Shown here in pieces: positions 1 through 64,000 of a stretch of DNA of 64,000 bases. The translations under genes were made by a program, and so were the position numbers. The notes beneath the pieces are model-generated. The model was not told the DNA's origin and made no database searches. It was given only the letters and a program-made list of their open reading frames with translations. Origin of the DNA: Desulfuromonadaceae bacterium (GTDB lineage: Bacteria > Desulfobacterota > Desulfuromonadia > Geobacterales > Pseudopelobacteraceae); contig JAQUIT010000003.1 of assembly GCA_028681335.1 (NCBI GenBank), positions 62,001 through 126,000 on the forward strand, written 5' to 3'. Position 1 is the first letter of the stretch; each line of letters opens with the position of its first letter.

Positions 1-1
1 C

Positions 2-1726
2 CTGGGGCAGACCCGCCTGAAGATGGGGGATGCAACCGCCGCACTGCAGCAGTTCTCCGAGGCCGCCGTTATGGCGTCCGAGATCGGCGACAAGGTCAAT
101 CTGGCCAAAATCTATCTCGCCCGGGGCGATGCCGAAACAGAGCTGAAGCAGGCCGTCGCCGCCGAGGGGAGCTACCGGAGTGCGCTTGAGATTGCCGATG
201 CGCTGCTGCTGCGTGAAGTGCGCTGGCGGGCGCTGTTCGGGCTTGCCCGTCTGCAGAGAAATGGCGGCGACACGGCCAAAGCGGTTGCTTCATACCAACA
301 GGCGCTGGAAACGGTTGAAGGGCTGCGGGCCGAGATAAAGCTGGACCAGCTGAAAGACGGTTTTCTTGCCGACAAGATGGATGTCTATTCGGGACTAGTC
401 AGCCTGCTCGTTGATCTGCAGCGGAGTGACGAAGCATTTGCCGTGGCGGAGCGCTCCCGCTCGCGCAACCTGATCGACATTCTCGGGCGGCAGCGGCTGT
501 CGCTGTCCGGATCGGTTGATCAGGAGCTGTACGACCGGCAGAACCGGCTCAAGGAGCAGATGCTGGAGCAGGAGAACCTGTCGGTGCAGGCGGTGAACCC
601 GAAAGAGCGGGCGCGTTATACCGAGGCGCTCGAAAAGCTGCGCGGTGATTATCAGGATCTGCTGATTGATATCGAGCGCAAACGCCCGGAGCTACTTGCC
701 CTCGTGAAGGTTAACCCGACGACGCTCGCTGACATCCGCAAGCTCCTTGAGCCGGGGGTCGTCCTGCTTTCCTACTACCAGCTGGCTGATCGGCTCCTCT
801 GCTGGAAGATCGACAGCAACGGAGCGACGCTGATAATCAAAGATGTCACGGCGAAGGATCTGGGCGCGAAGATCTCCTCCTATCGTCGCATGCTGCAGAA
901 TCTGGAGCCGCTGGAAAAACAGTCGCGCGAACTGTATGACCTGCTGGTCGGTCAGCAGCTGGCCGGTGCCGGGCCGATCCGGGCGCTCGGCATAATTCCG
1001 CACGGCAGCCTTCACTACCTCGCCTTTGCAACGTTAAGCGACGGGCGCGATTATCTGGTGGACCGTCAGCAGCTGTTTTATCTGCCGACGGCTTCCGTTC
1101 TGAAATACACGCTGGCGAGACGTTCTCCCGTGAAAAAGCAGCACATTCTGGCGGTCGGCAACCCTGATCTGGGCAACCCTTCGCTCGATCTTCCCTTTGC
1201 CGAGCGTGAGGCGGGAACCCTGCGCTGGAATTATCCGGATGTCACGACCCTGACGCGCGAGCGGGCCACCGAGAGCTGGATTCGCGAGCATATCAGCGAG
1301 TTCGGTGTCATCCATATCGCCTCCCACGGCGAGTTTGATCCGGTCAACCCGCTCTTTTCGGCGATACGCCTGGCAAAAGACGGCAAAGCCGACGGTAAAC
1401 TGCAGGCGGAGGAGATTTTCGGCCTTGATATCAAGGCCGATCTGGTGGTGTTGAGCGCCTGTCAAACAGGGCTTGGTGATATCCGCAGCGGCGATGATGT
1501 CGTCGGGATGAACCGTGCGTTCATCTTTGCCGGAACCCACTCGTTGATGTCCAGCCTGTGGCGCGTCAGCGACGTTTCGACGGCGATCATGATGAAGCAG
1601 TTCTACCGCAATTATACAACCTACGACAAAGCCGAGAGTCTGACCCGAGCCATGCAGCATGTAAAAAACCGCTACCCACATCCCGGTTACTGGGGTGCGT
1701 TTGTACTGACCGGAGATTATCAGTAG
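2..1726 (+). CDS. CHAT-domain protein with N-terminal TPR repeats (5' end outside window)
   Basis: The reading frame is open to the left edge, so the true start lies outside the window. The first roughly 190 visible residues are Ala/Leu-rich helical pairs typical of tetratricopeptide repeats. A charged helical linker follows, then a CHAT (caspase HetF associated with TPRs) domain over about the last 280 residues. The catalytic His is seen in IHIASHGEFD and the Cys in LVVLSACQTGLG, followed by the usual AFIFAGTHSLMSSLWRVSD region. CHAT proteins are caspase-like cysteine peptidases; the substrate is unknown. Some work in gene cassettes with a partner, but the next gene downstream is more than 500 bp away and looks unrelated. 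The family call is firm and the role is open. Confidence 0.9.
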   Translation: MGQTRLKMGDATAALQQFSEAAVMASEIGDKVNLAKIYLARGDAETELKQAVAAEGSYRSALEIADALLLREVRWRALFGLARLQRNGGDTAKAVASYQQALETVEGLRAEIKLDQLKDGFLADKMDVYSGLVSLLVDLQRSDEAFAVAERSRSRNLIDILGRQRLSLSGSVDQELYDRQNRLKEQMLEQENLSVQAVNPKERARYTEALEKLRGDYQDLLIDIERKRPELLALVKVNPTTLADIRKLLEPGVVLLSYYQLADRLLCWKIDSNGATLIIKDVTAKDLGAKISSYRRMLQNLEPLEKQSRELYDLLVGQQLAGAGPIRALGIIPHGSLHYLAFATLSDGRDYLVDRQQLFYLPTASVLKYTLARRSPVKKQHILAVGNPDLGNPSLDLPFAEREAGTLRWNYPDVTTLTRERATESWIREHISEFGVIHIASHGEFDPVNPLFSAIRLAKDGKADGKLQAEEIFGLDIKADLVVLSACQTGLGDIRSGDDVVGMNRAFIFAGTHSLMSSLWRVSDVSTAIMMKQFYRNYTTYDKAESLTRAMQHVKNRYPHPGYWGAFVLTGDYQ

Positions 1727-2307
1727 GTTGATTCAGGCATTGGTCGTATGGTAACGTGCAGGTGGTCTTTGATTATTTAGTGTTTGATAAGGTGGTTCAA
1801 AAATCTGTTTCACGCCACGGCGCAACGTTTGAGAAAAATACTATTGGAAACGGCATTTAACCGCCGAACGCGCCGATGAACGCCGATAAAAGCGGATAAA
1901 ACCCAGCGATGTCCGGTTTGGTTATTGCACTTGTCTTAAAAGTCCCCCTACCCTTGCGGGAGGGGGTTAGGGGGTGGGGTAATTTGCCATACTTGATGCT
2001 GACGGCAGTCTCACCCACCCCTCAATCCCCTCCCGTCAAGGGAGGGGAGGCTAAATGCAAGAATCTAACCGGAAGCCGTTGGATAAAACCAGGCGTTAGA
2101 CTCAAAAAAACAAATCTTTTTTGGTTTTAAACCATGATTTGTTTCAGGATTTGATTTCTCGGCGTGTATCGGTAGTTACAGCTTTAGGATAATCATTTAC
2201 AGGCTTTTCGTTGCGTCGTAGCGGCGTTGCGTGAGTCAAGCTTCTCAGTATGTTGTGTTCATATCTGAATTAAACCGAGATGACATAGTTGGCAAAGGAG
2301 GTTCACG
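1727..2307. repeat. Repeat-rich intergenic region with a long imperfect inverted repeat
   Basis: No gene is seen here. Around 1855-1905 the sequence repeats variants of the word gaacgccgataaaagcggat, a kind of low-complexity intergenic repeat seen dispersed in many proteobacterial genomes. From about 1938 to 2052 two G/C-skewed arms (a tccctccc-like strand and its complement) can pair around a loop of about 40 nt, giving a REP-like long hairpin. A short A/T-rich palindrome, ggttttaaacc, lies near 2122. The following gene starts just after a strong aaaggagg ribosome binding site at about 2295. Confidence 0.5.
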
Positions 2308-2838
2308 ATGAGAATGGCACGTAGTCTGGTCGTAGTAATGGCGTTGATGCTGTGTACTTCACTGGCAATGGCCGAAGAAAAACGCTGGGTTTCCAGCGAA
2401 GGGACAACGCTGAAAGCCGAGGCGTCAGCAACGTCCGAAAATGTCGCCGATGTGCTGGTCGGCACCGAAGTAACGCTTGTCGAATCGGGTGGTCGCTGGC
2501 TGAAAGTCAGGACGGCTGCCGGTAAAGAGGGATGGGTGTATGCGGGCCGTGTTTCCGACACGCCACCGGCAGCAGAGGTTGCCGGTGATGACGGCGGTAT
2601 CTTCGGTGGCACTATGCAGAAGAGCCAGATCAGCACCGCCAAGGCGGACAGTGCCCGCAGTATTCGCGGCCTTTCGCCCGGGGCAACCCAGTACGCAAAA
2701 GATCGCGGCACGCCGGAAATGTACAAGAAGTCTCTTGATGTCGTACTGGCACGAAAAGTCAGCCCTAAGGAGTTGAAGGCATTTCTGCAGGCTGGAAAAA
2801 TAGGCGAATACGCCCAGGCTAACGGGGGTGGAAAATGA
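2308..2838 (+). CDS. Secreted SH3-domain protein
   Basis: A 176-residue protein with a clear signal peptide (MRMARSLVVVMALMLCTSLAMA). A bacterial SH3 (SH3_3) domain occupies about residues 28-80: exposure to LKAEASATSENVADVL, then WLKVRTAAGKEGWVYAGRV. The remaining roughly 90 residues hold no domain I recognise. A strong Shine-Dalgarno (aaaggagg) sits 8 nt before the ATG. Its stop codon overlaps the start of the M48 peptidase gene (ATGA), so the two are translationally coupled and probably act together in the periplasm or on the cell wall. Bacterial SH3 domains often bind peptidoglycan. The function is inferred. Confidence 0.8.
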   Translation: MRMARSLVVVMALMLCTSLAMAEEKRWVSSEGTTLKAEASATSENVADVLVGTEVTLVESGGRWLKVRTAAGKEGWVYAGRVSDTPPAAEVAGDDGGIFGGTMQKSQISTAKADSARSIRGLSPGATQYAKDRGTPEMYKKSLDVVLARKVSPKELKAFLQAGKIGEYAQANGGGK

Positions 2839-3707
2839 GACATTTACTCTTATTTGTACTGTTGGCTTTAGCAGTTTCCGCCTCATCCGCTTCGGCAGGT
2901 TTCTTTGACAAGTTACAGAAACTGGCCGATCCGGAATCGAAAGAGCGCAAGATCTTTTCCGGGGCAACCCAGGTTTTATCAAGTTCACAAGAGATTGATT
3001 ATCCGACCGAACGGGTCATCGGTGAGAGTCTGGCGCTGGAAGGGTTGCAGCGTTTCGGAAATCCGGTGAAGAACGAATCGTTGCAAAAGTACGTAAATCT
3101 GGTGGGAAATGCCGTTGCCGTTAACAGCAAGCGTGCGACCATTCCGTATCAGTTTGCGGTGCTTGACAGCCCGGTGCAAAACGCCTTTGCCGTTCCTGGC
3201 GGGGTCATCTTCGTCAGTCGCGCCCTGGTTTCGATTCTGGATGATGAAGCCGAGTTGGCTGCCGTGCTGGCGCATGAAGTCGGGCATGTATCGGCCAAAC
3301 ATGCATTAAAGAGCACCCAGCGCGCCCAGTTCTTTGAGGGTGTCGGTACGATCACCGCCGCCAGTGTCAGAGGCGACAAGGGGAAGAAGTTTGCTTCGGC
3401 CATAGGCGACATGCAGGCGGTGTTGTTTGACAAGGGTCTTGATAAAGAGATGGAGTTCGAAGCAGACGCAGCCGCGATGGAGACGAGCTATCGCACCGGT
3501 TACGATCCCGCAGGGATGATCCGGGTGTTGGAGAAACTGCAGAAGGTTGAAGCGACCAGCAAGGATAAGAAGGGGTCGTGGTTTTCAACCCACCCGCCGC
3601 TTAACGAGCGAATTGCAAGGCTTCAGGCGCAGTTGCAGAAATATCCCGGTTATTCGTCGCTGGTAAGTGTGCGCGACCGGTTTGCGAAATATGCTAAGTT
3701 GAAATAG
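2835..3707 (+). CDS. M48 family zinc metallopeptidase, periplasmic
   Basis: A 290-residue protein with an N-terminal signal peptide (LLLFVLLALAVSASSASAG). The zinc-binding helix is AAVLAHEVGHVSAKH (HExxH, around residue 148), and the third ligand region is KEMEFEADAAA (about residue 205), both as in M48 peptidases of the BepA/LoiP type. The conserved AFAVPGGVIFVSRALV segment precedes the HExxH. Such enzymes degrade or help fold envelope proteins. The start overlaps the stop of the SH3 gene by 4 nt, giving a two-gene operon. No TPR tail is present, unlike BepA. Confidence 0.9.
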   Translation: MRHLLLFVLLALAVSASSASAGFFDKLQKLADPESKERKIFSGATQVLSSSQEIDYPTERVIGESLALEGLQRFGNPVKNESLQKYVNLVGNAVAVNSKRATIPYQFAVLDSPVQNAFAVPGGVIFVSRALVSILDDEAELAAVLAHEVGHVSAKHALKSTQRAQFFEGVGTITAASVRGDKGKKFASAIGDMQAVLFDKGLDKEMEFEADAAAMETSYRTGYDPAGMIRVLEKLQKVEATSKDKKGSWFSTHPPLNERIARLQAQLQKYPGYSSLVSVRDRFAKYAKLK

Positions 3708-3719
3708 CGATCAGATGCT

Positions 3720-3737
3720 ACGCAGATCATTCTGCGT
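3720..3737. repeat. Small perfect inverted repeat
   Basis: acgcaga-tcat-tctgcgt, 7-bp arms with a 4-nt loop, lies between the protease stop and the next start. It has no T-run, so it may be an operator or an mRNA hairpin rather than a terminator. Confidence 0.4.
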
Positions 3738-3774
3738 AAATGACGCTGATAGTTGTCGAGGGAGCAGAGAGAAA

Positions 3775-4155
3775 ATGTCTATCCACCTCAATTATGATAA
3801 AACAAAAGAAATACTCTATTGTTCTTTTTGCGATTCTTTCTCATTAGAGGAATTAGAGTCTACCTTGTATGCGATTACTCATTCCACAGAATATGCGCCT
3901 GATGTGAAAAGCTCATGGAACATGGAAAAATTAGACCATAGTGCAATAAATGAAAAAGTCATGAAACAATTGATATCGATTCGTCAGAAATATCCACAAA
4001 GACGTAATGCCAAGGTAGCAATAGTAGCACCCAGTGATCTTGTTTTTGGTTTAAGTAGAATGTATGAAACGTTTTCAGAGGTTAATAGCATGCCTCAAAA
4101 CATATATGTTTTTAGAAATCAAGCTGATGCAGATAAGTGGTTGCTCGATGAATAG
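3775..4155 (+). CDS. Small STAS/SpoIIAA-like protein
   Basis: A 126-residue protein. I place the start at 3775 because gagggagcagagaga lies just before that ATG; the frame is open further upstream to 3715 but without a binding site. The layout (beta strand LNYDKTKEILYCSF, helix, VKSSWNM, helix, strand NAKVAIVAPSDLVFGLSRMYE, then IYVFRNQADADKWL) resembles the SpoIIAA-like/STAS fold family, whose members often bind lipids or act in signalling. The gene is AT-rich compared with its neighbours, and its stop codon is the first base triplet of a direct repeat that recurs at 6393. Exact role unknown. Confidence 0.65.
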   Translation: MSIHLNYDKTKEILYCSFCDSFSLEELESTLYAITHSTEYAPDVKSSWNMEKLDHSAINEKVMKQLISIRQKYPQRRNAKVAIVAPSDLVFGLSRMYETFSEVNSMPQNIYVFRNQADADKWLLDE

Positions 4156-4260
4156 TCATACAAATATCAGATAAGCTCATGCGTACATGACGTTGCTAGT
4201 TCCTTCCAAAACAGCCCCCCGGATTCAAAAGCCGGAGGGCTGTTTTGTTTGGTCTTCTCC
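4153..4260. repeat. Direct repeat, copy A (about 107 bp)
   Basis: From the TAG stop of the small STAS-like gene through its terminator, this stretch matches 6393-6499 almost base for base (shared words include gctcatgcgtacatgacg and gggctgtttt). The two copies flank the PIN-like nuclease block, which suggests duplication or insertion of the intervening 2.1 kb. Confidence 0.85.
4208..4250 (+). terminator. Rho-independent terminator
   Basis: Stem aaaacagccc...ccgg / ccgg...gggctgtttt with loop attcaaaag, followed by gttt. It lies inside direct repeat copy A and ends the small STAS-like gene transcript. Confidence 0.8.
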
Positions 4261-4685
4261 CGTATAAACCTGTCAAGTAATTATCCCACCTTCGTAGTAT
4301 CTCCGTTTGTATTTGGAACACAAATTCACCAGCAATAACCTTTCGGCTTGTTCATTAAAGAACTTTCCTGTACGCAATTGGTGCGTTTGTTTGTTGTGAA
4401 TGTGATAGTTATCCTTTGGATTTTGCTCTGCGAGAAAGACCTTTTAATGCCGGAGGACTTTTCCTTGCTTTGTTTGTGGTGAGTGGCGTTGTTTTTTGGG
4501 AAGAAAATCGGAGGCGGGGTGATTTTATTGGGGAGTGTTCCTGATTTCCCTAATTTCCCCAACCTACAAAGTGCCCTATATAAGTAACCAACCAGATGTC
4601 CTATACAAGGAACATGTTCCCTATATAGGGAATAAATGTCCTATATAGGGAAACCGCATATAACCGAGTTGGACTAGGAGAAATT
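4261..4685 (+). promoter_or_regulatory. Leader region of the PIN-like gene with four phased CTATATAG operators
   Basis: No convincing gene is seen between 4261 and 4570. At 4571-4587, 4596-4612, 4617-4632 and 4636-4652 lie four copies of a TCCTATATAGGGA-type element. The third is a perfect 16-bp palindrome, TTCCCTATATAGGGAA. Cores start 25, 20 and 20 bp apart, so three copies sit on the same face of the helix two turns apart. The last copy ends about 33 bp before the ATG and would overlap a TATATA -10 element. This looks like a cooperative repressor or autoregulator array; the regulator is not identifiable from the window. Confidence 0.65.
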
Positions 4686-5936
4686 ATGAAGAAAAACTTT
4701 CCGGGTCACTTTCAACCTTCAAAACGTGAAATTGATCGACTTTGGGAAAACAGCCTATTCACAGTAGATACCAACATATTGCTTAATCTTTATAGATATT
4801 CGGATTCTACCCGTAATGAAGTTCTACAAATTTTGAAAGCAATGAAGGACCGTTTATGGCTGCCTCACCGCGCTGCACAAGAATATTTCAATAATCGCTT
4901 GGGCGTCATTTCGCAACAAGAAAAGGCATATGAAGAAGCAATAAAGACTTTAAACACGTTGCAAAGCGATTTGAGTAATGCAAGACAGCACCCATTTTTA
5001 AGTGAGAAACTGATGCAGAAGCTCTCTACTGTGATTAAAGAAGTCGTGAGTGAACTCGGCGACAACAAAGACATTCATGCTAAACGGACACAGGGAGACG
5101 AAATTCAACAAGCAATTGGTGACTTGTTTAATGGTAGGGTAGGTACTTCTTATTCAGAAGAACAGTTAGATGAAATTTGCAAGGAGGGAGATGACCGTTA
5201 TAACCGTAAGATTCCGCCAGGTTACAAAGATGATGGGAAAGATGAGTCCTCGTCACCGGGCCTTGCAAAATATAGAAAATATGGCGATCTCATCATTTGG
5301 AAACAGGTAATCGACAAAGCCAATGAAGTCAAGAAAGGCATCATTTTTGTTAATGACGATAAAAAAGAGGACTGGTGGCTTATTTTTAGGGGGAAAACAT
5401 TAGGCCCTCGGCCAGAACTTATAAGTGAATTTATCGAAAAATGTAGTCAAAATTTTTATATGTACCAAGCTGATCGGTTCTTCGAATTTGCTGCCGAACA
5501 TCTCAAGCAGAAAATCACCCCAGCAAGCGTAGATGAAATCCGTGATCTAAGCAGGTCTGACCTCGCACGACAGCATAAATTGATCCGACTGCATGAAGAA
5601 GAAGCAATGCTTCGAGCAAGAGTCCATGAGGTTCAGGAACGCATGGCTGTATCGAGTGCCCAAAAGGAATATCTTCAAAAAAAGGTAACTGAGATGGAAC
5701 TCTGGAAGAATCTCAGCTATGAAAGATTGGCTGCCTCAGCGGGCGAAGATCAAGAGAGCTTGGATAAATTTCTTGAATTCAAAAAGAACTCCGAAATGGC
5801 AGAGATGGAGTTGAGCAGGTTACACCATGAACTCGCAAAGTCAGAAAGAGATTACATGATGTCCCAACAGAAGCTAGCAGAATTCAGACAAGCCGTCGAA
5901 CAACGCGCCTCAAAAATCTCTGCTACGCTCCGTTAA
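4686..5936 (+). CDS. PIN-like domain (PIN_8/DUF4935 type) nuclease with coiled-coil tail
   Basis: A 416-residue protein. The N-terminal PIN-like fold begins LFTVDTNILLNLYRYS (first acidic residue Asp28). It continues with KYGDLIIWKQVID near residue 205 and IIFVNDDKKEDWW near residue 228, which supply the other acidic metal ligands. This arrangement, with a long insertion between the first and later acids, is typical of PIN_8 proteins. Residues from about 280 to the end are charged heptad-like coiled coil (LHEEEAMLRARVHEVQERM). PIN_8 proteins are predicted RNases and occur in accessory and defence neighbourhoods. The ribosome site is aggag before the ATG. The gene is AT-rich and sits between direct repeats, which suggests horizontal acquisition. 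Target unknown. Confidence 0.8.
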   Translation: MKKNFPGHFQPSKREIDRLWENSLFTVDTNILLNLYRYSDSTRNEVLQILKAMKDRLWLPHRAAQEYFNNRLGVISQQEKAYEEAIKTLNTLQSDLSNARQHPFLSEKLMQKLSTVIKEVVSELGDNKDIHAKRTQGDEIQQAIGDLFNGRVGTSYSEEQLDEICKEGDDRYNRKIPPGYKDDGKDESSSPGLAKYRKYGDLIIWKQVIDKANEVKKGIIFVNDDKKEDWWLIFRGKTLGPRPELISEFIEKCSQNFYMYQADRFFEFAAEHLKQKITPASVDEIRDLSRSDLARQHKLIRLHEEEAMLRARVHEVQERMAVSSAQKEYLQKKVTEMELWKNLSYERLAASAGEDQESLDKFLEFKKNSEMAEMELSRLHHELAKSERDYMMSQQKLAEFRQAVEQRASKISATLR

Positions 5937-6228
5937 TGGGCTCCATAAAATAATAAAACTCATTCCAACAAGGCTTACGACCCGCCCGAAAAACCGGCAG
6001 GTCAAAGCCATGCCCGTTGGCAAAAAGGAGAAAAAGATGGATTTTGAATTTGAAGGCAAACCAACTCCGCCTCAACGTTCAACTTTTGTAAATGTCCTTG
6101 CGTGGATATTTATTGTCCTTGGCGGGTTTACGACTTTCATAAGCATCTTACAGAACATTATGATTCGAGTGATGTTCCGCAAGGAAGAGATGACTCAAGC
6201 AATGAAGCAAGCAGAAGAGGAAACAGAA

Positions 6229-6275
6229 GGGTCAGGTCTACAGAACACAGATTCTGTGATCTGTAGACCTGACCC
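6229..6275. repeat. REP-type near-perfect 47-bp palindrome
   Basis: Arms gggtcaggtctacaga and tctgtagacctgaccc flank an inner cacaga-t-tctgtg. The only non-pairing bases are one A:A mismatch and the central T. The gtcaggtc...gacctgac ends resemble REP elements mobilised by REP-associated tyrosine transposases (TnpA_REP). No such transposase is present in this window, so mobilisation in trans is inferred. Confidence 0.7.
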
Positions 6276-6285
6276 CCGATTACTT

Positions 6286-6304
6286 TTTTTTACCGGTAAA
6301 AAAG
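6286..6304. repeat. 18-bp perfect A/T palindrome
   Basis: ttttttaccggtaaaaaa follows the REP palindrome by about 10 bp. With its T-rich right flank it could act as a weak bidirectional terminator or may be part of the same inserted element. Confidence 0.4.
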
Positions 6305-6392
6305 TGTTTTTAAGGCCAAAACATAGCCTTGTTATGCAACAATTACGTTATGTTTCAGGTGGTTTCCTTGGTCCGCCCCCAAAGCTTCCCCT

Positions 6393-6499
6393 TAGTCATA
6401 CAAATATCATATAAGCTCATGCGTACATGACGTTGGTAGTTCATTCCAAAACAGGCCCCGGATTTTAAAACCGGCGGGCTGTTTTATTTGATCTTCTCC
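6393..6499. repeat. Direct repeat, copy B (about 107 bp)
   Basis: Near-identical to 4153-4260, including the internal terminator (6448-6487: aaaacaggccccgg / ccggcgggctgtttt). Here it no longer follows a STAS-like gene. Between 6300 and 6664 I see no other gene. Confidence 0.85.
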
Positions 6500-6664
6500 A
6501 GCTGACCTTACCCCCTTTGTTTTTTGTTTATCTTGCTAAAACAATGCACTTGATGTTTCGTGAATCATGTCTTAGTATGCGATTCTAATTAAGTGTTTGT
6601 GGTTGAAGTTTCCTAAAGCCGTTTGTTACCGCGGCCAGTCGATGTATTCCAAAAGGAGTGCAAA

Positions 6665-7873
6665 ATGAGAGTTCTAGTTCAATGGATTAGCATGGCGTTC
6701 TTAGCCGTTGCAATGCTTGGCGGATGCGGTGAGAGCGGATCATCAACACCGACCGCAACAGGTGTTTTTGCAGATGCTCCCGTGCAGGGCGTGAAGTATG
6801 TTTTCGGTAACTACTCCGGCTTCACCGGTGCAGGAGGGACTTTTTCCTATCCAGTCGGCATGCGGGGCACGTTCAGGGTGGGTGATATCGTTATCGGGAC
6901 AGCGACAGGAAGTCCTCTCGTTACGGTTGTTGACCTGATCAAGTCAAGGCATCCCGAGTACACCGACCAGCAGGCCCAGGATGCAGCCTTGAATATAGTC
7001 AGATTCCTGACTTCAATCGGGGGTGCCCCGCAGCAAGAACTCCTCGAAATTCGACGGGATGTTTTCGATGCGGCAAGGGGGGGGGATTTCGGTTCAGTCG
7101 ATCTCCTTGGTCTTTCCGACACGGAGCTGCAAGCACTTCTCGATCGCTTGGGAACGTTCGTTCTTTCAACCCCGGAAGATGCGCGAACGCATCTGGAAAG
7201 CACTCTGGCAAATGTTGCGCTATTGCCTCATGTGGGCACATATATAGCCGAAGACTGGAACGGCGCAGCCTTTATCGAGGTTTTTGTGTCTCCTGACGGT
7301 AGCCTCTATGGGGCTGGCACAAATGCCAAGGGTGCTTATTATTCCATTCGAGGTGACGTGCTTCCAACCGGGGATGTCTCATTTGAGACAAGAGATTATT
7401 CCTATAAATATTACGCTAAAGCAGTTAGTAAAACTCTTATGGCTATCGCGCCGAGCACCCTGACCTTGAGTACTGGGACAAGCGACGGCAAAGGAACCAT
7501 CACCGGGACTGTTCTTGAACAAGGTCCATTCAGCGAGAAAACCTTCCCGTTTGTCCTCCGGCGGATCGCAAATCCGCTTGACGGATATGTAGGCTTGTAT
7601 CGTGGATGGTTCACAGATGAATACGATGTGGCTAGTTTCGCATTCGGAGTCAATGTTTCCGGAAATGTTGTTGGCTGGGCAGGTGCTTCCACAAGCGTTG
7701 CTCCGCTCTCTGGGAAGGTTGATGTTCTGACTGGCGAGTTTTCCCTTCCTTGCGGCTACGGTGTGATGACCGGTGCTTTGTCTGGTGTGGGGGTCGAAGG
7801 TACGTACAGCGGCCCTGGAGATGTCAATTATGTGTTTACCGGCGATAGGATGGCCGTTGGATCACCTAAATAA
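6665..7873 (+). CDS. Surface lipoprotein, Geobacter-type, unknown function
   Basis: A 402-residue lipoprotein. The start at 6665 is chosen for the aaaaggag site 7 nt upstream and because it gives a standard lipoprotein signal ending in the lipobox LGGC (Cys about residue 21). After a Ser/Thr linker comes a segment of the type DAPVQGVKYVF...SGFTGAGGTFSYPVG...VGDIVIGTATG...VTVVDLI. This motif is shared by several outer-surface proteins of Geobacter and Shewanella. The C-terminal half is beta-rich with YVGLYRGWFTDEY and SGKVDVLTGEFSL. A run of nine G bases lies within the coding region. A terminator follows at 7901. Confidence 0.75.
   Translation: MRVLVQWISMAFLAVAMLGGCGESGSSTPTATGVFADAPVQGVKYVFGNYSGFTGAGGTFSYPVGMRGTFRVGDIVIGTATGSPLVTVVDLIKSRHPEYTDQQAQDAALNIVRFLTSIGGAPQQELLEIRRDVFDAARGGDFGSVDLLGLSDTELQALLDRLGTFVLSTPEDARTHLESTLANVALLPHVGTYIAEDWNGAAFIEVFVSPDGSLYGAGTNAKGAYYSIRGDVLPTGDVSFETRDYSYKYYAKAVSKTLMAIAPSTLTLSTGTSDGKGTITGTVLEQGPFSEKTFPFVLRRIANPLDGYVGLYRGWFTDEYDVASFAFGVNVSGNVVGWAGASTSVAPLSGKVDVLTGEFSLPCGYGVMTGALSGVGVEGTYSGPGDVNYVFTGDRMAVGSPK
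7077..7085 (+). repeat. Homopolymeric G9 tract inside the lipoprotein gene
   Basis: Nine consecutive G encode part of AARGGDFG. Tracts of this length are prone to slipped-strand mispairing, which would switch the surface lipoprotein out of frame. Confidence 0.6.
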
Positions 7874-7900
7874 CGCATCTTACCTATAACTGGAACATCA

Positions 7901-7934
7901 GGGGTCTGGTTGTTAAACAGCCAGTCCCCTTTTG
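7901..7934 (+). terminator. Probable Rho-independent terminator
   Basis: ggggtctggttg / cagccagtcccc with a short loop, followed by tttt. It is imperfect (one mismatch, one G-U). Confidence 0.65.
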
Positions 7935-8001
7935 TTTCCTCTGTACCGCCAGGTTAAATAGCGTCAGGCCTTCACATTGGACGTGACACCATATGGCATA
8001 G

Positions 8002-8038
8002 ATGCTCCTGAGCATAAGCCGTCAGGTGATATCCTGAC
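8002..8038 (+). other. Two adjacent hairpins in the rhomboid leader
   Basis: atgctc-ct-gagcat (8002-8015) and gtcagg-tgatat-cctgac (8021-8038) are separated by aagcc. They could form a structured 5' leader. No T-run follows, so a terminator is unlikely. I do not recognise a riboswitch class. Confidence 0.35.
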
Positions 8039-8079
8039 AAGCTTGAATAATTCAAAAAAACCTCACAGGGGGCTCTTTC

Positions 8080-9726
8080 ATGCAGGCTTTAACCGAGTAC
8101 TTTGAACGCCACGAGGAACAGTTGTTTATCGCCAAAGCCTTTCTGCTGATTTTCACGATCATCTTTGTACGCGAATATCTGAGCGGCCTCCTCATGCTGC
8201 TCTTCATACTCTTTCCGGTCATCTTTCTGATCTATATCCGGCTGAAAGCAGCTTCAGATGGGGTGAGCCCCTACGAACTGCTTAAACAGAACATCACGTT
8301 TATCCCGATCATGTATACCGAAGCGGAGCGCAAGAAAGAGGTCGTTCCCTGGGCCACCTACAGCATTATCCTGCTCAATGTTCTGGTCTTCTACCTCTAT
8401 GAAGCATCTCCCTGGGGTGATGTGCAATTCATTACGGACAATCTGGTGTTTCTGCCCCATAAGCCCAATCTGTGGAATGTTGCCGTCAGCGGCTTCTCGG
8501 CTATGTTCCTGCACGCCAACGGAGGACATCTTTGGGGCAATATGGTTTTTCTCTGGGTGCTTGGTACTTCGGTCGAGCGGCGGATAGGGCATGACCGCTT
8601 TGCCCTGTTGTATATCATTACCGGACTGATCGGCGGTGTGGTCTTTGTTCTCTCCTGGTATCTTGCAACCGGTGAGCCGGGGCACGCCCTTGGCGCATCA
8701 GGCGCTATCGCGGGAATCATGGGGATTTTTGCCGTGCGCTGTTACTTCAAAAGTATGATCTTTCCTGTACCCATCCTTGGAATATTTTCCCTGATTCTCC
8801 CCATCAGCCTTAAAGTTAGGCTCAACTCGCTGGTGATCATCGGCCTGTTTTTTTTGGCCGACCTGTCTGGCGGAATTGGTCAGCTCTCTGGCGAGAGCGC
8901 CTCAATGATTGGCCATTGGTGCCATCTTGGCGGGATGGTTTCGGGGATTGTTCTGGCTGGTTTTCTCAAGCTGGGAGCAGGGGCTGTCGAAGAGCGTCAT
9001 CTGGAAATAGGTGTCAAGGCGGCCGGAGCAAAGATTGGCTATGGCGAGGGTGAGCAATCATTGCGGCAGGTCTTGCAACGCAATCCCGGCAACGTTGAGG
9101 CCATGTTGATGCTGGCAAGAATCAAATCGAAGTACACCCCCTGTGACGAGGGCCAGGAACTGTACAGCAAAGCTATTCCGTTGCTGATAACCAGCGACCC
9201 TCAGGAGGCGGCTCAAGCCTATCTGGAGTACTGCAACTCCTACCGGCAGCTGCTGGCGCCTGAGGTCATGGTTGGCCTGGCAGATATTTTTCAGCGCAAG
9301 TGTGATCTGGATACCGCGAGCCGTTGTCTCGATATTGTCATCGCAGCTTCCGGTGCCGCCCCGCAAGTGCGCCAGATGGCTTTGGCCAAGTGTGCTGCCA
9401 TGCTCGACAAGATGGGATTTGAAGAGGTTGCACTGGGGTACTATGAAATCATGGTTAATGAATTCCCACGGGCAGATGTTACGCAAAGGGCCTATGTCAG
9501 GCTGGGGCGCGTGATGCCTGACTCTTCTGCAAAGGCACCTCTCCAGGAGGCGAAGGCCAACACCGGTGCTGTGTCTCTAGCCGATGATGCAAAGGCCTGC
9601 CCCGCCTGCAGTTCAGTTATGCAGAAACGTCGCGCAAACAGTGGTGCACAGGCCGGTAAATGGTTCTGGGTTTGTGCCGGTTACCCGGAGTGTAAAAGCC
9701 TTGTCCCCATTGTTTCCGAGGGTTGA
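8080..9726 (+). CDS. Rhomboid-family intramembrane protease with TPR-like and zinc-ribbon C-terminus
   Basis: A 548-residue protein. Residues 1-60 hold N-terminal membrane helices. The rhomboid core spans about 90-305: HANGGHLWGNMVFLWVLG (conserved HxxxN), catalytic Ser in ALGASGAIAGIMG (GxSG), and catalytic His in GHWCHLGGMVSGI. Residues about 325-490 are helical repeats resembling TPRs (NPGNVEAMLMLARI, FPRADVTQRAYVRLG). The last 45 residues carry CPACSSVMQKR...WVCAGYPECKS, a four-cysteine ribbon like the topoisomerase I C-terminal zinc finger. The substrate is unknown. The Shine-Dalgarno is modest (agggggctctttc ATG). Two short hairpins lie in the leader at 8002-8015 and 8021-8038. Confidence 0.85.
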   Translation: MQALTEYFERHEEQLFIAKAFLLIFTIIFVREYLSGLLMLLFILFPVIFLIYIRLKAASDGVSPYELLKQNITFIPIMYTEAERKKEVVPWATYSIILLNVLVFYLYEASPWGDVQFITDNLVFLPHKPNLWNVAVSGFSAMFLHANGGHLWGNMVFLWVLGTSVERRIGHDRFALLYIITGLIGGVVFVLSWYLATGEPGHALGASGAIAGIMGIFAVRCYFKSMIFPVPILGIFSLILPISLKVRLNSLVIIGLFFLADLSGGIGQLSGESASMIGHWCHLGGMVSGIVLAGFLKLGAGAVEERHLEIGVKAAGAKIGYGEGEQSLRQVLQRNPGNVEAMLMLARIKSKYTPCDEGQELYSKAIPLLITSDPQEAAQAYLEYCNSYRQLLAPEVMVGLADIFQRKCDLDTASRCLDIVIAASGAAPQVRQMALAKCAAMLDKMGFEEVALGYYEIMVNEFPRADVTQRAYVRLGRVMPDSSAKAPLQEAKANTGAVSLADDAKACPACSSVMQKRRANSGAQAGKWFWVCAGYPECKSLVPIVSEG

Positions 9727-9884
9727 TGTTCCGACACTGGTGAAAAATTAAAAAAATGCCTCGCTTGCACATTCAAATTAAGCGGCGCAAAATTGAAGAA
9801 ATCGGCAATTTTATTTTGTAACCAGAGTAAAATTCTGAAGTTGGATGCCGCTAGCTGAACGGAAAATTATCGGGGAGGTACTGC

Positions 9885-10784
9885 ATGGAAACGTCTCTCG
9901 GCTCAATACTGGTTACCGGCGCCACCGGCTTCATTGGCAGGCGTTTGGCTCAGAGACTTGTTGAGGGCGGCGCATCTGTGCGCTGTTTGGTGCGTCAAAC
10001 CGCCTCAGTCGTTCCGGATTGCTCCGAGATCATTCGCGGGGATCTGCTTGACCCGGCGACACTCGACAAAGCTCTGGAGGGGATAGACGTTGCTTATTAT
10101 CTCGTTCATTCCATGTCTGGTGGCCGGGCTGGCTTTGAGAGGCGCGATCGGGAAGCGGCCCGGAATTTCGTTGCCGCCGCCAACAGGGCTAACGTAAGGC
10201 GTGTGATCTACCTGGGAGGGTTGGGTGAAACCGGAGATGATCTCTCAGAACATCTCAGAAGCCGTCTCGAAGTGGCTGATATTCTCAAAACCGGCACGTT
10301 TGCCACCACCTTTCTCCGGGCTGCCGTAATAATAGGAGCCGGAGGCGCTTCATTTGAGATGGTGCGGGCGCTTGTGGAACGTCTGCCGATTATGATTACT
10401 CCCCGTTGGGTGTCAACCCGCTGCCAACCGATCGCCGTTGATGATGTCATCAGCTATCTGGCCGCTTGTCCGGCCGATGAGCGAACAAGCGGAAGGACCT
10501 TCGATATCGGAGGTCCCGAAGTGCTGACCTATCGGGAGATGATGGAACGATTGGCACGCATCGAAGGGAGAAAGCTTTATATTATGCCGGTACCGGTGTT
10601 GACACCGAAGCTGTCATCATACTGGGTCGGTTTTATAACTCCGGTATCGCCATCGGTGTCGATTCCTCTGATTGAGGGCTTGAAAAACGAGGTGATATGC
10701 CGCGAAAGTGCAATCCGTGACCTGATTCCCTTGCGTTTGACTCCGTACGATGAAGCAGTGCAAAAAGCCTTGATGGGGCCATGA
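9885..10784 (+). CDS. NAD(P)-binding SDR-family protein (YbjT/NDUFA9-like)
   Basis: A 299-residue atypical short-chain dehydrogenase. The nucleotide-binding glycine motif is TGATGFIGRRLAQRL at the N-terminus. VAYYLVHSMSGG and NVRRVIYLGGLGE follow, as in YbjT- and NDUFA9-type proteins that bind NAD(P)H without a full catalytic triad. The family is used in quinone or redox sensing and as assembly factors. The start has a ggggagg site. The gene converges with the DUF502 gene. Specific function unknown. Confidence 0.85.
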   Translation: METSLGSILVTGATGFIGRRLAQRLVEGGASVRCLVRQTASVVPDCSEIIRGDLLDPATLDKALEGIDVAYYLVHSMSGGRAGFERRDREAARNFVAAANRANVRRVIYLGGLGETGDDLSEHLRSRLEVADILKTGTFATTFLRAAVIIGAGGASFEMVRALVERLPIMITPRWVSTRCQPIAVDDVISYLAACPADERTSGRTFDIGGPEVLTYREMMERLARIEGRKLYIMPVPVLTPKLSSYWVGFITPVSPSVSIPLIEGLKNEVICRESAIRDLIPLRLTPYDEAVQKALMGP

Positions 10785-10832
10785 GGAGCCTGTTGTAACA
10801 GAAAACAGACTTGTTGTTTGACGAACAACTGT

Positions 10833-11489
10833 TTAACCTGTAGGCGTAGATTGTTGCGGATGTTTGTCTTCCGGCGGAGTATTTACGTTGTGCCCCTTGT
10901 CGGTGCTCATGCCTCCGGTGACCACAAAGCCCATGGCGCGGTGGACGGGGATATCTATCGGTTTCACGGAGGATCGGGGGACAATGACCGTATAACCACC
11001 TATCTGAAAGCTCAGTGGGAGGTACACAGCAATTTCCCCCTCCTCGCCGATTCCCGACGGCAGTCCGCTGAAATCGCTGCGCGTGACGAAACCGATCATA
11101 CGCATCGACTTGCCGCCGAATTCCAGCTCCATAGTAACCACCTGGTTGAACTGGGAGTCTCGCTGGTTGGCAAAAAAACCAATGAAATCTTTGAGCGAGC
11201 CGTAGAGTGTTTTGACAAGCGGTATGTTGTCAGCCAGCTTTTCGCCCAGGCTGTGCAGCCAGCGCACCAGAAAGGCATTGAGTGGCAAGCCGAACATAAA
11301 GGTCGCTGCGAGTCCGGCCAAAAGACCCATGCCGGGGATGTACCAGCCGCCCGGAAGCAGCACCTTGAGCATGCCGCCGAGCACTATTTCCGCAGAGTTT
11401 ACGAGCCAAAAGAGAATGTAGAACGTCAGCAGGGCCGGGAGCATCGTCACCAGTCCTTTAAACATGATAGTGCCGAGTTGCTTCTTCAT
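10833..11489 (-). CDS. DUF502 family membrane protein (paralog 1)
   Basis: A 218-residue protein with two transmembrane helices (VTMLPALLTFYILFWLV and GMGLLAGLAATFMFGL). The DUF502 signature follows: IPLVKTLYGSLKDFIGFF, then a soluble beta-rich region ending VHRAMGFVVTGGM. The family is widespread and uncharacterised. A second, clearly related copy lies at 25660. The start has aggtatcacaATG with gaggt at a suitable distance. The C-terminal tail (NTPPEDKHPQQSTPTG) is hydrophilic. Confidence 0.85.
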   Translation of the reverse strand: MKKQLGTIMFKGLVTMLPALLTFYILFWLVNSAEIVLGGMLKVLLPGGWYIPGMGLLAGLAATFMFGLPLNAFLVRWLHSLGEKLADNIPLVKTLYGSLKDFIGFFANQRDSQFNQVVTMELEFGGKSMRMIGFVTRSDFSGLPSGIGEEGEIAVYLPLSFQIGGYTVIVPRSSVKPIDIPVHRAMGFVVTGGMSTDKGHNVNTPPEDKHPQQSTPTG

Positions 11490-11856
11490 TGTGATACCTC
11501 CAGCACCGGCTGATTACAATCCGGATTGCGCTGTAGTGTACCGGAGTAGCGCATGGTTAGGCAAATCAATAAGGCGTATGATCTGCTCAAGAAAACCAGG
11601 CCGGTCAAAGCCGTGCCCGTTGTGCCACAAAAAAACGGAGATGTTTGATGAGGGAGCTCTGGGTACAGGAGGAGTGCCGGAAGCCGGAGACGAAATCTCC
11701 GAGAGTTTTAACCTGACTCCGTGATTCGCAGGAGTAGAATAGAAGTGGTAGTGAGTACGCGGCCAGACCCTTAAACAGACCCTCAAATTTAAAAAACTGA
11801 TCTAACCCCATAAATGATATACTTAATAGAAGAACTTATTTTAGTGGGGGACTGCA
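11490..11856. other. Intergenic region without a recognisable gene
   Basis: The segment contains a 20-nt word at 11603-11622 (ggtcaaagccgtgcccgttg) that recurs with one change at 6000-6019, and a small hairpin (cggaga-cgaaa-tctccg) near 11682-11698. A gggggac site precedes the next gene. No ORF here has a plausible start signal and protein-like sequence. Confidence 0.4.
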
Positions 11857-12477
11857 ATGGGAATATTCGATAAAGTAACTGAAAAAATCCAGCAAACAAA
11901 AAATGATATCCGTCCGAAGTTTTTGTCTGTTTCAGAAGAAGAACTGAAAAAATTGCTCATACAGGGTGAGTCGCTTGTGTCTACAATAACTCAAGCCGTT
12001 GCTACCAGTGCAAAGACATTGATTTTGACAAACATAAGAATCATCGTCTATGACCACGGGATGCTTAACTCCAGCTTTAAAGACTATTATTTCAGAGATA
12101 TGAAAGATGCACGGTTTGACACGTCAGTGTTGAGTGGCGGCACAATAACGATAAACGCTGATAAAGGAAATAATGCAGGCTCTGTAATAATAACTGATTT
12201 GCCATTGCAGGAGTCGAAGCATTTTTATACAGAACTTCAAGGTATTGAAAGAAACTGGTGGGAAAAAAAGCGGGAACTGGAGCTTGAAGAAAAGCGTGCT
12301 GTTGCCGGCGGTACTAATATTTCAATGGCTACACCGCAAAACGCAAATAGCCAAACACCAGTATCAGACGGAGATGTTGAAGGGAAACTGCTGAAACTGA
12401 AAGGACTGTTTGATAAAGGTCTAATTGATGAAAGCGAATATAAGGAACGAAAAAGGCAATTACTGGCACAGTTATAG
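11857..12477 (+). CDS. PH-domain protein with C-terminal SHOCT motif
   Basis: A 206-residue protein. Residues about 30-130 form a bacterial pleckstrin-homology-like domain (YokE/bPH type): EELKKLLIQGESLVSTI, LILTNIRIIVYDHG, FKDYYFRDMKDARF. A polar linker follows, and the last 35 residues (KLLKLKGLFDKGLIDESEYKERKRQLL) are a SHOCT motif, a short helix pair common at the ends of such proteins. Probably cytoplasmic; function unknown. The gene stands alone and is AT-rich. Confidence 0.8.
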   Translation: MGIFDKVTEKIQQTKNDIRPKFLSVSEEELKKLLIQGESLVSTITQAVATSAKTLILTNIRIIVYDHGMLNSSFKDYYFRDMKDARFDTSVLSGGTITINADKGNNAGSVIITDLPLQESKHFYTELQGIERNWWEKKRELELEEKRAVAGGTNISMATPQNANSQTPVSDGDVEGKLLKLKGLFDKGLIDESEYKERKRQLLAQL

Positions 12478-12633
12478 AGATGGTTCTTTCCGGCTAAAAT
12501 CCGTTCGGCAGGTTAAGTGGCTATGGGGCAGGTGAAGCATAAAAAACTGATTTTTAAAAGTTGATGTGGTGCATTGTATAGTAAATATCCGGCTCTTGTA
12601 CGTGATAAAGCAAAGCTCAAAGTTGGTCCACAC

Positions 12634-12888
12634 TCAAGCCTTAATCATTGTCTGTAGCCGTAAGAGAGCTGCCCGTATTCTGATCTCCAGCCGGGCACAT
12701 TCATCCTCGTTATCCAATTTATCTATATCTCTCTTGTATATCAATGTTCCAACAGTCTTGTTTTTAGTGGTCATGTCGAGGATGTATGAATCAATACAAC
12801 CGAGCCTCTGGCCATCGATCAGTGATACCTCTAAGAGCTCCACACCCATTTGACAGGCAACGTCCGAGGCAAAATCTTCGATCTTCAT
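12634..12888 (-). CDS. Small conserved hypothetical protein (tandem copy 1)
   Basis: An 84-residue protein. The start at 12888 follows ggagtgacatct, a good ribosome site. No known domain is recognised. It contains MGVELLEVSLIDGQ, GCIDSYILDMTT and a helical C-terminus RLEIRIRAALLRLQTM. By my count about 66 of 84 positions match the neighbouring copy at 13067-13321, including the same start context, so the pair arose by tandem duplication. Confidence 0.65.
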   Translation of the reverse strand: MKIEDFASDVACQMGVELLEVSLIDGQRLGCIDSYILDMTTKNKTVGTLIYKRDIDKLDNEDECARLEIRIRAALLRLQTMIKA

Positions 12889-13066
12889 AGATGTCACTCC
12901 ATGGAACAAAGGTTAAGTAGGAGTAAACACCTAGCAGGGATTGTTCTAATTAACAACAAAAATTATAGTATATAATCTGCATCCATACATTTGGCTGGCC
13001 ACGGTTACTCTTATGCGTGCAGGCTGCCAGGATTAACCCTTCATAGACGCCCATATGAGCCCGTAT

Positions 13067-13321
13067 TCAGGCATTAATCATTGCTTGTAACCGTAGGAGA
13101 GCAGTTCTTATTCTAATCTCCAATCGTGCGCATTCTCCTTCAATATTCAGTTTATCAACGTCTCTCTTATATATTAATGTACCAATTTTTTCATTGATAG
13201 TGGTTATATCAAGGATGTATGAATCGATACAACCCAACCCCTGGCCATCAACCAGTGCCACCTCCAGAAGTTCCACACCCATCTGACTGGCAACAGCAGA
13301 GGCAAATTCTTCAATTTTCAT
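13067..13321 (-). CDS. Small conserved hypothetical protein (tandem copy 2)
   Basis: An 84-residue paralog of the 12634-12888 gene. The start at 13321 follows ggagttgcatct; the frame is open further upstream, but conservation between the two copies begins exactly at MKIEEFAS. Differences are mostly conservative, which suggests both are under selection. No membrane segment or signal peptide. Function unknown. Confidence 0.65.
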   Translation of the reverse strand: MKIEEFASAVASQMGVELLEVALVDGQGLGCIDSYILDITTINEKIGTLIYKRDVDKLNIEGECARLEIRIRTALLRLQAMINA

Positions 13322-13482
13322 AGATGCAACTCCATGGGATAATGTTTTGTGGCAGAAGTGGGTAGCCATTATGGAATGCCTGAGGAAGATGCGGCACTTT
13401 TCGTTCAAAGCACGTTCAGAGAGATGCGCTTGTTACTACCTGGTTAGATAAAAATTGTATCGCCACTTTTGTAGATTTAAGG

Positions 13483-13516
13483 CTGTGGCCCGATAATTAT
13501 AACTATCGGGCCACAG
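13483..13516 (-). terminator. Strong hairpin downstream of the secreted-protein operon
   Basis: ctgtggcccgata / tatcgggccacag, perfect 13-bp arms around attataac, just beyond the stop of the 13549 gene. It lacks a long T-run, so it may act as a terminator or as a 3' stabiliser. Confidence 0.6.
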
Positions 13517-13548
13517 ATCATTCTTTACCGTATCAGCTGTGACGGTGG

Positions 13549-13962
13549 TTAGTCGTCGGAATCATCGTCATGGTCGCCGTCGTGCTCGTGCTCGTCATCA
13601 TCGTCATCATGATCATCATACGTCGTAGTTGTCACAACAGTGCTTGGGCACGCCTTGCCCACTTCAACTTTTGACGACCAGTAGACACCGGTTCCATAAT
13701 TCGGGGATTTCCAGTAGTAGTCAATATTGGTTGTGCGACCTGCTCCCAGGTATACGCTTTTGCACAGTTTACCGATTGCCGTTCCGGCATCATCATAGCC
13801 TGTCAGCTTGACCGCAGCCAGAACGCTTTTGCTGGTCATGTTTTTTACCGCTGCCTTGACAGTCGTAGATTGGCTCTTTTGAATACTGGTGCCAGCATGT
13901 CCCACGGTGGCAGTGGTGAAGGCGAAGAGCAGCGCCATTACAAATAAAGTTACTGTTTTCAT
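13549..13962 (-). CDS. Secreted protein with Asp/His-rich tail
   Basis: A 137-residue protein. The signal peptide is MKTVTLFVMALLFAFTTATVGHAG. A domain of about 85 residues with two cysteines (KLCKSVY and GKACPSTV) may form a disulfide-bonded beta sandwich. The final 25 residues are almost all Asp, His and Glu (DDHDDDDDEHEHDGD), which suggests metal or cation binding. The ribosome site is ctggaggaaat. It lies 50 bp downstream of the 14013 gene on the same strand with no terminator between, so it is likely the second gene of that sigma54-controlled operon. Function unknown. Confidence 0.7.
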   Translation of the reverse strand: MKTVTLFVMALLFAFTTATVGHAGTSIQKSQSTTVKAAVKNMTSKSVLAAVKLTGYDDAGTAIGKLCKSVYLGAGRTTNIDYYWKSPNYGTGVYWSSKVEVGKACPSTVVTTTTYDDHDDDDDEHEHDGDHDDDSDD

Positions 13963-14012
13963 ATTTCCTCCAGTTTTAGTGGCTAAAGTTTATGTTCTAG
14001 TTAAGCGGATGC

Positions 14013-15443
14013 CTATGGCAGTACCGTGGTCGGTGCCGTTATTGCGACAAGGAAATCAGCTGCAGTGGCTGTGCCTGGCTCTGCTTGAGCAACAGCGTCA
14101 TCAAAGGTAGCTGTCGTACGGATGGTGAATTTTGCATTACCTTTGCCATCATAGGTAGGCCAGTTGCTGACGTTGCTGATGACGATGAACTCGTTGATGT
14201 TGACGTTGGCAAAATCATCAATATCTCCAGGAATCCAACGCGCCGGGTCGGCCTTCCACATTGCAAGAGTTGCCGCATCAACCGGGACCGGCTGACGGAT
14301 ATCTGTGCCGACTGGAGCCGGAATTGCCCAGGTGCCATCAGGATTCAAGGTTGGGGTGAGCGATTCACGGTAGGTTACCCATGTTCCGGTACAACCGGCG
14401 TTTGCTGCACCGGCAAGGGCGGCAGCTTCGTCAAATACGCCATCGCAGTTTGCCATCAGGGCGTTGTCGGTATAGGAAATGAGGTCCATGTCGAAGTAAT
14501 AACCGCCTTTTAGGTGGTTTGAGGGCATCCATTCACCGAACAGGTCACGGTGAACCTGAGCCATGCCGGTGGTGGACATGTGTGTCTCACCGGCCAGCAA
14601 GCCGAAGTTTGCACGGACATAGGGGTTGAAGTAGCCAGGGGCCGGGTGGTGTTTGTCGGGTGCGCCAAACAGGCCGTGAGCTACGAGAGAGTCTAGCTCG
14701 CCCTGATTAGCCATGGTGCTGGAGGTAGGGTTCGTGTTGGAGAACTTGGTGCCGTTTCTCAGGCTGAACGAGACGCCTTGACCGGGGGCGGCTTCAGTGA
14801 AAGTGCCATTTGCGTCAACAAAGCCGAGTTGTGTGGTGTAGCCGGTTACACGATTTCCGGTCTGGTTGCCAAGCTTCTGCAGAATGCGGTATTGGGTCTC
14901 CTTGGCATCATCTAAAACGTTAAAAGTCAGGTCAACCGGAGCATCAAGAACCTTGGTGACTACTTTAAACCGTTTACTTGATTGGAACGGGTCAGAACAC
15001 TGCTTTTTATCTACGCCCCACCAGTCGCTCATCTGAGTGGCGGTAGGTGTTGAGTCAGGGTTCCACCCGGCTGACATTACACAGTTCTCGCCGGTTACAT
15101 CGTCAATGTTGACAATGCTTAGGCCGGGGCCCTGCGTGTCACGCTCTTTCCACGTCATAGCACCATTGGGGATAAGGTTATAGCCACCTGCATACTTTGA
15201 CCAGCCACTTGGCATGAAACCGCCAGTTGCTACAGCACCCGTATTTGGGTCAACCAGTGAGCCCGGGACTACATAGTTGAATGGATCAAACACAAGCTCC
15301 GGGTTGGTGATACTGGTCGGGACACCATAGGTTACCTTTGACATGTCCCAACTGGTGATTTGTGCGGCCTGGGAGAGGCCAGCCGTTGCAATAATTGCTG
15401 CTAGGGCCAAGGTAACTCTGGTTTTTCTCATCCTTTTCATCAT
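14013..15443 (-). CDS. Secreted protein, choice-of-anchor F-like
   Basis: A 476-residue protein. I place the start at 15443 (ATGATG after gaggaggagtacg), which gives a normal signal peptide (LALAAIIATAGLSQAAQ); the frame is open much further upstream without a site. The mature protein opens ITSWDMSKVTYGVPTS and contains CVMSAGWNPDSTPT and GVSFSLRNGTKFS. This resembles the choice-of-anchor F family of exported proteins, but no PEP-CTERM-like anchor is visible at the C-terminus. A sigma54 promoter lies 55 bp upstream, and the sigma54 response regulator gene is the next upstream gene on the same strand, which points to direct control. Confidence 0.65.
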   Translation of the reverse strand: MMKRMRKTRVTLALAAIIATAGLSQAAQITSWDMSKVTYGVPTSITNPELVFDPFNYVVPGSLVDPNTGAVATGGFMPSGWSKYAGGYNLIPNGAMTWKERDTQGPGLSIVNIDDVTGENCVMSAGWNPDSTPTATQMSDWWGVDKKQCSDPFQSSKRFKVVTKVLDAPVDLTFNVLDDAKETQYRILQKLGNQTGNRVTGYTTQLGFVDANGTFTEAAPGQGVSFSLRNGTKFSNTNPTSSTMANQGELDSLVAHGLFGAPDKHHPAPGYFNPYVRANFGLLAGETHMSTTGMAQVHRDLFGEWMPSNHLKGGYYFDMDLISYTDNALMANCDGVFDEAAALAGAANAGCTGTWVTYRESLTPTLNPDGTWAIPAPVGTDIRQPVPVDAATLAMWKADPARWIPGDIDDFANVNINEFIVISNVSNWPTYDGKGNAKFTIRTTATFDDAVAQAEPGTATAADFLVAITAPTTVLP

Positions 15444-15498
15444 CGTACTCCTCCTCGATCTCTTTTGCTGGATTGAAAAGCTATCAGAGTTGTTATTG

Positions 15499-15514
15499 AG
15501 CAATATGGATGCCA
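15499..15514 (-). promoter_or_regulatory. Sigma54 (-24/-12) promoter
   Basis: Read on the minus strand the sequence is TGGCATCCATATTGCT. GG and GC dinucleotides are separated by exactly 10 nt, matching the TGGCAC-N5-TTGCW consensus closely. It predicts a transcript start about 45 nt before the ATG at 15443. Confidence 0.75.
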
Positions 15515-15587
15515 AGTCATATCTTGTTTGTAACTTGCCGTAATAATTTACTATATTTCTTTGGCGTGAATGAGTGGGGCGTCTCCT

Positions 15588-15601
15588 GCAACCACAGTTG
15601 C
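15588..15601. promoter_or_regulatory. Candidate activator site 1 (gcaac-N4-gttgc)
   Basis: Palindrome gcaac-caca-gttgc about 85 bp upstream of the sigma54 promoter. It shares its half-sites with two more copies at 15763 and 15780. Confidence 0.5.
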
Positions 15602-15762
15602 CATGACGTAAGTGCTGATGTGAATATGTACTGTGATGAGGAATGTTATTGTGATCTGAGGGCTTAGTGTGGGAAAAGTACATAAATACAGACTGTTATG
15701 AGGTGTGCTGTCTTGTTGGTGAAAGGTTGTAAAGCTGTTTGAGTGTGGTAAGCGTGGTGGGT

Positions 15763-15793
15763 GCAACCGGAGTTGCGGGGTAACTAGAGTTGC
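15763..15793. promoter_or_regulatory. Candidate activator sites 2 and 3
   Basis: gcaac-cgga-gttgc (15763-15776) and gtaac-taga-gttgc (15780-15793), 17 bp apart centre to centre, about 250-280 bp upstream of the sigma54 promoter. This is a normal distance for an enhancer bound by a sigma54 activator. Confidence 0.5.
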
Positions 15794-15848
15794 ATGCTGA
15801 TTTTGTCGATACAGTATGTCACGTTATTTTTATCGTCAGGCGGCAATG

Positions 15849-17294
15849 TCAGACGGAGTCAGGTCGTTTTTTCAATCGTTTAGCCAGCCCTTGTCGTGTA
15901 ATGCCGAGTGTTGACGCGGCAAGAGTCTGGTTCCCGTGTGCACGCCGCATTGCTTCGGACACCAGCTGATGTCCTGCTTCCTCCAGGCTGGGTAGAAGTT
16001 CGGGGAAGACGGTGTTTTGTGGAGAGGTCACGGGATTGTTGTCGGTCAATGCTGAGTCTAATGTTCCTGATGCCCCCGGGTTTTGGTGTGGGCAAATAAT
16101 ATCTTTAAAGCTATCCAGAGGCAGAAGGTCTGACTTGCTAAGGCTGACAGCATTAAAGATCATGGCACGTAATTCTCTCACATTGCCGGGGAAGTTATAG
16201 TTTGAGAGTAGGCCGGTCAAGCCATTCGGGATACTGAGGATTTTTTTGCCGAAAGAGGTGGAGGCATCACTTACAAATTTGTGGATCAAGACTTCGAGAT
16301 CGTCCAGCCGTTCGCGTAGGGGAGGAATCCGGACTTGGTGAGTGCTTAAACGATAGTAGAGGTCTTTTCTGAATGTTCCTTTTGCTGTTTGGCAGGTAAG
16401 GTCACTGTTGGTTGCAAAAAAAAGCTTGGCTCTAAGCCTGCGAGGTCTGTCGGCACCAAGTGGGAAATATTCCCCCTCCTGTAGCAGGCGTAGCAATTTG
16501 ACCTGTGAGGTCGGGTTCAGATCGCCGATTTCATCAAGAAAGAGCGTGCCGCCTGCTGCTTCTTCAATCATTCCACGACGTACCCGCTCTGCTCCGGTAA
16601 ATGCGCCTTTGGTATGCCCAAACAAAGTGTCTGAAAAAGCGTTGTCGTCCAGGCCGGCAACGTTGACAGCCAGCCATGACTCGTTAGGACTGCGTATTTT
16701 GTGGATTGCTCTTGCTATAAGTTCCTTGCCTACTCCACTTTCTCCATAGATAAGAATTGGTTCAGAACTGTGGGCGACAGCTTCACAATACTGAAACACT
16801 GCGCGCATTTTTTTGCTGCAGGTGCTGATGTCTGCAAAGGCATCCGGGTATTCCAGTTTGTCTTCGAGGAATAATGATTTTAAACGCAGGTTTTCATCAT
16901 GCATTTCCCGAGTGCTGAGAGCATGATGGATGCTGTATATGAGGCGCTCCGTTTCGACCGTCTTTACATGGTAATCAAATGCGCCGAGTTTCATACAATT
17001 TACCGCTGTATCGACTTGATTCAGCCCACTGAGGATAATTACGGGGATTTCCGGAAAGTCTTTGGTGATCATCTGCAGCAGGTCCTGGCCTGAAAAATGT
17101 GGCATGGTCAAATCAAGAAGTACGATGCTGATGACGTTGTTTTTCAGTATCTGGATGACATCACGACTGTCAGAACATTTGATGATGTTGTTAAAGCCGA
17201 TTGTTCCGCGTAGCGTCATGGAGAGGCTGCGCAACCATGGGGCCTCATCATCGACGAGTAAAACAGGCTTATCAGGATAAAGTTTGTCACTCAT
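15849..17294 (-). CDS. Sigma54-dependent response regulator (NtrC family)
   Basis: A 481-residue protein. Receiver domain at about 8-125 (VLLVDDEAPWLRSL, phosphoacceptor Asp in IVLLDLTMPHFSG). AAA+ domain at about 150-385 with Walker A GESGVGKE, the sigma54-contacting loop GAFTGA and Walker B GGTLFLDEIGDL. Fis-type helix-turn-helix at the C-terminus (NQTLAASTLGITRQGLAKRL). The start at 17294 overlaps the stop of the sensor kinase gene by 8 nt, so they form a two-component operon. The adjacent downstream operon (14013, 13549) carries a sigma54 promoter and is the most likely target. Confidence 0.93.
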   Translation of the reverse strand: MSDKLYPDKPVLLVDDEAPWLRSLSMTLRGTIGFNNIIKCSDSRDVIQILKNNVISIVLLDLTMPHFSGQDLLQMITKDFPEIPVIILSGLNQVDTAVNCMKLGAFDYHVKTVETERLIYSIHHALSTREMHDENLRLKSLFLEDKLEYPDAFADISTCSKKMRAVFQYCEAVAHSSEPILIYGESGVGKELIARAIHKIRSPNESWLAVNVAGLDDNAFSDTLFGHTKGAFTGAERVRRGMIEEAAGGTLFLDEIGDLNPTSQVKLLRLLQEGEYFPLGADRPRRLRAKLFFATNSDLTCQTAKGTFRKDLYYRLSTHQVRIPPLRERLDDLEVLIHKFVSDASTSFGKKILSIPNGLTGLLSNYNFPGNVRELRAMIFNAVSLSKSDLLPLDSFKDIICPHQNPGASGTLDSALTDNNPVTSPQNTVFPELLPSLEEAGHQLVSEAMRRAHGNQTLAASTLGITRQGLAKRLKKRPDSV

Positions 17295-19602
17295 GTGCGT
17301 TCGCCTCCACATTGACCGGCAAATAGACACTGATGGTTGTGCCTTTATTGACTTCGGAGCTGAACTCCAATGTTCCGGAGTAGTCCTTTATTATTCGGTG
17401 AGATAAAGACAGGCCAAGGCCTGTTCCGTTGCTTTCCCGTTTTGTTGTAAAAAAAGGATCAGTTATGTGGGAAAGATTTTCTTCGCTGATTCCGCATCCT
17501 TCATCCTGAACGCGTATCACACATGACTGACGGTCTGAGTCGTACATGGTGGAGATCTCAACGCCGGAATTCTTATCGGGAAGGGATTGGCAGGCATTCA
17601 GGATCAGGTTGACTATCACCTGCTCAATCCGGTGTAAATTTCCTTGAAACGTTGGCAGTTGTTGGGCATAGGAGACAGAAAACTTGTTGGTAGAACTCTT
17701 TATTGTATTGTTTGTAAGTCGTATGGATGCCCTTACCGCTTTATTAAGGTCAACCGGTTCAAGATCTGTTGGGACGTCTTGACGGGAAAAATCCTTAAGG
17801 TCGTTGACGATTCTTTTAATACGACAAGCACTTTCAAACATCTCCGTAAATAGAAACGGAAGCTCTCCTCGGATTTCCTGGTAGGGAAAGCCCGTAAGTG
17901 AGAATTCTCCATGCTTCTCATAATGATGCTGCAGGATAGGAGCAGCATCATGGCAAGCTTTTCTGAGTAGTTCTGCATTAAGCATGATCAGTGCATTGGG
18001 GTTGTTGATTTCGTGGGCGACTCCTGCTGCCAGTTCTCCTAGAGAAGCTAACCGTCCGTTTCTGTGACTCTCTTCAATTAAACGTCTTTTTTCCGTGACA
18101 TCACTAGCCAGTGTAATGGCATGTGTTATTTCTCCGCTGGCGGACTTGATCGGAAAGGCTTTGACTTCAAGGGCTCTCCCATCCGGAGTCGTTATGATAG
18201 CCTCTTCATTGAGGCCTGACGTGAGTGTTTTTACTGCCGGGCAGTTGTCGCAGAGAGAGAGGCGACTGTAGAGCGATGTGCAGCAGTATTCACCAGGTAT
18301 GGATCCCAGGGCATTGTTGGAGTGCGTGCCGGCATGATAGTTTGTCCAGATGACTTTCATGTCTTTTGAAATGAGGGCAAGCCCTTCCGGTATGCCTTCA
18401 AGAATAACCTGAAACTGTTGCGAGAGGTTTTTGTAGTTCTCCGTACTCAGGCGCAGCTGCGCTTCGGCACGCCTTCGACGGATATTGTTGCTTGTAAGGA
18501 AGAGGGTGATAATAAGTGAACTACATAACACTCCGGCAGAAATCCAGAGTTGGGATTTGGTTATCTCGTATGAAGCAGGTGGTGTGTTAACAAGTCGATG
18601 TTTAGTCGGCAAGTGGTTAATGGATATGCCAAGACGTTCAAGTTCATTGTAATCGAATACAGGGGTGTCAAATGTTGATTTTACAACGGGAATTGAGCCG
18701 GCAGGTTGGCCTTGAAGGATGCGCAATGCAATTTCAGCTGCCTGAACGCCCTGCTGTCTGGCATTAAGCAGTGATCCGCCGACAATACCCTGATTGAGAT
18801 AAACGTCCCAGAAGCTGTAGAGTGGTCGTTTGGTTGCTTGTCTCACCAGCAGGTTCTTCTCTTTGAATGAAAGTAGATTGTCGTGCTGATCCCTGATCGA
18901 ACCGTTAATGACTACAACCGAGTCGTCGCTCAGTTCGGATAATTGTTCGCGCAAAGCTTCGGAAGGTATGTCGTTCCAGAAGGAGAACTCCGGCTTACCG
19001 GATAGTCTCCGGGACAAGCCAAGAAGTTTTTGGTAATTTACCCGGTCGGAAAGATCCATGAGGCTTCCGATAACAACGACCTTGCTGACTTTTGGGTGCA
19101 AGGAAAGAGCTTGCTGGATGACCCCGGCATAGTCAGGGTCGGCTCTGACGCCGGTTATGTCCGGCACTCCTTGGGCAAGTTGCTGGCTGTCGCAATTAAT
19201 GCCGCAATAGACGATCGGAATTGAATGAAGCAGGCTGTTACGGTGTTCCAAAGCATAATTTAGTGCTGCGTTATCAGAAAGAAGGACCACGTCAAATTTC
19301 CGATCCTTGAATTTGTAGTGCAAAATCGCGTCAAGAACACGGGCAAAATAACGGGAATCGTGGTAGCGTTTGGTGTCAAGATACTCGACATCTACCGTCA
19401 GGTTGATGTCTGTATTGTCAAAAACAGACTGCATGCCGGACATTATCTGATCTGTCCACGGGAGTCCAACGTGGTAGGAGTGCAAAATAAGGATACGTTT
19501 AGACTCTGTTTTTGGTGTTTCTGCCAAAACAAGGCCGTTGCCAAGCAGCGGAATGGAGAGGAACAGAAGAATCACAAAAAGCTTGACTGTCTTGACTGTC
19601 AC
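17287..19602 (-). CDS. Sensor histidine kinase with ABC-substrate-binding sensor domain
   Basis: A 771-residue protein. A signal/anchor sequence precedes a periplasmic ABC_sub_bind-type domain (about 35-320; KRILILHSYHVGLPWTDQ, VPDITGVRADPDYAGVIQQ). A second transmembrane helix (LWISAGVLCSSLIITLFL) follows. A PAS-like domain (about 395-500) carries a cysteine group, CCTSLYSRLSLCDNCP. The histidine box is GVAHEINNPNAL, and the ATPase domain has NLILNACQSL, VQDEGCGIS and GTGLGLSLSHRII. It likely senses a small periplasmic ligand and phosphorylates the overlapping sigma54 response regulator. Confidence 0.9.
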   Translation of the reverse strand: MTVKTVKLFVILLFLSIPLLGNGLVLAETPKTESKRILILHSYHVGLPWTDQIMSGMQSVFDNTDINLTVDVEYLDTKRYHDSRYFARVLDAILHYKFKDRKFDVVLLSDNAALNYALEHRNSLLHSIPIVYCGINCDSQQLAQGVPDITGVRADPDYAGVIQQALSLHPKVSKVVVIGSLMDLSDRVNYQKLLGLSRRLSGKPEFSFWNDIPSEALREQLSELSDDSVVVINGSIRDQHDNLLSFKEKNLLVRQATKRPLYSFWDVYLNQGIVGGSLLNARQQGVQAAEIALRILQGQPAGSIPVVKSTFDTPVFDYNELERLGISINHLPTKHRLVNTPPASYEITKSQLWISAGVLCSSLIITLFLTSNNIRRRRAEAQLRLSTENYKNLSQQFQVILEGIPEGLALISKDMKVIWTNYHAGTHSNNALGSIPGEYCCTSLYSRLSLCDNCPAVKTLTSGLNEEAIITTPDGRALEVKAFPIKSASGEITHAITLASDVTEKRRLIEESHRNGRLASLGELAAGVAHEINNPNALIMLNAELLRKACHDAAPILQHHYEKHGEFSLTGFPYQEIRGELPFLFTEMFESACRIKRIVNDLKDFSRQDVPTDLEPVDLNKAVRASIRLTNNTIKSSTNKFSVSYAQQLPTFQGNLHRIEQVIVNLILNACQSLPDKNSGVEISTMYDSDRQSCVIRVQDEGCGISEENLSHITDPFFTTKRESNGTGLGLSLSHRIIKDYSGTLEFSSEVNKGTTISVYLPVNVEANAHE

Positions 19603-19976
19603 GTCTGATGCGACCTCTTTTCAAGTTTTTTGGGGAGATGGACGGTTACTGAATTGCTGAAGTATAGTCCAGTTAATGTCATCGATTCAAGAAAAGACTT
19701 TATCGGATCAACTCGTATGCAGCTTTTAAGTTGAGGAGTTTGGGCAGAATACCGTCTATGGGTGAGGGATGCTTTCCGTTTCATGAAGTAAATATTATGT
19801 TAAAACATTGAATACCAATCTGCCGGAAAACTGATACGTTATGCAGGTTTTCTCTGTTTTGTTTACAAATGTAAAGGGCGCCCTTTCGGTCGCCCTTTAC
19901 TGCTTTATCTTCATACAAGAATAGTTACGTATCAGTATGTTGGCCTGTTAATGTACAGGCACGTTTATGGTAGCAC
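19603..19976. terminator. Intergenic region with a perfect terminator-like hairpin (19871-19900)
   Basis: gtaaagggcg / cgccctttac has perfect 10-bp arms around ccctttcggt. It lies downstream of the SseB-like gene on the minus strand and can serve as its terminator. The rest of this 374-bp stretch, which includes the upstream region of the kinase gene, shows no further gene. Confidence 0.65.
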
Positions 19977-20438
19977 TTATGGATGTGGCTGTTCCTGCTC
20001 TGCTGCATCAGCATTGCAGCGCTCCACAACTTCTTTAAGCCAGGCAATTTCATCGGGAAGAAACTGTTTCGAGTATTCTGTGCCGACGTTCAGCGCCCAG
20101 TGGAGCGGCGGCATGGTTGTAGCGGCAAGTATATATCCCGGCACATCAACCCATTTGACATCGTTTGTTGCCCAACTTTTTAAGCGCTCTTCCGTATCAA
20201 AAAGCATCAGGTAATCATTTCCTTCCGATTCGATGACGAGGGGGAGAATCTGACCCTCCTCGAGTTCTGATTTTATGTCTGACTCCTGCTGGTCAAGAGT
20301 AGGGACGCAAAAGGTCATATTGAGAAAAACATCGTAATATTTCGACTGAAGCTTGGTGTCATCCATATCCAGACGCAGTGCATGCAGCGCCTGATCGAGT
20401 TCGGTTATTCCCTGAGAATTGTCTGTTGTCGCTGCCAT
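19977..20438 (-). CDS. SseB N-terminal-domain-like protein
   Basis: A 153-residue protein. The start at 20438 follows aaaggag; the frame is open upstream without a site. The pattern ELDQALHALRLDMDD...YYDVFLNMTFCVPTL...LPLVIESEGNDYLMLFDTEERLKSWA matches the SseB N-terminal domain family, cytoplasmic proteins of about 120-150 residues with no settled biochemical function. It stands alone and converges with nothing. The call rests on the fold-level pattern. Confidence 0.75.
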   Translation of the reverse strand: MAATTDNSQGITELDQALHALRLDMDDTKLQSKYYDVFLNMTFCVPTLDQQESDIKSELEEGQILPLVIESEGNDYLMLFDTEERLKSWATNDVKWVDVPGYILAATTMPPLHWALNVGTEYSKQFLPDEIAWLKEVVERCNADAAEQEQPHP

Positions 20439-20689
20439 CGGTTTGGGCTCCTTTAAATGAGTGAAAAAATTTTCGGCATAGTAGCTGAAATGTCCTGGCG
20501 CGGCAATCAGCAAAAAAGGTGAATGAACGCGTCCGGTGGATGCCGGGATATGCTGCTAGGCTCAGAAAGCGGGTAAAGGGCCACTTTTGTCGTTTCGGTG
20601 TCCGTTGATAGTAGTGTATATTATCAAAATAGGCAGGCTGTCGACAACAGCATCTTCATTCAAATAAAATTCTCAGCGGAAGACCACTT

Positions 20690-21211
20690 ATGAAAATACA
20701 GAAACTAACAGTCGAGAATCGCCCCAAGGTTTACGCGTTGCTACAGAATGCTTTTCCCGACAGCGTCTACGAAGTAACTCTGGTGCAAAAACTTCATGAG
20801 CATGAGCGGGCTCTGTACGAATGGGTCTGCATTCATACCAACAAGGCCATCGCCTACATCGCCTTTTCCCCTGCCTATGAAGGAAAAGAAATCTGCGGCC
20901 TGCACCTGGCGCCTATGGCCGTGGCGCCCGATTTCCAAAAGCAGGGGGTAGGGGCGGAGCTGCTCCGCTTTGCCCTGCGTCAGGAGGCGATCAAAAACCA
21001 GCCGCTGTTTGTCCTTGGTGAACCTGGCTATTACAAGCGCTTCGGCTTCGAGCCCTGCAAGGAGCCGGTCTGTCCGTTTGACCAAGACAATGCGCATTTT
21101 CTGAGTATGCGTAACAGTGCCACTGCCGGTTTCAGTGTCGGCTATGAACCTGAATTTAAGACTGCCGCTCTGCCGCCGGGGCAGCAGGGTAAGAAACGCC
21201 GGAAACGCTGA
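20690..21211 (+). CDS. GNAT-family N-acetyltransferase (YhbS-like)
   Basis: A 173-residue protein. The acetyl-CoA site is seen as LAPMAVAPDFQKQGVGAELLRFAL (the Q/RxxGxG/A loop). LFVLGEPGYYKRFGFEPC follows, a hallmark of YhbS-type members. The acceptor substrate cannot be inferred. The C-terminal tail is basic (GKKRRKR). The ribosome site is modest (gcggaagaccactt). Confidence 0.88.
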   Translation: MKIQKLTVENRPKVYALLQNAFPDSVYEVTLVQKLHEHERALYEWVCIHTNKAIAYIAFSPAYEGKEICGLHLAPMAVAPDFQKQGVGAELLRFALRQEAIKNQPLFVLGEPGYYKRFGFEPCKEPVCPFDQDNAHFLSMRNSATAGFSVGYEPEFKTAALPPGQQGKKRRKR

Positions 21212-21354
21212 GGAGTGCGGTTGCCAGCAGTAGGAGGTCTGTCTGACCTGGCCTGCCACAGATAGAACCGGTTGCGAACGTCCCGAATTTAAACCAAAAT
21301 CCAACGTAATGTAGTAATTTATGTATCTTTAACTATTGCTTACCGGAGCGGTGA

Positions 21355-22641
21355 ATGCTCAATGATCGAGAGAACAACCAGCCACAACTGCCGAAGAGTT
21401 CTGATTTTGTCAGAAAGTACCTGACCGGTATCTTTCTTATGTTATGTCTGATTGTACTGTCCGTTTTCTGGGGGTTCAGTTACCGTTCCAATGCCCTGAT
21501 CAAGACTCAGTTGTTGAAGCAGGGACAAGCCTTCTTCGGGGAGGTGGTAATTACTCGTTCATGGGCGGCAAAACATGGTGGTGTCTATGTCAAGATCACT
21601 CCGGAAACGGTAGTCAACCCGTATCTTTTGCAAATACCGGGACTTAAGGTCGTCATCAAGGATGAGGACGGTGTTGCCTACACCCTGAAAAATCCTGCTT
21701 TGATGACGCGTGAGTTGTCTGAAATTGCGGCGGCCAAAGGGATGTTTAAGTTTAAAATTACCAGTCTTGACCCATTGAATCCAACCAATACGGCTGACAC
21801 GTTTGAACAGGCGGCGTTAACCTCATTCGCGCATGGTGTAAAGGAGTACTACCGTTTCGAGCAGGAGGGCGACAAGGTTTACTTCCGCTACATGGCCCCA
21901 TTGACTACCATGAAACCATGTCTCAAGTGTCATGCACAGCAGGGCTACAAAGAGGGTGATGTGCGTGGCGGTATCAGTGTCAGTATTCCTGCGACCGATA
22001 TGCTCCAGCAGATCAAGGAAAACCGCTACTATATTACTCTCATTGCCCTCTGTATCGTCGGGCTTATCTACGCAATTATCCGCTATGTTGCCCGGGTCTT
22101 TGTCGGTGACCTGAATCGGGCAGAACAGCAGTTGCGGGAGATGGCCAACCACGATTTCCTGACCGGTCTGCTTAACCGCCGCGAGGCCTACCGGCAGGTT
22201 GAGGAAGAAATGGGACGCTCGGCACGAACAGGCAGGCCGCTTGCTTTTATCCTGTTTGATATTGATTGTTTTAAACGCTTGAATGACACCTATGGCCATA
22301 ATGCCGGTGATATGGTCTTGAAACAACTTGGGGCCAAGCTGGTGTCTACCTTGCGTGATTATGATATTGCCTGCCGGTATGGCGGTGAGGAGTTTCTGGT
22401 CGTGGCGCCTGAAACCGACCTAAAGCAAGCAGTAATACTTGCTGAACGGCTGCGTATGATTGTCTCTGAAGCCAATTTCAGCACCGATGCCGAAGATGTT
22501 GCCGTTACTGTCAGTATGGGAGTGAGTATGTTACAGCACTCTGATACCATTGAAACGGCTATCTCAAGGGCTGATGTTGCTCTCTACCAGGCCAAGGAGG
22601 GTGGCCGCAATCGTGTCTGCATGGCTGGTGAGGCTCCTTAA
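21355..22641 (+). CDS. Diguanylate cyclase with Tll0287-like (DUF3365) heme-type sensor domain
   Basis: A 428-residue protein. One N-terminal transmembrane helix, a periplasmic DUF3365/Tll0287-like domain (about 50-215) with a CxxCH heme-attachment motif (KPCLKCHAQQG), and a second helix (YYITLIALCIVGLIYAII) precede the GGDEF domain. The catalytic motif is RYGGEEFLVV. An inhibitory RxxD site (RDYD) lies five residues before it. Guanine-binding residues are kept (LNDTYGHNAGD), so it should make c-di-GMP rather than cGAMP. It probably links a periplasmic redox or gas signal to c-di-GMP. A terminator follows. Confidence 0.9.
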   Translation: MLNDRENNQPQLPKSSDFVRKYLTGIFLMLCLIVLSVFWGFSYRSNALIKTQLLKQGQAFFGEVVITRSWAAKHGGVYVKITPETVVNPYLLQIPGLKVVIKDEDGVAYTLKNPALMTRELSEIAAAKGMFKFKITSLDPLNPTNTADTFEQAALTSFAHGVKEYYRFEQEGDKVYFRYMAPLTTMKPCLKCHAQQGYKEGDVRGGISVSIPATDMLQQIKENRYYITLIALCIVGLIYAIIRYVARVFVGDLNRAEQQLREMANHDFLTGLLNRREAYRQVEEEMGRSARTGRPLAFILFDIDCFKRLNDTYGHNAGDMVLKQLGAKLVSTLRDYDIACRYGGEEFLVVAPETDLKQAVILAERLRMIVSEANFSTDAEDVAVTVSMGVSMLQHSDTIETAISRADVALYQAKEGGRNRVCMAGEAP

Positions 22642-22785
22642 CGCTCGAAGAGTTTGTTTTTTAAGCTGATTAATGTCGTGGCCGCTGGCGCGGCTTATTG
22701 AGCTTTTGAGGTTATCGGGCTTATTCTGTTGGTACAGTACCTGTATCATCAGGGAGCCGGGTGAAACTGTTCAGTTAAAGTAAAA

Positions 22786-22830
22786 AACGCCGGTCTCCGC
22801 ATTGTTCCTGTCGGAGGCCGGTTTCGTTTT
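22786..22830 (+). terminator. Rho-independent terminator
   Basis: ccggtctccg / cggaggccgg with a 12-nt loop and a following tttcgtttt, downstream of the diguanylate cyclase gene. Confidence 0.75.
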
Positions 22831-22846
22831 GAGCCATAATTATGAT

Positions 22847-22882
22847 TTGACAATACATTTCTGAAAAGTGTATACAGTATGC
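22847..22882 (+). promoter_or_regulatory. acnB promoter with overlapping operator
   Basis: -35 TTGACA at 22847-22852 and -10 TATACA at 22871-22876, 18 bp apart. The -10 is embedded in GTGTATACAGTATGC (22868-22882). The same sequence, inverted, lies before frdC at 34584-34598, suggesting a shared repressor site. Confidence 0.7.
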
Positions 22883-22946
22883 GATTTACACTCGCGTTTT
22901 AAACTTGTATCCATCGCAGAATATACCCCACGAAGGAGGAACAAAA

Positions 22947-25478
22947 ATGATTGAAGCGTATCTAGCACATGAGAAGGAGAGGGCGGCTCAAGGCATTCCC
23001 GCACTCCCATTGACCCCTGAACAGACAACCGGCCTTTGCGAGCAACTGGTTAACCCACCTGCCGGTCAGGAAGCTTTCCTGCTGACCCTGCTCAAAGAGC
23101 GTGTTTCCCCAGGTGTTGATCCTGCTGCCGAAGTAAAAGCTGCTTTCCTTGCCGAAATCATAGCTGGAACAAAGAAGTCTCCGCTCGTGACTCCGGTTGA
23201 TGCCGTTCGTATTCTCGGCACCATGATGGGTGGTTACAACGTGGCTCCGCTCGTTGCCGCACTGTCAAACCCCGCCCTGGCTGACGAAGCTGCCTGTGCC
23301 CTGTCCGGCATGACTCTTGTCTATGATGGTTTTGACCAGGTTGTTGCACTTTCCGCAACTAATGCTGCCGCGAAAAAAGTTCTTACCTCTTGGGCAAATG
23401 CTGAGTGGTTCACCAACAAGCCAAGCCTGGCCGAGATCATCAAGGTCAAGGTGTACAAGGTTGAAGGCGAAATCAACACCGACGATTTTTCACCTGCAGG
23501 CGATGCCTGGAGCCGTCCGGATATCCCACTGCACGCTCTGGCCATGGGTAAAACCCGTTTTCCCGATGGACTGGCAACTATTGCCAAGTTCCGTGAAGAT
23601 GGTTTCCAGGTTGCCTTTGTCGGCGATGTTGTTGGCACCGGTTCTTCACGTAAATCTGCCTGCAACTCGGTACTCTGGTGCATCGGCCAGGATATTCCGT
23701 GCGTTCCTAACAAGAAAACTGCCGGCGTTATCATCGGCAGCGTTATCGCCCCGATCTTTTTCAACACTGCTCAGGATTCCGGCGCTCTGCCGCTGAAAGC
23801 TGATGTTACCAAGATGAATACCGGTGACGTGATCGTTATCGATACAAAAAAAGGCGAGATCAAGAGCGAAGGCGGCGAACTGCTCTCCACATTCCAGATC
23901 GCACCTAACACCGTTGCCGACGAATTCCGTGCCGGCGGTCGTATCCCACTGATCATCGGTCGTGCTGTTACTGACCGTGCCCGTACGGCGCTTGGCCTTG
24001 GTGCAACTGACATCTTTACTCTGCCGGTCAATCCGGTAGCCAAATCAGGCCAGGGATACACCCAGGCTCAGAAAATGGTCGGTCAGGCATGCGGCGTTGC
24101 CGGCATCCTGCCTGGCACAGCATGCGAGCCGAAAATGACTACGGTCGGTTCACAGGACACAACCGGTCCGATGACCGCTGACGAGCTGAAAGAGCTTGCC
24201 TGCCTCAAATTCCTGTCGCCGATGTTCATGCAGTCTTTCTGCCATACCGCTGCGTATCCGAAGCCTGCTGACGTCAAGATGCACAAGACCCTGCCACAGT
24301 TCATCATCGAGCGTGGCGGCGTTCCATTGAAGCCGGGCGACGGCGTTATCCACTCATGGCTGAACCGTCTGCTGCTCCCTGATACCGTTGGTACCGGTGG
24401 CGATTCACACACCCGTTTCCCGATCGGCATCTCCTTCCCGGCCGGTTCCGGTCTGGTTGCCTTTGCCGGCGCCATGGGCTTCATGCCGCTTGATATGCCG
24501 GAATCCGTTCTGGTTCGTTTCAAGGGCAAGCTCAACCCCGGTATCACCCTGCGTGACGCTGTTAATGCAATTCCTTACTGGGCCATCAAACAGGGCCATC
24601 TGACAGTTCCTAAGAAGAACAAGATCAACATCTTCAATGGCCGTATTCTCGAAATGGAAGGTCTGCCTGACCTCTCCGTAGAGCAGGCTTTCGAACTGAC
24701 CGATGCCGCTGCAGAGCGCTCTGCCGCTGCCGGCTGCATCAAGCTTTCCGAAGCTTCCGTGGCCACATACCTGCGTTCCAACGTGGCCTTGATGAAGAAG
24801 ATGATCGCTGAAGGGTATCAGGATGCGCAGACACTGCAGAACCGCATCGATGCCGTCAACGAGTGGCTGAAAGCTCCCAAGTTGCTCGAGGCTGATGCCA
24901 ACGCCGAGTATGCTGCTGTTATCGAGATCGATCTGGCTGAGATCACCGAGCCGATTCTGGCCTGCCCGAACGACCCTGATGATGTCAAGCTGCTTTCAGA
25001 TGTTGCCGGCACACAGATCCAGGATGTTTTCCTCGGTTCGTGCATGACCAATATCGGTCACTTCCGTGCTGCTGCCGAGATCTGGCGCGGCCAGAAGTTC
25101 AATCCGGCTGTCCGTACCTGGATCTGCCCGCCGACCCGCATGGATCAGGTGAAGCTGAAAGACGAAGCCTGTTTCTCAGTCTACAGCGCTTTCGGTGCCC
25201 GCATCGAAATCGCCGGTTGCTCGCTCTGCATGGGTAACCAGGCTCGCGTACCTGATGGTGTCAACATGTTCTCCACCTCGACCCGTAACTTCGATGATCG
25301 TATCGGCAACGGCGCCAAGGTATATCTCGGTTCCGCCGAACTGGGTGCAGTTACTGCGCTGATGGGTAAACTGCCGACACCGGCTGAGTTCCTCGAAGTC
25401 TACAAAGAGAAAATTGAGCCGAACAAGGACAAGATTTACAAGTACCTGCAGTTTGATGAGATGCCGGACTACAAGTAA
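22947..25478 (+). CDS. acnB: Bifunctional aconitate hydratase 2 / 2-methylisocitrate dehydratase
   Basis: An 843-residue protein, full length for AcnB. The start at 22947 follows gaaggaggaac. The domain order is typical: a HEAT-like N-terminus (MIEAYLAHEKERAAQG), then the swivel domain (INTDDFSPAGDAWSRPDIP, FVGDVVGTGSSRKSACNS), then the catalytic domains. The [4Fe-4S] cysteines are seen in FLGSCMTNIGHF and CSLCMGNQARV. It interconverts citrate and isocitrate in the TCA cycle. It is a single-gene unit: its own promoter is upstream and a terminator is at 25530. Its promoter shares an operator-like palindrome with frdCAB. Confidence 0.97.
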   Translation: MIEAYLAHEKERAAQGIPALPLTPEQTTGLCEQLVNPPAGQEAFLLTLLKERVSPGVDPAAEVKAAFLAEIIAGTKKSPLVTPVDAVRILGTMMGGYNVAPLVAALSNPALADEAACALSGMTLVYDGFDQVVALSATNAAAKKVLTSWANAEWFTNKPSLAEIIKVKVYKVEGEINTDDFSPAGDAWSRPDIPLHALAMGKTRFPDGLATIAKFREDGFQVAFVGDVVGTGSSRKSACNSVLWCIGQDIPCVPNKKTAGVIIGSVIAPIFFNTAQDSGALPLKADVTKMNTGDVIVIDTKKGEIKSEGGELLSTFQIAPNTVADEFRAGGRIPLIIGRAVTDRARTALGLGATDIFTLPVNPVAKSGQGYTQAQKMVGQACGVAGILPGTACEPKMTTVGSQDTTGPMTADELKELACLKFLSPMFMQSFCHTAAYPKPADVKMHKTLPQFIIERGGVPLKPGDGVIHSWLNRLLLPDTVGTGGDSHTRFPIGISFPAGSGLVAFAGAMGFMPLDMPESVLVRFKGKLNPGITLRDAVNAIPYWAIKQGHLTVPKKNKINIFNGRILEMEGLPDLSVEQAFELTDAAAERSAAAGCIKLSEASVATYLRSNVALMKKMIAEGYQDAQTLQNRIDAVNEWLKAPKLLEADANAEYAAVIEIDLAEITEPILACPNDPDDVKLLSDVAGTQIQDVFLGSCMTNIGHFRAAAEIWRGQKFNPAVRTWICPPTRMDQVKLKDEACFSVYSAFGARIEIAGCSLCMGNQARVPDGVNMFSTSTRNFDDRIGNGAKVYLGSAELGAVTALMGKLPTPAEFLEVYKEKIEPNKDKIYKYLQFDEMPDYK

Positions 25479-25496
25479 GACAAGCTATGGATGAAA

Positions 25497-25564
25497 AGCT
25501 TGAGGCCGTGAGGCCGACGGCATACTAATAAACCCCCGTTCGGGCATGCCCGGGCGGGGGTTTA
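25497..25564 (+). terminator. Terminator within a dispersed repeat (copy 1)
   Basis: aaacccccg / cgggggttt (25530-25563) ends acnB. The whole 68-bp block, beginning agcttgaggcc, is closely matched at 28748-28815 downstream of the fibronectin gene. Confidence 0.8.
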
Positions 25565-25659
25565 TGCTTGCCATTAGCTTGAAGATAGGGTACCACACAA
25601 ACTTATTATGAAGCGCAGTGCCATCCGGCTCATATTTACGGACATGAGGAAACAGCAGT

Positions 25660-26253
25660 ATGAAAGTAGTGGTCAAGCATCTGAAGGGGGTCTTTCTCGC
25701 AGGAATCTTTATCGTCATCCCGTTCGGGATCACTATCTTCATTCTTAAATTCCTCTTTAATTTTGCCGATGGTATTCTGGGTAGTTACCTTGATGGCCTG
25801 ATGTCCTACTACGGCTGGAGCGGTGGGCATATTCCCGGCATCGGTATGATAATTGGTGCTCTTGTGATCTATCTGACCGGTCTGGTAGCAACCAATGTGC
25901 TCGGCAACCGTCTATTGAAGCTGGGTGACGATCTGATGACGCGTATACCTCTGGTCAAGTCGATCTATAGCTCAAGCAAACAGCTGATCAAGGTTTTCAG
26001 GGAAGGTGGGTCATCATACCGCCGTGCCGTTTTTGTCGAATGGCCCCGTCCCGGTGTGCGCGCAGTGGGGTTTGTCACCGCTGAAGTGGAGCGGGAAGGC
26101 GAACGTCTGGTCGTGGTTTATATTCCCACCATGCCAAACCCGACATCAGGGTTTGCGCTCTGGTTCCGTGAGTGCGATGTGCACGAGAGTGGCATGAGCG
26201 TCGAGGATGCGGTGAAGTTTGTTGTCTCCGGCGGGGTTGTTCTCCCGTATTGA
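25660..26253 (+). CDS. DUF502 family membrane protein (paralog 2)
   Basis: A 197-residue protein with two transmembrane helices (GVFLAGIFIVIPFGITIFIL and IPGIGMIIGALVIYLTGLV). The family motif RIPLVKSIYSSSKQLIKVF and a C-terminal VEDAVKFVVSGG follow. It is clearly related to the 10833 gene but shorter at the C-terminus. Function unknown across bacteria. A weak gaaacagcagt site precedes the ATG. Confidence 0.85.
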   Translation: MKVVVKHLKGVFLAGIFIVIPFGITIFILKFLFNFADGILGSYLDGLMSYYGWSGGHIPGIGMIIGALVIYLTGLVATNVLGNRLLKLGDDLMTRIPLVKSIYSSSKQLIKVFREGGSSYRRAVFVEWPRPGVRAVGFVTAEVEREGERLVVVYIPTMPNPTSGFALWFRECDVHESGMSVEDAVKFVVSGGVVLPY

Positions 26254-26324
26254 TCGGCGTCCGGACCACATGAATAGAGTTTAACCAGGATATCTATTAA
26301 ACGAGTCATGACCGGAGAGTTTTT

Positions 26325-26618
26325 ATGCTGAGACTGAAAGTACTGTTGGGTGTTGTTATGGCACTTTTACTTGTTACGCCGGTGTTGGCTGACACCTCCA
26401 TCAACGAAAAAGCGACAGAGGTGGGAGAGGCTTTTAAAAAGGCGGGCAGAGAGGTTGGGCAAGGGGTTAAGGAAGCTGCGGGCAAGACGGGGAAAGAAGC
26501 CAAAAAAGCTGCACATACGACAGGTGGATGGTTTTCGAATGCAGGCAGAAAAACCGGTGAAGTGTTCAAAGAAGCAGGGCGTGGAATAAGGAACTTCTTC
26601 ACAGGTAAGCGGGAATAA
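26325..26618 (+). CDS. Small secreted protein with five 11-residue amphipathic repeats
   Basis: A 97-residue protein with a signal peptide (VLLGVVMALLLVTPVLAD). The mature part contains five consecutive 11-residue units each starting with Gly: GEAFKKAGREV, GQGVKEAAGKT, GKEAKKAAHTT, GGWFSNAGRKT, GEVFKEAGRGI. This periodicity is that of LEA group 3 proteins and apolipoprotein-like amphipathic helices, which bind membranes or protect proteins under stress. The ending RNFFTGKRE is basic. The start follows ggagag. Likely exported; function inferred only from the pattern. Confidence 0.7.
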   Translation: MLRLKVLLGVVMALLLVTPVLADTSINEKATEVGEAFKKAGREVGQGVKEAAGKTGKEAKKAAHTTGGWFSNAGRKTGEVFKEAGRGIRNFFTGKRE

Positions 26619-26724
26619 ATGTCAGTGTGAAATTGCATCACAGTGTTTTTTGTGATCTGAATCACATATATATTGATTTTTATCGGTTATAAGTCGAACA
26701 AATTACAAGCAGATCGGTTAGCAT

Positions 26725-26806
26725 GCGTACACGATAATACTAAACCATTCGTGAGAATGGGACGGAAAGCCTATAGGGTCTCAACGAGACAGCCGGGTCG
26801 CCGAAA
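26725..26806 (+). ncRNA. GEMM-I riboswitch aptamer, probable cGAMP (GEMM-Ib) subtype
   Basis: Conserved GEMM-I elements are present: acacgataatac, aaaccattcgtgagaatggg (the P2 hairpin), gacggaaagcc, and agccgggtcgccgaa at the 3' side, with a second hairpin gggtctcaacgagac. Aligned by eye to the V. cholerae Vc2 aptamer, the base at the G20 position is A. A20 is the mark of the GEMM-Ib subtype, which binds 3',3'-cGAMP and is common in Geobacter. The transcript leads into the fibronectin lipoprotein gene. Confidence 0.85.
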
Positions 26807-26838
26807 TATCATGATCGATATTCGGCCCCGGCTTTTTT
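26792..26838 (+). terminator. Riboswitch expression-platform terminator
   Basis: gccgggtcgccgaaatatc pairs with gatattcggccccggc, followed by six T. The left arm includes the 3' strand of the aptamer, so ligand-bound aptamer and terminator exclude each other. The predicted logic is ON: ligand prevents termination. Confidence 0.75.
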
Positions 26839-26895
26839 GTGTGCTGTAACGCCCAAATTGACGGAGGGTGTCGCATGTTAACAAAAGGAGCCTCT

Positions 26896-28707
26896 ATGAG
26901 AATGTTTGCAAGAAGTACGTCTCTAATGTTTATTATTTTAACCTTGGTTGTTGCCGTACTGATAATGGCCGGATGCGGTTCTGGAGGCGGGGGGGTCTCG
27001 TCCCAGGTTGTTAGCGGCAACGCCGCTGTCGGTGTACCGCTGGCAGGGCAAGTAAGTCTCAAGGATTCCTCGTCTCCGCCACAGCAGAAAACAACGGTTA
27101 TTGGCAGTGACGGTTCTTTTGCTTTCGACGTTACCGGCCTGAAAGCACCCTATATTCTGCAGGGAAACGGCACCGTTTCGGGAGTTACCTATAAATTGCA
27201 CTCCTTTGCAAGCGGTACCGGGATTGCGAATGTTAATCCCCTTTCAAATGTCGTGGTTGCCGGTGCTGCAGGTGTCAGTGATCCGCAACAGGTGTACGCA
27301 GCGCCTGATGCACTCACCCTCAATAAAATTAAAACCGGACTACCTGTCGTAACCAGCGAAATTCTCAATAAGCTCCAGCCTCTGCTCGCTTTGTACAATG
27401 CTATCGGCAAGAACCCGATCACGGACCATTATGATGCCGATCACCAGGGCCTGGACGGCATGTTTGATGACGTAACTATCACCATCACCAACGGTGTTGT
27501 CGCGGTTGTTAATGCTCAAAGCGGTGCCGTGATTTTCACAGCCAGTGTTGTGGATATAACTAATGGCCAGTTTTCTACCGATCCGGCAAGCCTGCCGCAA
27601 CCGCCGGCGGTGCCTGCCTCACCGACCGCTGTTTCGGCAGCTGTAGGCACAGGCCAGGTGACTCTTTCCTGGAGTGCAGTCAGCGGGGCGAGCTCGTACA
27701 ATCTGTACTATTCAACGACACCAGGGGTGACAACTGTCAGCGGCACGAAAATATCCAATGCAACAACGCCATACCTGCAATCCGGTCTTGCTGCCGGTAC
27801 GTCCTACTATTACATCGTTACCGCATTAAACAGCTCCGGTGAAAGCAATCCTTCTGCACAGGTTTCGGCCAGCGTACCGGCTGCGTCTGCAGCACCGGCC
27901 ATGCCGGCTTCCCCGTCAGGTGTTATCGCCACAGGTGGCACCAAACAGGTGACATTGTCGTGGAACAGCGTCAGTACGGCCGCCTCCTATAATGTGTATT
28001 ACGCAACCAGCCCGGGAGTTACCACTACTAACGGCACTAAAATAGCCAATGTCACAAGTCCTGCCGTTCATAGCGATCTGTCTGATGCTACCAGCTACTA
28101 CTACATTGTTACGGCAGTTAACGGTAGTGGGGAAGGTGCTGCCTCGGTACAGGTTGCCGCAACCACGCTCAGCCCTGTACCCAGTCCGACCGTTCCGACA
28201 AAGCCGTCCGGGCTGAATGCTGTTGGTGGCGTAAATCAGGTAACCCTGAGCTGGACAGCGGTTGCGGGGGCAAGCTCGTATAATATTTACTGGTCAGCAA
28301 CATCAGGAGTAACTACTGTCAGCGGAACTAAAGTGTCCGGGATTACCAGCCCTTATGTTAAGACAGGTCTTGCTGCTGGCACTCCGTACTATTTCATCGT
28401 CACGGCTGTCAACAGTGTCGGGGAAAGCGTCGCCTCGGCTCAGGTAACAGCTACAACCAGTGCGCCGGTAACCAAACAGCTTACGCTTGCCTGGGACGCA
28501 GTTGCAAACGCTACATCCTATAACCTCTACTGGTCAACCGTACCCGGCGTTACACCCGCCAACGGGACAAAAATCAGCGGCGTCAGCAGTCCGTACACAC
28601 ATACCGGGCTGGCTGCCGGGACCACTTATTACTATGTTGTAACAGCAGTTGATAGTACCAGCGAAAGTTCTGCCTCGTCCCCGGCCTCCGGGACTACTTC
28701 ACTGTGA
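26896..28707 (+). CDS. Fibronectin type III lipoprotein under riboswitch control
   Basis: A 603-residue lipoprotein. I choose 26896 (aaaaggagcctct ATG); 26875 (ggagggtgtcgc ATG) is an equally possible start, and both give the lipobox IMAGC. Residues about 25-200 are a Geobacter-type surface domain (GVPLAGQVSLKD, GSDGSFAFDVTGLKAPYIL). Four fibronectin III repeats follow, each with QVTLSW..V..ASSYNLYY or similar and YYIVTAVNSSGES; the last lacks its first strand. The repeats are very alike. The protein is probably a cell-surface adhesin or matrix protein. Its 5' leader carries the GEMM-I riboswitch, so it is likely switched by a cyclic dinucleotide. Confidence 0.85.
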   Translation: MRMFARSTSLMFIILTLVVAVLIMAGCGSGGGGVSSQVVSGNAAVGVPLAGQVSLKDSSSPPQQKTTVIGSDGSFAFDVTGLKAPYILQGNGTVSGVTYKLHSFASGTGIANVNPLSNVVVAGAAGVSDPQQVYAAPDALTLNKIKTGLPVVTSEILNKLQPLLALYNAIGKNPITDHYDADHQGLDGMFDDVTITITNGVVAVVNAQSGAVIFTASVVDITNGQFSTDPASLPQPPAVPASPTAVSAAVGTGQVTLSWSAVSGASSYNLYYSTTPGVTTVSGTKISNATTPYLQSGLAAGTSYYYIVTALNSSGESNPSAQVSASVPAASAAPAMPASPSGVIATGGTKQVTLSWNSVSTAASYNVYYATSPGVTTTNGTKIANVTSPAVHSDLSDATSYYYIVTAVNGSGEGAASVQVAATTLSPVPSPTVPTKPSGLNAVGGVNQVTLSWTAVAGASSYNIYWSATSGVTTVSGTKVSGITSPYVKTGLAAGTPYYFIVTAVNSVGESVASAQVTATTSAPVTKQLTLAWDAVANATSYNLYWSTVPGVTPANGTKISGVSSPYTHTGLAAGTTYYYVVTAVDSTSESSASSPASGTTSL

Positions 28708-28747
28708 TGGCGGGGATGGCTTTAAGTTGAGAAATGCCGCGTGAAAT

Positions 28748-28815
28748 AGCTTGAAGCCGGGAGGCTGATGGCGTAATGTACGAACCCCCGTTGGGCATGC
28801 CCTGACGGGGGTTTC
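28748..28815 (+). terminator. Terminator within a dispersed repeat (copy 2)
   Basis: cgaacccccg / gacgggggttt ends the fibronectin gene. It is the second copy of the 68-bp repeat also found after acnB (25497-25564). Confidence 0.8.
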
Positions 28816-28897
28816 TGTTTTGTTACTGAGAAGTTTACCTGATTGAGGTTGGGCAGCGCCGGTAACGTCTTAATTGACCTTTTGGAGGAGTTTGAAA

Positions 28898-30169
28898 TTG
28901 CAGATCGTATTCGGTATTGACTTTGGTACAACAAATTCAGCGCTTTCAGTTTACAGGAACGGTACGGTCGAGGTACTAGCTGTTGACGGCAACGGCGGTG
29001 CCGGGGAACTGATGCGCTCGGTGCTCTATTTCAGCGAAGAAAACGAAATCTATGCCGGGCATGAGGCCATCAGCCACTATGTCAGCGATGGGGCGGCCGG
29101 GCGATTTATGCAGTCTATCAAGACATTTCTCCCGAACACCAGTTTTGACAGCACCGAGATCTTCGGTAAACGCTATATGATCGATGATCTGGTGGCTATC
29201 ATCCTCAGGAAACTCAAGGCCAGCGGAGAAGCTCATGTCGGGTGCCCGGTTGATAGTGTCGTTCTTGGCCGGCCGGTGGTGTTTTCGACCGATGCCGCCA
29301 AGGATGCCGTGGCGGAAAAACGCCTTGAAAAGGCTGCCCGCAAGGCCGGATTCAAAAATATCTGGTTTCAGTATGAGCCGGTAGCGGCGGCGCTGGCATT
29401 TGAAAGTACACTGCAGGCCGGACAGGAACGGACCGTGTTCATCGGCGATTTCGGCGGCGGCACTTCCGATTTCTCAGTTATCCGCGTCAAGGGGGGAGAC
29501 TTTGCCAGATCCGATCGGCGCAGTGATGTGCTCTCGCTCGGCGGGGTATACGTGGCTGGAGACAAGTTCGATTCTCAGATCATGTGGGATAAGGTGGCGC
29601 ACCATTTCGGGCGCTATGCGCGCTACAAAACCATGGGAAAGGAAGAGTGGGTCAGTATCCCCAAGAGCATTATCTATACCCTCTGTCAGTGGCATCGCAT
29701 TCCGCTTCTGCGGGCGCGTAAAACCAGGGAACTTATCCGGGTGATAAAGGGTACAACAGACGACTGCCGAGCCCTCGAACATCTGGAGAATATCATCAGT
29801 GATAACTACGGTTTTTTCCTCTTTCAAGCTATTGAAAAGGCCAAGTGCGAATTGTCTGACCGGGATCGGGCACTCATCAGCTTTACGGAGCGCGATCTCT
29901 GTATCAGTGAGGATCTTGGCAAGGGAGAATTCGAGATGCTCAATGCGGAAAACTTCCAGCAGATTACGACGTGCATTGACGGCGTTATTGCCGGGTCCGG
30001 TCTGTTGTCGGCGCAGATAGACACCGTCTTTCTTACCGGTGGTACCTCACGTATACCCCATATCCAGGCTCTGTTTGCCGAGCGCTTTGGTCTTGATAAA
30101 CTGGAGAAACGGGATGCCTTTACCAGTGTTGTCCATGGTCTTGGTGCCAGCGTGCCGCTGTATATCTGA
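28898..30169 (+). CDS. Hsp70-family protein (YegD-like)
   Basis: A 423-residue protein with a TTG start at 28898, placed by ttttggaggag 7 nt upstream. It carries the actin-like ATPase fold: phosphate 1 IVFGIDFGTTNSALSVYRNG, phosphate 2 VFIGDFGGGTSDFSVIRV, adenosine motif TVFLTGGTSRIPHIQALF. It has no substrate-binding domain of the DnaK type, so it is shorter than DnaK, as in YegD. VGCPVDSVVLGRPVVF is the usual second-subdomain segment. A chaperone-like ATPase of unknown client. Confidence 0.9.
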   Translation: MQIVFGIDFGTTNSALSVYRNGTVEVLAVDGNGGAGELMRSVLYFSEENEIYAGHEAISHYVSDGAAGRFMQSIKTFLPNTSFDSTEIFGKRYMIDDLVAIILRKLKASGEAHVGCPVDSVVLGRPVVFSTDAAKDAVAEKRLEKAARKAGFKNIWFQYEPVAAALAFESTLQAGQERTVFIGDFGGGTSDFSVIRVKGGDFARSDRRSDVLSLGGVYVAGDKFDSQIMWDKVAHHFGRYARYKTMGKEEWVSIPKSIIYTLCQWHRIPLLRARKTRELIRVIKGTTDDCRALEHLENIISDNYGFFLFQAIEKAKCELSDRDRALISFTERDLCISEDLGKGEFEMLNAENFQQITTCIDGVIAGSGLLSAQIDTVFLTGGTSRIPHIQALFAERFGLDKLEKRDAFTSVVHGLGASVPLYI

Positions 30170-30248
30170 TTCGAATAACCCCGCAGGGCTTGAATCTATC
30201 TGGCTGTTACCGATGACGATGTCGTCTGGATGTGGTATTGACAGTCCC

Positions 30249-30276
30249 TTGACATGCAGGTTTTGCGGGAGTAAAA
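30249..30276 (+). promoter_or_regulatory. Possible sigma70 promoter for the L,D-transpeptidase gene
   Basis: -35 TTGACA at 30249 with a weak A-rich -10 (taaaaa) 17 bp later. The -35 is perfect and the -10 is poor. Confidence 0.35.
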
Positions 30277-30343
30277 ATATAGTCGGTATCTACCAGGTTT
30301 GCCGAGGTATTAGTTTGCATAAAATAACCATTTAACGGTTTAT

Positions 30344-30922
30344 ATGAATTCCAAAAAAGCTCTTGCTGTTTTGCTTATTTCAACCCTGTCTGCCATCTCC
30401 GCCTTCTGTGCGGATTCACTTCCGAACAATCAACCAATCAGCTCGGTTACCGTTAAGCCGGATAGTGGGAGTTCCTTCTCTGTGGAAATCAGCATGAGCC
30501 GTAATCTGCTGACCCTCTATGAGAAAAAAGGCGACGCAAAACAGGTTGCGGTAGCGGAGTATTCGGTAGGTACCGTTGTTGCTGGACTTAAAACCTATCC
30601 GATCGGGCCCGGTGTCGTTACTGGCATCTACTTTGATCCCTGGTGGTATCCCACCCCCTATTCCCGACAGGTGTTCCGTGAGCGCGGCATCGACCTCCCC
30701 TCGGCGGTCCCGCCCGGGCACCCGTTAAACTATATGGGGCCGTTCAAGATTGCCCTGTCGCACAGGACGTGGAAAGGCGCTCTGTACCGGATACACGGCA
30801 ACAACAACCCGCAGCGGGTCGGTCGCCGGGTAACCGGTGGATGCTTCGTTATGAATAATTCGGATGGTTTGGCCTTGGCGCGCAGGATCAAAGTCGGGAC
30901 CGTGGTGAATATAGTGCCGTGA
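30344..30922 (+). CDS. L,D-transpeptidase (YkuD family), exported
   Basis: A 192-residue protein with a signal peptide (ALAVLLISTLSAISAFCAD). The YkuD catalytic core spans about 45-192: IEISMSRNLLTLYEKKG strand region, His in YRIHGNNNP and the nucleophile in VTGGCFVMNNSDG (the HG...GC pair). The enzyme forms 3-3 cross-links in peptidoglycan or attaches proteins to it. The usual S/T-H/R-GC triplet is TGGC here. No strong Shine-Dalgarno; a small hairpin (aacca / tggtt-like) lies just before the start. Confidence 0.88.
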   Translation: MNSKKALAVLLISTLSAISAFCADSLPNNQPISSVTVKPDSGSSFSVEISMSRNLLTLYEKKGDAKQVAVAEYSVGTVVAGLKTYPIGPGVVTGIYFDPWWYPTPYSRQVFRERGIDLPSAVPPGHPLNYMGPFKIALSHRTWKGALYRIHGNNNPQRVGRRVTGGCFVMNNSDGLALARRIKVGTVVNIVP

Positions 30923-30961
30923 GGCTGAAGTGACGTTGACTGAAACGTAAAAGGAATTGCC

Positions 30962-31882
30962 ATGAAAATTGCGATAATCGGCTCCGGTGCTCTCGGGCTA
31001 TACTATGGGGCCATGCTCCAGAGAAGCGGGCATGAGGTGCATTTTCTGCTGCGCAGAGACTATGAAGCCATCACCAGTAACGGTTTGACGGTACACTCGG
31101 TTAACGGTGATTTCTGCCTCCCGGTGGTGTCAGGGCATAGAACTCCCGATACGATAGGGCCGGTGGAGTTGGTCATTGTCGGACTTAAGACATTTGCCAA
31201 TAATCACCTGTACGACCTTGTAAGCCCGCTGGTAGCCACGGAGACACAGATTCTGACCTTGCAGAACGGACTGGGTAATGAGGAACTCCTTGCTGAACTG
31301 TTTGGCGCGGAGAGGATTCTTGGCGGTGTTGCTTTCCTCTGTTCAAACCGTGGTGAGTCTGGCCATGTTCATCATCTGGGTGGCGGCAGGATAATCATTG
31401 GTGAATATGAGCAGCGCGACAATGTGCGTCTGGTACAGATAGTGTCCGCATTTTCATCTGCCGGAATTGAGTGTAAAGCAACGGGCGATCTTAAAAAGGC
31501 CCGGTGGGAAAAACTGGTCTGGAATATTCCGTTCAATGGACTTTGTGCGCTCCTGCAACAATCGGTAGATAAACTTTTGAAGGTTAATGGTTGCAGGAAG
31601 CTTGTGCGCGATCTGATGGTCGAGGTAATAGCAGCGGCCAATACTCAGGATCTTAGTCAGGTAATACCTGAAGCGTATGCCGATGAAATGCTTGAATTTA
31701 GTGATGGCATGGGTGAGTACAAGCCGTCCATGCAGATAGACCGTGAAGAGGGGAGAACTCTTGAAATAGAGGCGATTCTCCGTGTCCCGCTTGGATATGG
31801 CAGGCAACATGGTGTCGATATGCTGCGTACCGAGATGTTGGCGGTACTTCTTGAACAGGGTTTTGCTGCCGGTCCATTCTAA
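30962..31882 (+). CDS. 2-dehydropantoate 2-reductase family protein
   Basis: A 306-residue protein. The NADP-binding site is MKIAIIGSGALGLYYGAMLQ. The ketopantoate-reductase pattern continues with VELVIVGLKTF, ILTLQNGLGNEELL and KKARWEKLVWNIPFNGLCALL (catalytic Lys region). It may be PanE, which reduces ketopantoate in pantothenate synthesis. Close paralogs of unknown substrate exist, so I leave the symbol open. The ribosome site is aaaggaattgcc. No pantothenate genes are nearby. Confidence 0.8.
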   Translation: MKIAIIGSGALGLYYGAMLQRSGHEVHFLLRRDYEAITSNGLTVHSVNGDFCLPVVSGHRTPDTIGPVELVIVGLKTFANNHLYDLVSPLVATETQILTLQNGLGNEELLAELFGAERILGGVAFLCSNRGESGHVHHLGGGRIIIGEYEQRDNVRLVQIVSAFSSAGIECKATGDLKKARWEKLVWNIPFNGLCALLQQSVDKLLKVNGCRKLVRDLMVEVIAAANTQDLSQVIPEAYADEMLEFSDGMGEYKPSMQIDREEGRTLEIEAILRVPLGYGRQHGVDMLRTEMLAVLLEQGFAAGPF

Positions 31883-31917
31883 AGGTGCTGTTGCCTGATG
31901 GGATTGTTGAAAACTAA

Positions 31918-31951
31918 AAGAGGGCTTGCAGATTAATCTGCAAGCCCTCTT
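31918..31951. terminator. Bidirectional terminator (perfect 34-bp palindrome)
   Basis: aagagggcttgcagatt followed directly by its complement. On the minus strand it ends in ctcttttagtttt and terminates the tRNA; on the plus strand it ends the reductase gene. Confidence 0.85.
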
Positions 31952-31962
31952 GTCTTAACTTT

Positions 31963-32048
31963 TGGTAGCGGAGGCCGGACTCGAACCGGCATGAGGTTGC
32001 CCTCGGCAGATTTTGAGTCTGCTATGTCTACCATTCCATCACTCCGCC
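31963..32048 (-). tRNA. tRNA-Leu(CAA)
   Basis: The minus strand folds as a class II tRNA with a variable arm: acceptor ggcggag / ctccgct (G1-U72 wobble), anticodon stem-loop gcaga-ctcaaaa-tctgc with anticodon CAA, T-arm gccggttcgagtccggc, and an encoded CCA end. 86 nt. Confidence 0.93.
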
Positions 32049-32194
32049 AGAGCTATTGTTTATAATTCAGGAGAAGTCATACGTCAAGGATTATTGGTGT
32101 ACAAAATTTATTATGAATCTAATTTATCCATCGGCATTGACTTAATTTTAATAGGCATTAGATTTATATGAAACTAAAAATGGGAGGTAGTGTA
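32049..32194 (+). promoter_or_regulatory. AT-rich leader of the carbonic anhydrase gene
   Basis: TTGACT at about 32135 with TAGATT 16 bp downstream is a possible sigma70 promoter. atgggaggtagtgta gives the ribosome site for the ATG at 32195. Confidence 0.35.
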
Positions 32195-32923
32195 ATGATT
32201 AAGAATGGTATGTTGGGAAGATTTATTGCTGTTGTTAGCCTTGTAGCGTCTGCGGCAGGCCTGGCTTTTGCTACAGCCGGTAATGGTCCGGAAATTTCGG
32301 CCGACGAGGCGTTACAAAAGCTGATGGACGGAAATAAACGTTACATCGAAAATCAGATGACCGGGAGCAAGTTAAGCGACAGCGCAACCCGCGCAAGCTT
32401 GGCAAAGTCTCAAAAACCGTATGCCATTATTCTTACCTGTTCGGATTCGCGTGTCCCGCCAGAGATTGTTTTCGACAAGGGGCTTGGTGAACTTTTTGTC
32501 ATTCGGGTAGCCGGTAATGTTCCCGATCCCATTGTACTTGGCAGCATTGAATATGCTGCCGAACATCTTGGCACACCGCTGGTGGTAGTGTTAGGTCATG
32601 AACGATGCGGTGCCGTGTCTGCGGCTGTTGGCGCAAAGGGTAAGAGTACCGGCAGTGTCAACATCGATGCAATTGTAAAGGCCATCGCCCCTAATCTGAA
32701 AAAGGCTGCCAGGGAGTGCGAAGCCTGTAAAGGTGAAACAAAATGCTCGGTAACAAAGAAAGATGCCTTCGTGGAGTGTGTTGTTGATGCTAACGCCAAA
32801 ACTGTTGCTGCGGGTTTGACCAAACAATCCAAAATTCTTAAGCATCTGTCCGATGCGAAAAAATTGAAAATAGTTGCTGCCAAGTACGATCTGGATGACG
32901 GGACGGTGACGCTGTTTAAATAG
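32195..32923 (+). CDS. Beta-class carbonic anhydrase, exported
   Basis: A 242-residue protein. The start at 32195 is set by gggagg 8 nt upstream. The N-terminus is a signal peptide (FIAVVSLVASAAGLAFATA), so the enzyme is periplasmic, unlike most beta-class enzymes. Zinc ligands are seen as LTCSDSRVPPE (CxDSR) and VLGHERCGAV (HxxC). A Cys-containing insertion (ECEACKGETKC) lies near residue 185. It interconverts CO2 and bicarbonate in the periplasm. A terminator follows at 32953. Confidence 0.92.
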   Translation: MIKNGMLGRFIAVVSLVASAAGLAFATAGNGPEISADEALQKLMDGNKRYIENQMTGSKLSDSATRASLAKSQKPYAIILTCSDSRVPPEIVFDKGLGELFVIRVAGNVPDPIVLGSIEYAAEHLGTPLVVVLGHERCGAVSAAVGAKGKSTGSVNIDAIVKAIAPNLKKAARECEACKGETKCSVTKKDAFVECVVDANAKTVAAGLTKQSKILKHLSDAKKLKIVAAKYDLDDGTVTLFK

Positions 32924-32952
32924 ATCCCCCAGATCTATTGTGGATTAAAAAT

Positions 32953-32988
32953 AAAACAGCCGGCACTTTGATGGTGCCGGCTGTTTTT
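32953..32988 (+). terminator. Rho-independent terminator
   Basis: aaaacagccggcac / gtgccggctgtttt followed by ttat. It ends the carbonic anhydrase gene and, in reverse, the small gene at 33013. Confidence 0.85.
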
Positions 32989-33012
32989 ATATCAAGAGAT
33001 GGAGAAGAAGGT

Positions 33013-33219
33013 TTAACCGCCCAGATATTTGGTCAATTCGTCAGCCAGAGTGGTTGGATGGAGGAAACGGGCCGGAATTTTGTCTTCTCCGAGAAAATCC
33101 TTTGACCACGCCTGTCGCTTTGTCCATGACATCAGCTTCTCCCAGCCGGTCCAGGTTGAAAAGTCAACACCATGAATATTTGTAATCTGCTCCAGGAAGG
33201 TCTGTTCATATCCCGCCAT
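33013..33219 (-). CDS. Small conserved hypothetical protein
   Basis: A 68-residue protein rich in Trp and charged residues (SWTKRQAWSKDFLGED). It has a good ribosome site (acggaggagct ATG). No signal peptide or domain is recognised. It lies between the carbonic anhydrase and tgt genes and is convergent with the former. Confidence 0.6.
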   Translation of the reverse strand: MAGYEQTFLEQITNIHGVDFSTWTGWEKLMSWTKRQAWSKDFLGEDKIPARFLHPTTLADELTKYLGG

Positions 33220-33346
33220 AGCTCCTCCGTTGGATGAATGACTGCCCAGTCAAGGTTACTATAGGCAAATCTAACATTTTGAAAAAAAAATACAATATAA
33301 ATGTCTTGTCTGCACTGCTGCTCCTGTACAGTAAATGCGCTTAGAC

Positions 33347-34450
33347 CTAGCCGCGCTGGTACTCTGCCAAGAACTTTGCTTTATAAGCGGGAAAGTTTCC
33401 TTCACCGATTGCGTGACGAATCTCCGCCATCATTGCCAGATAAAAATGGACATTATGAATAGCCGCCAGTACTGCCGAGAGAACTTCATTCGAGACAAAG
33501 AGGTGATGAAGGTAGGCTCTGGTAAAATTTTGGCAGGTGTAACAGCTGCAACTCGGATCGATAGGGAAAAAGTCACGCTTGTAGTTTTTGTTGGTTACGC
33601 GGATTCTGCCGCGACGGGTAAAGAGGGTTGCGCTTCTCGCGTAGCGGGTTGGGATGACGCAGTCAAACATGTCGATACCGCGCTCGACACTTTCCAGAAT
33701 ATCCTCAGGCAGGCCGACTCCCATAAGATAGCGCGGTTTGTCTTCAGGGAGGTGCGGGGTGGTAAAACCGACAATTTTTTTCAGGAGTTCGAGACCTTCG
33801 CCGACACTGACACCCCCGATAGCGTAGCCAGGGAGGTCCAGCTTGCGCATTTCTTTTGCGCACATTTCCCGCAGATCCTCGTACACACTTCCCTGAACAA
33901 TACCGAACAGGGCCTGGCCATTATCAGTCATGGCATTCTGGCACTCTTTCAGCCAGCGGATGGTTTTCTTTGTCGATTTTTCGGCATAGGATCGGTCGCA
34001 GGGGTAGGGGATGCATTCGTCAAACGCCATGATGATGTCGGCACCCAAATCCTGTTGGATTCTGGTTGCAGTTGCAGGATCGAGGTAAATTTCCGCCCCG
34101 GTAATCTCGTGTTTGAAAAAGACACCGTCCTCGGTGATGCGCTTATTGGGGAGCGAAAAAACCTGAAACCCGCCTGAGTCAGTCAGGATCGGTTTGTCCC
34201 ACGCCATGAACTTGTGCAGGCCGCCGGCCTTTTTCACCAGCCCCTCTCCTGGCTGGAGGTGCAGGTGATAGGTGTTGGACAGGATGATCTGTGAACCGGT
34301 CTCTTTAATCTGTGCCGGAGTAAGCGGTTTCATCGCACCGTGAGTCGCCACCGGCATAAAAATAGGAGTCTGGATATCGCCGCGTGCAGTAGAAACAACC
34401 CCCAGGCGTGCTGAACAATGGGGGTCTTTTTTGAGAAGCTTGAATTCCAT
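33347..34450 (-). CDS. tgt: Queuine/preQ1 tRNA-ribosyltransferase
   Basis: A 367-residue protein. The start at 34450 (ggagaattt ATG) gives MEFKLLKKDPHCSARLGVV. It exchanges guanine 34 for preQ1 in Asp, Asn, His and Tyr tRNAs. Family marks are FMPVATHGAMKPLTP, ILSNTYHLHLQPGEG, DSGGFQVFSL (catalytic region), GIVQGSVYEDLREMCA, IGGVSVGE, and the zinc site CSCYTCQNFTRAYLHHLF. Length is as expected for the bacterial enzyme. No queA is adjacent in the window. Confidence 0.96.
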   Translation of the reverse strand: MEFKLLKKDPHCSARLGVVSTARGDIQTPIFMPVATHGAMKPLTPAQIKETGSQIILSNTYHLHLQPGEGLVKKAGGLHKFMAWDKPILTDSGGFQVFSLPNKRITEDGVFFKHEITGAEIYLDPATATRIQQDLGADIIMAFDECIPYPCDRSYAEKSTKKTIRWLKECQNAMTDNGQALFGIVQGSVYEDLREMCAKEMRKLDLPGYAIGGVSVGEGLELLKKIVGFTTPHLPEDKPRYLMGVGLPEDILESVERGIDMFDCVIPTRYARSATLFTRRGRIRVTNKNYKRDFFPIDPSCSCYTCQNFTRAYLHHLFVSNEVLSAVLAAIHNVHFYLAMMAEIRHAIGEGNFPAYKAKFLAEYQRG

Positions 34451-34583
34451 AAATTCTCCGAAACTATGACTCAAACAATCTGCCAGAGTCTATTGTAGTA
34501 TATCAATTAGTATAGTTACTATCAGAAGGGGCATTAAAAAGCAATTTGTCAGTGCCTGATAACGGTTTGCAGCGCTGTTAAAT

Positions 34584-34598
34584 GCAAACTGTATACAC
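34584..34598 (-). promoter_or_regulatory. Operator-like palindrome shared with acnB
   Basis: GCAAACTGTATACAC here is the reverse complement of GTGTATACAGTTTGC; at acnB (22868) it is GTGTATACAGTATGC. It lies upstream of a candidate frdC promoter (TTGCAT at 34606, TAGTAT at 34629, 17-bp spacing). An outer inverted repeat, aaatgcaa / ttgcattt, surrounds it. Confidence 0.6.
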
Positions 34599-34668
34599 AA
34601 AATGGTTGCATTTTCTTAAAACGATGTTTAGTATCACCGCGGTTGAATCAAATGGTAATGTATGACTG

Positions 34669-34696
34669 CGCATCCACTTTTGGTTGACGCATCCAC
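34669..34696 (+). repeat. Direct repeat CGCATCCAC in the frdCAB leader
   Basis: Two exact copies of cgcatccac, 34669-34677 and 34688-34696, 19 bp apart start to start, just before the small leader ORF. This is a possible regulator site. Confidence 0.45.
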
Positions 34697-34722
34697 ATAA
34701 TACATCTCAAGGAGGTTTACGA

Positions 34723-34836
34723 ATGAAAGTTGTCTCCAGATTCTGTTGGCGCGGTCCTCCTGTTCATGATTTGACCGTACTGCAAAGGCCCCTGTCGTCT
34801 CAAGAAATTCACTTTGTGAAGAATAATACTATCTGA
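34723..34836 (+). CDS. Possible 37-residue leader peptide upstream of frdC
   Basis: An ATG after a strong caaggaggtttacga site opens a 37-codon frame (begins MKVVSRFCWRGPP, ends FVKNNTI) that stops 15 nt before frdC. No homology is recognised. It could be a small protein or a translational leader for the frd operon. The strong ribosome site is the main support. Confidence 0.45.
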   Translation: MKVVSRFCWRGPPVHDLTVLQRPLSSQEIHFVKNNTI

Positions 34837-34851
34837 AAAGGAAGGAACGCT

Positions 34852-35541
34852 ATGCAATTCACCTCGTCATCCATCGGCAGAAAGATCCTGATGGCGATCA
34901 CAGGCCAGGCAATGGTTCTGTTCGCTGTCGTACATCTGCTCGGTAACAGCTCCATCTTCGGGTGGCTCAATGGTGGTATCAACGCCTATGCCGAACACCT
35001 CCACAGCATGCCACTGCCTATAATCATGGGCTTTCGTCTGGTGCTGCTTGCTATTGTCTGTGTTCACATCTGGTTTGGTATCCAGTTGACCATTGAAAAC
35101 CGTGGTGGACGCCCACAGGAGTACGCAGTCAAGTCTACCCAGAAAGCAACTTTTGCCAGCGAAAACATGATCTGGACCGGGTCACTTCTGGCGCTTTTCC
35201 TCGTCTATCATCTGGCTCACTTTACATTCCAGGTTATTAATCCTGAAACTGCTGCTCTGAGCAACCTCGTTCCACTCCATGACATGATGGTTCCCAACGT
35301 AATGGGAATGGTCGTTGCCGGCTTCAAGAACTTCTTTGTGTCATTCATCTACGCTGGCGCAATGGTTGCCCTGTTTCTGCATCTTTCGCACGGCATCCAG
35401 AGTTTTTTCCAAACTATGGGTTGGAGCTGTGACAAGAGTCAGCCTGTTATTATTAAGGTAGGTACTCTGGTCGCTCTCGGTCTCTTCTTGGGCTATGTTA
35501 CCATCCCGCTGACAATTTTTGCCGGCATTCTGAAAGGTTAA
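34852..35541 (+). CDS. frdC: Succinate dehydrogenase/fumarate reductase cytochrome b subunit
   Basis: A 229-residue membrane protein with five predicted helices, of the diheme b558 type (FrdC/SdhC of Wolinella and Bacillus). Heme-ligand His candidates sit in the helices: [49 protein letters not shown]. It anchors the flavoprotein and iron-sulfur subunits and passes electrons to or from menaquinone. First gene of frdCAB, with an aaaaggaaggaacgct site. In Geobacter the same complex works in both directions. Confidence 0.92.
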
Positions 35542-35551
35542 GGGGGTTATT

Positions 35552-37465
35552 GTGATACTTGATGGAAAATGTCCAACCGGACCTATTGAACAAACCTGGG
35601 ACAAGCACCGCTTCGATCTGAAGTTGGTCAACCCTGCAAACAAGCGTAAGTATAGTGTTATTGTTGTCGGTACCGGCCTCGCTGGTGGTGCTGCTGCTGC
35701 TTCCCTTGGTGAACTTGGCTACAACGTACAGGCTTTCAGCTATCAGGATAGCCCACGTCGCGCTCATTCTATCGCAGCACAGGGCGGCATCAATGCTGCC
35801 AAAAACTATCCTAATGACGGCGACTCAATCTATCGTCTGTTCTATGACACTATCAAAGGCGGCGATTTCCGTGCCCGTGAGGCAGACGTATGGCGTCTTG
35901 CTCAGGTGTCCAACAACATTATCGATCAATGCGTAGCGCAGGGTGTCCCTTTTGGCCGTGACTATGCCGGATATCTTGACAACCGCTCTTTCGGAGGCGC
36001 TCAGGTTTCCCGTACCTTCTTTGCTCGTGGTCAGACCGGCCAGCAGCTTCTGCTTGGTGCCTACTCAGCTCTTTCACGTCAGATTAAAGCCGGTTCTGTC
36101 AAGATGTATGACCGTCGCGAGATGCTTGATCTGGTTGTCGTTGACGGTGTTGCCCGCGGCATCACCGTGCGCAACCTGGTGACAGGTGAGATGGAAAGCT
36201 ACTCAGCCGACGCTGTTTGTCTGGCAACCGGCGGATACGTCAACGTATTCTATCTTTCAACTAACGCCATGGGTTGCTCGGTCACTGCTAACTGGAAAGC
36301 CCATAAAAAAGGCGCTTTCTTCGCAAACCCATGTTACACCCAGATCCACCCTACCTGTATTCCTCAGGCTGGCGACTACCAGTCCAAGCTGACTCTGATG
36401 TCCGAGTCGCTCCGCAACGACGGTCGCGTATGGGTTCCAAAGAAGAAGGAAGATTGCGGCAAGCATCCAAACGAGATTGCTGAAGATGATCGCGATTATT
36501 ACCTCGAGCGTAAGTACCCATCCTTCGGTAACCTGGCACCACGTGATATCGCTTCCCGCGCCGCCAAGGAGCAGTGTGACGATGGTCGCGGCGTCGGACC
36601 TGGTGGACGTGGTGTGTATCTCGATTTTGCTGATTCTATTGCTCGTCTTGGGGCCGATACTATCAGTGAACGTTACGGCAACCTGTTTGAAATGTACGAA
36701 AAAATTACTGACGAAGATGGTTACAAGCGCCCGATGCGTATGTATCCTGCCCCGCACTACTCCATGGGTGGTCTCTGGGTTGATTACAACCTGATGAGTA
36801 ACATTCCTGGTCTGTTCGTGCTTGGTGAGGCCAACTTCTCTGTTCACGGCGCCAACCGCCTGGGTGCTTCTGCACTTATGCAGGGTCTCGCCGACGGCTA
36901 TTTTGTTATTCCTTACACAATCGGCGGTTACCTGGCCACAGTTAAACCTGGTCAGGTTAAAACCGATCACGCTGAATTCAAAAAGTCTGTTGAAGATGTC
37001 AAGGCTGAACAGAACAAGTATCTTTCCATCAACGGTAAAAAGACCGTATTTGAGTTTATGCGTGAACTTGGCGGCTTGATGTGGGAAAACTGCGGTATGG
37101 CACGTACCAAGGAATCGCTTGAAATCAACCTTAAGAAAATCCCCGCTCTGCGTGAAGAGTTCTGGAAGAATGTTAAGGTTACCGGAAGCGGTGCAGAACT
37201 CAACCAGCAGCTGGAAAATGCCGGACGTACAGCAGACTTCCTTGAGTTCGGTGAACTTATGTGTCGCGATGCCCTGCACCGTAACGAGTCATGCGGCGGT
37301 CACTTCCGTGCTGAATACCAGGATGCCGGTGAGGCGCAGCGTGATGATGTCAACTTCTGTTATGTTGGCGCATGGGAATACAAGGGAGACAATAAAACAC
37401 CTGAACTGCATAAAGAGCCATTGAAATTCGACAATGTACATCTCGCCGTAAGGAGTTACAAATAA
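35552..37465 (+). CDS. frdA: Succinate dehydrogenase/fumarate reductase flavoprotein subunit
   Basis: A 637-residue protein with a GTG start at 35552 (agggggttatt). The FAD-binding motif is [21 protein letters not shown], and the covalent FAD His is in [15 protein letters not shown]. Catalytic regions include [24 protein letters not shown] and [14 protein letters not shown]. The FAD-capping region is [15 protein letters not shown]. Oxidises succinate or reduces fumarate. Its stop overlaps the frdB start by 1 nt. Confidence 0.95.
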
Positions 37466-38223
37466 TGAGCGATCACAAGACCATGACATTGACACTGATC
37501 GTGTGGCGCCAAAAAAGTGCCAACGATCCCGGAAAATTCGAGACCTATACAGCAAAAAATATAACTGAGCATCACTCCTTCCTGGAGATGCTGGACTGTG
37601 TTAACGAAGACTTGATCCACGCCGACAAAGATCCGATTGTTTTCGATCACGACTGTCGTGAAGGTATCTGTGGTATGTGTTCACAGATAATTAACGGTGC
37701 AGCACATGGAGGGCAGGAACGTACAACTGTCTGCCAGTTGCACATGCGTAAATTCAAGGACGGCGACACAATCTACATTGAGCCGTGGAGAGCCCGCGCT
37801 TTCCCGATCATCCGTGACCTGATTGTTGATCGCTCCGCACTGGACAAGATTATTCAATCCGGTGGTTACACCTCCTGCCATACCGGTGGTGTTGCTGACG
37901 GTAACGCCATTCTGATCCCTAAGGCTGTTGCTGATGAGGCGATGGATGCTGCCCAGTGTATCGGTTGTGGTGCATGCGTTGCTGGTTGCCCTAACGGTGC
38001 TGCCATGCTGTTCACAGGAGCAAAAGTTTCCCAGTTGGCACTTCTGCCACAGGGAAAAGGTGAAGCTTCTATGCGTGTGAAGAATATGACAAAAACCATG
38101 ACTGAATGTGGTTTTGGTAATTGCACCAATCATTACGAGTGCATGGCTGCCTGTCCGAAGGGGATAAACGTAAAGTTTATTGCCAGAATGAACCGTGAGT
38201 TCCTCAAGGCACAGTTCGCCTGA
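37465..38223 (+). CDS. frdB: Succinate dehydrogenase/fumarate reductase iron-sulfur subunit
   Basis: A 252-residue protein. The [2Fe-2S] site is in [13 protein letters not shown] plus a later Cys (TTVCQLHM). The C-terminal cubane clusters are in [17 protein letters not shown] and [18 protein letters not shown]. It carries electrons between the FAD subunit and the heme b anchor. The start (taaggagttacaaata ATG) overlaps the frdA stop by one base. A terminator follows at 38252. Confidence 0.95.
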
Positions 38224-38251
38224 TTTTAAGCAGTGTTTTGAACGTTACTGT

Positions 38252-38284
38252 CGGGGTGGCCATTTGGCTGCCCCGCTTTTTTTT
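38252..38284 (+). terminator. Rho-independent terminator of frdCAB
   Basis: cggggtggcc / ggctgccccg with a short loop, then c and eight T. The T-run abuts the ribosome site of the Cas6-like gene. Confidence 0.75.
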
Positions 38285-38299
38285 GGGAGTTGATTGCCG

Positions 38300-39208
38300 G
38301 TGGAACTGGATTTTGTCCGCATTGAATGCGAAATAGTGACAGAAGTTAACGCTCAGCTAAGCACAGCACTACACAATGCACTGCGTGATTTTGAACAACA
38401 TTTCAGGTCATCAAGCTGTGCTGATGCAAATGAATCATGTGCCCGCTGCGATTGTCTCGTCACGTGCCCTTACCGGATTGTGTTTGATCAACGGTTGTCG
38501 TCTGATCCTGAAACAGTAAGACGCCATCAAAAGCCATCGTTACCATTTTCCTTGTATATACATAAAGCCGGTGTCGGTACATCAACGTGTACTGTCGGTC
38601 TTGTTATTGTCGGTAGTGCGCTAAATTATATTGAGCTTTTTCATACAACGCTGATACGGATGGTTGATGCGATTATGTGCGCAGTTCTGAACCCCTCAAA
38701 GTATGAAGTTCGCACCTATAGTCTTGATTATCAGAGTTGCAGGCATGAAATTACATATCCTGCTTCGATAGCTGTCGACGCGATTCTACTTTCTGCTCAG
38801 CATATCCTGCAGAATACGGTTCATTGTAATACGATCAGACTGGTTCTGCAGTCACCGTTACGCCTGTTGAATAATGGTGCCATTGCCCACCAGTTTGATT
38901 TTGCAATGTTCTTTCGCTCACAATTGAGGCGTTGTTCCTCGTTGTGTGCTTATTATGGTGCCGGTGAGTTTGACCTGGACTTTACAGGCCTCTCGGATGG
39001 AGCTCAAAACGTTACCGTTTTTGACGATAGAATACACTATACTCAGCCAGCTTGGTCCAAGCGGTTGAATATGGCTGGTCTTGTCGGTACTGTAAAATGT
39101 TCCGGGCTTCTTGAGCCAATGTTCTCCCTGTTGTTGCTTGGAAGTTATTTTAATGCAGGGAAGGGAGCTACATACGGATTTGGCTTTCATCGTCTTGAGG
39201 GGCTTTGA
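38300..39208 (+). CDS. Orphan Cas6-like RAMP protein
   Basis: A 302-residue protein. I place the start at the GTG at 38300 (gggag 10 nt upstream); a TTG at 38294 is possible. The N-terminal part has a cysteine group ending in a CPY motif (ESCARCDCLVTCPYRIVFDQ), as in Cas6 proteins of the PF10040 type. The C-terminal part has SPLRLLNNGAIAHQFDFAMFF, KRLNMAGLVGTVKCSG and the Gly-rich loop NAGKGATYGFGFHRLE. Cas6 enzymes cut precursor CRISPR RNA. No array and no other cas gene is in the window, so the substrate may be a distant array or another RNA. Confidence 0.8.
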   Translation: MELDFVRIECEIVTEVNAQLSTALHNALRDFEQHFRSSSCADANESCARCDCLVTCPYRIVFDQRLSSDPETVRRHQKPSLPFSLYIHKAGVGTSTCTVGLVIVGSALNYIELFHTTLIRMVDAIMCAVLNPSKYEVRTYSLDYQSCRHEITYPASIAVDAILLSAQHILQNTVHCNTIRLVLQSPLRLLNNGAIAHQFDFAMFFRSQLRRCSSLCAYYGAGEFDLDFTGLSDGAQNVTVFDDRIHYTQPAWSKRLNMAGLVGTVKCSGLLEPMFSLLLLGSYFNAGKGATYGFGFHRLEGL

Positions 39209-39526
39209 TTATAAGTGAGAAAAATCTGTATAGCAAATTAGCCCCTGTGTGTTGCCTTTACAGCCTCTAGTGTCTATTGCGCAGTCTGATATGATAGCTT
39301 TTCTGCTGTAGAGGCGGCTGAGTTTCCTCTGGAAATTGCGTATGAAGCTGCGACGCTGGAAAAATGTACCATGCAGCTTGAAGAACCTGAATTAATGCTC
39401 CCAAGGTTGAAGGTGCTTTTAAGCCGAATCTTGCCAAACTCTCTGTTTATCCGTTATCTGTCTTGAAGTGACTGGCTAAGTTTGTTACAGTCTGAATCAG
39501 AACACATTTTACGCTGAAAGGTCGTT
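39209..39526 (+). other. Intergenic region with a possible gene remnant (39290-39466)
   Basis: From 39290 to the TGA at 39466 a frame of 58 codons stays open and reads protein-like (FPLEIAYEAATLEK, PELMLPRLKVLLSRIL). It has no start codon with a ribosome site, and a stop precedes it. It may be the tail of a decayed gene. I recognise no family. Confidence 0.3.
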
Positions 39527-40720
39527 ATGAAGGTTATCATTCTGCTCGGAGATGGCATGTCGGACATTTCCTACAGCCAACTCGATAATAAGTCCCCTCT
39601 GCAGTACGCCGTTACCTCCAACATGGATTTTATGGCTCAGCATGGCCAGGTTGGCCTGGCCCATACAGTACCAGACGGTCTGCCACCCGGTAGCGATGTC
39701 GCGAATCTGTCGGTATTCGGCTATGACCCACGTAGTTGCTACACCGGTCGTTCACCGCTTGAAGCCATCAGTATGGGAGTTGAACTCGGTCCCGATGATG
39801 TTGCTTTTCGCATGAATCTGGTTACGCTCAAGGCGCAGGGGAGTTCGATTTACATGCAGGATTTTTCTGCGGGTCATATCTCTACTGCCGAGTCGCGTGA
39901 GCTGATTGAAGTGCTCCAGAATGAACTTGGTAACACAGCGATAGAATTTCACGCCGGCGTAGGCTACCGTCACCTCATGGTTTGGCGTGGCGGAAAGGAT
40001 GGCATGTGTGCTACCCCTCCCCATGACATTACCGGCAAGGCGATACTTGAACATCTTCCAAGCGGCCCTGGCGCGGATATGCTTATCAATATCATGAATC
40101 ATGCACAGATGGTGCTTCACGACCATCCGGTCAACGTGAAGCGCAAGGAACAGGGGCTTCAGCCCGCCAGCTCGATATGGCTCTGGGGACATGGCAAAAC
40201 TCCGCAGATTGAAACCTATAAGGAAAAGTTCGGGTTGAGCGGGGCGGTTATTTCTGCGGTTGATCTGATCAAGGGCATCGGTGTCTGCGCCGGTCTTGAC
40301 ATCATAAACGTTGAAGGCGCCACTGGCTATATCGATACCAATTACCTTGGTAAGGCACAGGCGGCTCTTGCTGCCCTGGAAAATCACGATTTTGTCTACG
40401 TTCATGTTGAGGCCCCCGATGAAGCATCACATGCCGGCATTATGCAGCATAAACTGCAGGCTATCGAAGATTTCGACCTTCAGTTGGTCGGAACAATACT
40501 TGAGGGTATCAAGAAATTCGATGATTATGTTGTTCTCTGCATGCCAGACCATCCGACACCAATTAAGTTGATGACCCATACTTCAGATCCGGTTCCTTTT
40601 GTCATCTATCGTAACAGGGTAGGTGATGGCAACGGTGCAACTTCCTATGATGAGGCCCAGGCGAAAGCAACCGGTTTGGTTATGGAAGGTCATAACCTGA
40701 TGCCGGCACTGCTTTTGTGA
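39527..40720 (+). CDS. apgM: 2,3-bisphosphoglycerate-independent phosphoglycerate mutase, archaeal type
   Basis: A 397-residue protein of the ApgM type within the alkaline phosphatase superfamily. Metal-binding and nucleophile regions: VIILLGDGMSD at the start, DGLPPGSDVANLSVFGYDP (nucleophile Ser), VHVEAPDEASHAG and VLCMPDHPTPIKLMTHTSDPVPFV. It interconverts 3- and 2-phosphoglycerate in glycolysis and gluconeogenesis. It is a single gene with a terminator at 40738. The length matches the family (about 400). Confidence 0.93.
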   Translation: MKVIILLGDGMSDISYSQLDNKSPLQYAVTSNMDFMAQHGQVGLAHTVPDGLPPGSDVANLSVFGYDPRSCYTGRSPLEAISMGVELGPDDVAFRMNLVTLKAQGSSIYMQDFSAGHISTAESRELIEVLQNELGNTAIEFHAGVGYRHLMVWRGGKDGMCATPPHDITGKAILEHLPSGPGADMLINIMNHAQMVLHDHPVNVKRKEQGLQPASSIWLWGHGKTPQIETYKEKFGLSGAVISAVDLIKGIGVCAGLDIINVEGATGYIDTNYLGKAQAALAALENHDFVYVHVEAPDEASHAGIMQHKLQAIEDFDLQLVGTILEGIKKFDDYVVLCMPDHPTPIKLMTHTSDPVPFVIYRNRVGDGNGATSYDEAQAKATGLVMEGHNLMPALLL

Positions 40721-40737
40721 TATGGCTATAACCTGAA

Positions 40738-40776
40738 ATGGAGTGGGCATCCATCAATTTGCGGATGCCCACTCCA
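40738..40776 (+). terminator. Rho-independent terminator
   Basis: ggagtgggcatcc / ggatgcccactcc with a 10-nt loop, then atttg. It ends apgM. Confidence 0.8.
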
Positions 40777-40881
40777 TTTGTCTCTTATACTCTCAGACTT
40801 TTACCTTTATATCTGGTGATGCATGCCACGTGTACTGTTCTCTGTGGTTTGGGTCTTTTTTCAAACGGCGATATTTAATTT

Positions 40882-41880
40882 ATGTTTATAGACCGTCTCT
40901 TAACCAGACACCTCGGTATCTCCGCACTTCGCGCACTTCTGTTGATGTGTCTCCTCTGGTATCTCGTGTGCCTTTTTATCCCTCCAGGTCAAGGCTCAGT
41001 GGTGGCTGAAATCTCGTTTCCTCCAGGAAGCGGTATACGCAAACTTGCCAATGAACTTAAGGCAGGTGGCGTCATTCGCAGTTCGTGGCATTTTGTCCTT
41101 ATGACCAGATTGCGGGGAAATGCTCATCGTCTGAAAGCAGGCGAATACCGTTTTAGCGACAATATGACTCCCGGCATGATTATGAGTAAAATTGTTTCCG
41201 GGGACGTCGACTATCGTAAATTTACCCTTCCGGAAGGGTACTCCATATATCAAGCTGCCGAACTACTGGAACAGAAGGGGTATTTCAGTAAAGATACTTT
41301 TCTTGAGAAGTGCCGTGACAGGGAAGTAGTATCGCACCTCGGTCTCAAAGAAAGTAGCGTCGAGGGTTATCTGTTTCCTGCCACCTACAACCTCTTGCGG
41401 GGAGGGAGTGAGGAAGATTTACTTGTGCAGATGGTAGAACATTTCAATAAGGCGTATGCAGCGATTCAAAGTGCGGAGGGAGAGCACCGGTTATCCCGAC
41501 ATGAGATTGTGACGTTGGCATCAATTATAGAAAAAGAGGCTGTTACAGCGGAAGAGCGACCGATAATAGCATCTGTATTTTACAATCGTTTACGGATCGG
41601 CATGCCGCTGCAGAGCGATCCAACGGCAGTTTACGGTGTTAGGGCTTTTACCGGCAAAGTGAGCAAAGGCGATATTGAACGCGTGTCACCGTATAACACC
41701 TATCTGAATAAAGGTCTGCCTCCAGGTCCAATCGGCAACCCGGGAAGGGAAGCTCTCCAGGCGGCAATGAACCCGGCAGATACGGACTATCTCTATTTCG
41801 TCGCCCGACAGGATGGTACCCACCACTTTTCACGTAATCTTGAAGAACATAACCGGGCTGTTGTGCAGTACCTCAGATGA
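40882..41880 (+). CDS. mltG: Endolytic murein transglycosylase
   Basis: A 332-residue protein with one N-terminal transmembrane helix (LRALLLMCLLWYLVCLFI), then a LysM-like region (PPGSGIRKLANELKAGGVI) and the YceG/MltG catalytic domain. The catalytic Glu is in TLASIIEKEAV, followed by VFYNRLRIGMPLQSDPTAVYG, SPYNTYLNKGLPPGPIGNPG and YLYFVARQDGTHHFS, all family hallmarks. It cuts nascent glycan strands in the periplasm. No clear Shine-Dalgarno before the ATG. Confidence 0.95.
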   Translation: MFIDRLLTRHLGISALRALLLMCLLWYLVCLFIPPGQGSVVAEISFPPGSGIRKLANELKAGGVIRSSWHFVLMTRLRGNAHRLKAGEYRFSDNMTPGMIMSKIVSGDVDYRKFTLPEGYSIYQAAELLEQKGYFSKDTFLEKCRDREVVSHLGLKESSVEGYLFPATYNLLRGGSEEDLLVQMVEHFNKAYAAIQSAEGEHRLSRHEIVTLASIIEKEAVTAEERPIIASVFYNRLRIGMPLQSDPTAVYGVRAFTGKVSKGDIERVSPYNTYLNKGLPPGPIGNPGREALQAAMNPADTDYLYFVARQDGTHHFSRNLEEHNRAVVQYLR

Positions 41881-41883
41881 TAT

Positions 41884-42206
41884 AACCTCTGGAAAAGGTC
41901 TGGATATTCGCCATACTACAAGATGGTTGAAGTTATTGGTTACGTTGGCGAAGAGCATGAACATCGAGAAGATAAAAAAGAAACCCATTCAGTGTAGCCA
42001 GCCCATGCGATACCCCGTGCTGCCGTATCCATCCCGAATAGTTCTGCTGCACGGACAAGGAGTGGGATGAATGTCATGACAACCATCCATAAAATCAGGA
42101 GCCGTTGCAGGTGGAGCTTTGGCTGGAAAGTATTTCGCAGCCTGAATAAGGCGTAAAGATGTATGTCGCCGTACAGCATGATAAATGGTCTCAGGAAGAG
42201 GTACAA
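41884..42206 (-). pseudogene. Decayed N-terminus of a membrane-anchored metallophosphoesterase
   Basis: From a TTG at 42206, overlapping the rnhB 3' end, one frame reads LYLFLRPFIMLYGDIHLYAL...GIAWAGYTEW and ends quickly. Shifting the frame near 41995-42010 restores MGFFFIFSMFMLFANVTNNF, a plausible next helix. Together these resemble the N-terminal membrane part of YkuE/YaeI-type metallophosphoesterases. The phosphoesterase domain itself is missing: the remnant ends at the mltG stop. A frameshifted, truncated relic at the end of the rnhB transcript. Confidence 0.55.
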
Positions 42207-42850
42207 TCAACGTACTCCTTAACACCACGAAAAGTAAGTCGGTGAATTGGGGATGGGCCAAGTCTCTTGATAGCATCCATATGAGAGGCACTTCCATACC
42301 CCTTATGCCCCGAGAATCCGTAACCCGGATATTTTGAATCCATCTCTATCATAAGACGGTCACGCGTTACCTTTGCTATAATCGAGGCCGCTGCTATGGA
42401 TAGACTTAAAGAATCGCCCTTTTTTATGGTTTTCTGGGCAATGGTACTCTCTATGGTGCTGATGCCGTCAATTAAAAGGTAGTCCGGTTGAGGAATAAGC
42501 TGTTTGACTGCGGCCAGCATGGCACATCGTGTGGCTTGCAGAATATTGATTTGGTCTATTACGGCTGGATCTATACTACCGACTCCGACTGACAGCGCCT
42601 GTGCCATGATGGTGTCAAACAGTTTCTCGCGTTTGTCGGGAGAAAGCTTCTTTGAATCATCTACTCCGGGGAGTAATAGACCGACTGGCAGTATGACTGC
42701 TGCAGCGGTTACCGGACCAGCCAGCGGTCCGCGCCCCGCCTCGTCTATTCCTGCTACACATGTAAAACCGCTGTTGTATGCTGATTTTTCAAACAACAGA
42801 GTGTCGATAGAGAGAGGCGCTGCCGAAAACAGCTCACCTTGAAGTGTCAT
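42191..42850 (-). CDS. rnhB: Ribonuclease HII
   Basis: A 219-residue protein. The active site is FTCVAGIDEAGRGPLAGPVTAAAVIL (DEAGRG), with later acids in LLIDGI and the SLSIAAASIIAKVTRDRLM segment. It removes RNA from RNA-DNA hybrids and single ribonucleotides in DNA. The gene is downstream of rplS and separated from it by a terminator, so it may be expressed at lower level. The start has gacactTcaaggtgag-type context with only a modest site. Confidence 0.95.
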   Translation of the reverse strand: MTLQGELFSAAPLSIDTLLFEKSAYNSGFTCVAGIDEAGRGPLAGPVTAAAVILPVGLLLPGVDDSKKLSPDKREKLFDTIMAQALSVGVGSIDPAVIDQINILQATRCAMLAAVKQLIPQPDYLLIDGISTIESTIAQKTIKKGDSLSLSIAAASIIAKVTRDRLMIEMDSKYPGYGFSGHKGYGSASHMDAIKRLGPSPIHRLTFRGVKEYVDCTSS

Positions 42851-42928
42851 AATAGATCCAGTTAACTATTGGGTGGTAAACTTTTCTTAGTGATGAGATT
42901 CCGCAAAACAATTTCTGATCCACTAAAA

Positions 42929-42958
42929 CAAAAAGCCCCGCAAGAGCGGGGCTTTTTG
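42929..42958 (-). terminator. Rho-independent terminator after rplS
   Basis: caaaaagccccgc-aaga-gcggggctttttg, perfect arms, between rplS and rnhB. It is symmetrical and so can work on both strands. Confidence 0.85.
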
Positions 42959-42962
42959 AGAA

Positions 42963-43322
42963 CTATTTGGCAACAGGTACGTATTTTTTCTCGCGAATCC
43001 TGGCTGCCTTACCGCGCAACTGACGCAGGTAATAGAGTTTGGCGCGACGGACATGGCCGCGTACCATAACTTCAATGTTTTCAATATTTGGTGAGTGAAG
43101 TGGGAAAGTTCTTTCAACTCCAATGCCATTGGAAATTTTGCGAACCGTAAAGGTTTCGCGAACGCCACCGTTCTGGCGGGCAATACAAACGCCCTGATAT
43201 GCCTGGATACGCTGTTTGTCGCCCTCGACGATTCTTACATGTACTTTTACAGTATCCCCGACTTTGAAAGGGATTACATTCTTCTTCATTTGGTCAAATT
43301 CCAGAAAATCGATGGTGTTCAT
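42963..43322 (-). CDS. rplS: 50S ribosomal protein L19
   Basis: A 119-residue protein of normal length. Core [32 protein letters not shown], then [10 protein letters not shown] and the basic C-terminus [18 protein letters not shown]. It sits at the 30S-50S interface. It follows the RNA methyltransferase gene with a 4-nt overlap, in the standard rpsP-rimM-trmD-rplS operon order. Confidence 0.97.
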
Positions 43323-43954
43323 TGGTTACCTTCCTCCTGTATGTTGCTCGGTTTGTGAGTTTGTGTATCTTCGCGTTCAATTCCTCTGAGTCGATCAAGC
43401 ATTATTGCTGCTGCAGAACGAACAGAGAGGTGGTTGTATATTCCATTTCCTGCAATTGGTTCAAGAATGATGTCAGCGGATTCAAAACATTCATCTGTCA
43501 AGCCCCATCCCGTACCCAGCAGTAGCATGTAGGGTTGGTCAGTCTCCTCTAAAAGTTTCCTGAAACCTAACAGTGAGGTTGAACCGGATCTACGTGCTGC
43601 ACCGGTTATAACAATTCTGACAGGCTTACTGAATCCGTTTTGAAAATCAGCTACTGCGGATGCTATCGTCGGAGTCACTCTGACAATGTCAAGAGCCTGC
43701 CTACGGTCCGGGTTATAGTCTGCTCCCCACCCTTGTTGCCAGTGTCCACTTATTCTTTCAGCCAGTTTTCGCTGCTCTTCAGAAGGGGTCACAATATAAA
43801 AACGTTCAAGACCGAATGTTTTTGATGAACGGGCGATGTCGTGCTGATCGAGGTTTGTTAAAGCCGAGGTGACAACCTCGTGGTGCTTGTTGTAAACCGG
43901 ATAATGCACAAGGGCAATGGCCAGATTATTTGATACCAAGGACTTATCTTCCAT
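43319..43954 (-). CDS. SAM-dependent RNA methyltransferase (trmD-linked, SPOUT fold)
   Basis: A 211-residue protein. The start at 43954 (agaggaagcac ATG) overlaps trmD. It begins with [38 protein letters not shown]. The knot-forming C-terminus has [12 protein letters not shown] and [17 protein letters not shown], typical of the Methyltrn_RNA_4 (PF09936) family found beside or fused to trmD in delta-proteobacteria, Thermotoga and others. The target nucleotide is not known from sequence. Confidence 0.88.
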
Positions 43955-44687
43955 GTGCTTCCTCTTGCTCAATCTCTGCCAGCAGCTTTCGGTCTTCCCG
44001 TGTCAGCGTGACTTTTGAGAGCAAATCAGGTCGCAACGTCCTGGTCTTGCGCAGTGACTCCTTACGCCGCCATTTTCTGATAAATTCATGATTTCCTGAA
44101 AGCAGCGACGGAGGTACCGACAGACCTTTAAATTCCGGTGGACGAGTATAATGCGGGTACTCAAGCAGGCCGTCACCAAAAGAATCCGATTCAGCCGAAT
44201 CACTACTGCCGAGAGCTCCAGGAATCAATCTCGTTACGGAATCTACAATTGCCATAGCAGCTATCTCGCCACCTGAAAGAACAAAATCGCCAAGCGATAT
44301 ATCATCTTCGGCGTAGATTGAACGGATTCTCTCATCAATCCCTTCATACCGGCCGCAAACTATAATCAATCCGGGTTTTTGGGTCAGCTCAGTGGCAACT
44401 CTATGGGTCAGTCGGCGTCCCTGCGGTGATGTCAGCACAACGGTTGATTCGGGGTGCAGAGCCTTTACTGACTCAATACACGCTGCCAGTGGTTCCGGTT
44501 TCATGACCATACCAGCGCCGCCACCGTAAGGGGCGTCATCAGCAGTTTGATGGCGATCAACCGCCCAATCGCGAATATTATGCAACGAAATGTCAATGAG
44601 CTGTTTTTCTTTAGCTCGCTTGATGATGCTCTCATCAAATGGGCCGGAAAACATCCCCGGAAACAGGGTCAGGATGTCAAATATCAT
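43944..44687 (-). CDS. trmD: tRNA (guanine-N1)-methyltransferase
   Basis: A 247-residue SPOUT methyltransferase that makes m1G37. Family marks: [61 protein letters not shown] and [16 protein letters not shown]. It overlaps rimM by 4 nt and the next methyltransferase by 11 nt, so translation is tightly coupled. Confidence 0.97.
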
Positions 44688-45205
44688 AGATCCAGCAAGC
44701 CCTCAAGAGGGGTAATAATCATCTTTTTAGCTGCCAGATCAATGTTTGCAATTACATCGGCAATAGCCGGAATCAAGTACTCTTTGGAGCTGCCTCGCAC
44801 AACGTAGATATCGCTGCTGCCTGTCTCGAAAATGTCAACCAGTGTACCCAACTCAATGCCTTGATCTGTACAAACGGATAGACCGATCAGGTCACGCCAG
44901 TAATACTCATCTTCTTCTGGGATCGGCAGCTGGCTTTGCTTCAGGCAAAGTTCAGAGCCGTTTAAGTACAGTACCTGATTTATGTCAGAAAAATCATTCA
45001 AGCCTAAAATGAAGCCGCCACCGTGGATAGCAACACTTTTTACTGAATACTCACTGAGTAAACCGTCCTTCCCTTTCAGGAAAACTGTCCCCGCAGATTG
45101 CAAACTCTCTACGTTTCCGGAATAGGAGTAGACCTTTAACAGGCCCTTAATTCCGTGTGTACCGGTTATTTTGCCAACTGTAATCAATTCATCTTTAACT
45201 GTCAT
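44684..45205 (-). CDS. rimM: 16S rRNA processing protein RimM
   Basis: A 173-residue protein. N-terminal RimM beta-barrel ([18 protein letters not shown]) and C-terminal PRC-barrel ([38 protein letters not shown]). It helps mature the 30S head and binds S19. It starts immediately after the khpA stop. Confidence 0.95.
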
Positions 45206-45436
45206 TTACTCTACAATCTTGAGGATTGCCTTCATGTTATCTTTGGTAGACACAGCATTAAGAATGGTGCGAATAGCCTTTGCGGTTCGCCCTTCCTTGC
45301 CAATGATGCGCCCCATGTCCTCCTTGGCGACGGTCAAACTAATGACGAGAGTGTCCTCTTCTGTCTCCTCGGTTGCATTTACTTGAGTCGGGTCATCAAC
45401 CAGTGCCTTTGCAATGCTTTCAACAAGAGTTTTCAT
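45206..45436 (-). CDS. khpA: KH-domain RNA-binding protein KhpA
   Basis: A 76-residue protein. The start at 45436 follows agaggataccttc; the frame is open to 45457, but family members begin MKxLVEyIAKALVDdP as here. The KH motif is MGRIIGKEGRTAKAIRTIL (GxxG). It binds RNA with its partner KhpB. Position between rpsP and rimM is conserved in bacteria. Confidence 0.93.
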   Translation of the reverse strand: MKTLVESIAKALVDDPTQVNATEETEEDTLVISLTVAKEDMGRIIGKEGRTAKAIRTILNAVSTKDNMKAILKIVE

Positions 45437-45493
45437 GAAGGTATCCTCTGCTGTCATATAGAGTGACCGGCGGACCGGAGGAGCTGGATACTG

Positions 45494-45760
45494 TTAAGCT
45501 GCCTTTTCAGTCGCCTTGCCAAGAAGTCCGGCATTCTTCAGAAGCTGACGAACAGTATCGGTAGGCTGTGCGCCTTTGCTGAGCCATTCTGCTGCTTTTT
45601 CGGTTTTCAGCTTAACAACAGCAGGATTTTTGGTCGGGTCGTATGTGCCGACATTCTCGATGAAGCTGCCATCTCTGCGGCTGCGCTCGTCAGCAACAAC
45701 TATCTGGTAAAAAGGTCTTTTTTTAGCGCCTGCACGAGCAAGCCTGATTTTTGTAGCCAT
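45494..45760 (-). CDS. rpsP: 30S ribosomal protein S16
   Basis: An 88-residue protein. The start at 45760 (aggaggaaacacca ATG) fits the family length. Core: [41 protein letters not shown] is the S16 signature region, and [20 protein letters not shown] follows. Second gene of the ffh-led operon. Confidence 0.97.
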
Positions 45761-45824
45761 TGGTGTTTCCTCCTGATTTTGTACTTCTTGGATTGTATTT
45801 TGTGAATATTTGTCACACATCGAA

Positions 45825-47195
45825 TTAACGGAACGGCATCATTCCTTTGCCGCCCCCGCCAAGTCCACCCATTCCTTTGAGCATGCCCTTCGGACCGAGT
45901 TTTTGCATCATTTTCATCATTTTCTGTGCTTCAGTAAAGCGTTTAAGGAGCATATTTACTTCCTGTACCGTTGTGCCGCTCCCTTTAGATATCCGCAGAC
46001 GGCGACTGCCGTTTATTATGCCATGATTTGCGCGCTCACCAGGGGTCATTGAACGGATAATTGCCTCAATGCGTTTGATCTCATCTTCACTCGGCTGGGC
46101 GCCCTTCATCTGTTTCATCATTTTGCCCATACCGGGAATCATTCCCATTATGGATTCGATTGATCCCAGTTTTTTGATCTGCTGCATCTGCGTAAGAAAG
46201 TCTTCCAGATCAAACTGGTTCTTCTTCAGTTTTTGCTGAAGAAGTGTTGTCTCTTTGTCGTCAAAAAGCGACTGAGCCTTCTCAACAAGGGTAAGGACAT
46301 CACCCATGCCGAGTATACGTGATACAAGCCGGTCTGCATGGAAAACTTCCAACGCATCCAGTTTCTCGCCGAGACCAACAAATTTTATCGGTTTACCGGT
46401 AACCGCTTTGATGGAAAGTGCTGCTCCACCTTTTGCATCACCATCCAGCTTCGAAAGGACAACACCAGTTATCTCAAGGCGATCATTAAAGCCTGAGGCA
46501 ATTGTGACCGCTTCCTGGCCGGTCATGGCGTCTGCAACAAACAGGATTTCGCGCGGCTGTACGGCCGCGTTGATCTCGCCAAGTTCATTCATCAGAAAGT
46601 CATCTATCTGGTGACGACCTGCGGTATCAAGTATTACGGTGTCATAGCCGTTCAATTCTGCGAACTTCATGGCGCTTAGGCAGATATCAAGCGGTTTCTG
46701 GTCAGCGGTTGATGCAAAGACTTCAAGGCCGAGCTGGCGGCCAACGGTTTTTAACTGTTCTATAGCGGCCGGACGATACACGTCAGCTGGTACCAGCAGT
46801 GGTCGTCGTTTCTGTTTTTTGAGCAGGTTGCCAAGTTTACCGCACGTCGTTGTCTTACCGGCACCCTGCAGTCCAACCATCATAATAGCAACAGGTGGTT
46901 TTGCCGAGAGGTCGAGTGAATTGTCTTCACCGCCACCCATAATAGCAACCAGCTCGTCATGGACGATTCTGATAACCTGCTGGCCGGGAGACAGGCTGGT
47001 TAGGACCTCTGTGCCAACCGCTTTGACCCGGACATTCTCAACAAAATCCTTAACGACCTTGAAGTTGACGTCAGCCTCAAGAAGAGCCAGGCGAACCTCG
47101 CGCAAAGCCTCCTTGATATTCTCCTCAGTCATCACTCCCTGACCGCGAAGTTTTTTAAAGACTGATTCCAGTTTGTCGGATAGGCTGTCAAACAT
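45825..47195 (-). CDS. ffh: Signal recognition particle protein Ffh
   Basis: A 456-residue protein. The start at 47195 ([18 protein letters not shown]) matches the family; there is no strong ribosome site. NG GTPase domain with [16 protein letters not shown] (G1), ILDTAGR (G3) and [11 protein letters not shown] (G4). The Met-rich M domain ([14 protein letters not shown]) binds SRP RNA and signal peptides. Ends [11 protein letters not shown]. It directs membrane proteins to the translocon. Leads the ffh-rpsP-khpA-rimM-trmD-rplS cluster. Confidence 0.96.
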
Positions 47196-47369
47196 CGTTG
47201 GGTATAATGCCTCGAATACAGAGTTGTTCCAAAAGGGGGTCACTATAAAGGTGTGCGGTCGTTGCTGTCAAGAACTATTTGTTTTTAAAGCTCTATTAGG
47301 GCTGTACTTCGGGTCTGTTTCTCTGTGGTTGCCGGCATTAATCTGCGACCATCTCCATGCCTTGACATA

Positions 47370-47672
47370 CTAATTTACAGGTTGCTGATTTCCTGGTTCT
47401 TTGTTCCCTTCTGTTTTCCATACCAGATCGTAGTGAGAGTCGTTGATTTTACAGTAGATACTGTCCGGCATAATATTTTCAGCTGTGAGGGTCTTTAATA
47501 CGCTGTCAGAAAGATCGCTGTCATAACGAATTGCCAGCCCACAGTCTGTTGAAATGGCTCGTGGTGCCGGTATGAGCAGAATAGTAAGTCCGCACTTTTT
47601 GAGAATGTTTTCAGCTTTCATGACTCGATGTGCTGAGTTGAATACCGCAAGTAGTTGGCCATTTTGGATCAC
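47370..47672 (-). CDS. DUF3343 family protein (putative Se/S carrier-like)
   Basis: A 100-residue protein. I place the start at a GTG at 47672, with aggag 9 nt upstream; the frame is open to 47723. LLAVFNSAHRVMKAENILKKCGLTILLIPAPRAISTDCGLAIRY is the DUF3343 pattern, including the conserved single Cys in STDCGLAIRY. Members are proposed to carry selenium or sulfur on that Cys. Isolated gene, no selenium genes in view. Confidence 0.8.
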   Translation of the reverse strand: MIQNGQLLAVFNSAHRVMKAENILKKCGLTILLIPAPRAISTDCGLAIRYDSDLSDSVLKTLTAENIMPDSIYCKINDSHYDLVWKTEGNKEPGNQQPVN

Positions 47673-47840
47673 TGTACAGAACTCCTGTAATTCGGACTTA
47701 ATGAGCGTAAAGCTAATTGACAAAAATCATATGAGTTTCTACTATGCGCAGGCCTGATGAATATTAGATAGGTGCGTCGTTGAGCTGATTTCTGCTTGAT
47801 AAACGCGCAAATCTTTTCATACTAAAAAAGGAGCTTGTAC

Positions 47841-48107
47841 ATGGAAGGCACAATCCTCGTTATCGGGCTGGTTATTATGGCTCTGATTATAAGTGTACCG
47901 TGTGGTTATATACGGCAAAACTATAAAAAATATTCATTCATGTGGTTTCTGCTAATTCATCTGCCGATCCCCTTTATTGTATTGCTGCGTATTGAAGCGG
48001 GGCTCAGTTGGCATTTTATCCCTTTGACGCTGGGTGGTTCAGTTGCCGGGCAGATTCTTGGTGGTGTCTTAAGCCGGCGGAGAAAGCAAAATGTCAAAGC
48101 GGCCTAG
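47841..48107 (+). CDS. Small membrane protein
   Basis: An 88-residue protein. The start at 47841 follows aaaggagcttgtac. Three hydrophobic segments: LVIGLVIMALIISVPCGYI, FMWFLLIHLPIPFIVLL, and FIPLTLGGSVAGQILGGVL. No family is recognised. Its end overlaps the DciA-like gene by 17 nt, so the two form one transcript. Confidence 0.7.
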   Translation: MEGTILVIGLVIMALIISVPCGYIRQNYKKYSFMWFLLIHLPIPFIVLLRIEAGLSWHFIPLTLGGSVAGQILGGVLSRRRKQNVKAA

Positions 48108-48564
48108 AATGCCTTTTCCGCGCCCCTTGTCAGGGGTAGTGCAGGACAGTCTTGTCAGTCTTGGCTTGGCTGAACGGCTGAGAGAAGCTGAAATCTGGCG
48201 TATATGGCCGAATGTTGTCGGGGAGGCGCTTGCCTCCCGGGCGTGTCCATTGCGGATAATCAACGGCACGTTGACGGTCGCTGTTTCAAGTGCACCATGG
48301 ATGCAGGAACTGCGCTTCATGACTTCTATGATGAAAGAAAAACTCAATAGCTGTCTTGGTGCCGAGGTCGTTCGTGATATTGTTCTTAAGGCGGGGAGGG
48401 TTGAGAAGCCTCCTGCTGAAGTTCCGGAGGAAATTATTTCCATCCGGCCTCTTACAGCGCAACAGTTGTCATTAATTGAAACACAATCAGCCGCCATTGA
48501 AGACCTGGAAACCCGACAGGCGTTCATTGAACTTATGAAGGCCAGCATGGAGCAGCCGGGCTGA
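48091..48564 (+). CDS. DciA-like DUF721 family protein
   Basis: A 157-residue protein. The DUF721 core spans about 10-100: LAERLREAEIWRIWPNVVGEALASRACPLRI...LTVAVSSAPWMQELRFM. DUF721 proteins include DciA, which loads or regulates the replicative helicase in bacteria lacking DnaC. A C-terminal extension after residue 110 is not recognised. Overlaps the preceding membrane protein gene. Confidence 0.8.
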   Translation: MSKRPRMPFPRPLSGVVQDSLVSLGLAERLREAEIWRIWPNVVGEALASRACPLRIINGTLTVAVSSAPWMQELRFMTSMMKEKLNSCLGAEVVRDIVLKAGRVEKPPAEVPEEIISIRPLTAQQLSLIETQSAAIEDLETRQAFIELMKASMEQPG

Positions 48565-48580
48565 TCGGATCGGTCTATTA

Positions 48581-48619
48581 GAAGTTGCTTTCTGCCTTCT
48601 TATTGCAGAAAACAACTTC
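48581..48619. terminator. Hairpin between convergent genes
   Basis: gaagttgctttctgc / gcagaaaacaacttc, 15-bp arms with one mismatch, between the ends of the DciA-like gene and ettA. It may stop transcription from both sides. Confidence 0.55.
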
Positions 48620-48648
48620 AGCTGAGCACTTAATTCCGTTCAGCAGGG

Positions 48649-50328
48649 TCAGGATCGTGTCAACTGGCGATACTTGATACGGTGAGGAATATCGGCGGCA
48701 GATCCCAACCTTTTTTTGCGATCCTCTTCATACTCTGAATAATTTCCTTCAAACCAGACCGCTTTTGAATCACCCTCAAACGCCAGTATGTGTGTGGCTA
48801 TACGGTCAAGAAACCAGCGATCATGGGAAATGACCACGGCACAGCCGGCAAAGTTCTCCAGTGCCTCTTCAAGAGCCCGCATCGTGTTAACGTCCAGATC
48901 GTTGGTCGGTTCGTCCAGCAGAATAACATTGGCACCACTTTTAAGCATTTTTGCCAGATGAACGCGATTACGCTCTCCGCCTGAAAGCATCCCGACTTTT
49001 TTCTGTTGGTCACTGCCGGAAAAATTGAACCGGGAAACGTAGGCTCTGGAGTTCACAGCAATTTTACCAAGCTGTATCATTTCCTGACCTTCTGAAACCT
49101 CTTCCCAGATTGTTTTTTCCGGATTGAGCGCGTCGCGGCTCTGGTCGACGTAGGCCAGTTGGACGGTTTCACCAATCCTGAAAGAGCCTGAGTCTGCTTT
49201 CTCCTGACCGGTTATCATGCGAAACAGGGTCGTCTTGCCGGCGCCGTTCGGGCCGATAATTCCGACGATGCCGCCGCGCGGCAGGCGGAAAGTCATGTTT
49301 TCCACCAAGAGCCGGTCACCGTAGGCTTTGACAACATTATCGGCTTCAATGACGATATCTCCAAGGCGGGGACCGGATGGGAGGTAAATCTCCAGCTCCC
49401 TGGCATGTTTCTCACTTTCCTGTGCAACCAGATCCTCGTAGGCGCTGATACGCGCCTGAGATTTGGCATGTCGACCTTTCGGAGACATCCTGATCCATTC
49501 GAGTTCGCGCTGCAGTGTTTTCTGCCTGTCAGATTCCTGTTTTTCTTCATTCGCCAGGCGGTTCTTTTTCTGCTCAAGCCATGATGAATAGTTCCCTTTC
49601 CAGGGGATGCCTTCACCGCGGTCAAGCTCCAATATCCAACCAGCGACATTATCCAGAAAGTAGCGGTCGTGGGTAACGGCGATAACAGTCCCGGGGTAGC
49701 CGTGCAGATGATGCTCCAGCCAGGCTACCGTCTCTGCGTCCAGATGGTTGGTTGGTTCGTCAAGAAGAAGAATGTCAGGTTTTTTAAGCAGCAGGCGGCA
49801 GAGCGCGACACGGCGCTTTTCACCACCGGACAACACTTTAATAGATGCATCACCGTCCGGACAGCGCAGGGCGTCCATTGCCATTTCCAGGCGTGAGTCA
49901 AGATCCCAGGCGTCAAGATGATCAAGTTTTTCCTGAAGTACCGCCTGTCGGTCGCACAGCTTCTCAAAATCTGCATCAGGTTCGGAAAACTTGTCGGTTA
50001 TGGCGTTAAATTCGGCCAACAGGTCAACAGTCTCCTGAACCCCCTCTTCAACAATCTGTCGGACAGTTTTTGCTTCGTCAAGTCGTGGTTCCTGTTCCAG
50101 ATAGCCGACGCTGTATCCCTGTGACAGAACAGCTTGACCGTTAAATTCCTTGTCAACTCCCGCCATAATACGTAACAGAGAAGACTTGCCGGATCCATTC
50201 AAGCCCAGTACGCCGATCTTGGCGCCGTAAAAATATGAAAGTGATATATCCTTGATGACCGGTTTCTTGTCATAGAATTTGCTGACCCGCATCATGGAAT
50301 AGATAATTTTGTTTGGTTCAACGGCCAT
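48649..50328 (-). CDS. ettA: ABC-F translational throttle protein EttA
   Basis: A 559-residue protein with two ATP-binding cassettes and no membrane segment. The start at 50328 follows gggggaacaa. First cassette: GLNGSGKSSLLRIM, LSGGEKRRVALCRLLL. Second cassette: GPNGAGKTTLFRMI, LSGGERNRVHLAKML. The arm and linker regions (HHLHGYPGTVIAVTHDRYFL, LEWIRMSPKGRHAKSQARI) match EttA. It binds the ribosomal E site and couples translation to the ATP/ADP ratio. Confidence 0.94.
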   Translation of the reverse strand: MAVEPNKIIYSMMRVSKFYDKKPVIKDISLSYFYGAKIGVLGLNGSGKSSLLRIMAGVDKEFNGQAVLSQGYSVGYLEQEPRLDEAKTVRQIVEEGVQETVDLLAEFNAITDKFSEPDADFEKLCDRQAVLQEKLDHLDAWDLDSRLEMAMDALRCPDGDASIKVLSGGEKRRVALCRLLLKKPDILLLDEPTNHLDAETVAWLEHHLHGYPGTVIAVTHDRYFLDNVAGWILELDRGEGIPWKGNYSSWLEQKKNRLANEEKQESDRQKTLQRELEWIRMSPKGRHAKSQARISAYEDLVAQESEKHARELEIYLPSGPRLGDIVIEADNVVKAYGDRLLVENMTFRLPRGGIVGIIGPNGAGKTTLFRMITGQEKADSGSFRIGETVQLAYVDQSRDALNPEKTIWEEVSEGQEMIQLGKIAVNSRAYVSRFNFSGSDQQKKVGMLSGGERNRVHLAKMLKSGANVILLDEPTNDLDVNTMRALEEALENFAGCAVVISHDRWFLDRIATHILAFEGDSKAVWFEGNYSEYEEDRKKRLGSAADIPHRIKYRQLTRS

Positions 50329-50464
50329 TTGTTCCCCCAATTTAGTATTAATACAGCTACATATAAACTTAAAATCTTATGGGTGTTACTGTTCCATGGT
50401 CAAAATAGTTATAATGACAGTGTAGCGGAATCTCCGCTTCGTTCCCTGAAAGTGGACATGTTTA

Positions 50465-50833
50465 TTAGAAGAAACCCTTTTCGATGCATTTTTCTCGGGT
50501 TTCCAAGATGTGATCAACTATTTTCTGCTGCTCTGGCAGCATGGTGTTGTATCCGATTTCTTCTTTTGAGGTTATCGTCGTGTGAATATACTGCTCGAAG
50601 CTTACTGCCGCGGGAAGGTTTTCCCCGATACAGGTACAGAAATTGTCTCGTCCAACGGCCTTCAAACATTGTTCAGCTTTCTGCTTTCCGACAGCTTGCT
50701 GTGCTCTGAGCGTTTTTAATTCCTGAATCTGCTGTTCCAGCAGCCTGATTTTCTCCTGCATGCCCTCCTGGGCTTGGAGTGGGACGGCTGACAACAAATA
50801 TCCGAGAATTAGTAGTGGCAACAGTCGATTCAT
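50465..50833 (-). CDS. Secreted protein with coiled coil and cysteine pairs, unknown
   Basis: A 122-residue protein with a signal peptide (LLPLLILGYLLSAVPLQAQ). A coiled coil (MQEKIRLLEQQIQELKTLRAQQ) precedes a domain with Cys in EQCLKAV, FCTCIG and REKCIEKG, likely disulfide-bonded in the periplasm. Ribosome site gaaggagacact. No family recognised; it stands alone. Confidence 0.65.
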   Translation of the reverse strand: MNRLLPLLILGYLLSAVPLQAQEGMQEKIRLLEQQIQELKTLRAQQAVGKQKAEQCLKAVGRDNFCTCIGENLPAAVSFEQYIHTTITSKEEIGYNTMLPEQQKIVDHILETREKCIEKGFF

Positions 50834-51073
50834 AGTGTCTCCTTCTTAATAAAGTCATGTTAGCAACAATCAAATTAAACAATTAGGTACTTCTAGCAGA
50901 AGCAGATGGTATTTGGAAGGGGGTTGTAACCTACACATTGTTTTATTTTAGGCTGTGTTTGGGAGTATTACTGCTGATTTGCTATACATCCCCGACGCTG
51001 ATGCGCATTTTCTTGACAGGTATGACGGATGTGTTATTTTCGATCAAACACTACCTAAATAGGGGGCAATATC
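50834..51073 (+). promoter_or_regulatory. Promoter region of the ferritin-like gene
   Basis: TTGACA at 51013-51018 and TATTTT at 51035-51040 (16-bp spacing), with aggggg before the ATG at 51074. Nothing else is recognised in this gap. Confidence 0.5.
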
Positions 51074-51565
51074 ATGAGTATAAATATTCAGGAGGCGATC
51101 AAACGCTCCATCCAGACAGAAAAAAACGCGATGAACTTTTATCAGCTTGGCGCACAGAAAATGAACAATGCCGATGCACGCCGCACATTTGAGTTGCTTG
51201 CAAAAGAGGAGCGGGAGCATGCGTCACAGTTCTACAAGATTTATCAGGGGACAGACATCCCTTCACTGGAAACGTTCCTGAATTCTCCTCCGGATAATGA
51301 ATCAAGCTGGGTTTCTACAATTGCTCGTTTGATCTCTGCCGATTTTTCTGAGCAGAAGGCGCTTGAACTTGCTATGGAGCGTGAGAAAAATCTGGAAGAG
51401 GTTTTGTTGGAGACCGCTTCAAAGATCGATGCCGCGGAGATAAAAGAAATTTATCTTCTGAATGCCAAGGAAACTCAGCATCATTATCAGCTAATTGAAT
51501 CTGAATACGCCCGTTTGATGGGGATGGTTCACGAGACTGATATTGATACATTCGTTCGCGAGTAG
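51074..51565 (+). CDS. Ferritin-like / rubrerythrin-type diiron protein
   Basis: A 163-residue four-helix protein. Diiron ligands are seen as Glu in SIQTEKNAMNFYQ, ELLAKEEREHASQFY (ExxH), and the second pair in LELAMEREKNLEE and LLNAKETQHHYQLIE. The rubredoxin-like domain of true rubrerythrins is absent. It probably acts in peroxide or iron handling in the cytoplasm. A hairpin follows at 51592. Confidence 0.88.
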   Translation: MSINIQEAIKRSIQTEKNAMNFYQLGAQKMNNADARRTFELLAKEEREHASQFYKIYQGTDIPSLETFLNSPPDNESSWVSTIARLISADFSEQKALELAMEREKNLEEVLLETASKIDAAEIKEIYLLNAKETQHHYQLIESEYARLMGMVHETDIDTFVRE

Positions 51566-51591
51566 CGTTACTGATTCATGTAGCAAACGGA

Positions 51592-51621
51592 TACCAAGGG
51601 CGCAGTAATGCGCCCTTGGTA
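51592..51621 (+). terminator. Hairpin downstream of the ferritin-like gene
   Basis: taccaagggcgca-gtaa-tgcgcccttggta, perfect 13-bp arms. No T-run follows, so termination is likely but not certain. Confidence 0.6.
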
Positions 51622-51671
51622 CATAAACTTCAATTAGCTGCCCACAACGTTCGTATACAAAGGGTTTGCTC

Positions 51672-52169
51672 ATGACGGTAGTTACTCCACAAATTTCAGT
51701 TTTGGTTCTGGGCATCGGTAACCTTGTTATGGGTGACGATGCCGTTGGTGTTCTTGTTGCGCAGAGGATTCAGCAGGAGTACCGGTTTGCCGGCAATGTT
51801 GAGATCATGGATGGAGGGACACTGGGGCTGGATCTGCTCCCCAAGCTTGAAAATATTACAAATCTTATCATGATAGACGCTGTTGAGACCGGTAAGAAGG
51901 CGGGGACATGTGTTCGGTTGTGCGGAGAGGAGCTGCCTATTGCCCTGCAGACCAAAGTTTCACCTCATCAGATGGGACTGAAGGACCTGTTGGCTGTATC
52001 AGAGTTGATGGGGCATTCCCCAAAAGAGATGGTGTTGATCGGAGTGCAACCCGGATCGATAGAAATGGAAATTGGTCTTACAGCTGAAGTTCAGGCTCAG
52101 CTTAGTGCCATGATATCCAGTGTCCTGTCAGAATTAGCCGCCTGGGGAATTGAGGCGGTACCAGTTTAG
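51672..52169 (+). CDS. Hydrogenase maturation endopeptidase (HyaD/HybD family)
   Basis: A 165-residue protein; start at the ATG 51672. Family marks: VLVLGIGNLVMGDDAVGVLVAQRI (nickel-binding Glu/Asp region), IMDGGTLGLDLLP, MIDAVETGKKAG and KVSPHQMGLKDLLA. It trims the large subunit C-terminus after nickel insertion in NiFe hydrogenases. No hydrogenase genes are in the window, so its partner lies elsewhere. It converges with the RsbW-like gene, overlapping by 4 nt. Confidence 0.92.
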   Translation: MTVVTPQISVLVLGIGNLVMGDDAVGVLVAQRIQQEYRFAGNVEIMDGGTLGLDLLPKLENITNLIMIDAVETGKKAGTCVRLCGEELPIALQTKVSPHQMGLKDLLAVSELMGHSPKEMVLIGVQPGSIEMEIGLTAEVQAQLSAMISSVLSELAAWGIEAVPV

Positions 52170-52594
52170 GCCAGTTTCTTTCTCATCTCCAGCACATTCC
52201 CGCCATTAGATCGTTTGTATTTTACCGTGTCCATCAGCGATTTGAGAATAAAGACGCCGCGCCCCTTATCTTCCAATGTCTGTGAATTGAAACTGGGAGC
52301 TGGTACGGAGTCCAGATCAAAGCCAACGCCGTTGTCGTAGATGCGGACCAGAAGATTCTTATCGGAGACATTGATCCTGATATGGATCTCTTTGTCTGGA
52401 TCTGCGCGGTTAGCATGTTTGATTGCGTTGACAAGCCCTTCGGTCAGCACAACTGCAAGTTGGCAGGATAATGATTCGCGGAGCTCTTCAGGACAGTCCA
52501 GTTCCTCTGCCACTTTCTCGCCAATCGTGCCAACCATGCGTAAGTGGCGGGTATGACTTGGTATTGTGATGTCAATATCGATGTCGTTTTTCAT
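52166..52594 (-). CDS. RsbW-like serine kinase / anti-sigma regulatory factor
   Basis: A 142-residue GHKL ATPase: N-box LTEGLVNAIKHANRADPD, G1 VRIYDNGVGFDLD, G2 EDKGRGVFILKSLMD. RsbW-type proteins phosphorylate STAS antagonists and bind sigma or other targets in partner switching. It lies directly downstream of the STAS and PP2C genes on the same strand. No sigma factor gene is nearby. Confidence 0.88.
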   Translation of the reverse strand: MKNDIDIDITIPSHTRHLRMVGTIGEKVAEELDCPEELRESLSCQLAVVLTEGLVNAIKHANRADPDKEIHIRINVSDKNLLVRIYDNGVGFDLDSVPAPSFNSQTLEDKGRGVFILKSLMDTVKYKRSNGGNVLEMRKKLA

Positions 52595-52638
52595 GTTATT
52601 CCCGTCACTGTGATCGCTTCCAAGTTTAACTCCAGAAA

Positions 52639-52977
52639 TCAGCTGTAACTTTGTAATGCGTCATCAACTGATGTGAAAATATCAAAAACCCTGTGAAGTC
52701 TGGTCAATTCAAACATGGACTTCACCTGTGATTGCAAGTTCGACAACTTGAGTGTCCCATGAGAGGTCGAGGCGTTTTTATATCCTGAAACCAGTACCCC
52801 TAGACCCGAGCTGTCGATAAATAGAATCTCCTTAAGGTCTATGATCAGGTCTTTTGTGCCGCTATCAAAAAGGTGCCGTAATTTTGCCTTAAGCTCCTCA
52901 GAGTTGTTTGCGTCAAGGCGGTCCTCCTTGATGAAAAGCACGGTAATGCCGTCAGATTGTTCAGTCTTAATATCCAT
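52639..52977 (-). CDS. STAS-domain anti-sigma factor antagonist
   Basis: A 112-residue STAS protein: DGITVLFIKEDRLDANNSEELKAKL, then DLKEILFIDSSGLGVLVSGYKNA, with the phosphorylatable Ser in DSSG. Its phosphorylation state is expected to be set by the RsbW-like kinase (52166) and the PP2C phosphatase (52993), 15 bp upstream on the same strand. Cytoplasmic. Confidence 0.9.
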   Translation of the reverse strand: MDIKTEQSDGITVLFIKEDRLDANNSEELKAKLRHLFDSGTKDLIIDLKEILFIDSSGLGVLVSGYKNASTSHGTLKLSNLQSQVKSMFELTRLHRVFDIFTSVDDALQSYS

Positions 52978-52992
52978 ATAATCCCCATTTGT

Positions 52993-55900
52993 TCAGAGTA
53001 TTTTTACTACAACAAGCGAAATATCATCCTGAAGATTCTGAGAGCCGGTAAACTCGTGAACTTTTGCGTAGAACGAATCAATAATTTCGGTTGCAGGCAG
53101 ATGTGTGCACGTTTTGAGATGGTCGTACACTCCTGATATGTCAAACATGGTACCTTCACTGTTGCACGCCTCTGTCAGGCCGTCTGTGTAGAAAAGAAGG
53201 ATATCACCGTTTGTAAGTTTAACACTGCGCTCTTCAAAAAGGACACTTTTTTTAACCCCCAGTATCAATCCTTCCGTATCCAGTTCCATAGAGAGTGATG
53301 CGTCTCTGCGCTGAAGCAGCGGGTGATTATGGCCTGCGTTTGAATAATTTAGTATACCGGTGTCAGAATTGTATTTTGCATAAAACATGGTGATAAACAG
53401 TTCAGCTCTGGTTAAGTCGTCATGCAACTGGTCGTTGAGGGTCTCAAGGACGGTGCTTGGGGTGCGGCCTGAATTGGCTTCCGACCTTAGCAGTGTACGG
53501 ACCTCCGACATGACCAGTGCCGCACCGACACTATGGCCGGAGACATCGGCGATAACTATGTCGACTACCCGGTCGCTCCTCAGTAAAAAATCATAGTAAT
53601 CTCCTCCGACATGAGCGGCTGAAATGCACCGCCCGGCAATGTCAATGCCGGCTATTATGGGCGCCGAATCGGGCAGAAAAGATTTCTGGATCTGCTGGGC
53701 AATTTCCATGTCACGGGTTATTCTGGCAGTCTGTAGCAGAGCTGCTTCTTTCTGGCTTCGTTCGAGCTGTTTTGCTTCAATTTCATGTACAATTGTGATT
53801 GCCTGGGCCAGCTGACCGGCAAGACTTGACAGCAACTCTATGAATTCTTTGGTAAAGAGGCCGGCTATCGATTTTGAAAACAGCGAAAGTACGGCTATGA
53901 CAGGCTCTCCTTCGCGATAGATCGGAATATGAGCGCAGGAAATAAAGCCCTCAGCCACAGTACGATCAAGAGTCGGGACTGCGTGTTCGTGACGGAGGTC
54001 GTTTATAAAATGGGCTTTTTTATCGCGATAGACCAGATGCAAAAACGGCACATTTTCAAGATACCAGTGCGGCATGTTGGTAGCCTGAAGATCTTCTCCC
54101 TGAATGCTGCTGACTGAAAAAGAGCCAGCCTCGTTCTTCGCAATAATCAGTGCAATGTCAAACCTGAACTCCTTCACCAGCAGCCTGAGCAGGTCATCCA
54201 TAATTATATGCAGGTCCAACGTACGGGTTATGATTTCGGAGGCTCTCAGCCGTACAAAAAGCGATTCGCGGTTTTGGTCAAGATTTGTGCGTACACTGCT
54301 GAAAATGTCGTAAACAGGCTCCATGCTTGAGCCGATATCAGAGAGGAAGTGGTTTACAATGGTTCTGGCTGCTGCACCACCGACTGACCCGGCCAGAGTC
54401 TTTTCGGTAAAACGTTTCAGATCCGGTAGCTCAAATTCGGAAACTGACCCATCTCCTGAAATCTCTCTGCCCCTTGCATATTGGGCCAGCGACTGTCTGG
54501 CCTCCGTTTCACCAATGAACTTACTCATCAGGATGACAAACTGCTCTGTGGTAACCGGTTTTGAAAGCCGTTTTCGCTCGGTACGGCGATGTGATTCATC
54601 ACCCCCGAAAACGCCTATGAATTTATGTGCCTGGTCACGCTCCTGTTCATTCTGGTTTAAGAGTATTGAGCAAATTATGTAGGAGCTGATATTGAAAAGC
54701 ATACTCCAGAAAAGGGAGTGGCTCCATAGATCCATACCGGTAAGGCCGAAGAGTTCAGTTGGTTTAAGCAGTGTAATGCCAAAGGGACCATTTGAAAGCA
54801 GAGTATCCGGAATCCAGCCTGATTTGCTGAAAGAGGGGAGGAGCAGAGTATAGAGCCAGACCATAAAGCCAAGCAGGATACCGCTGATAGCGCCAGCCTT
54901 GTTACCTCGTTTCCAGTAAAGCCCGCCCAGCATGGCCGGCATGAACTGTGCTGCGGCAGAAAATGAGATGAGCCCCATATTGACAAGCGTGTACGAGTCA
55001 CCAATCATCTGGTAGTAAAAATACCCCAGTAGTACGACTAAAACTATTCCGAACCGCTTGAGGTTGATAAGCAAGGTCGGGAACCAGGACCGTGGTGTAC
55101 AACTGACAATAATCGGCATGAAAATGTGGTTCAACAGCATGGTTGAGATGGCGATTGACTCAACCATAACCATGCCTGCTGCCGCTGAAAAACCACCCAG
55201 AAATGCGAGGAGGGCGATACTGCGATATCCTGCTGATTGTGGTAGCGAAAGAACAAAGTAGTCGGCGCCGCTGCTGCTCCCTGTGGTTAAGATGCCGCCG
55301 ATGGCGATCGGCATGACAAATAGATTAATCAGGAACAGGTAGACGGGGAAGAGCCACATCGCGGTAGCTATGTGGCGTTCATCGGAATTTTCAATGACCA
55401 TGACATGAAACTGACGTGGCAGGAGCATGATTGCTCCCATTGAAAGAAACAGAAGCGTAAAAGTTGATATGTAATTGGGATCACTCTTTGAAGTGTTGAA
55501 GGTGAATAGCTGCGAAAACTTTTCAGGGTTTGTTGCCAGGAAACGATCGAATATATCGGTGAAACCATCGAAGAGACCGTAGGTGACAAATAACCCGACC
55601 ACCAGAAGTGCGACCAGCTTAACCATTGACTCAAAGGCGACAGCTGCAATCAGCCCTTCATGCCGTTCTGATGATACAAGTCTTCGCGCTCCGAAAATAA
55701 TGCTGAAAAGCGCCAGCGTCAACGCCAGCATCAGGGCGATCGGAATGGTGGTTGTAGAGCCTATCTTTACAAAAGCGGTGGGGTCTTGCGGGACGCCGCT
55801 GAGCAAAAAGAAACTGGTGGAGACCGCTTTTAACTGCAGGGCAATATAGGGCATGATGCCGAGGAAGGCTATGGTCGTGACCAGTGCGCCAAGCCATGGC

Positions 55901-56241
55901 GACTTGCCGTAGCGTTGACTGAGAAAGTCAGCGATCGAGGTGATATTGTGTTCCTTGCTTATCTTGACGATACGGCGCAGAAGGAAAAGCCAGGAGAATG
56001 CGGTTAATGAGGGGCCAAGGTAAATCATCAGGAAATCAATCCCGGTTGTGGCCGCTTTACCAACGCTGCCAAAGAAGGTCCATGATGTACAGTATACTCC
56101 CAGTGAAAGAGAATAGATGATCGGATTGCTGATTATGCTCCGTCCGGTTTCTTTACGATGGTGTGCGTACCATGCGATAAAAAATATCAGTACGATGTAG
56201 ATAATGGATATGGCAGCCACTGAAGAGACAACACTGTTCAT
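52993..56241 (-). CDS. Sodium:solute symporter-STAC-GAF-PP2C (SpoIIE) fusion
   Basis: A 1082-residue protein. Residues 1-530 form a 13-helix SSS-type transporter (GVYCTSWTFFGSVGKAATTG, then PAMLGGLYWKRGNKAGAISG). Residues about 565-640 are a STAC-like linker (LMSKFIGETEARQSLAQYARG). A GAF domain covers about 680-830 (FDIALIIAKNEAGSF, GFISCAHIPIYREGEPV). The PP2C/SpoIIE domain is at about 870-1082: GGDYYDF, IADVSGHSVGAALVMS, YSNAGHNHPLL, FYTDGLTEA, DDISLVVVKI. SSS-STAC units are best known on CbrA-type histidine kinases; here the output is a phosphatase, expected to dephosphorylate the adjacent STAS protein. Confidence 0.9.
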   Translation of the reverse strand: MNSVVSSVAAISIIYIVLIFFIAWYAHHRKETGRSIISNPIIYSLSLGVYCTSWTFFGSVGKAATTGIDFLMIYLGPSLTAFSWLFLLRRIVKISKEHNITSIADFLSQRYGKSPWLGALVTTIAFLGIMPYIALQLKAVSTSFFLLSGVPQDPTAFVKIGSTTTIPIALMLALTLALFSIIFGARRLVSSERHEGLIAAVAFESMVKLVALLVVGLFVTYGLFDGFTDIFDRFLATNPEKFSQLFTFNTSKSDPNYISTFTLLFLSMGAIMLLPRQFHVMVIENSDERHIATAMWLFPVYLFLINLFVMPIAIGGILTTGSSSGADYFVLSLPQSAGYRSIALLAFLGGFSAAAGMVMVESIAISTMLLNHIFMPIIVSCTPRSWFPTLLINLKRFGIVLVVLLGYFYYQMIGDSYTLVNMGLISFSAAAQFMPAMLGGLYWKRGNKAGAISGILLGFMVWLYTLLLPSFSKSGWIPDTLLSNGPFGITLLKPTELFGLTGMDLWSHSLFWSMLFNISSYIICSILLNQNEQERDQAHKFIGVFGGDESHRRTERKRLSKPVTTEQFVILMSKFIGETEARQSLAQYARGREISGDGSVSEFELPDLKRFTEKTLAGSVGGAAARTIVNHFLSDIGSSMEPVYDIFSSVRTNLDQNRESLFVRLRASEIITRTLDLHIIMDDLLRLLVKEFRFDIALIIAKNEAGSFSVSSIQGEDLQATNMPHWYLENVPFLHLVYRDKKAHFINDLRHEHAVPTLDRTVAEGFISCAHIPIYREGEPVIAVLSLFSKSIAGLFTKEFIELLSSLAGQLAQAITIVHEIEAKQLERSQKEAALLQTARITRDMEIAQQIQKSFLPDSAPIIAGIDIAGRCISAAHVGGDYYDFLLRSDRVVDIVIADVSGHSVGAALVMSEVRTLLRSEANSGRTPSTVLETLNDQLHDDLTRAELFITMFYAKYNSDTGILNYSNAGHNHPLLQRRDASLSMELDTEGLILGVKKSVLFEERSVKLTNGDILLFYTDGLTEACNSEGTMFDISGVYDHLKTCTHLPATEIIDSFYAKVHEFTGSQNLQDDISLVVVKIL

Positions 56242-56492
56242 ATTTTGTTCTTCTCATCGGTAGATTTACTTTCATTACGATTGGCCAGCATAAAAAGGTA
56301 GATGACAATAATGGAAATTATCCATCCCGCGGTGAAATATAAAAACAGTAACGGCAGGCCAAACAGAAGCACCGGCTTGTTAAAAATATGCAAAAATGGA
56401 AATGTCATCATGATAATGCCGAGAATGAAGAAAATTAACCATGACTCCCGTAGTTGCATGCGATGGGTAATTTGAATGAGAAGTCGCCTCAT
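56238..56492 (-). CDS. Small membrane protein paired with the symporter fusion
   Basis: An 84-residue protein with two helices (ESWLIFFILGIIMMTFPFLHIF and LLFGLPLLFLYFTAGWIISIIVIYLFML). Its layout resembles the short partner proteins encoded beside SSS-type transporters. It overlaps the fusion gene by 4 nt downstream and the kinase gene by 4 nt upstream, so all three are co-translated. The accessory-subunit role is inferred. Confidence 0.75.
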   Translation of the reverse strand: MRRLLIQITHRMQLRESWLIFFILGIIMMTFPFLHIFNKPVLLFGLPLLFLYFTAGWIISIIVIYLFMLANRNESKSTDEKNKI

Positions 56493-58069
56493 GATCGGAA
56501 CATCCTCTTGTAAATAGCATCTACAGCTTGTTCTGACGACAAGCGTGTTGAGACCGGAATGATTTCGCCTTCAGAGCCGTTTGGGGGCTCAAAAACTATT
56601 TCCTGCTCGTTCAGCAGTTCAACCCTTCCATCGGAAACAGACGTGCCAGATTGAGCCCGCTTATGCAATCTTCGTCGCTGCTCATCCGGATCGCACTGTA
56701 CGAATAAAATGACAAAATGTGCGTTACGGGAGGCCGCCAATCGTGCAAATCCGGCTCGAGCGGCGGCTGTACCAAAGCATGCGTCAATCAACACGGAATG
56801 TCCCAAGGCAAGTTCACTTGTGGCCAAATATTCCAGCTGATGGTAGGTCCTTTGGCTCATCTCTTTCGAGTAGAGCTCAACTCCAAACGGAACTTGAACC
56901 GATAAGTCGGTTTGCAAGCCTGCCAGCTGTTTGCGCACGATATCCGAGCTGTAGACCGAAAGTCCAAGCTCAAATGCAAGCTGATGAGCAAGGGTGCTCT
57001 TGCCGCATCCCATTGTGCCGCAGGTTATAAACAGGGTAGGGGAGAGCCGGTCTCTCAAGCAGTACCCCTGCGCCAGGCGGAAGTACCTGATAGCTCGTTT
57101 TTGTGCGGCATCCCGCTCCTCCAAAGCAATACCGGCATCCTGGAGTTGCAGGGATTCAACCTTGCCGCGCACGAAGGCGCGATACACCTTGTAGAAGGTG
57201 ACCAGCTGTGCAAGACCGGTATCGCCTGACACAGTAATATAGGTTGCAAGCGCCGCATCAGCCAGATCAGGGCGACGGTGGAAATCAAGATCCATAAGAA
57301 AAAATGCGATATCTGCCGCCGTATCGGAGTAACGAAAGCGTTCATTGAACTCAATGCAGTCGAAGATATAAGCGGTGTTGTTAAACAGGCAGATGTTTCC
57401 AAGGTGAATATCGCCATCGCATTCTCTGATATAGCCATTTTCAATGCGCCCGGTAAAAAGAGCAGCATGAGAATTGATAAAGTCATCTACGTAGCTACTG
57501 ATGGTTTTGCTGACATGCGGAGGTAGAGTTGAGTTGCGGAATGGTAGCGACTGTTCGAAATTTTCCCGCCAGTTTGACTGGATCAGGTCTAGAGAGCCGA
57601 ATGCTGAAATGTATGGTGAAGTGGCGGCGTTGGCGTGAAAATCAGCTATTGTGCGCGCCACAATAAGTATTTCATCCCGCGAAATTTCTCCGCTGTCAAC
57701 GAGTATGTCCAGCATTCTGTCGGCGGGAAGCCGCTTCATCATGACTGCATACTCAAGCACATTACCATTGCCGACAAAAGATGCACCTGAATCGGTTTCA
57801 TGAAGTTCAATCACCTGTTCATACATATCCGGGCAGAGGCGCTTATTCAGACGAATCTCCTCGTGGCAGTAGAAACGGCGTAGATCAAGTGTTGAAAAAT
57901 CCAGAAAACCAAAGTTTACCGGCTTCTTGAGTTTGAAAACATGTGACTCGGTGAGAAATAGCCAGGAAACATGCGTTTGAAGCAGCTCAACGGTTCGTGT
58001 CTTAACCGGGTATGCCGCCGGGTTTCTCAGTGATTGCAGAATATGTGCAGTTATGGCAGATACAGGCAT
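56489..58069 (-). CDS. Bifunctional APH-like phosphotransferase / P-loop kinase
   Basis: A 526-residue protein. I place the start at 58069 (MPVSAITAHILQSL), which gives the usual family length, though no ribosome site is clear and the frame is open further upstream. Residues about 20-330 are an aminoglycoside-phosphotransferase-like domain: WLFLTESHVFKLKKPVNFGFLDFS, ECDGDIHLGNICLFN, IFDCIEFNERFRYSD. Residues about 350-526 are a P-loop kinase with GTMGCGKSTLAHQL. The fused form is common in proteobacteria; substrates are unknown. Confidence 0.85.
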   Translation of the reverse strand: MPVSAITAHILQSLRNPAAYPVKTRTVELLQTHVSWLFLTESHVFKLKKPVNFGFLDFSTLDLRRFYCHEEIRLNKRLCPDMYEQVIELHETDSGASFVGNGNVLEYAVMMKRLPADRMLDILVDSGEISRDEILIVARTIADFHANAATSPYISAFGSLDLIQSNWRENFEQSLPFRNSTLPPHVSKTISSYVDDFINSHAALFTGRIENGYIRECDGDIHLGNICLFNNTAYIFDCIEFNERFRYSDTAADIAFFLMDLDFHRRPDLADAALATYITVSGDTGLAQLVTFYKVYRAFVRGKVESLQLQDAGIALEERDAAQKRAIRYFRLAQGYCLRDRLSPTLFITCGTMGCGKSTLAHQLAFELGLSVYSSDIVRKQLAGLQTDLSVQVPFGVELYSKEMSQRTYHQLEYLATSELALGHSVLIDACFGTAAARAGFARLAASRNAHFVILFVQCDPDEQRRRLHKRAQSGTSVSDGRVELLNEQEIVFEPPNGSEGEIIPVSTRLSSEQAVDAIYKRMFRS

Positions 58070-58227
58070 GCGTGTAGCATACCATAAATGGGCACAACCA
58101 CAAGTCAGTAAGCCCGCGTAATCAGGATAATTACTTTGCATGAAACTGTTTTTAGCCGGTTTCAATAGATATGATGATTGGGAATGCAGAAACATTGAAG
58201 CAGGAAACAAACGGAGGGCAATTGATA

Positions 58228-58266
58228 AATAAAGAGCCCGCATGATTTAAATGCGGGCTCTTTATT
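58228..58266 (-). terminator. Rho-independent terminator after rplI
   Basis: aataaagagcccgcat / atgcgggctctttatt around a 7-nt loop. It ends the rpsF-rpsR-DUF2232-rplI operon. Confidence 0.88.
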
Positions 58267-58280
58267 AAATTACGTACTGA

Positions 58281-58724
58281 TTATGCAGCAGCGACAGTAA
58301 CCTTCAATGTAGCTGATACTTCTGGATGAATCTTCACAACTACAGAAAATTCACCGATGTGCTTGATGGCGTCAGCAAGAACAATGCTCTTGCGATCAAT
58401 ATCAAAGCCATTAGTTTTCAGGAAGGCAGCGATTTCCATGTTGGTGACTGCACCGAACAGTTTACCCTCTTCGCCTGCTTTGTGTGAGAGAACAATAGAT
58501 AATGCTTCGAGTTTTGCTACAAGACTCTTTGCGGAATCAAGGGCTTTGTTTTTCTTGTAAGCCATCTGACGTTTTGTATGTTCAAGCGCCTTGGCGTTGC
58601 CTTCTGTGGCAACAACCGCAAGCTTTTTAGGGAGCAGGTAGTTACGTGCGTAGCCTGGTGCTACCTTTACAACGTCACCAATGTGACCCAATGTTTCAAT
58701 GTTTTCATTCAGAATAACTTTCAT
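58281..58724 (-). CDS. rplI: 50S ribosomal protein L9
   Basis: A 147-residue protein of normal length. The start at 58724 follows cgaaaggagaaaag. N-terminal domain MKVILNENIETLGHIGDVVKVAPGYARNYLLPKKLAV is diagnostic; the helical connector and C-terminal RNA-binding domain (GKLFGAVTNMEIAAFL) follow. Last gene of the operon. Confidence 0.97.
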   Translation of the reverse strand: MKVILNENIETLGHIGDVVKVAPGYARNYLLPKKLAVVATEGNAKALEHTKRQMAYKKNKALDSAKSLVAKLEALSIVLSHKAGEEGKLFGAVTNMEIAAFLKTNGFDIDRKSIVLADAIKHIGEFSVVVKIHPEVSATLKVTVAAA

Positions 58725-58752
58725 CTTTTCTCCTTTCGAGCCTGTCAAGTAT

Positions 58753-59715
58753 TTACAGGTTTTCCTGTGTTTTTGGGGTTCTGAAATCAACCCAGAGGTC
58801 AAATAATCCAATGCCGGCAATAAGTGCCAGTAGGTACGGCTGAATGATCAGTACTGTGTACAAAAGTATTCGCACAAAAACCGGAATCGAATGTTTTGTA
58901 ATCAGTGCCGTGATAACTGCCATGCCCTGAAAAAAATAGAGCATAGTGATAAGTAACAGAATATTTAGTGCTGTAGTTGTTGCCGAAGAGGCTGGCAGCA
59001 ACAGTAAAAAACCTGCTGCAATAAGAACCCAAACAAGCAGTTCTGGATTTCTGAAACTGCTGAAGTCGCCAATAGAAACTTTCACAGCTGTTTTAGCAGT
59101 AGTCCTTTTTAACAGGACAAGATTAAAGGCTGCAATAACAGTCAGCATTGACGTTGCAATGGCCGGGTAAAGACGCTGGAGCATATCAGCCGCTGTGTTC
59201 ATCGAACTTTTGATGACCTCAAGATCTTCGCCCGTTACGCCACCTTTTTCATACATGATAACCGCCTGCTTCAGGCTATCTGAAATCTCCGCAGAAATTA
59301 GCTGCTGCAGATTGACTCCGGAAATAGTTCCGTAGGCGATGAAGCCGGCTGAAAAAATGAGCACATTGGCTGCTGTAGTCCAGAAAATTGCCCTGCTACC
59401 ACTGACACCACGTAGCAGAAGTTCCGGCATCAACAAACCGATCATTCCACACATGCCGAGGTACAGGCACCCTGCCAAAATTCCGAACAGGGCTGTTACA
59501 GCGGTAGCTGTGCCGAACATAACAATCAGTGCCGGAATCCGGCCATGAATCAAGCGGTTATATGCGGCAGGAAATGGAGCCAGTATCCCGGAAAAAATAC
59601 CGATAGGTGGTATTGCCAGATATGCCGCAAATAAAACAAATGAACCGACCACACCAAGCAAAGACGATTTTATACGTAGTTGCAGGTTGTGGTCGGTTGG
59701 TGATCTCTGATTCAT
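58753..59715 (-). CDS. DUF2232 (YybS-like) membrane protein
   Basis: A 320-residue protein with about eight hydrophobic segments (SLLGVVGSFVLFAAYLAI, LIVMFGTATAVTALFGILAGCLYLGM, LLVWVLIAAGFLLLLPASS). DUF2232 proteins commonly sit between rpsR and rplI in this group of bacteria. Function unknown. The ending VDFRTPKTQENL is cytoplasmic-like. Confidence 0.85.
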   Translation of the reverse strand: MNQRSPTDHNLQLRIKSSLLGVVGSFVLFAAYLAIPPIGIFSGILAPFPAAYNRLIHGRIPALIVMFGTATAVTALFGILAGCLYLGMCGMIGLLMPELLLRGVSGSRAIFWTTAANVLIFSAGFIAYGTISGVNLQQLISAEISDSLKQAVIMYEKGGVTGEDLEVIKSSMNTAADMLQRLYPAIATSMLTVIAAFNLVLLKRTTAKTAVKVSIGDFSSFRNPELLVWVLIAAGFLLLLPASSATTTALNILLLITMLYFFQGMAVITALITKHSIPVFVRILLYTVLIIQPYLLALIAGIGLFDLWVDFRTPKTQENL

Positions 59716-59725
59716 TCAGCTAATA

Positions 59726-60082
59726 TCAGCTGACTGCGTGATTGGCTGCAATCGGCAGAAGTGCGATGTTTCTTGCGCGCTTGATCGCCTCAGTAATGTG
59801 GCGCTGATGAGCTGCACAGTTTCCGGAGATTCTGCGAGGAACAATCTTGCCACGCTCGGTAATGAAAAAACGAAGTGTACGTGGCTCTTTGTAGTCTATG
59901 GTAAGGTTTTTCTCAGCGCAAAAACGGCATACTTTACGGCGCTGGAAAGGGCGTCTCTTGCGTGGACCACCCTGTCCACCAGGGCCTCCTGCTGGACGCT
60001 GTCCAGGCCCGCCTGCAGGACGCTGGCCGGCACTGGCTGGACGCTGATACGTTGAAGTTGTAGCTGGTCTTTCGTCACTCAT
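59726..60082 (-). CDS. rpsR: 30S ribosomal protein S18 with Gly/Pro-rich N-terminal extension
   Basis: A 118-residue protein. The conserved S18 part starts near residue 40 ([26 protein letters not shown]) and ends [14 protein letters not shown]. The first roughly 39 residues add repeats of QRPAGGPG, much longer than in most S18 proteins (75-90 residues). CRFC is a zinc-type pair. The ribosome site is ctggaggagatatact. Between rpsF and the DUF2232 gene. Confidence 0.95.
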
Positions 60083-60103
60083 GAGTATATCTCCTCCAGG
60101 AAA

Positions 60104-60490
60104 TTATTCGGCTGCTTCTTCAGCGGCTGGCGTTTCTTCCACTGTCTCTTCAGTTACTGCTTCCGGCACATCGACTTTCTTCTCAGGTGCAATACGCTCT
60201 GGGACGTTGGTGATGTTTACGCTCTGGTAACGCAGTACCTTGTCGTCAAGTCTCAGACGACGCTCGAGTTCAGCGATAAGAGCACTGTCTCCATCAAAAC
60301 GGAGATAGTAATAACGACCTCTTGCAGACTTCTTGATTGGGTAGGCCAGTTTCCTGATACCCCAGTCGTCCATCCTGAAACACTCGCCTTTGTACGTCGA
60401 AATGACGTCTTGCGCCTTTGCGGTGACTGACTTGATGTCGTCTTCGCTCAGTTCAGGCTGGAGGATGAAAATTGTTTCGTACTTCCTCAT
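60104..60490 (-). CDS. rpsF: 30S ribosomal protein S6
   Basis: A 128-residue protein. The start at 60490 follows gaggaggattatcaac. Core MRKYETIFILQPELSEDDIKS, DDWGIRKLAYPIKKSARGRYYYLRFDG, LDDKVLRYQSVNI. The tail is acidic (EETVEETPAAEEAAE). First gene of the rpsF-rpsR-DUF2232-rplI operon. Confidence 0.96.
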   Translation of the reverse strand: MRKYETIFILQPELSEDDIKSVTAKAQDVISTYKGECFRMDDWGIRKLAYPIKKSARGRYYYLRFDGDSALIAELERRLRLDDKVLRYQSVNITNVPERIAPEKKVDVPEAVTEETVEETPAAEEAAE

Positions 60491-60620
60491 GTTGATAATC
60501 CTCCTCACGGATTCGAGCCCCGGTCCTAGCCGGAACAAGGAGATTTCGGCAAAAATGCCGTCTTTAAAAGAACAATCCTTCTACTATGTATTTGAATAAA
60601 GTGCAACAAAATCTTTGTGA

Positions 60621-61499
60621 TTACGCTTTGTGACAGAGATATTTTTTTATCAGCTCCACCGGATGGTAGGATAATTTTGCACTACGAAGCCCCATGTCAC
60701 CCAGATCCTGCTCACGGTTGACATAGGTGCATTCTTGAAACAGCATTCTCGCAAACTCACGGTTTACCATTTGATTTAAGCCTTCCATAAACGGATCCGC
60801 CTTTTCAAAATGACACACAGCGGTATCCCGGTTGAGACGCTCGCCAAGCGCAAAAGCGGCGACGGAGCTGTTCACGATAACGACGACACCCTCAAGACCA
60901 AGGGCTTCACTTGACTTCAGCGCCTCGGAAGCTGCTTCCATCTCCATAGAAAGGGAACTTCCTGCTCCATCCATGGAGCTATCCAGCCATTTGTTCAAAA
61001 CGTTCAGGCAGCCATCAATATGCTCTCTGGAAAAACGGCTAACGGTGTATTCATGGCGGTTTGTGAAATAGCTGACCCGGTTTTTCTTCTTGTGGAAGCG
61101 GCTTCCCGGTAGCATTGCAAGTTCTTCACGCAGGTAGAGATAGTCGTGTGAGTCGCGCAGTTCGGTGCATTGTATTTCTTTGACGCCGAGGTGTTTTTGT
61201 ACGAAGAGGTCGTCAGCACCATAGAGGCTCTGACCGTCTGCAAGCATGATTTTTAGAGCTTTCGGGATATCTCCGCCGAGCGGTGGCAGGAAGTATCTCG
61301 TCCCCGTATAGCCCTTGCCGTGCACGACAAGTGCATTCTCTAGAGTGGAAAGCCGATAATCGTGAGCATTTCGGAAAAGGTATAAACCGGCAAAAGTAAG
61401 CTCTGAAATGCGTGGTTGAACGTCAGAACAGAGCAGGTCCAGAAGCGGTTTGTCCGCCATAGTAAGCGCTCGTGACTTTGGATAGTGAGGAATTTCCAT
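60621..61499 (-). CDS. DUF2156 family protein (LPG synthase C-terminal-like)
   Basis: A 292-residue protein. The start at 61499 (MEIPHYPKSRALTMADKPLLD) fits the family. GNAT-like fold typical of DUF2156 and MprF C-terminal domains: FAGLYLFRNAHDYRLS, KKKNRVSYFTNRHEYTVS, VYVNREQDLGDMGLRSAKLSYHP. These transfer amino acids or acyl groups from aminoacyl-tRNA to lipids or peptides in some members. The start is divergent from the aminotransferase gene, with about 70 bp between. Confidence 0.85.
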   Translation of the reverse strand: MEIPHYPKSRALTMADKPLLDLLCSDVQPRISELTFAGLYLFRNAHDYRLSTLENALVVHGKGYTGTRYFLPPLGGDIPKALKIMLADGQSLYGADDLFVQKHLGVKEIQCTELRDSHDYLYLREELAMLPGSRFHKKKNRVSYFTNRHEYTVSRFSREHIDGCLNVLNKWLDSSMDGAGSSLSMEMEAASEALKSSEALGLEGVVVIVNSSVAAFALGERLNRDTAVCHFEKADPFMEGLNQMVNREFARMLFQECTYVNREQDLGDMGLRSAKLSYHPVELIKKYLCHKA

Positions 61500-61571
61500 T
61501 TGAGTTATCCGTGATTTGCTGTATTTTGCCAAGCATTCTATCAGAAAAATTATCAATGGAGGGAAGTTGTA

Positions 61572-62765
61572 ATGGCTATTGCTATGAAGATTGCCAGTCA
61601 AATATCAAAATCATCCTGGATACGCAAGATGTTCGAAGAGGGGGAACGACTGCGTCAGGAATTCGGTGCAGATAAAATCTATGACTTTACCCTCGGTAAC
61701 CCGGATGTGGAACCACCCGAATCATTTAGTCGAGAACTGTTGGAGCTGGCGCAGAATCCGCTACCGGGAATGCATCGCTATATGAATAACGCCGGCTATG
61801 CAGAAACACGTGCCGCAGTTGCAAAAAAGATATCCAAAGATGCCGGACTTACTGTGCCGGCGGACAATATTATCATGACCTGCGGTGCCGGTGGTGCTCT
61901 CAATGTCGTGCTCAAGACTATTCTCAACCCGGGAGAGGAGGTTATCATTCTGGCCCCTTACTTTGTTGAGTATAAGTTCTATATCGATAACCACGGGGGA
62001 GTGCCGGTAGAAGTCTGGACGAACCGTGAAACATTTCAGCTTGATATTGACGCAATTGAAAAGGCCATTAACACGAAAACCCGTGCCATTATCATCTGCT
62101 CTCCCAATAATCCGACCGGCGTTATCTATCCGGCGGATAGTCTGAAGCGGCTCGGAGATGCACTTAAGACGATTCACGAACGGACCGGTCACCTGATTTA
62201 TGTCATTTCAGACGAACCATACGCGCGCATCTCTTTTGATGGCCAGCAGGTGCCGAATATCTTCCCGTTGATCGAAAGCTCGGTTATTGTCACCTCACAC
62301 AGTAAAGATCTTGCTCTGCCGGGGGAGCGCATCGGCTATCTTGCCGCCAACCCCCGTATGGCAACTGCCGGGCAGTTTATCGAGGGGGCGGTCTTCAGTA
62401 ACCGGGTACTCGGTTTTGTCAATGCTCCGGCGCTGATGCAGCGGCTTGTTGCCAAACTACAGGATGAATCGGTCGATATCGCCGAGTACCAGGCCAAACG
62501 TGATCTGCTGGTGCGTGAATTGGGCGGCATGGGGTTCAAAATTATCAAGCCGGATGGTGCTTTCTACCTTTTTCCACAATCTCCACTGGCTGATGATGTG
62601 GAGTTTGTCAAGCTGGCCCAGAAACATCACATCCTGCTGGTGCCCGGGGCCGGTTTCGGCGCCCCCGGTTTCTTCAGAATAGCCTATTGTTTTGATATTG
62701 GGGTGATCGAGCGGAGTCTTCCGGCCTGGCGGGCGCTTGCAAAAGAGGTTGGATTGAAGGGCTAA
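61572..62765 (+). CDS. PLP-dependent class I/II aminotransferase
   Basis: A 397-residue protein. PLP-binding marks: GAGGALNVVLKTILNPGEEVIILAPYFVEYKFYIDNHGG region, ICSPNNPTGVIYPADSL, VISDEPYARISFD, and the Schiff-base Lys in TSHSKDLALPGERIGYLA. The substrate is not clear; it is the aspartate-aminotransferase fold class. The ribosome site is atggagggaagttgta. A terminator at 62779 lies inside the convergent gene. Confidence 0.9.
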   Translation: MAIAMKIASQISKSSWIRKMFEEGERLRQEFGADKIYDFTLGNPDVEPPESFSRELLELAQNPLPGMHRYMNNAGYAETRAAVAKKISKDAGLTVPADNIIMTCGAGGALNVVLKTILNPGEEVIILAPYFVEYKFYIDNHGGVPVEVWTNRETFQLDIDAIEKAINTKTRAIIICSPNNPTGVIYPADSLKRLGDALKTIHERTGHLIYVISDEPYARISFDGQQVPNIFPLIESSVIVTSHSKDLALPGERIGYLAANPRMATAGQFIEGAVFSNRVLGFVNAPALMQRLVAKLQDESVDIAEYQAKRDLLVRELGGMGFKIIKPDGAFYLFPQSPLADDVEFVKLAQKHHILLVPGAGFGAPGFFRIAYCFDIGVIERSLPAWRALAKEVGLKG

Positions 62766-62774
62766 AAACGGTGG

Positions 62775-63308
62775 TTATAAAGGCGGAGGAGCAGTTTTAT
62801 ACTCCTCCGCCTTTTTTTCAAGAAATTCAATAAAATCAATGGAGCGATAGACAAAGCGGAGATTAAAGCGGCTTTCGTACAGTAATAGTGCCGATGCAAC
62901 AAAAAGAAATAACCCGCCTGAGAGGGCTATCAATGTCGGAATCCAGGCTTGATAGCTGTTGCCGTAGGCAACATTGACAGCAATAGCCAGGCTGGAGGTG
63001 ACAAAGAACAGGGTTGCGGAGTAGAGTGCTACCATCGCTTTCTGAATCAGTTGCGCTCGTCGCCTCTGAAGTTCAATCTGTCCGCGCAGATGCTCCATCC
63101 GTTCTTCCGGGTACGAAATTTTCCCGGTAATGATCGCTTCTACTTCACCCTTCATAACATTTACCCGGTCAAAGATGCGCCCTAAACGGGCAGATGTTGA
63201 AAATATCAGTGTTCCACAGGCTGATATCAGCACAGCCGGAGTAATCATAGATGTCAGAATACTTGAGCTGCTGAGTGCTTCCAGGAGTTCTTTTTCAACA
63301 ATTGCCAT
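62775..63308 (-). CDS. DUF2721 family membrane protein
   Basis: A 177-residue protein with three hydrophobic segments (LTSMITPAVLISACGTLIFS, MVALYSATLFFVTSSLAIAV, WIPTLIALSGGLFLFVASALLL). LGRIFDRVNVMKGEVEAI is the family motif. Function unknown. Its last codons (EEYKTAPPPL) are encoded by the stem of the aminotransferase terminator. Confidence 0.85.
   Translation of the reverse strand: MAIVEKELLEALSSSSILTSMITPAVLISACGTLIFSTSARLGRIFDRVNVMKGEVEAIITGKISYPEERMEHLRGQIELQRRRAQLIQKAMVALYSATLFFVTSSLAIAVNVAYGNSYQAWIPTLIALSGGLFLFVASALLLYESRFNLRFVYRSIDFIEFLEKKAEEYKTAPPPL
62779..62817 (+). terminator. Rho-independent terminator overlapping a coding end
   Basis: aaaggcggaggag / ctcctccgccttttttt. It terminates the aminotransferase transcript and also encodes the C-terminus of the convergent DUF2721 gene. 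Confidence 0.8.
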
Positions 63309-63343
63309 GTCTTTGTCCTCAAACGTCTATCTGGTAATCTGAA

Positions 63344-64000
63344 TCAGGCGATCAACTTCAACTCCTCAATCAAACCTGCCAGGACATCATACCCTTTTTG
63401 CCAAAAACCGCTATCGGTGATGTCAATGCCGGCAAGTTTGGCGGTATCTGCCGGTGAAAGCGCTCCACCGGATTCCAGCAGGGTGCGGTAGCCCGGTTTA
63501 AAGGAATCTCCCTCTTCGCGATACTTCTGAAAGAGTGCCAGTACCAGCAGTTCGGCAAATGTGTACGAATAACAGTAAAAGCGGCTATGGATGAAATGGC
63601 TGATATAGCTCCATCCCCAGCGATAGGCAGGAATCATCTCGACCGAATCACCATACAGTTTGCCGTTTTCCTCCAGCCATATTTCAGCAATGCGGTCATT
63701 TGAGAGCAGTCCTCCGGTGCGCTCATTGTGCAGGCGCAACTCGAAGCGCGTCAACACGGTCTGGCGGAAGGTGGTAGCAATGATGTCCTCAATTTTTGCG
63801 CAGAGCAGCGACCTGCGTACAACAGGGTCCTTTTCATTGTCGAGCAGTCTGCGGGTTAGCAGCATTTCACCGAAAACAGAGGCGGTCTCGGCGAGTGGGA
63901 GCGGGGCGTGATAATTCAACATGCTCTGCTTCTGCGCGATTGTAAAATGGAGGCCATGACCGGCTTCATGGGCAATTGTGGCCAGGTCGCGCAGTGTGCC
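63344..64000 (-). CDS. M3 family oligoendopeptidase (5' end outside window)
   Basis: The frame is open to the right edge, so the N-terminal part is missing here. The visible 218 residues begin just before the zinc site IAHEAGHGLHF (HExxH) and continue with QSMLNYHAPLPLAETASVFGEMLL (third ligand Glu), then a helical C-terminus (YSYTFAELLVLALFQKYREEG, GFWQKGYDVLAGLIEEL). This fits PepF/thimet-type M3 peptidases. It degrades short peptides in the cytoplasm. Confidence 0.92.
   Translation of the reverse strand, partial: GTLRDLATIAHEAGHGLHFTIAQKQSMLNYHAPLPLAETASVFGEMLLTRRLLDNEKDPVVRRSLLCAKIEDIIATTFRQTVLTRFELRLHNERTGGLLSNDRIAEIWLEENGKLYGDSVEMIPAYRWGWSYISHFIHSRFYCYSYTFAELLVLALFQKYREEGDSFKPGYRTLLESGGALSPADTAKLAGIDITDSGFWQKGYDVLAGLIEELKLIA

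Follow-up and report, generated by a model that had tools for sequence, protein, structure and literature searches.

In Geobacter sulfurreducens, mutation of gacA lowers the expression of genes located behind GEMM-Ib riboswitches, transcription being terminated close to the aptamer, and the switch of pgcA shows about 1200-fold selectivity for cGAMP (PMC6456294). Two enzymes with Ser at the Hypr position have been described in this species, GacA and the GGDDF protein GSU1937 (PMC8835794). The gene pgcA (GSU1761) encodes a GEMM-Ib-controlled surface lipoprotein that helps to respire iron oxides and contains three heme domains, PT repeats and a non-heme domain (PDB 9I0D/9I0E). The mechanism of such switches is illustrated by the pilM riboswitch of Geobacter metallireducens, for which mutually exclusive folds were measured, with the ligand-pairing C sequestered in the terminator (PMC9262584).

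Proteins with fibronectin type III (FN3) domains have also been found behind these RNAs. GSU1945 is listed among the GEMM-Ib transcripts of G. sulfurreducens (PMC8835794) and annotated as an FN3 domain protein (PMC10599522), KN400_1971, likewise an FN3 protein, is preceded by a GEMM riboswitch in which mutations arose over 17 years on an anode (PMC13194489), and the triplicated GEMM-controlled FN3 genes Gbem_1796, Gbem_1798 and Gbem_1799 of Geobacter bemidjiensis, thought to encode outer-surface proteins, were reported in 2010 (PMC2996986), before cGAMP was known as a ligand. By description, all of these resemble the locus studied here, in which a GEMM-I riboswitch precedes an FN3 protein gene. 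GSU1945 and KN400_1971 are presumably the same gene.

The locus is located in a stretch of 64,000 nucleotides from a Desulfuromonadaceae bacterium (the window). The support for it is good, and it is a further case of an arrangement already known, as a GEMM riboswitch before an FN3 gene is not new; it also adds a well-supported cGAMP target. In the Geobacter GEMM literature examined, no statement was found of the PgcA non-heme domain in such FN3 proteins, of a heme-free clade or of a CRP-type box. FN3 proteins behind GEMM riboswitches, known since 2010 without a role, can share the non-heme domain of PgcA. The features of the locus are detailed in Table 1.

Table 1. Features of the riboswitch–lipoprotein locus, in positions of the window.
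Feature	Position	Strand	Details
CRP/FNR-family-type palindrome TGTGATCTGAATCACA	26651–26666	+	Perfect match to TGTGA-N6-TCACA; putative function
-10-like element TATAAG	26688–26693	+	Read from sequence; transcription start probably near 26700
Whole predicted GEMM-Ib aptamer, including lineage-specific P1 helix	26722–26813	+	CATG-N-GTA with TATCATG, one bulged base
Aptamer core, RF01051 match	26729–26805	+	46.0 bits, cut-off 35
A20 (Vc2 numbering), base marking GEMM-Ib	26739	+	Covariance alignment, model position 11
P2 hairpin, GUGA (GNRA) tetraloop	26745–26760	+	5 of 6 pairs altered on both sides across ten copies
A47, stacks between ligand bases	26766	+	Covariance alignment
Intrinsic terminator	26791–26838	+	Stem 26791–26833, U run to 26838; left arm is the aptamer 3' strand
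C92, pairs with ligand guanine; inside terminator stem in the OFF fold	26801	+	Covariance alignment and fold
Lipoprotein gene	26896–28707	+	603 aa when started at ATG 26896 (ATG 26875 also possible); signal peptide with Cys27 in the lipobox, non-heme domain of PgcA type, four FN3, no CxxCH
Domain homologous to the PgcA non-heme domain	26977–27609	+	phmmer E 2e-41 to 9i0d
Terminator 3' of the lipoprotein gene	28782–28814	+

The aptamer and its counterparts in the genome

An Rfam covariance scan of the whole window returned two RNAs, one tRNA and one riboswitch. The latter was a match to RF01051 (c-di-GMP-I) above the gathering score (E 8e-6), in agreement with the initial annotation, which had claimed a GEMM-I aptamer at this place; the variant families c-di-GMP-I-GGC (RF03167) and c-di-GMP-I-UAU (RF03168) had no match in the window above the cmscan threshold. 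P1b, P2 with its GNRA loop, P3, A47, C92 and the letters of C44 and G83 were all present. The base at Vc2 position 20, previously read as A by eye, was also A in the covariance alignment, where a G would have contradicted that reading. This placement takes model position 11 of RF01051 to be Vc2 position 20, on the basis of the Vc2 structure, and it fits the location of P1b, the paired dinucleotide after it.

The outer helix of the aptamer has a particular form in this lineage. Most copies are closed by GATA/TATC, while the window has CGTA at that place, which pairs poorly; further out, CATGCGTA (26722–26729) pairs with TATCATG (26807–26813) with one bulged base. The pair of motifs CATGNGTA and TATCATG was kept in all five members of a clade formed by the window genome and the orthologues L059, L118, L119 and L120, and the aptamer therefore probably starts a few bases upstream of 26725. 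The initial annotation had placed the start at 26725: the aptamer itself stood, and its extent was too short. By nearest-neighbour folding the aptamer alone was not unusually stable (z -1.0), as is expected when a fold is stabilised by its ligand.

The source genome (40 contigs, 4.0 Mb) contained 14 matches to RF01051, of which four had G20 and ten, including the window copy, had A20. The G20 copies scored 56–60 bits and showed the GGC...GACGC pattern or close variants, whereas the A20 copies scored 33–48 bits, with AAUACUAAAC...CGGAAAGC or close variants, so that both groups were clearly separate in score and sequence; one of the ten A20 copies, L014, scored under the RF01051 cut-off. The window aptamer carried the full consensus of the A20 set. 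Over these ten copies 96.7% of the cells of the proposed helices were paired, six pairs had changed on both sides, and none of 500 shuffles reached as high a covariation.

Positions 43 and 90 also covaried among 65 distinct A20-type aptamers, with A.C in 37, G.U in 21, A-U in 5 and G-C in 2 (raw counts that ignore kinship). The window has A.C at these positions (26762/26799), and L009 and L005, which lie in tandem, are identical over their 77-base core except at this pair and at one loop base. A pair of wobble type could tune ligand affinity or selectivity.

Among the GEMM-Ia copies, L003 (G000:C15:29155-29229) and L001 (G000:C34:85988-86081) have G20 and A47, but U and G, respectively, at position 92. 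Relatives of L003 share this U92 in at least four cases (L212, L213, L215 and L219), and other relatives had C92; an altered ligand or a tolerated G.U pair are possible explanations. In relatives, the c-di-GMP-I-GGC and c-di-GMP-I-UAU variants scored best for the aptamers L127, L128, L129, L130, L131, L133, L140 and L147, and several of those displayed still had G20 and A47.

Predicted transcriptional control and a plausible source of cGAMP

The terminator hairpin with its U tract (26787–26838) had a folding energy of -25.7 kcal/mol (z -4.9), and no shuffled sequence was equally stable. Its left arm, from 26791, uses bases that in the aptamer form the 3' side of P3 and of the binding pocket, among them G83 (26792) and C92, which is the overlap anticipated in the initial annotation as the anatomy of an ON switch. 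When the growing transcript was folded, the fold with P2 and P3 persisted to about 26825, after which the terminator fold was favoured by more than 10 kcal/mol. Ligand and tertiary contacts lie outside the model of ViennaRNA, and the result thus shows the mutual exclusion of both folds, with the terminator as the unliganded end state. Since C92 and the rest of the aptamer's 3' strand also serve the strong terminator, the RNA is predicted to act as a transcriptional ON switch, with the same logic as the pilM riboswitch of G. metallireducens, although the controlled gene is another one and the P1 sequence differs.

Taken as a whole, the window RNA is very probably a GEMM-Ib (3',3'-cGAMP) riboswitch exerting ON control over one lipoprotein gene by transcription attenuation. 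Transcription would start near 26700, and RNA polymerase would make the aptamer first. cGAMP, if present, would occupy the space between A20 and C92, with A47 inserted between the bases of the ligand; this would keep the P1 and P3 strands in the aptamer, so that the terminator would be blocked and the gene read. In the unliganded RNA, the aptamer's 3' strand with C92 would join the stronger terminator hairpin and transcription would stop at 26833–26838.

Hypr GGDEF synthases, with Ser in place of Asp, are encoded in the same genome. Ser was present at the Hypr position in 2 of 30 readable GGDEF domains. One of them, L039, is a receiver-GGDEF protein of GacA type (GHMVGS, GGDEY), and the other, L048 (G000:C25:29800-31500), is a membrane GGDEF protein with a GGDDF motif that resembles GSU1937, the second cGAMP synthase of G. 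sulfurreducens. With both types encoded, a source of cGAMP is plausible, and these two proteins would supply the ligand. An orthologue of L039 was detected in 34 of the 39 genomes searched, and all 30 orthologues that were read (29 from relatives and that of the window genome) had Ser at the Hypr position.

Co-occurrence of GEMM-Ib and GacA was considered as independent evidence for cGAMP and rejected as too loose: two of the 39 genomes had neither, three had only the enzyme and three only the RNA. In other words, five relatives were without a good GEMM-Ib match and three of them still had a GacA orthologue, and three genomes with GEMM-Ib had no GacA orthologue at the threshold applied (E 1e-80).

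The single GGDEF protein considered within the window (21355–22641) has GHNAGD, with the canonical Asp at the Hypr position, and it therefore keeps the residue for c-di-GMP that had been ascribed to it. A Tll0287-like domain (PF11845) and, with it, a CLKCH motif are also present in this protein, for which reason it may be a diguanylate cyclase that senses through heme c.

Genes of surface electron transfer are among those behind other A20-type copies. Examples are a predicted PilM gene (behind L012), a multi-heme, PgcA-like lipoprotein that has PT repeats (behind L013; whole gene L056:4366-6219), a putative lipoprotein resembling YkuD-type transpeptidases behind two tandem copies (L009 and L005), and a putative multiheme cytochrome behind L011. 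The cGAMP regulon of G. sulfurreducens comprises the same kinds of genes (PMC6456294).

A preference of the window RNA for cGAMP over c-di-GMP is thus suggested by A20, the set of copies and the pathway genes, the knowledge of which A20 aptamers are selective being taken from later papers on GEMM-Ib. An ordinary c-di-GMP riboswitch (GEMM-Ia) would agree with the placement of the RNA in the c-di-GMP-I family by Rfam, but A20, a P1b of C-G/U-G instead of the Ia pattern and the clear distance from the four G20 copies of this genome make it extremely improbable. Hardly more credible is a decayed aptamer whose terminator works alone as a constitutive attenuator. The deviation of the outer P1 from the common GATA/TATC form could be taken in its favour, and a decayed P1 was indeed considered and then dropped, because the alternative CATG-N-GTA/TATCATG helix is conserved in all five members of the lineage; every position in contact with the ligand is kept as well.

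A GEMM-I switch responsive to both cGAMP and c-di-GMP, by which the gene would integrate both messengers, has a somewhat better standing and is nevertheless unlikely. For G. sulfurreducens, a response of the omcST riboswitch to both ligands has been reported (PMC6456294), and for this reason A20 alone is no guarantee of selectivity for cGAMP; by analogy with omcST, an assignment of cGAMP preference may fail in single cases. Position 20 is a selectivity factor and no hard filter (PMC9262584), and about 30 canonical GGDEF domains in the genome make the presence of c-di-GMP likely. The full consensus of the ten-copy set in the window aptamer and the strong cGAMP selectivity of the pgcA switch speak against such a dual response.

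The lipoprotein and its PgcA-type domain

The initial annotation had described a lipoprotein with four FN3 repeats, and the gene indeed encodes a predicted lipoprotein with four FN3 matches. Its N-terminal domain, of 200 amino acids, matched 9i0d with E 4e-67 in the profile search, compared with the value in Table 1 for the search with a single sequence, and the AlphaFold model of the domain (pLDDT 93) was superposed on 9i0d by Foldseek with a TM score of 0.87 and 45% identity. D187 and D191 of the window protein appear to match the Asp residues mutated in 9I0D (D208 and D212).

The protein shares with PgcA the non-heme domain, which is N-terminal, and differs from it in the remaining parts, with three heme domains and PT repeats in PgcA against FN3 repeats and no CxxCH heme motif in the window protein. 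Its only Cys is that of the lipobox, Cys27, and consequently it would carry no c-type heme. The product is predicted to be a lipoprotein of the outer surface, with the PgcA non-heme domain followed by the FN3 repeats, probably adhesive or acting as a spacer, and made alongside the machinery for respiring mineral surfaces. This location and role are inferred, as are the ligand preference and the direction of the switch in vivo, whereas the aptamer with A20, its overlap with the terminator, the conservation, the synthase genes and the homology of the domain were observed directly. If the window protein is a heme-free relative of PgcA, control by cGAMP would extend beyond the cytochromes to a component for adhesion or spacing within the apparatus that contacts minerals.

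The unit is probably monocistronic, since the gene is followed by a terminator. A short HSP70/MreB-like protein (431 aa, 28874–30169 of the window) comes after both.

Conservation among orthologues and the putative promoter

To describe the regions upstream of the orthologues, a covariance model built from the ten A20 copies was used; the window copy formed part of the training set, and its own score is not independent. A20-type aptamers preceded the lipoprotein gene in each of the 11 same-genus orthologues (L059–L069), nine of which had two, with scores of 97–109 bits. They were also present in L118–L120, which are metagenome assemblies labelled Desulfuromonadaceae, Deltaproteobacteria and Geobacter sp., giving 14 of 14 close orthologues examined (L121 was not counted beside L061).

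Two CxxCH motifs were present in the terminal domain of L060, L061, L063 and L065–L069. L064 had one CxxCH and a C-terminal domain of another type, and the reading frame of L062 was broken before its end. No CxxCH was detected in the window protein, L059, L118 or L120, and L119 was masked near its end. The simplest reading of these sequences is a single loss of heme in the clade of the window genome, L059 and L118–L120.

Upstream of the aptamer, TGTGATCTGAATCACA was the only perfect TGTGA-N6-TCACA palindrome in the 187 kb of this genome examined. It was kept, with variable middle bases, in L059, L118, L119 and L120, and was absent from more distant orthologues. The same clade of five members combines a lack of heme motifs with the CRP-type box. 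TATAAC or a close match was found at the place of the -10-like element in L059 and L118–L120, and the scan for the sigma-70 consensus did not report the TATAAG of the window. With TATAAG taken as the -10 element, the centre of the palindrome would fall at about -41.5, which is the class II position of activators of the CRP/FNR family. The genome has two clear CRP-type regulators, and a control layer of the CRP/FNR family at the promoter of the lipoprotein gene would be consistent with these sequence features.

Tentatively, these data could indicate that a lineage related to Geobacter turned a cGAMP-controlled lipoprotein of the PgcA family into a heme-free FN3 surface protein, under two layers of control, one by a CRP/FNR-family regulator at the promoter and the other by cGAMP through the terminator; the evidence leaves this somewhat short of an even chance.

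Between the tandem aptamers of L060–L063 and L065–L069, a conserved stretch like CAAAATACGACACAGGAGGTGACCCATCAC and a Shine-Dalgarno-like sequence were observed, and in several of these spacers there is a very short possible reading frame.
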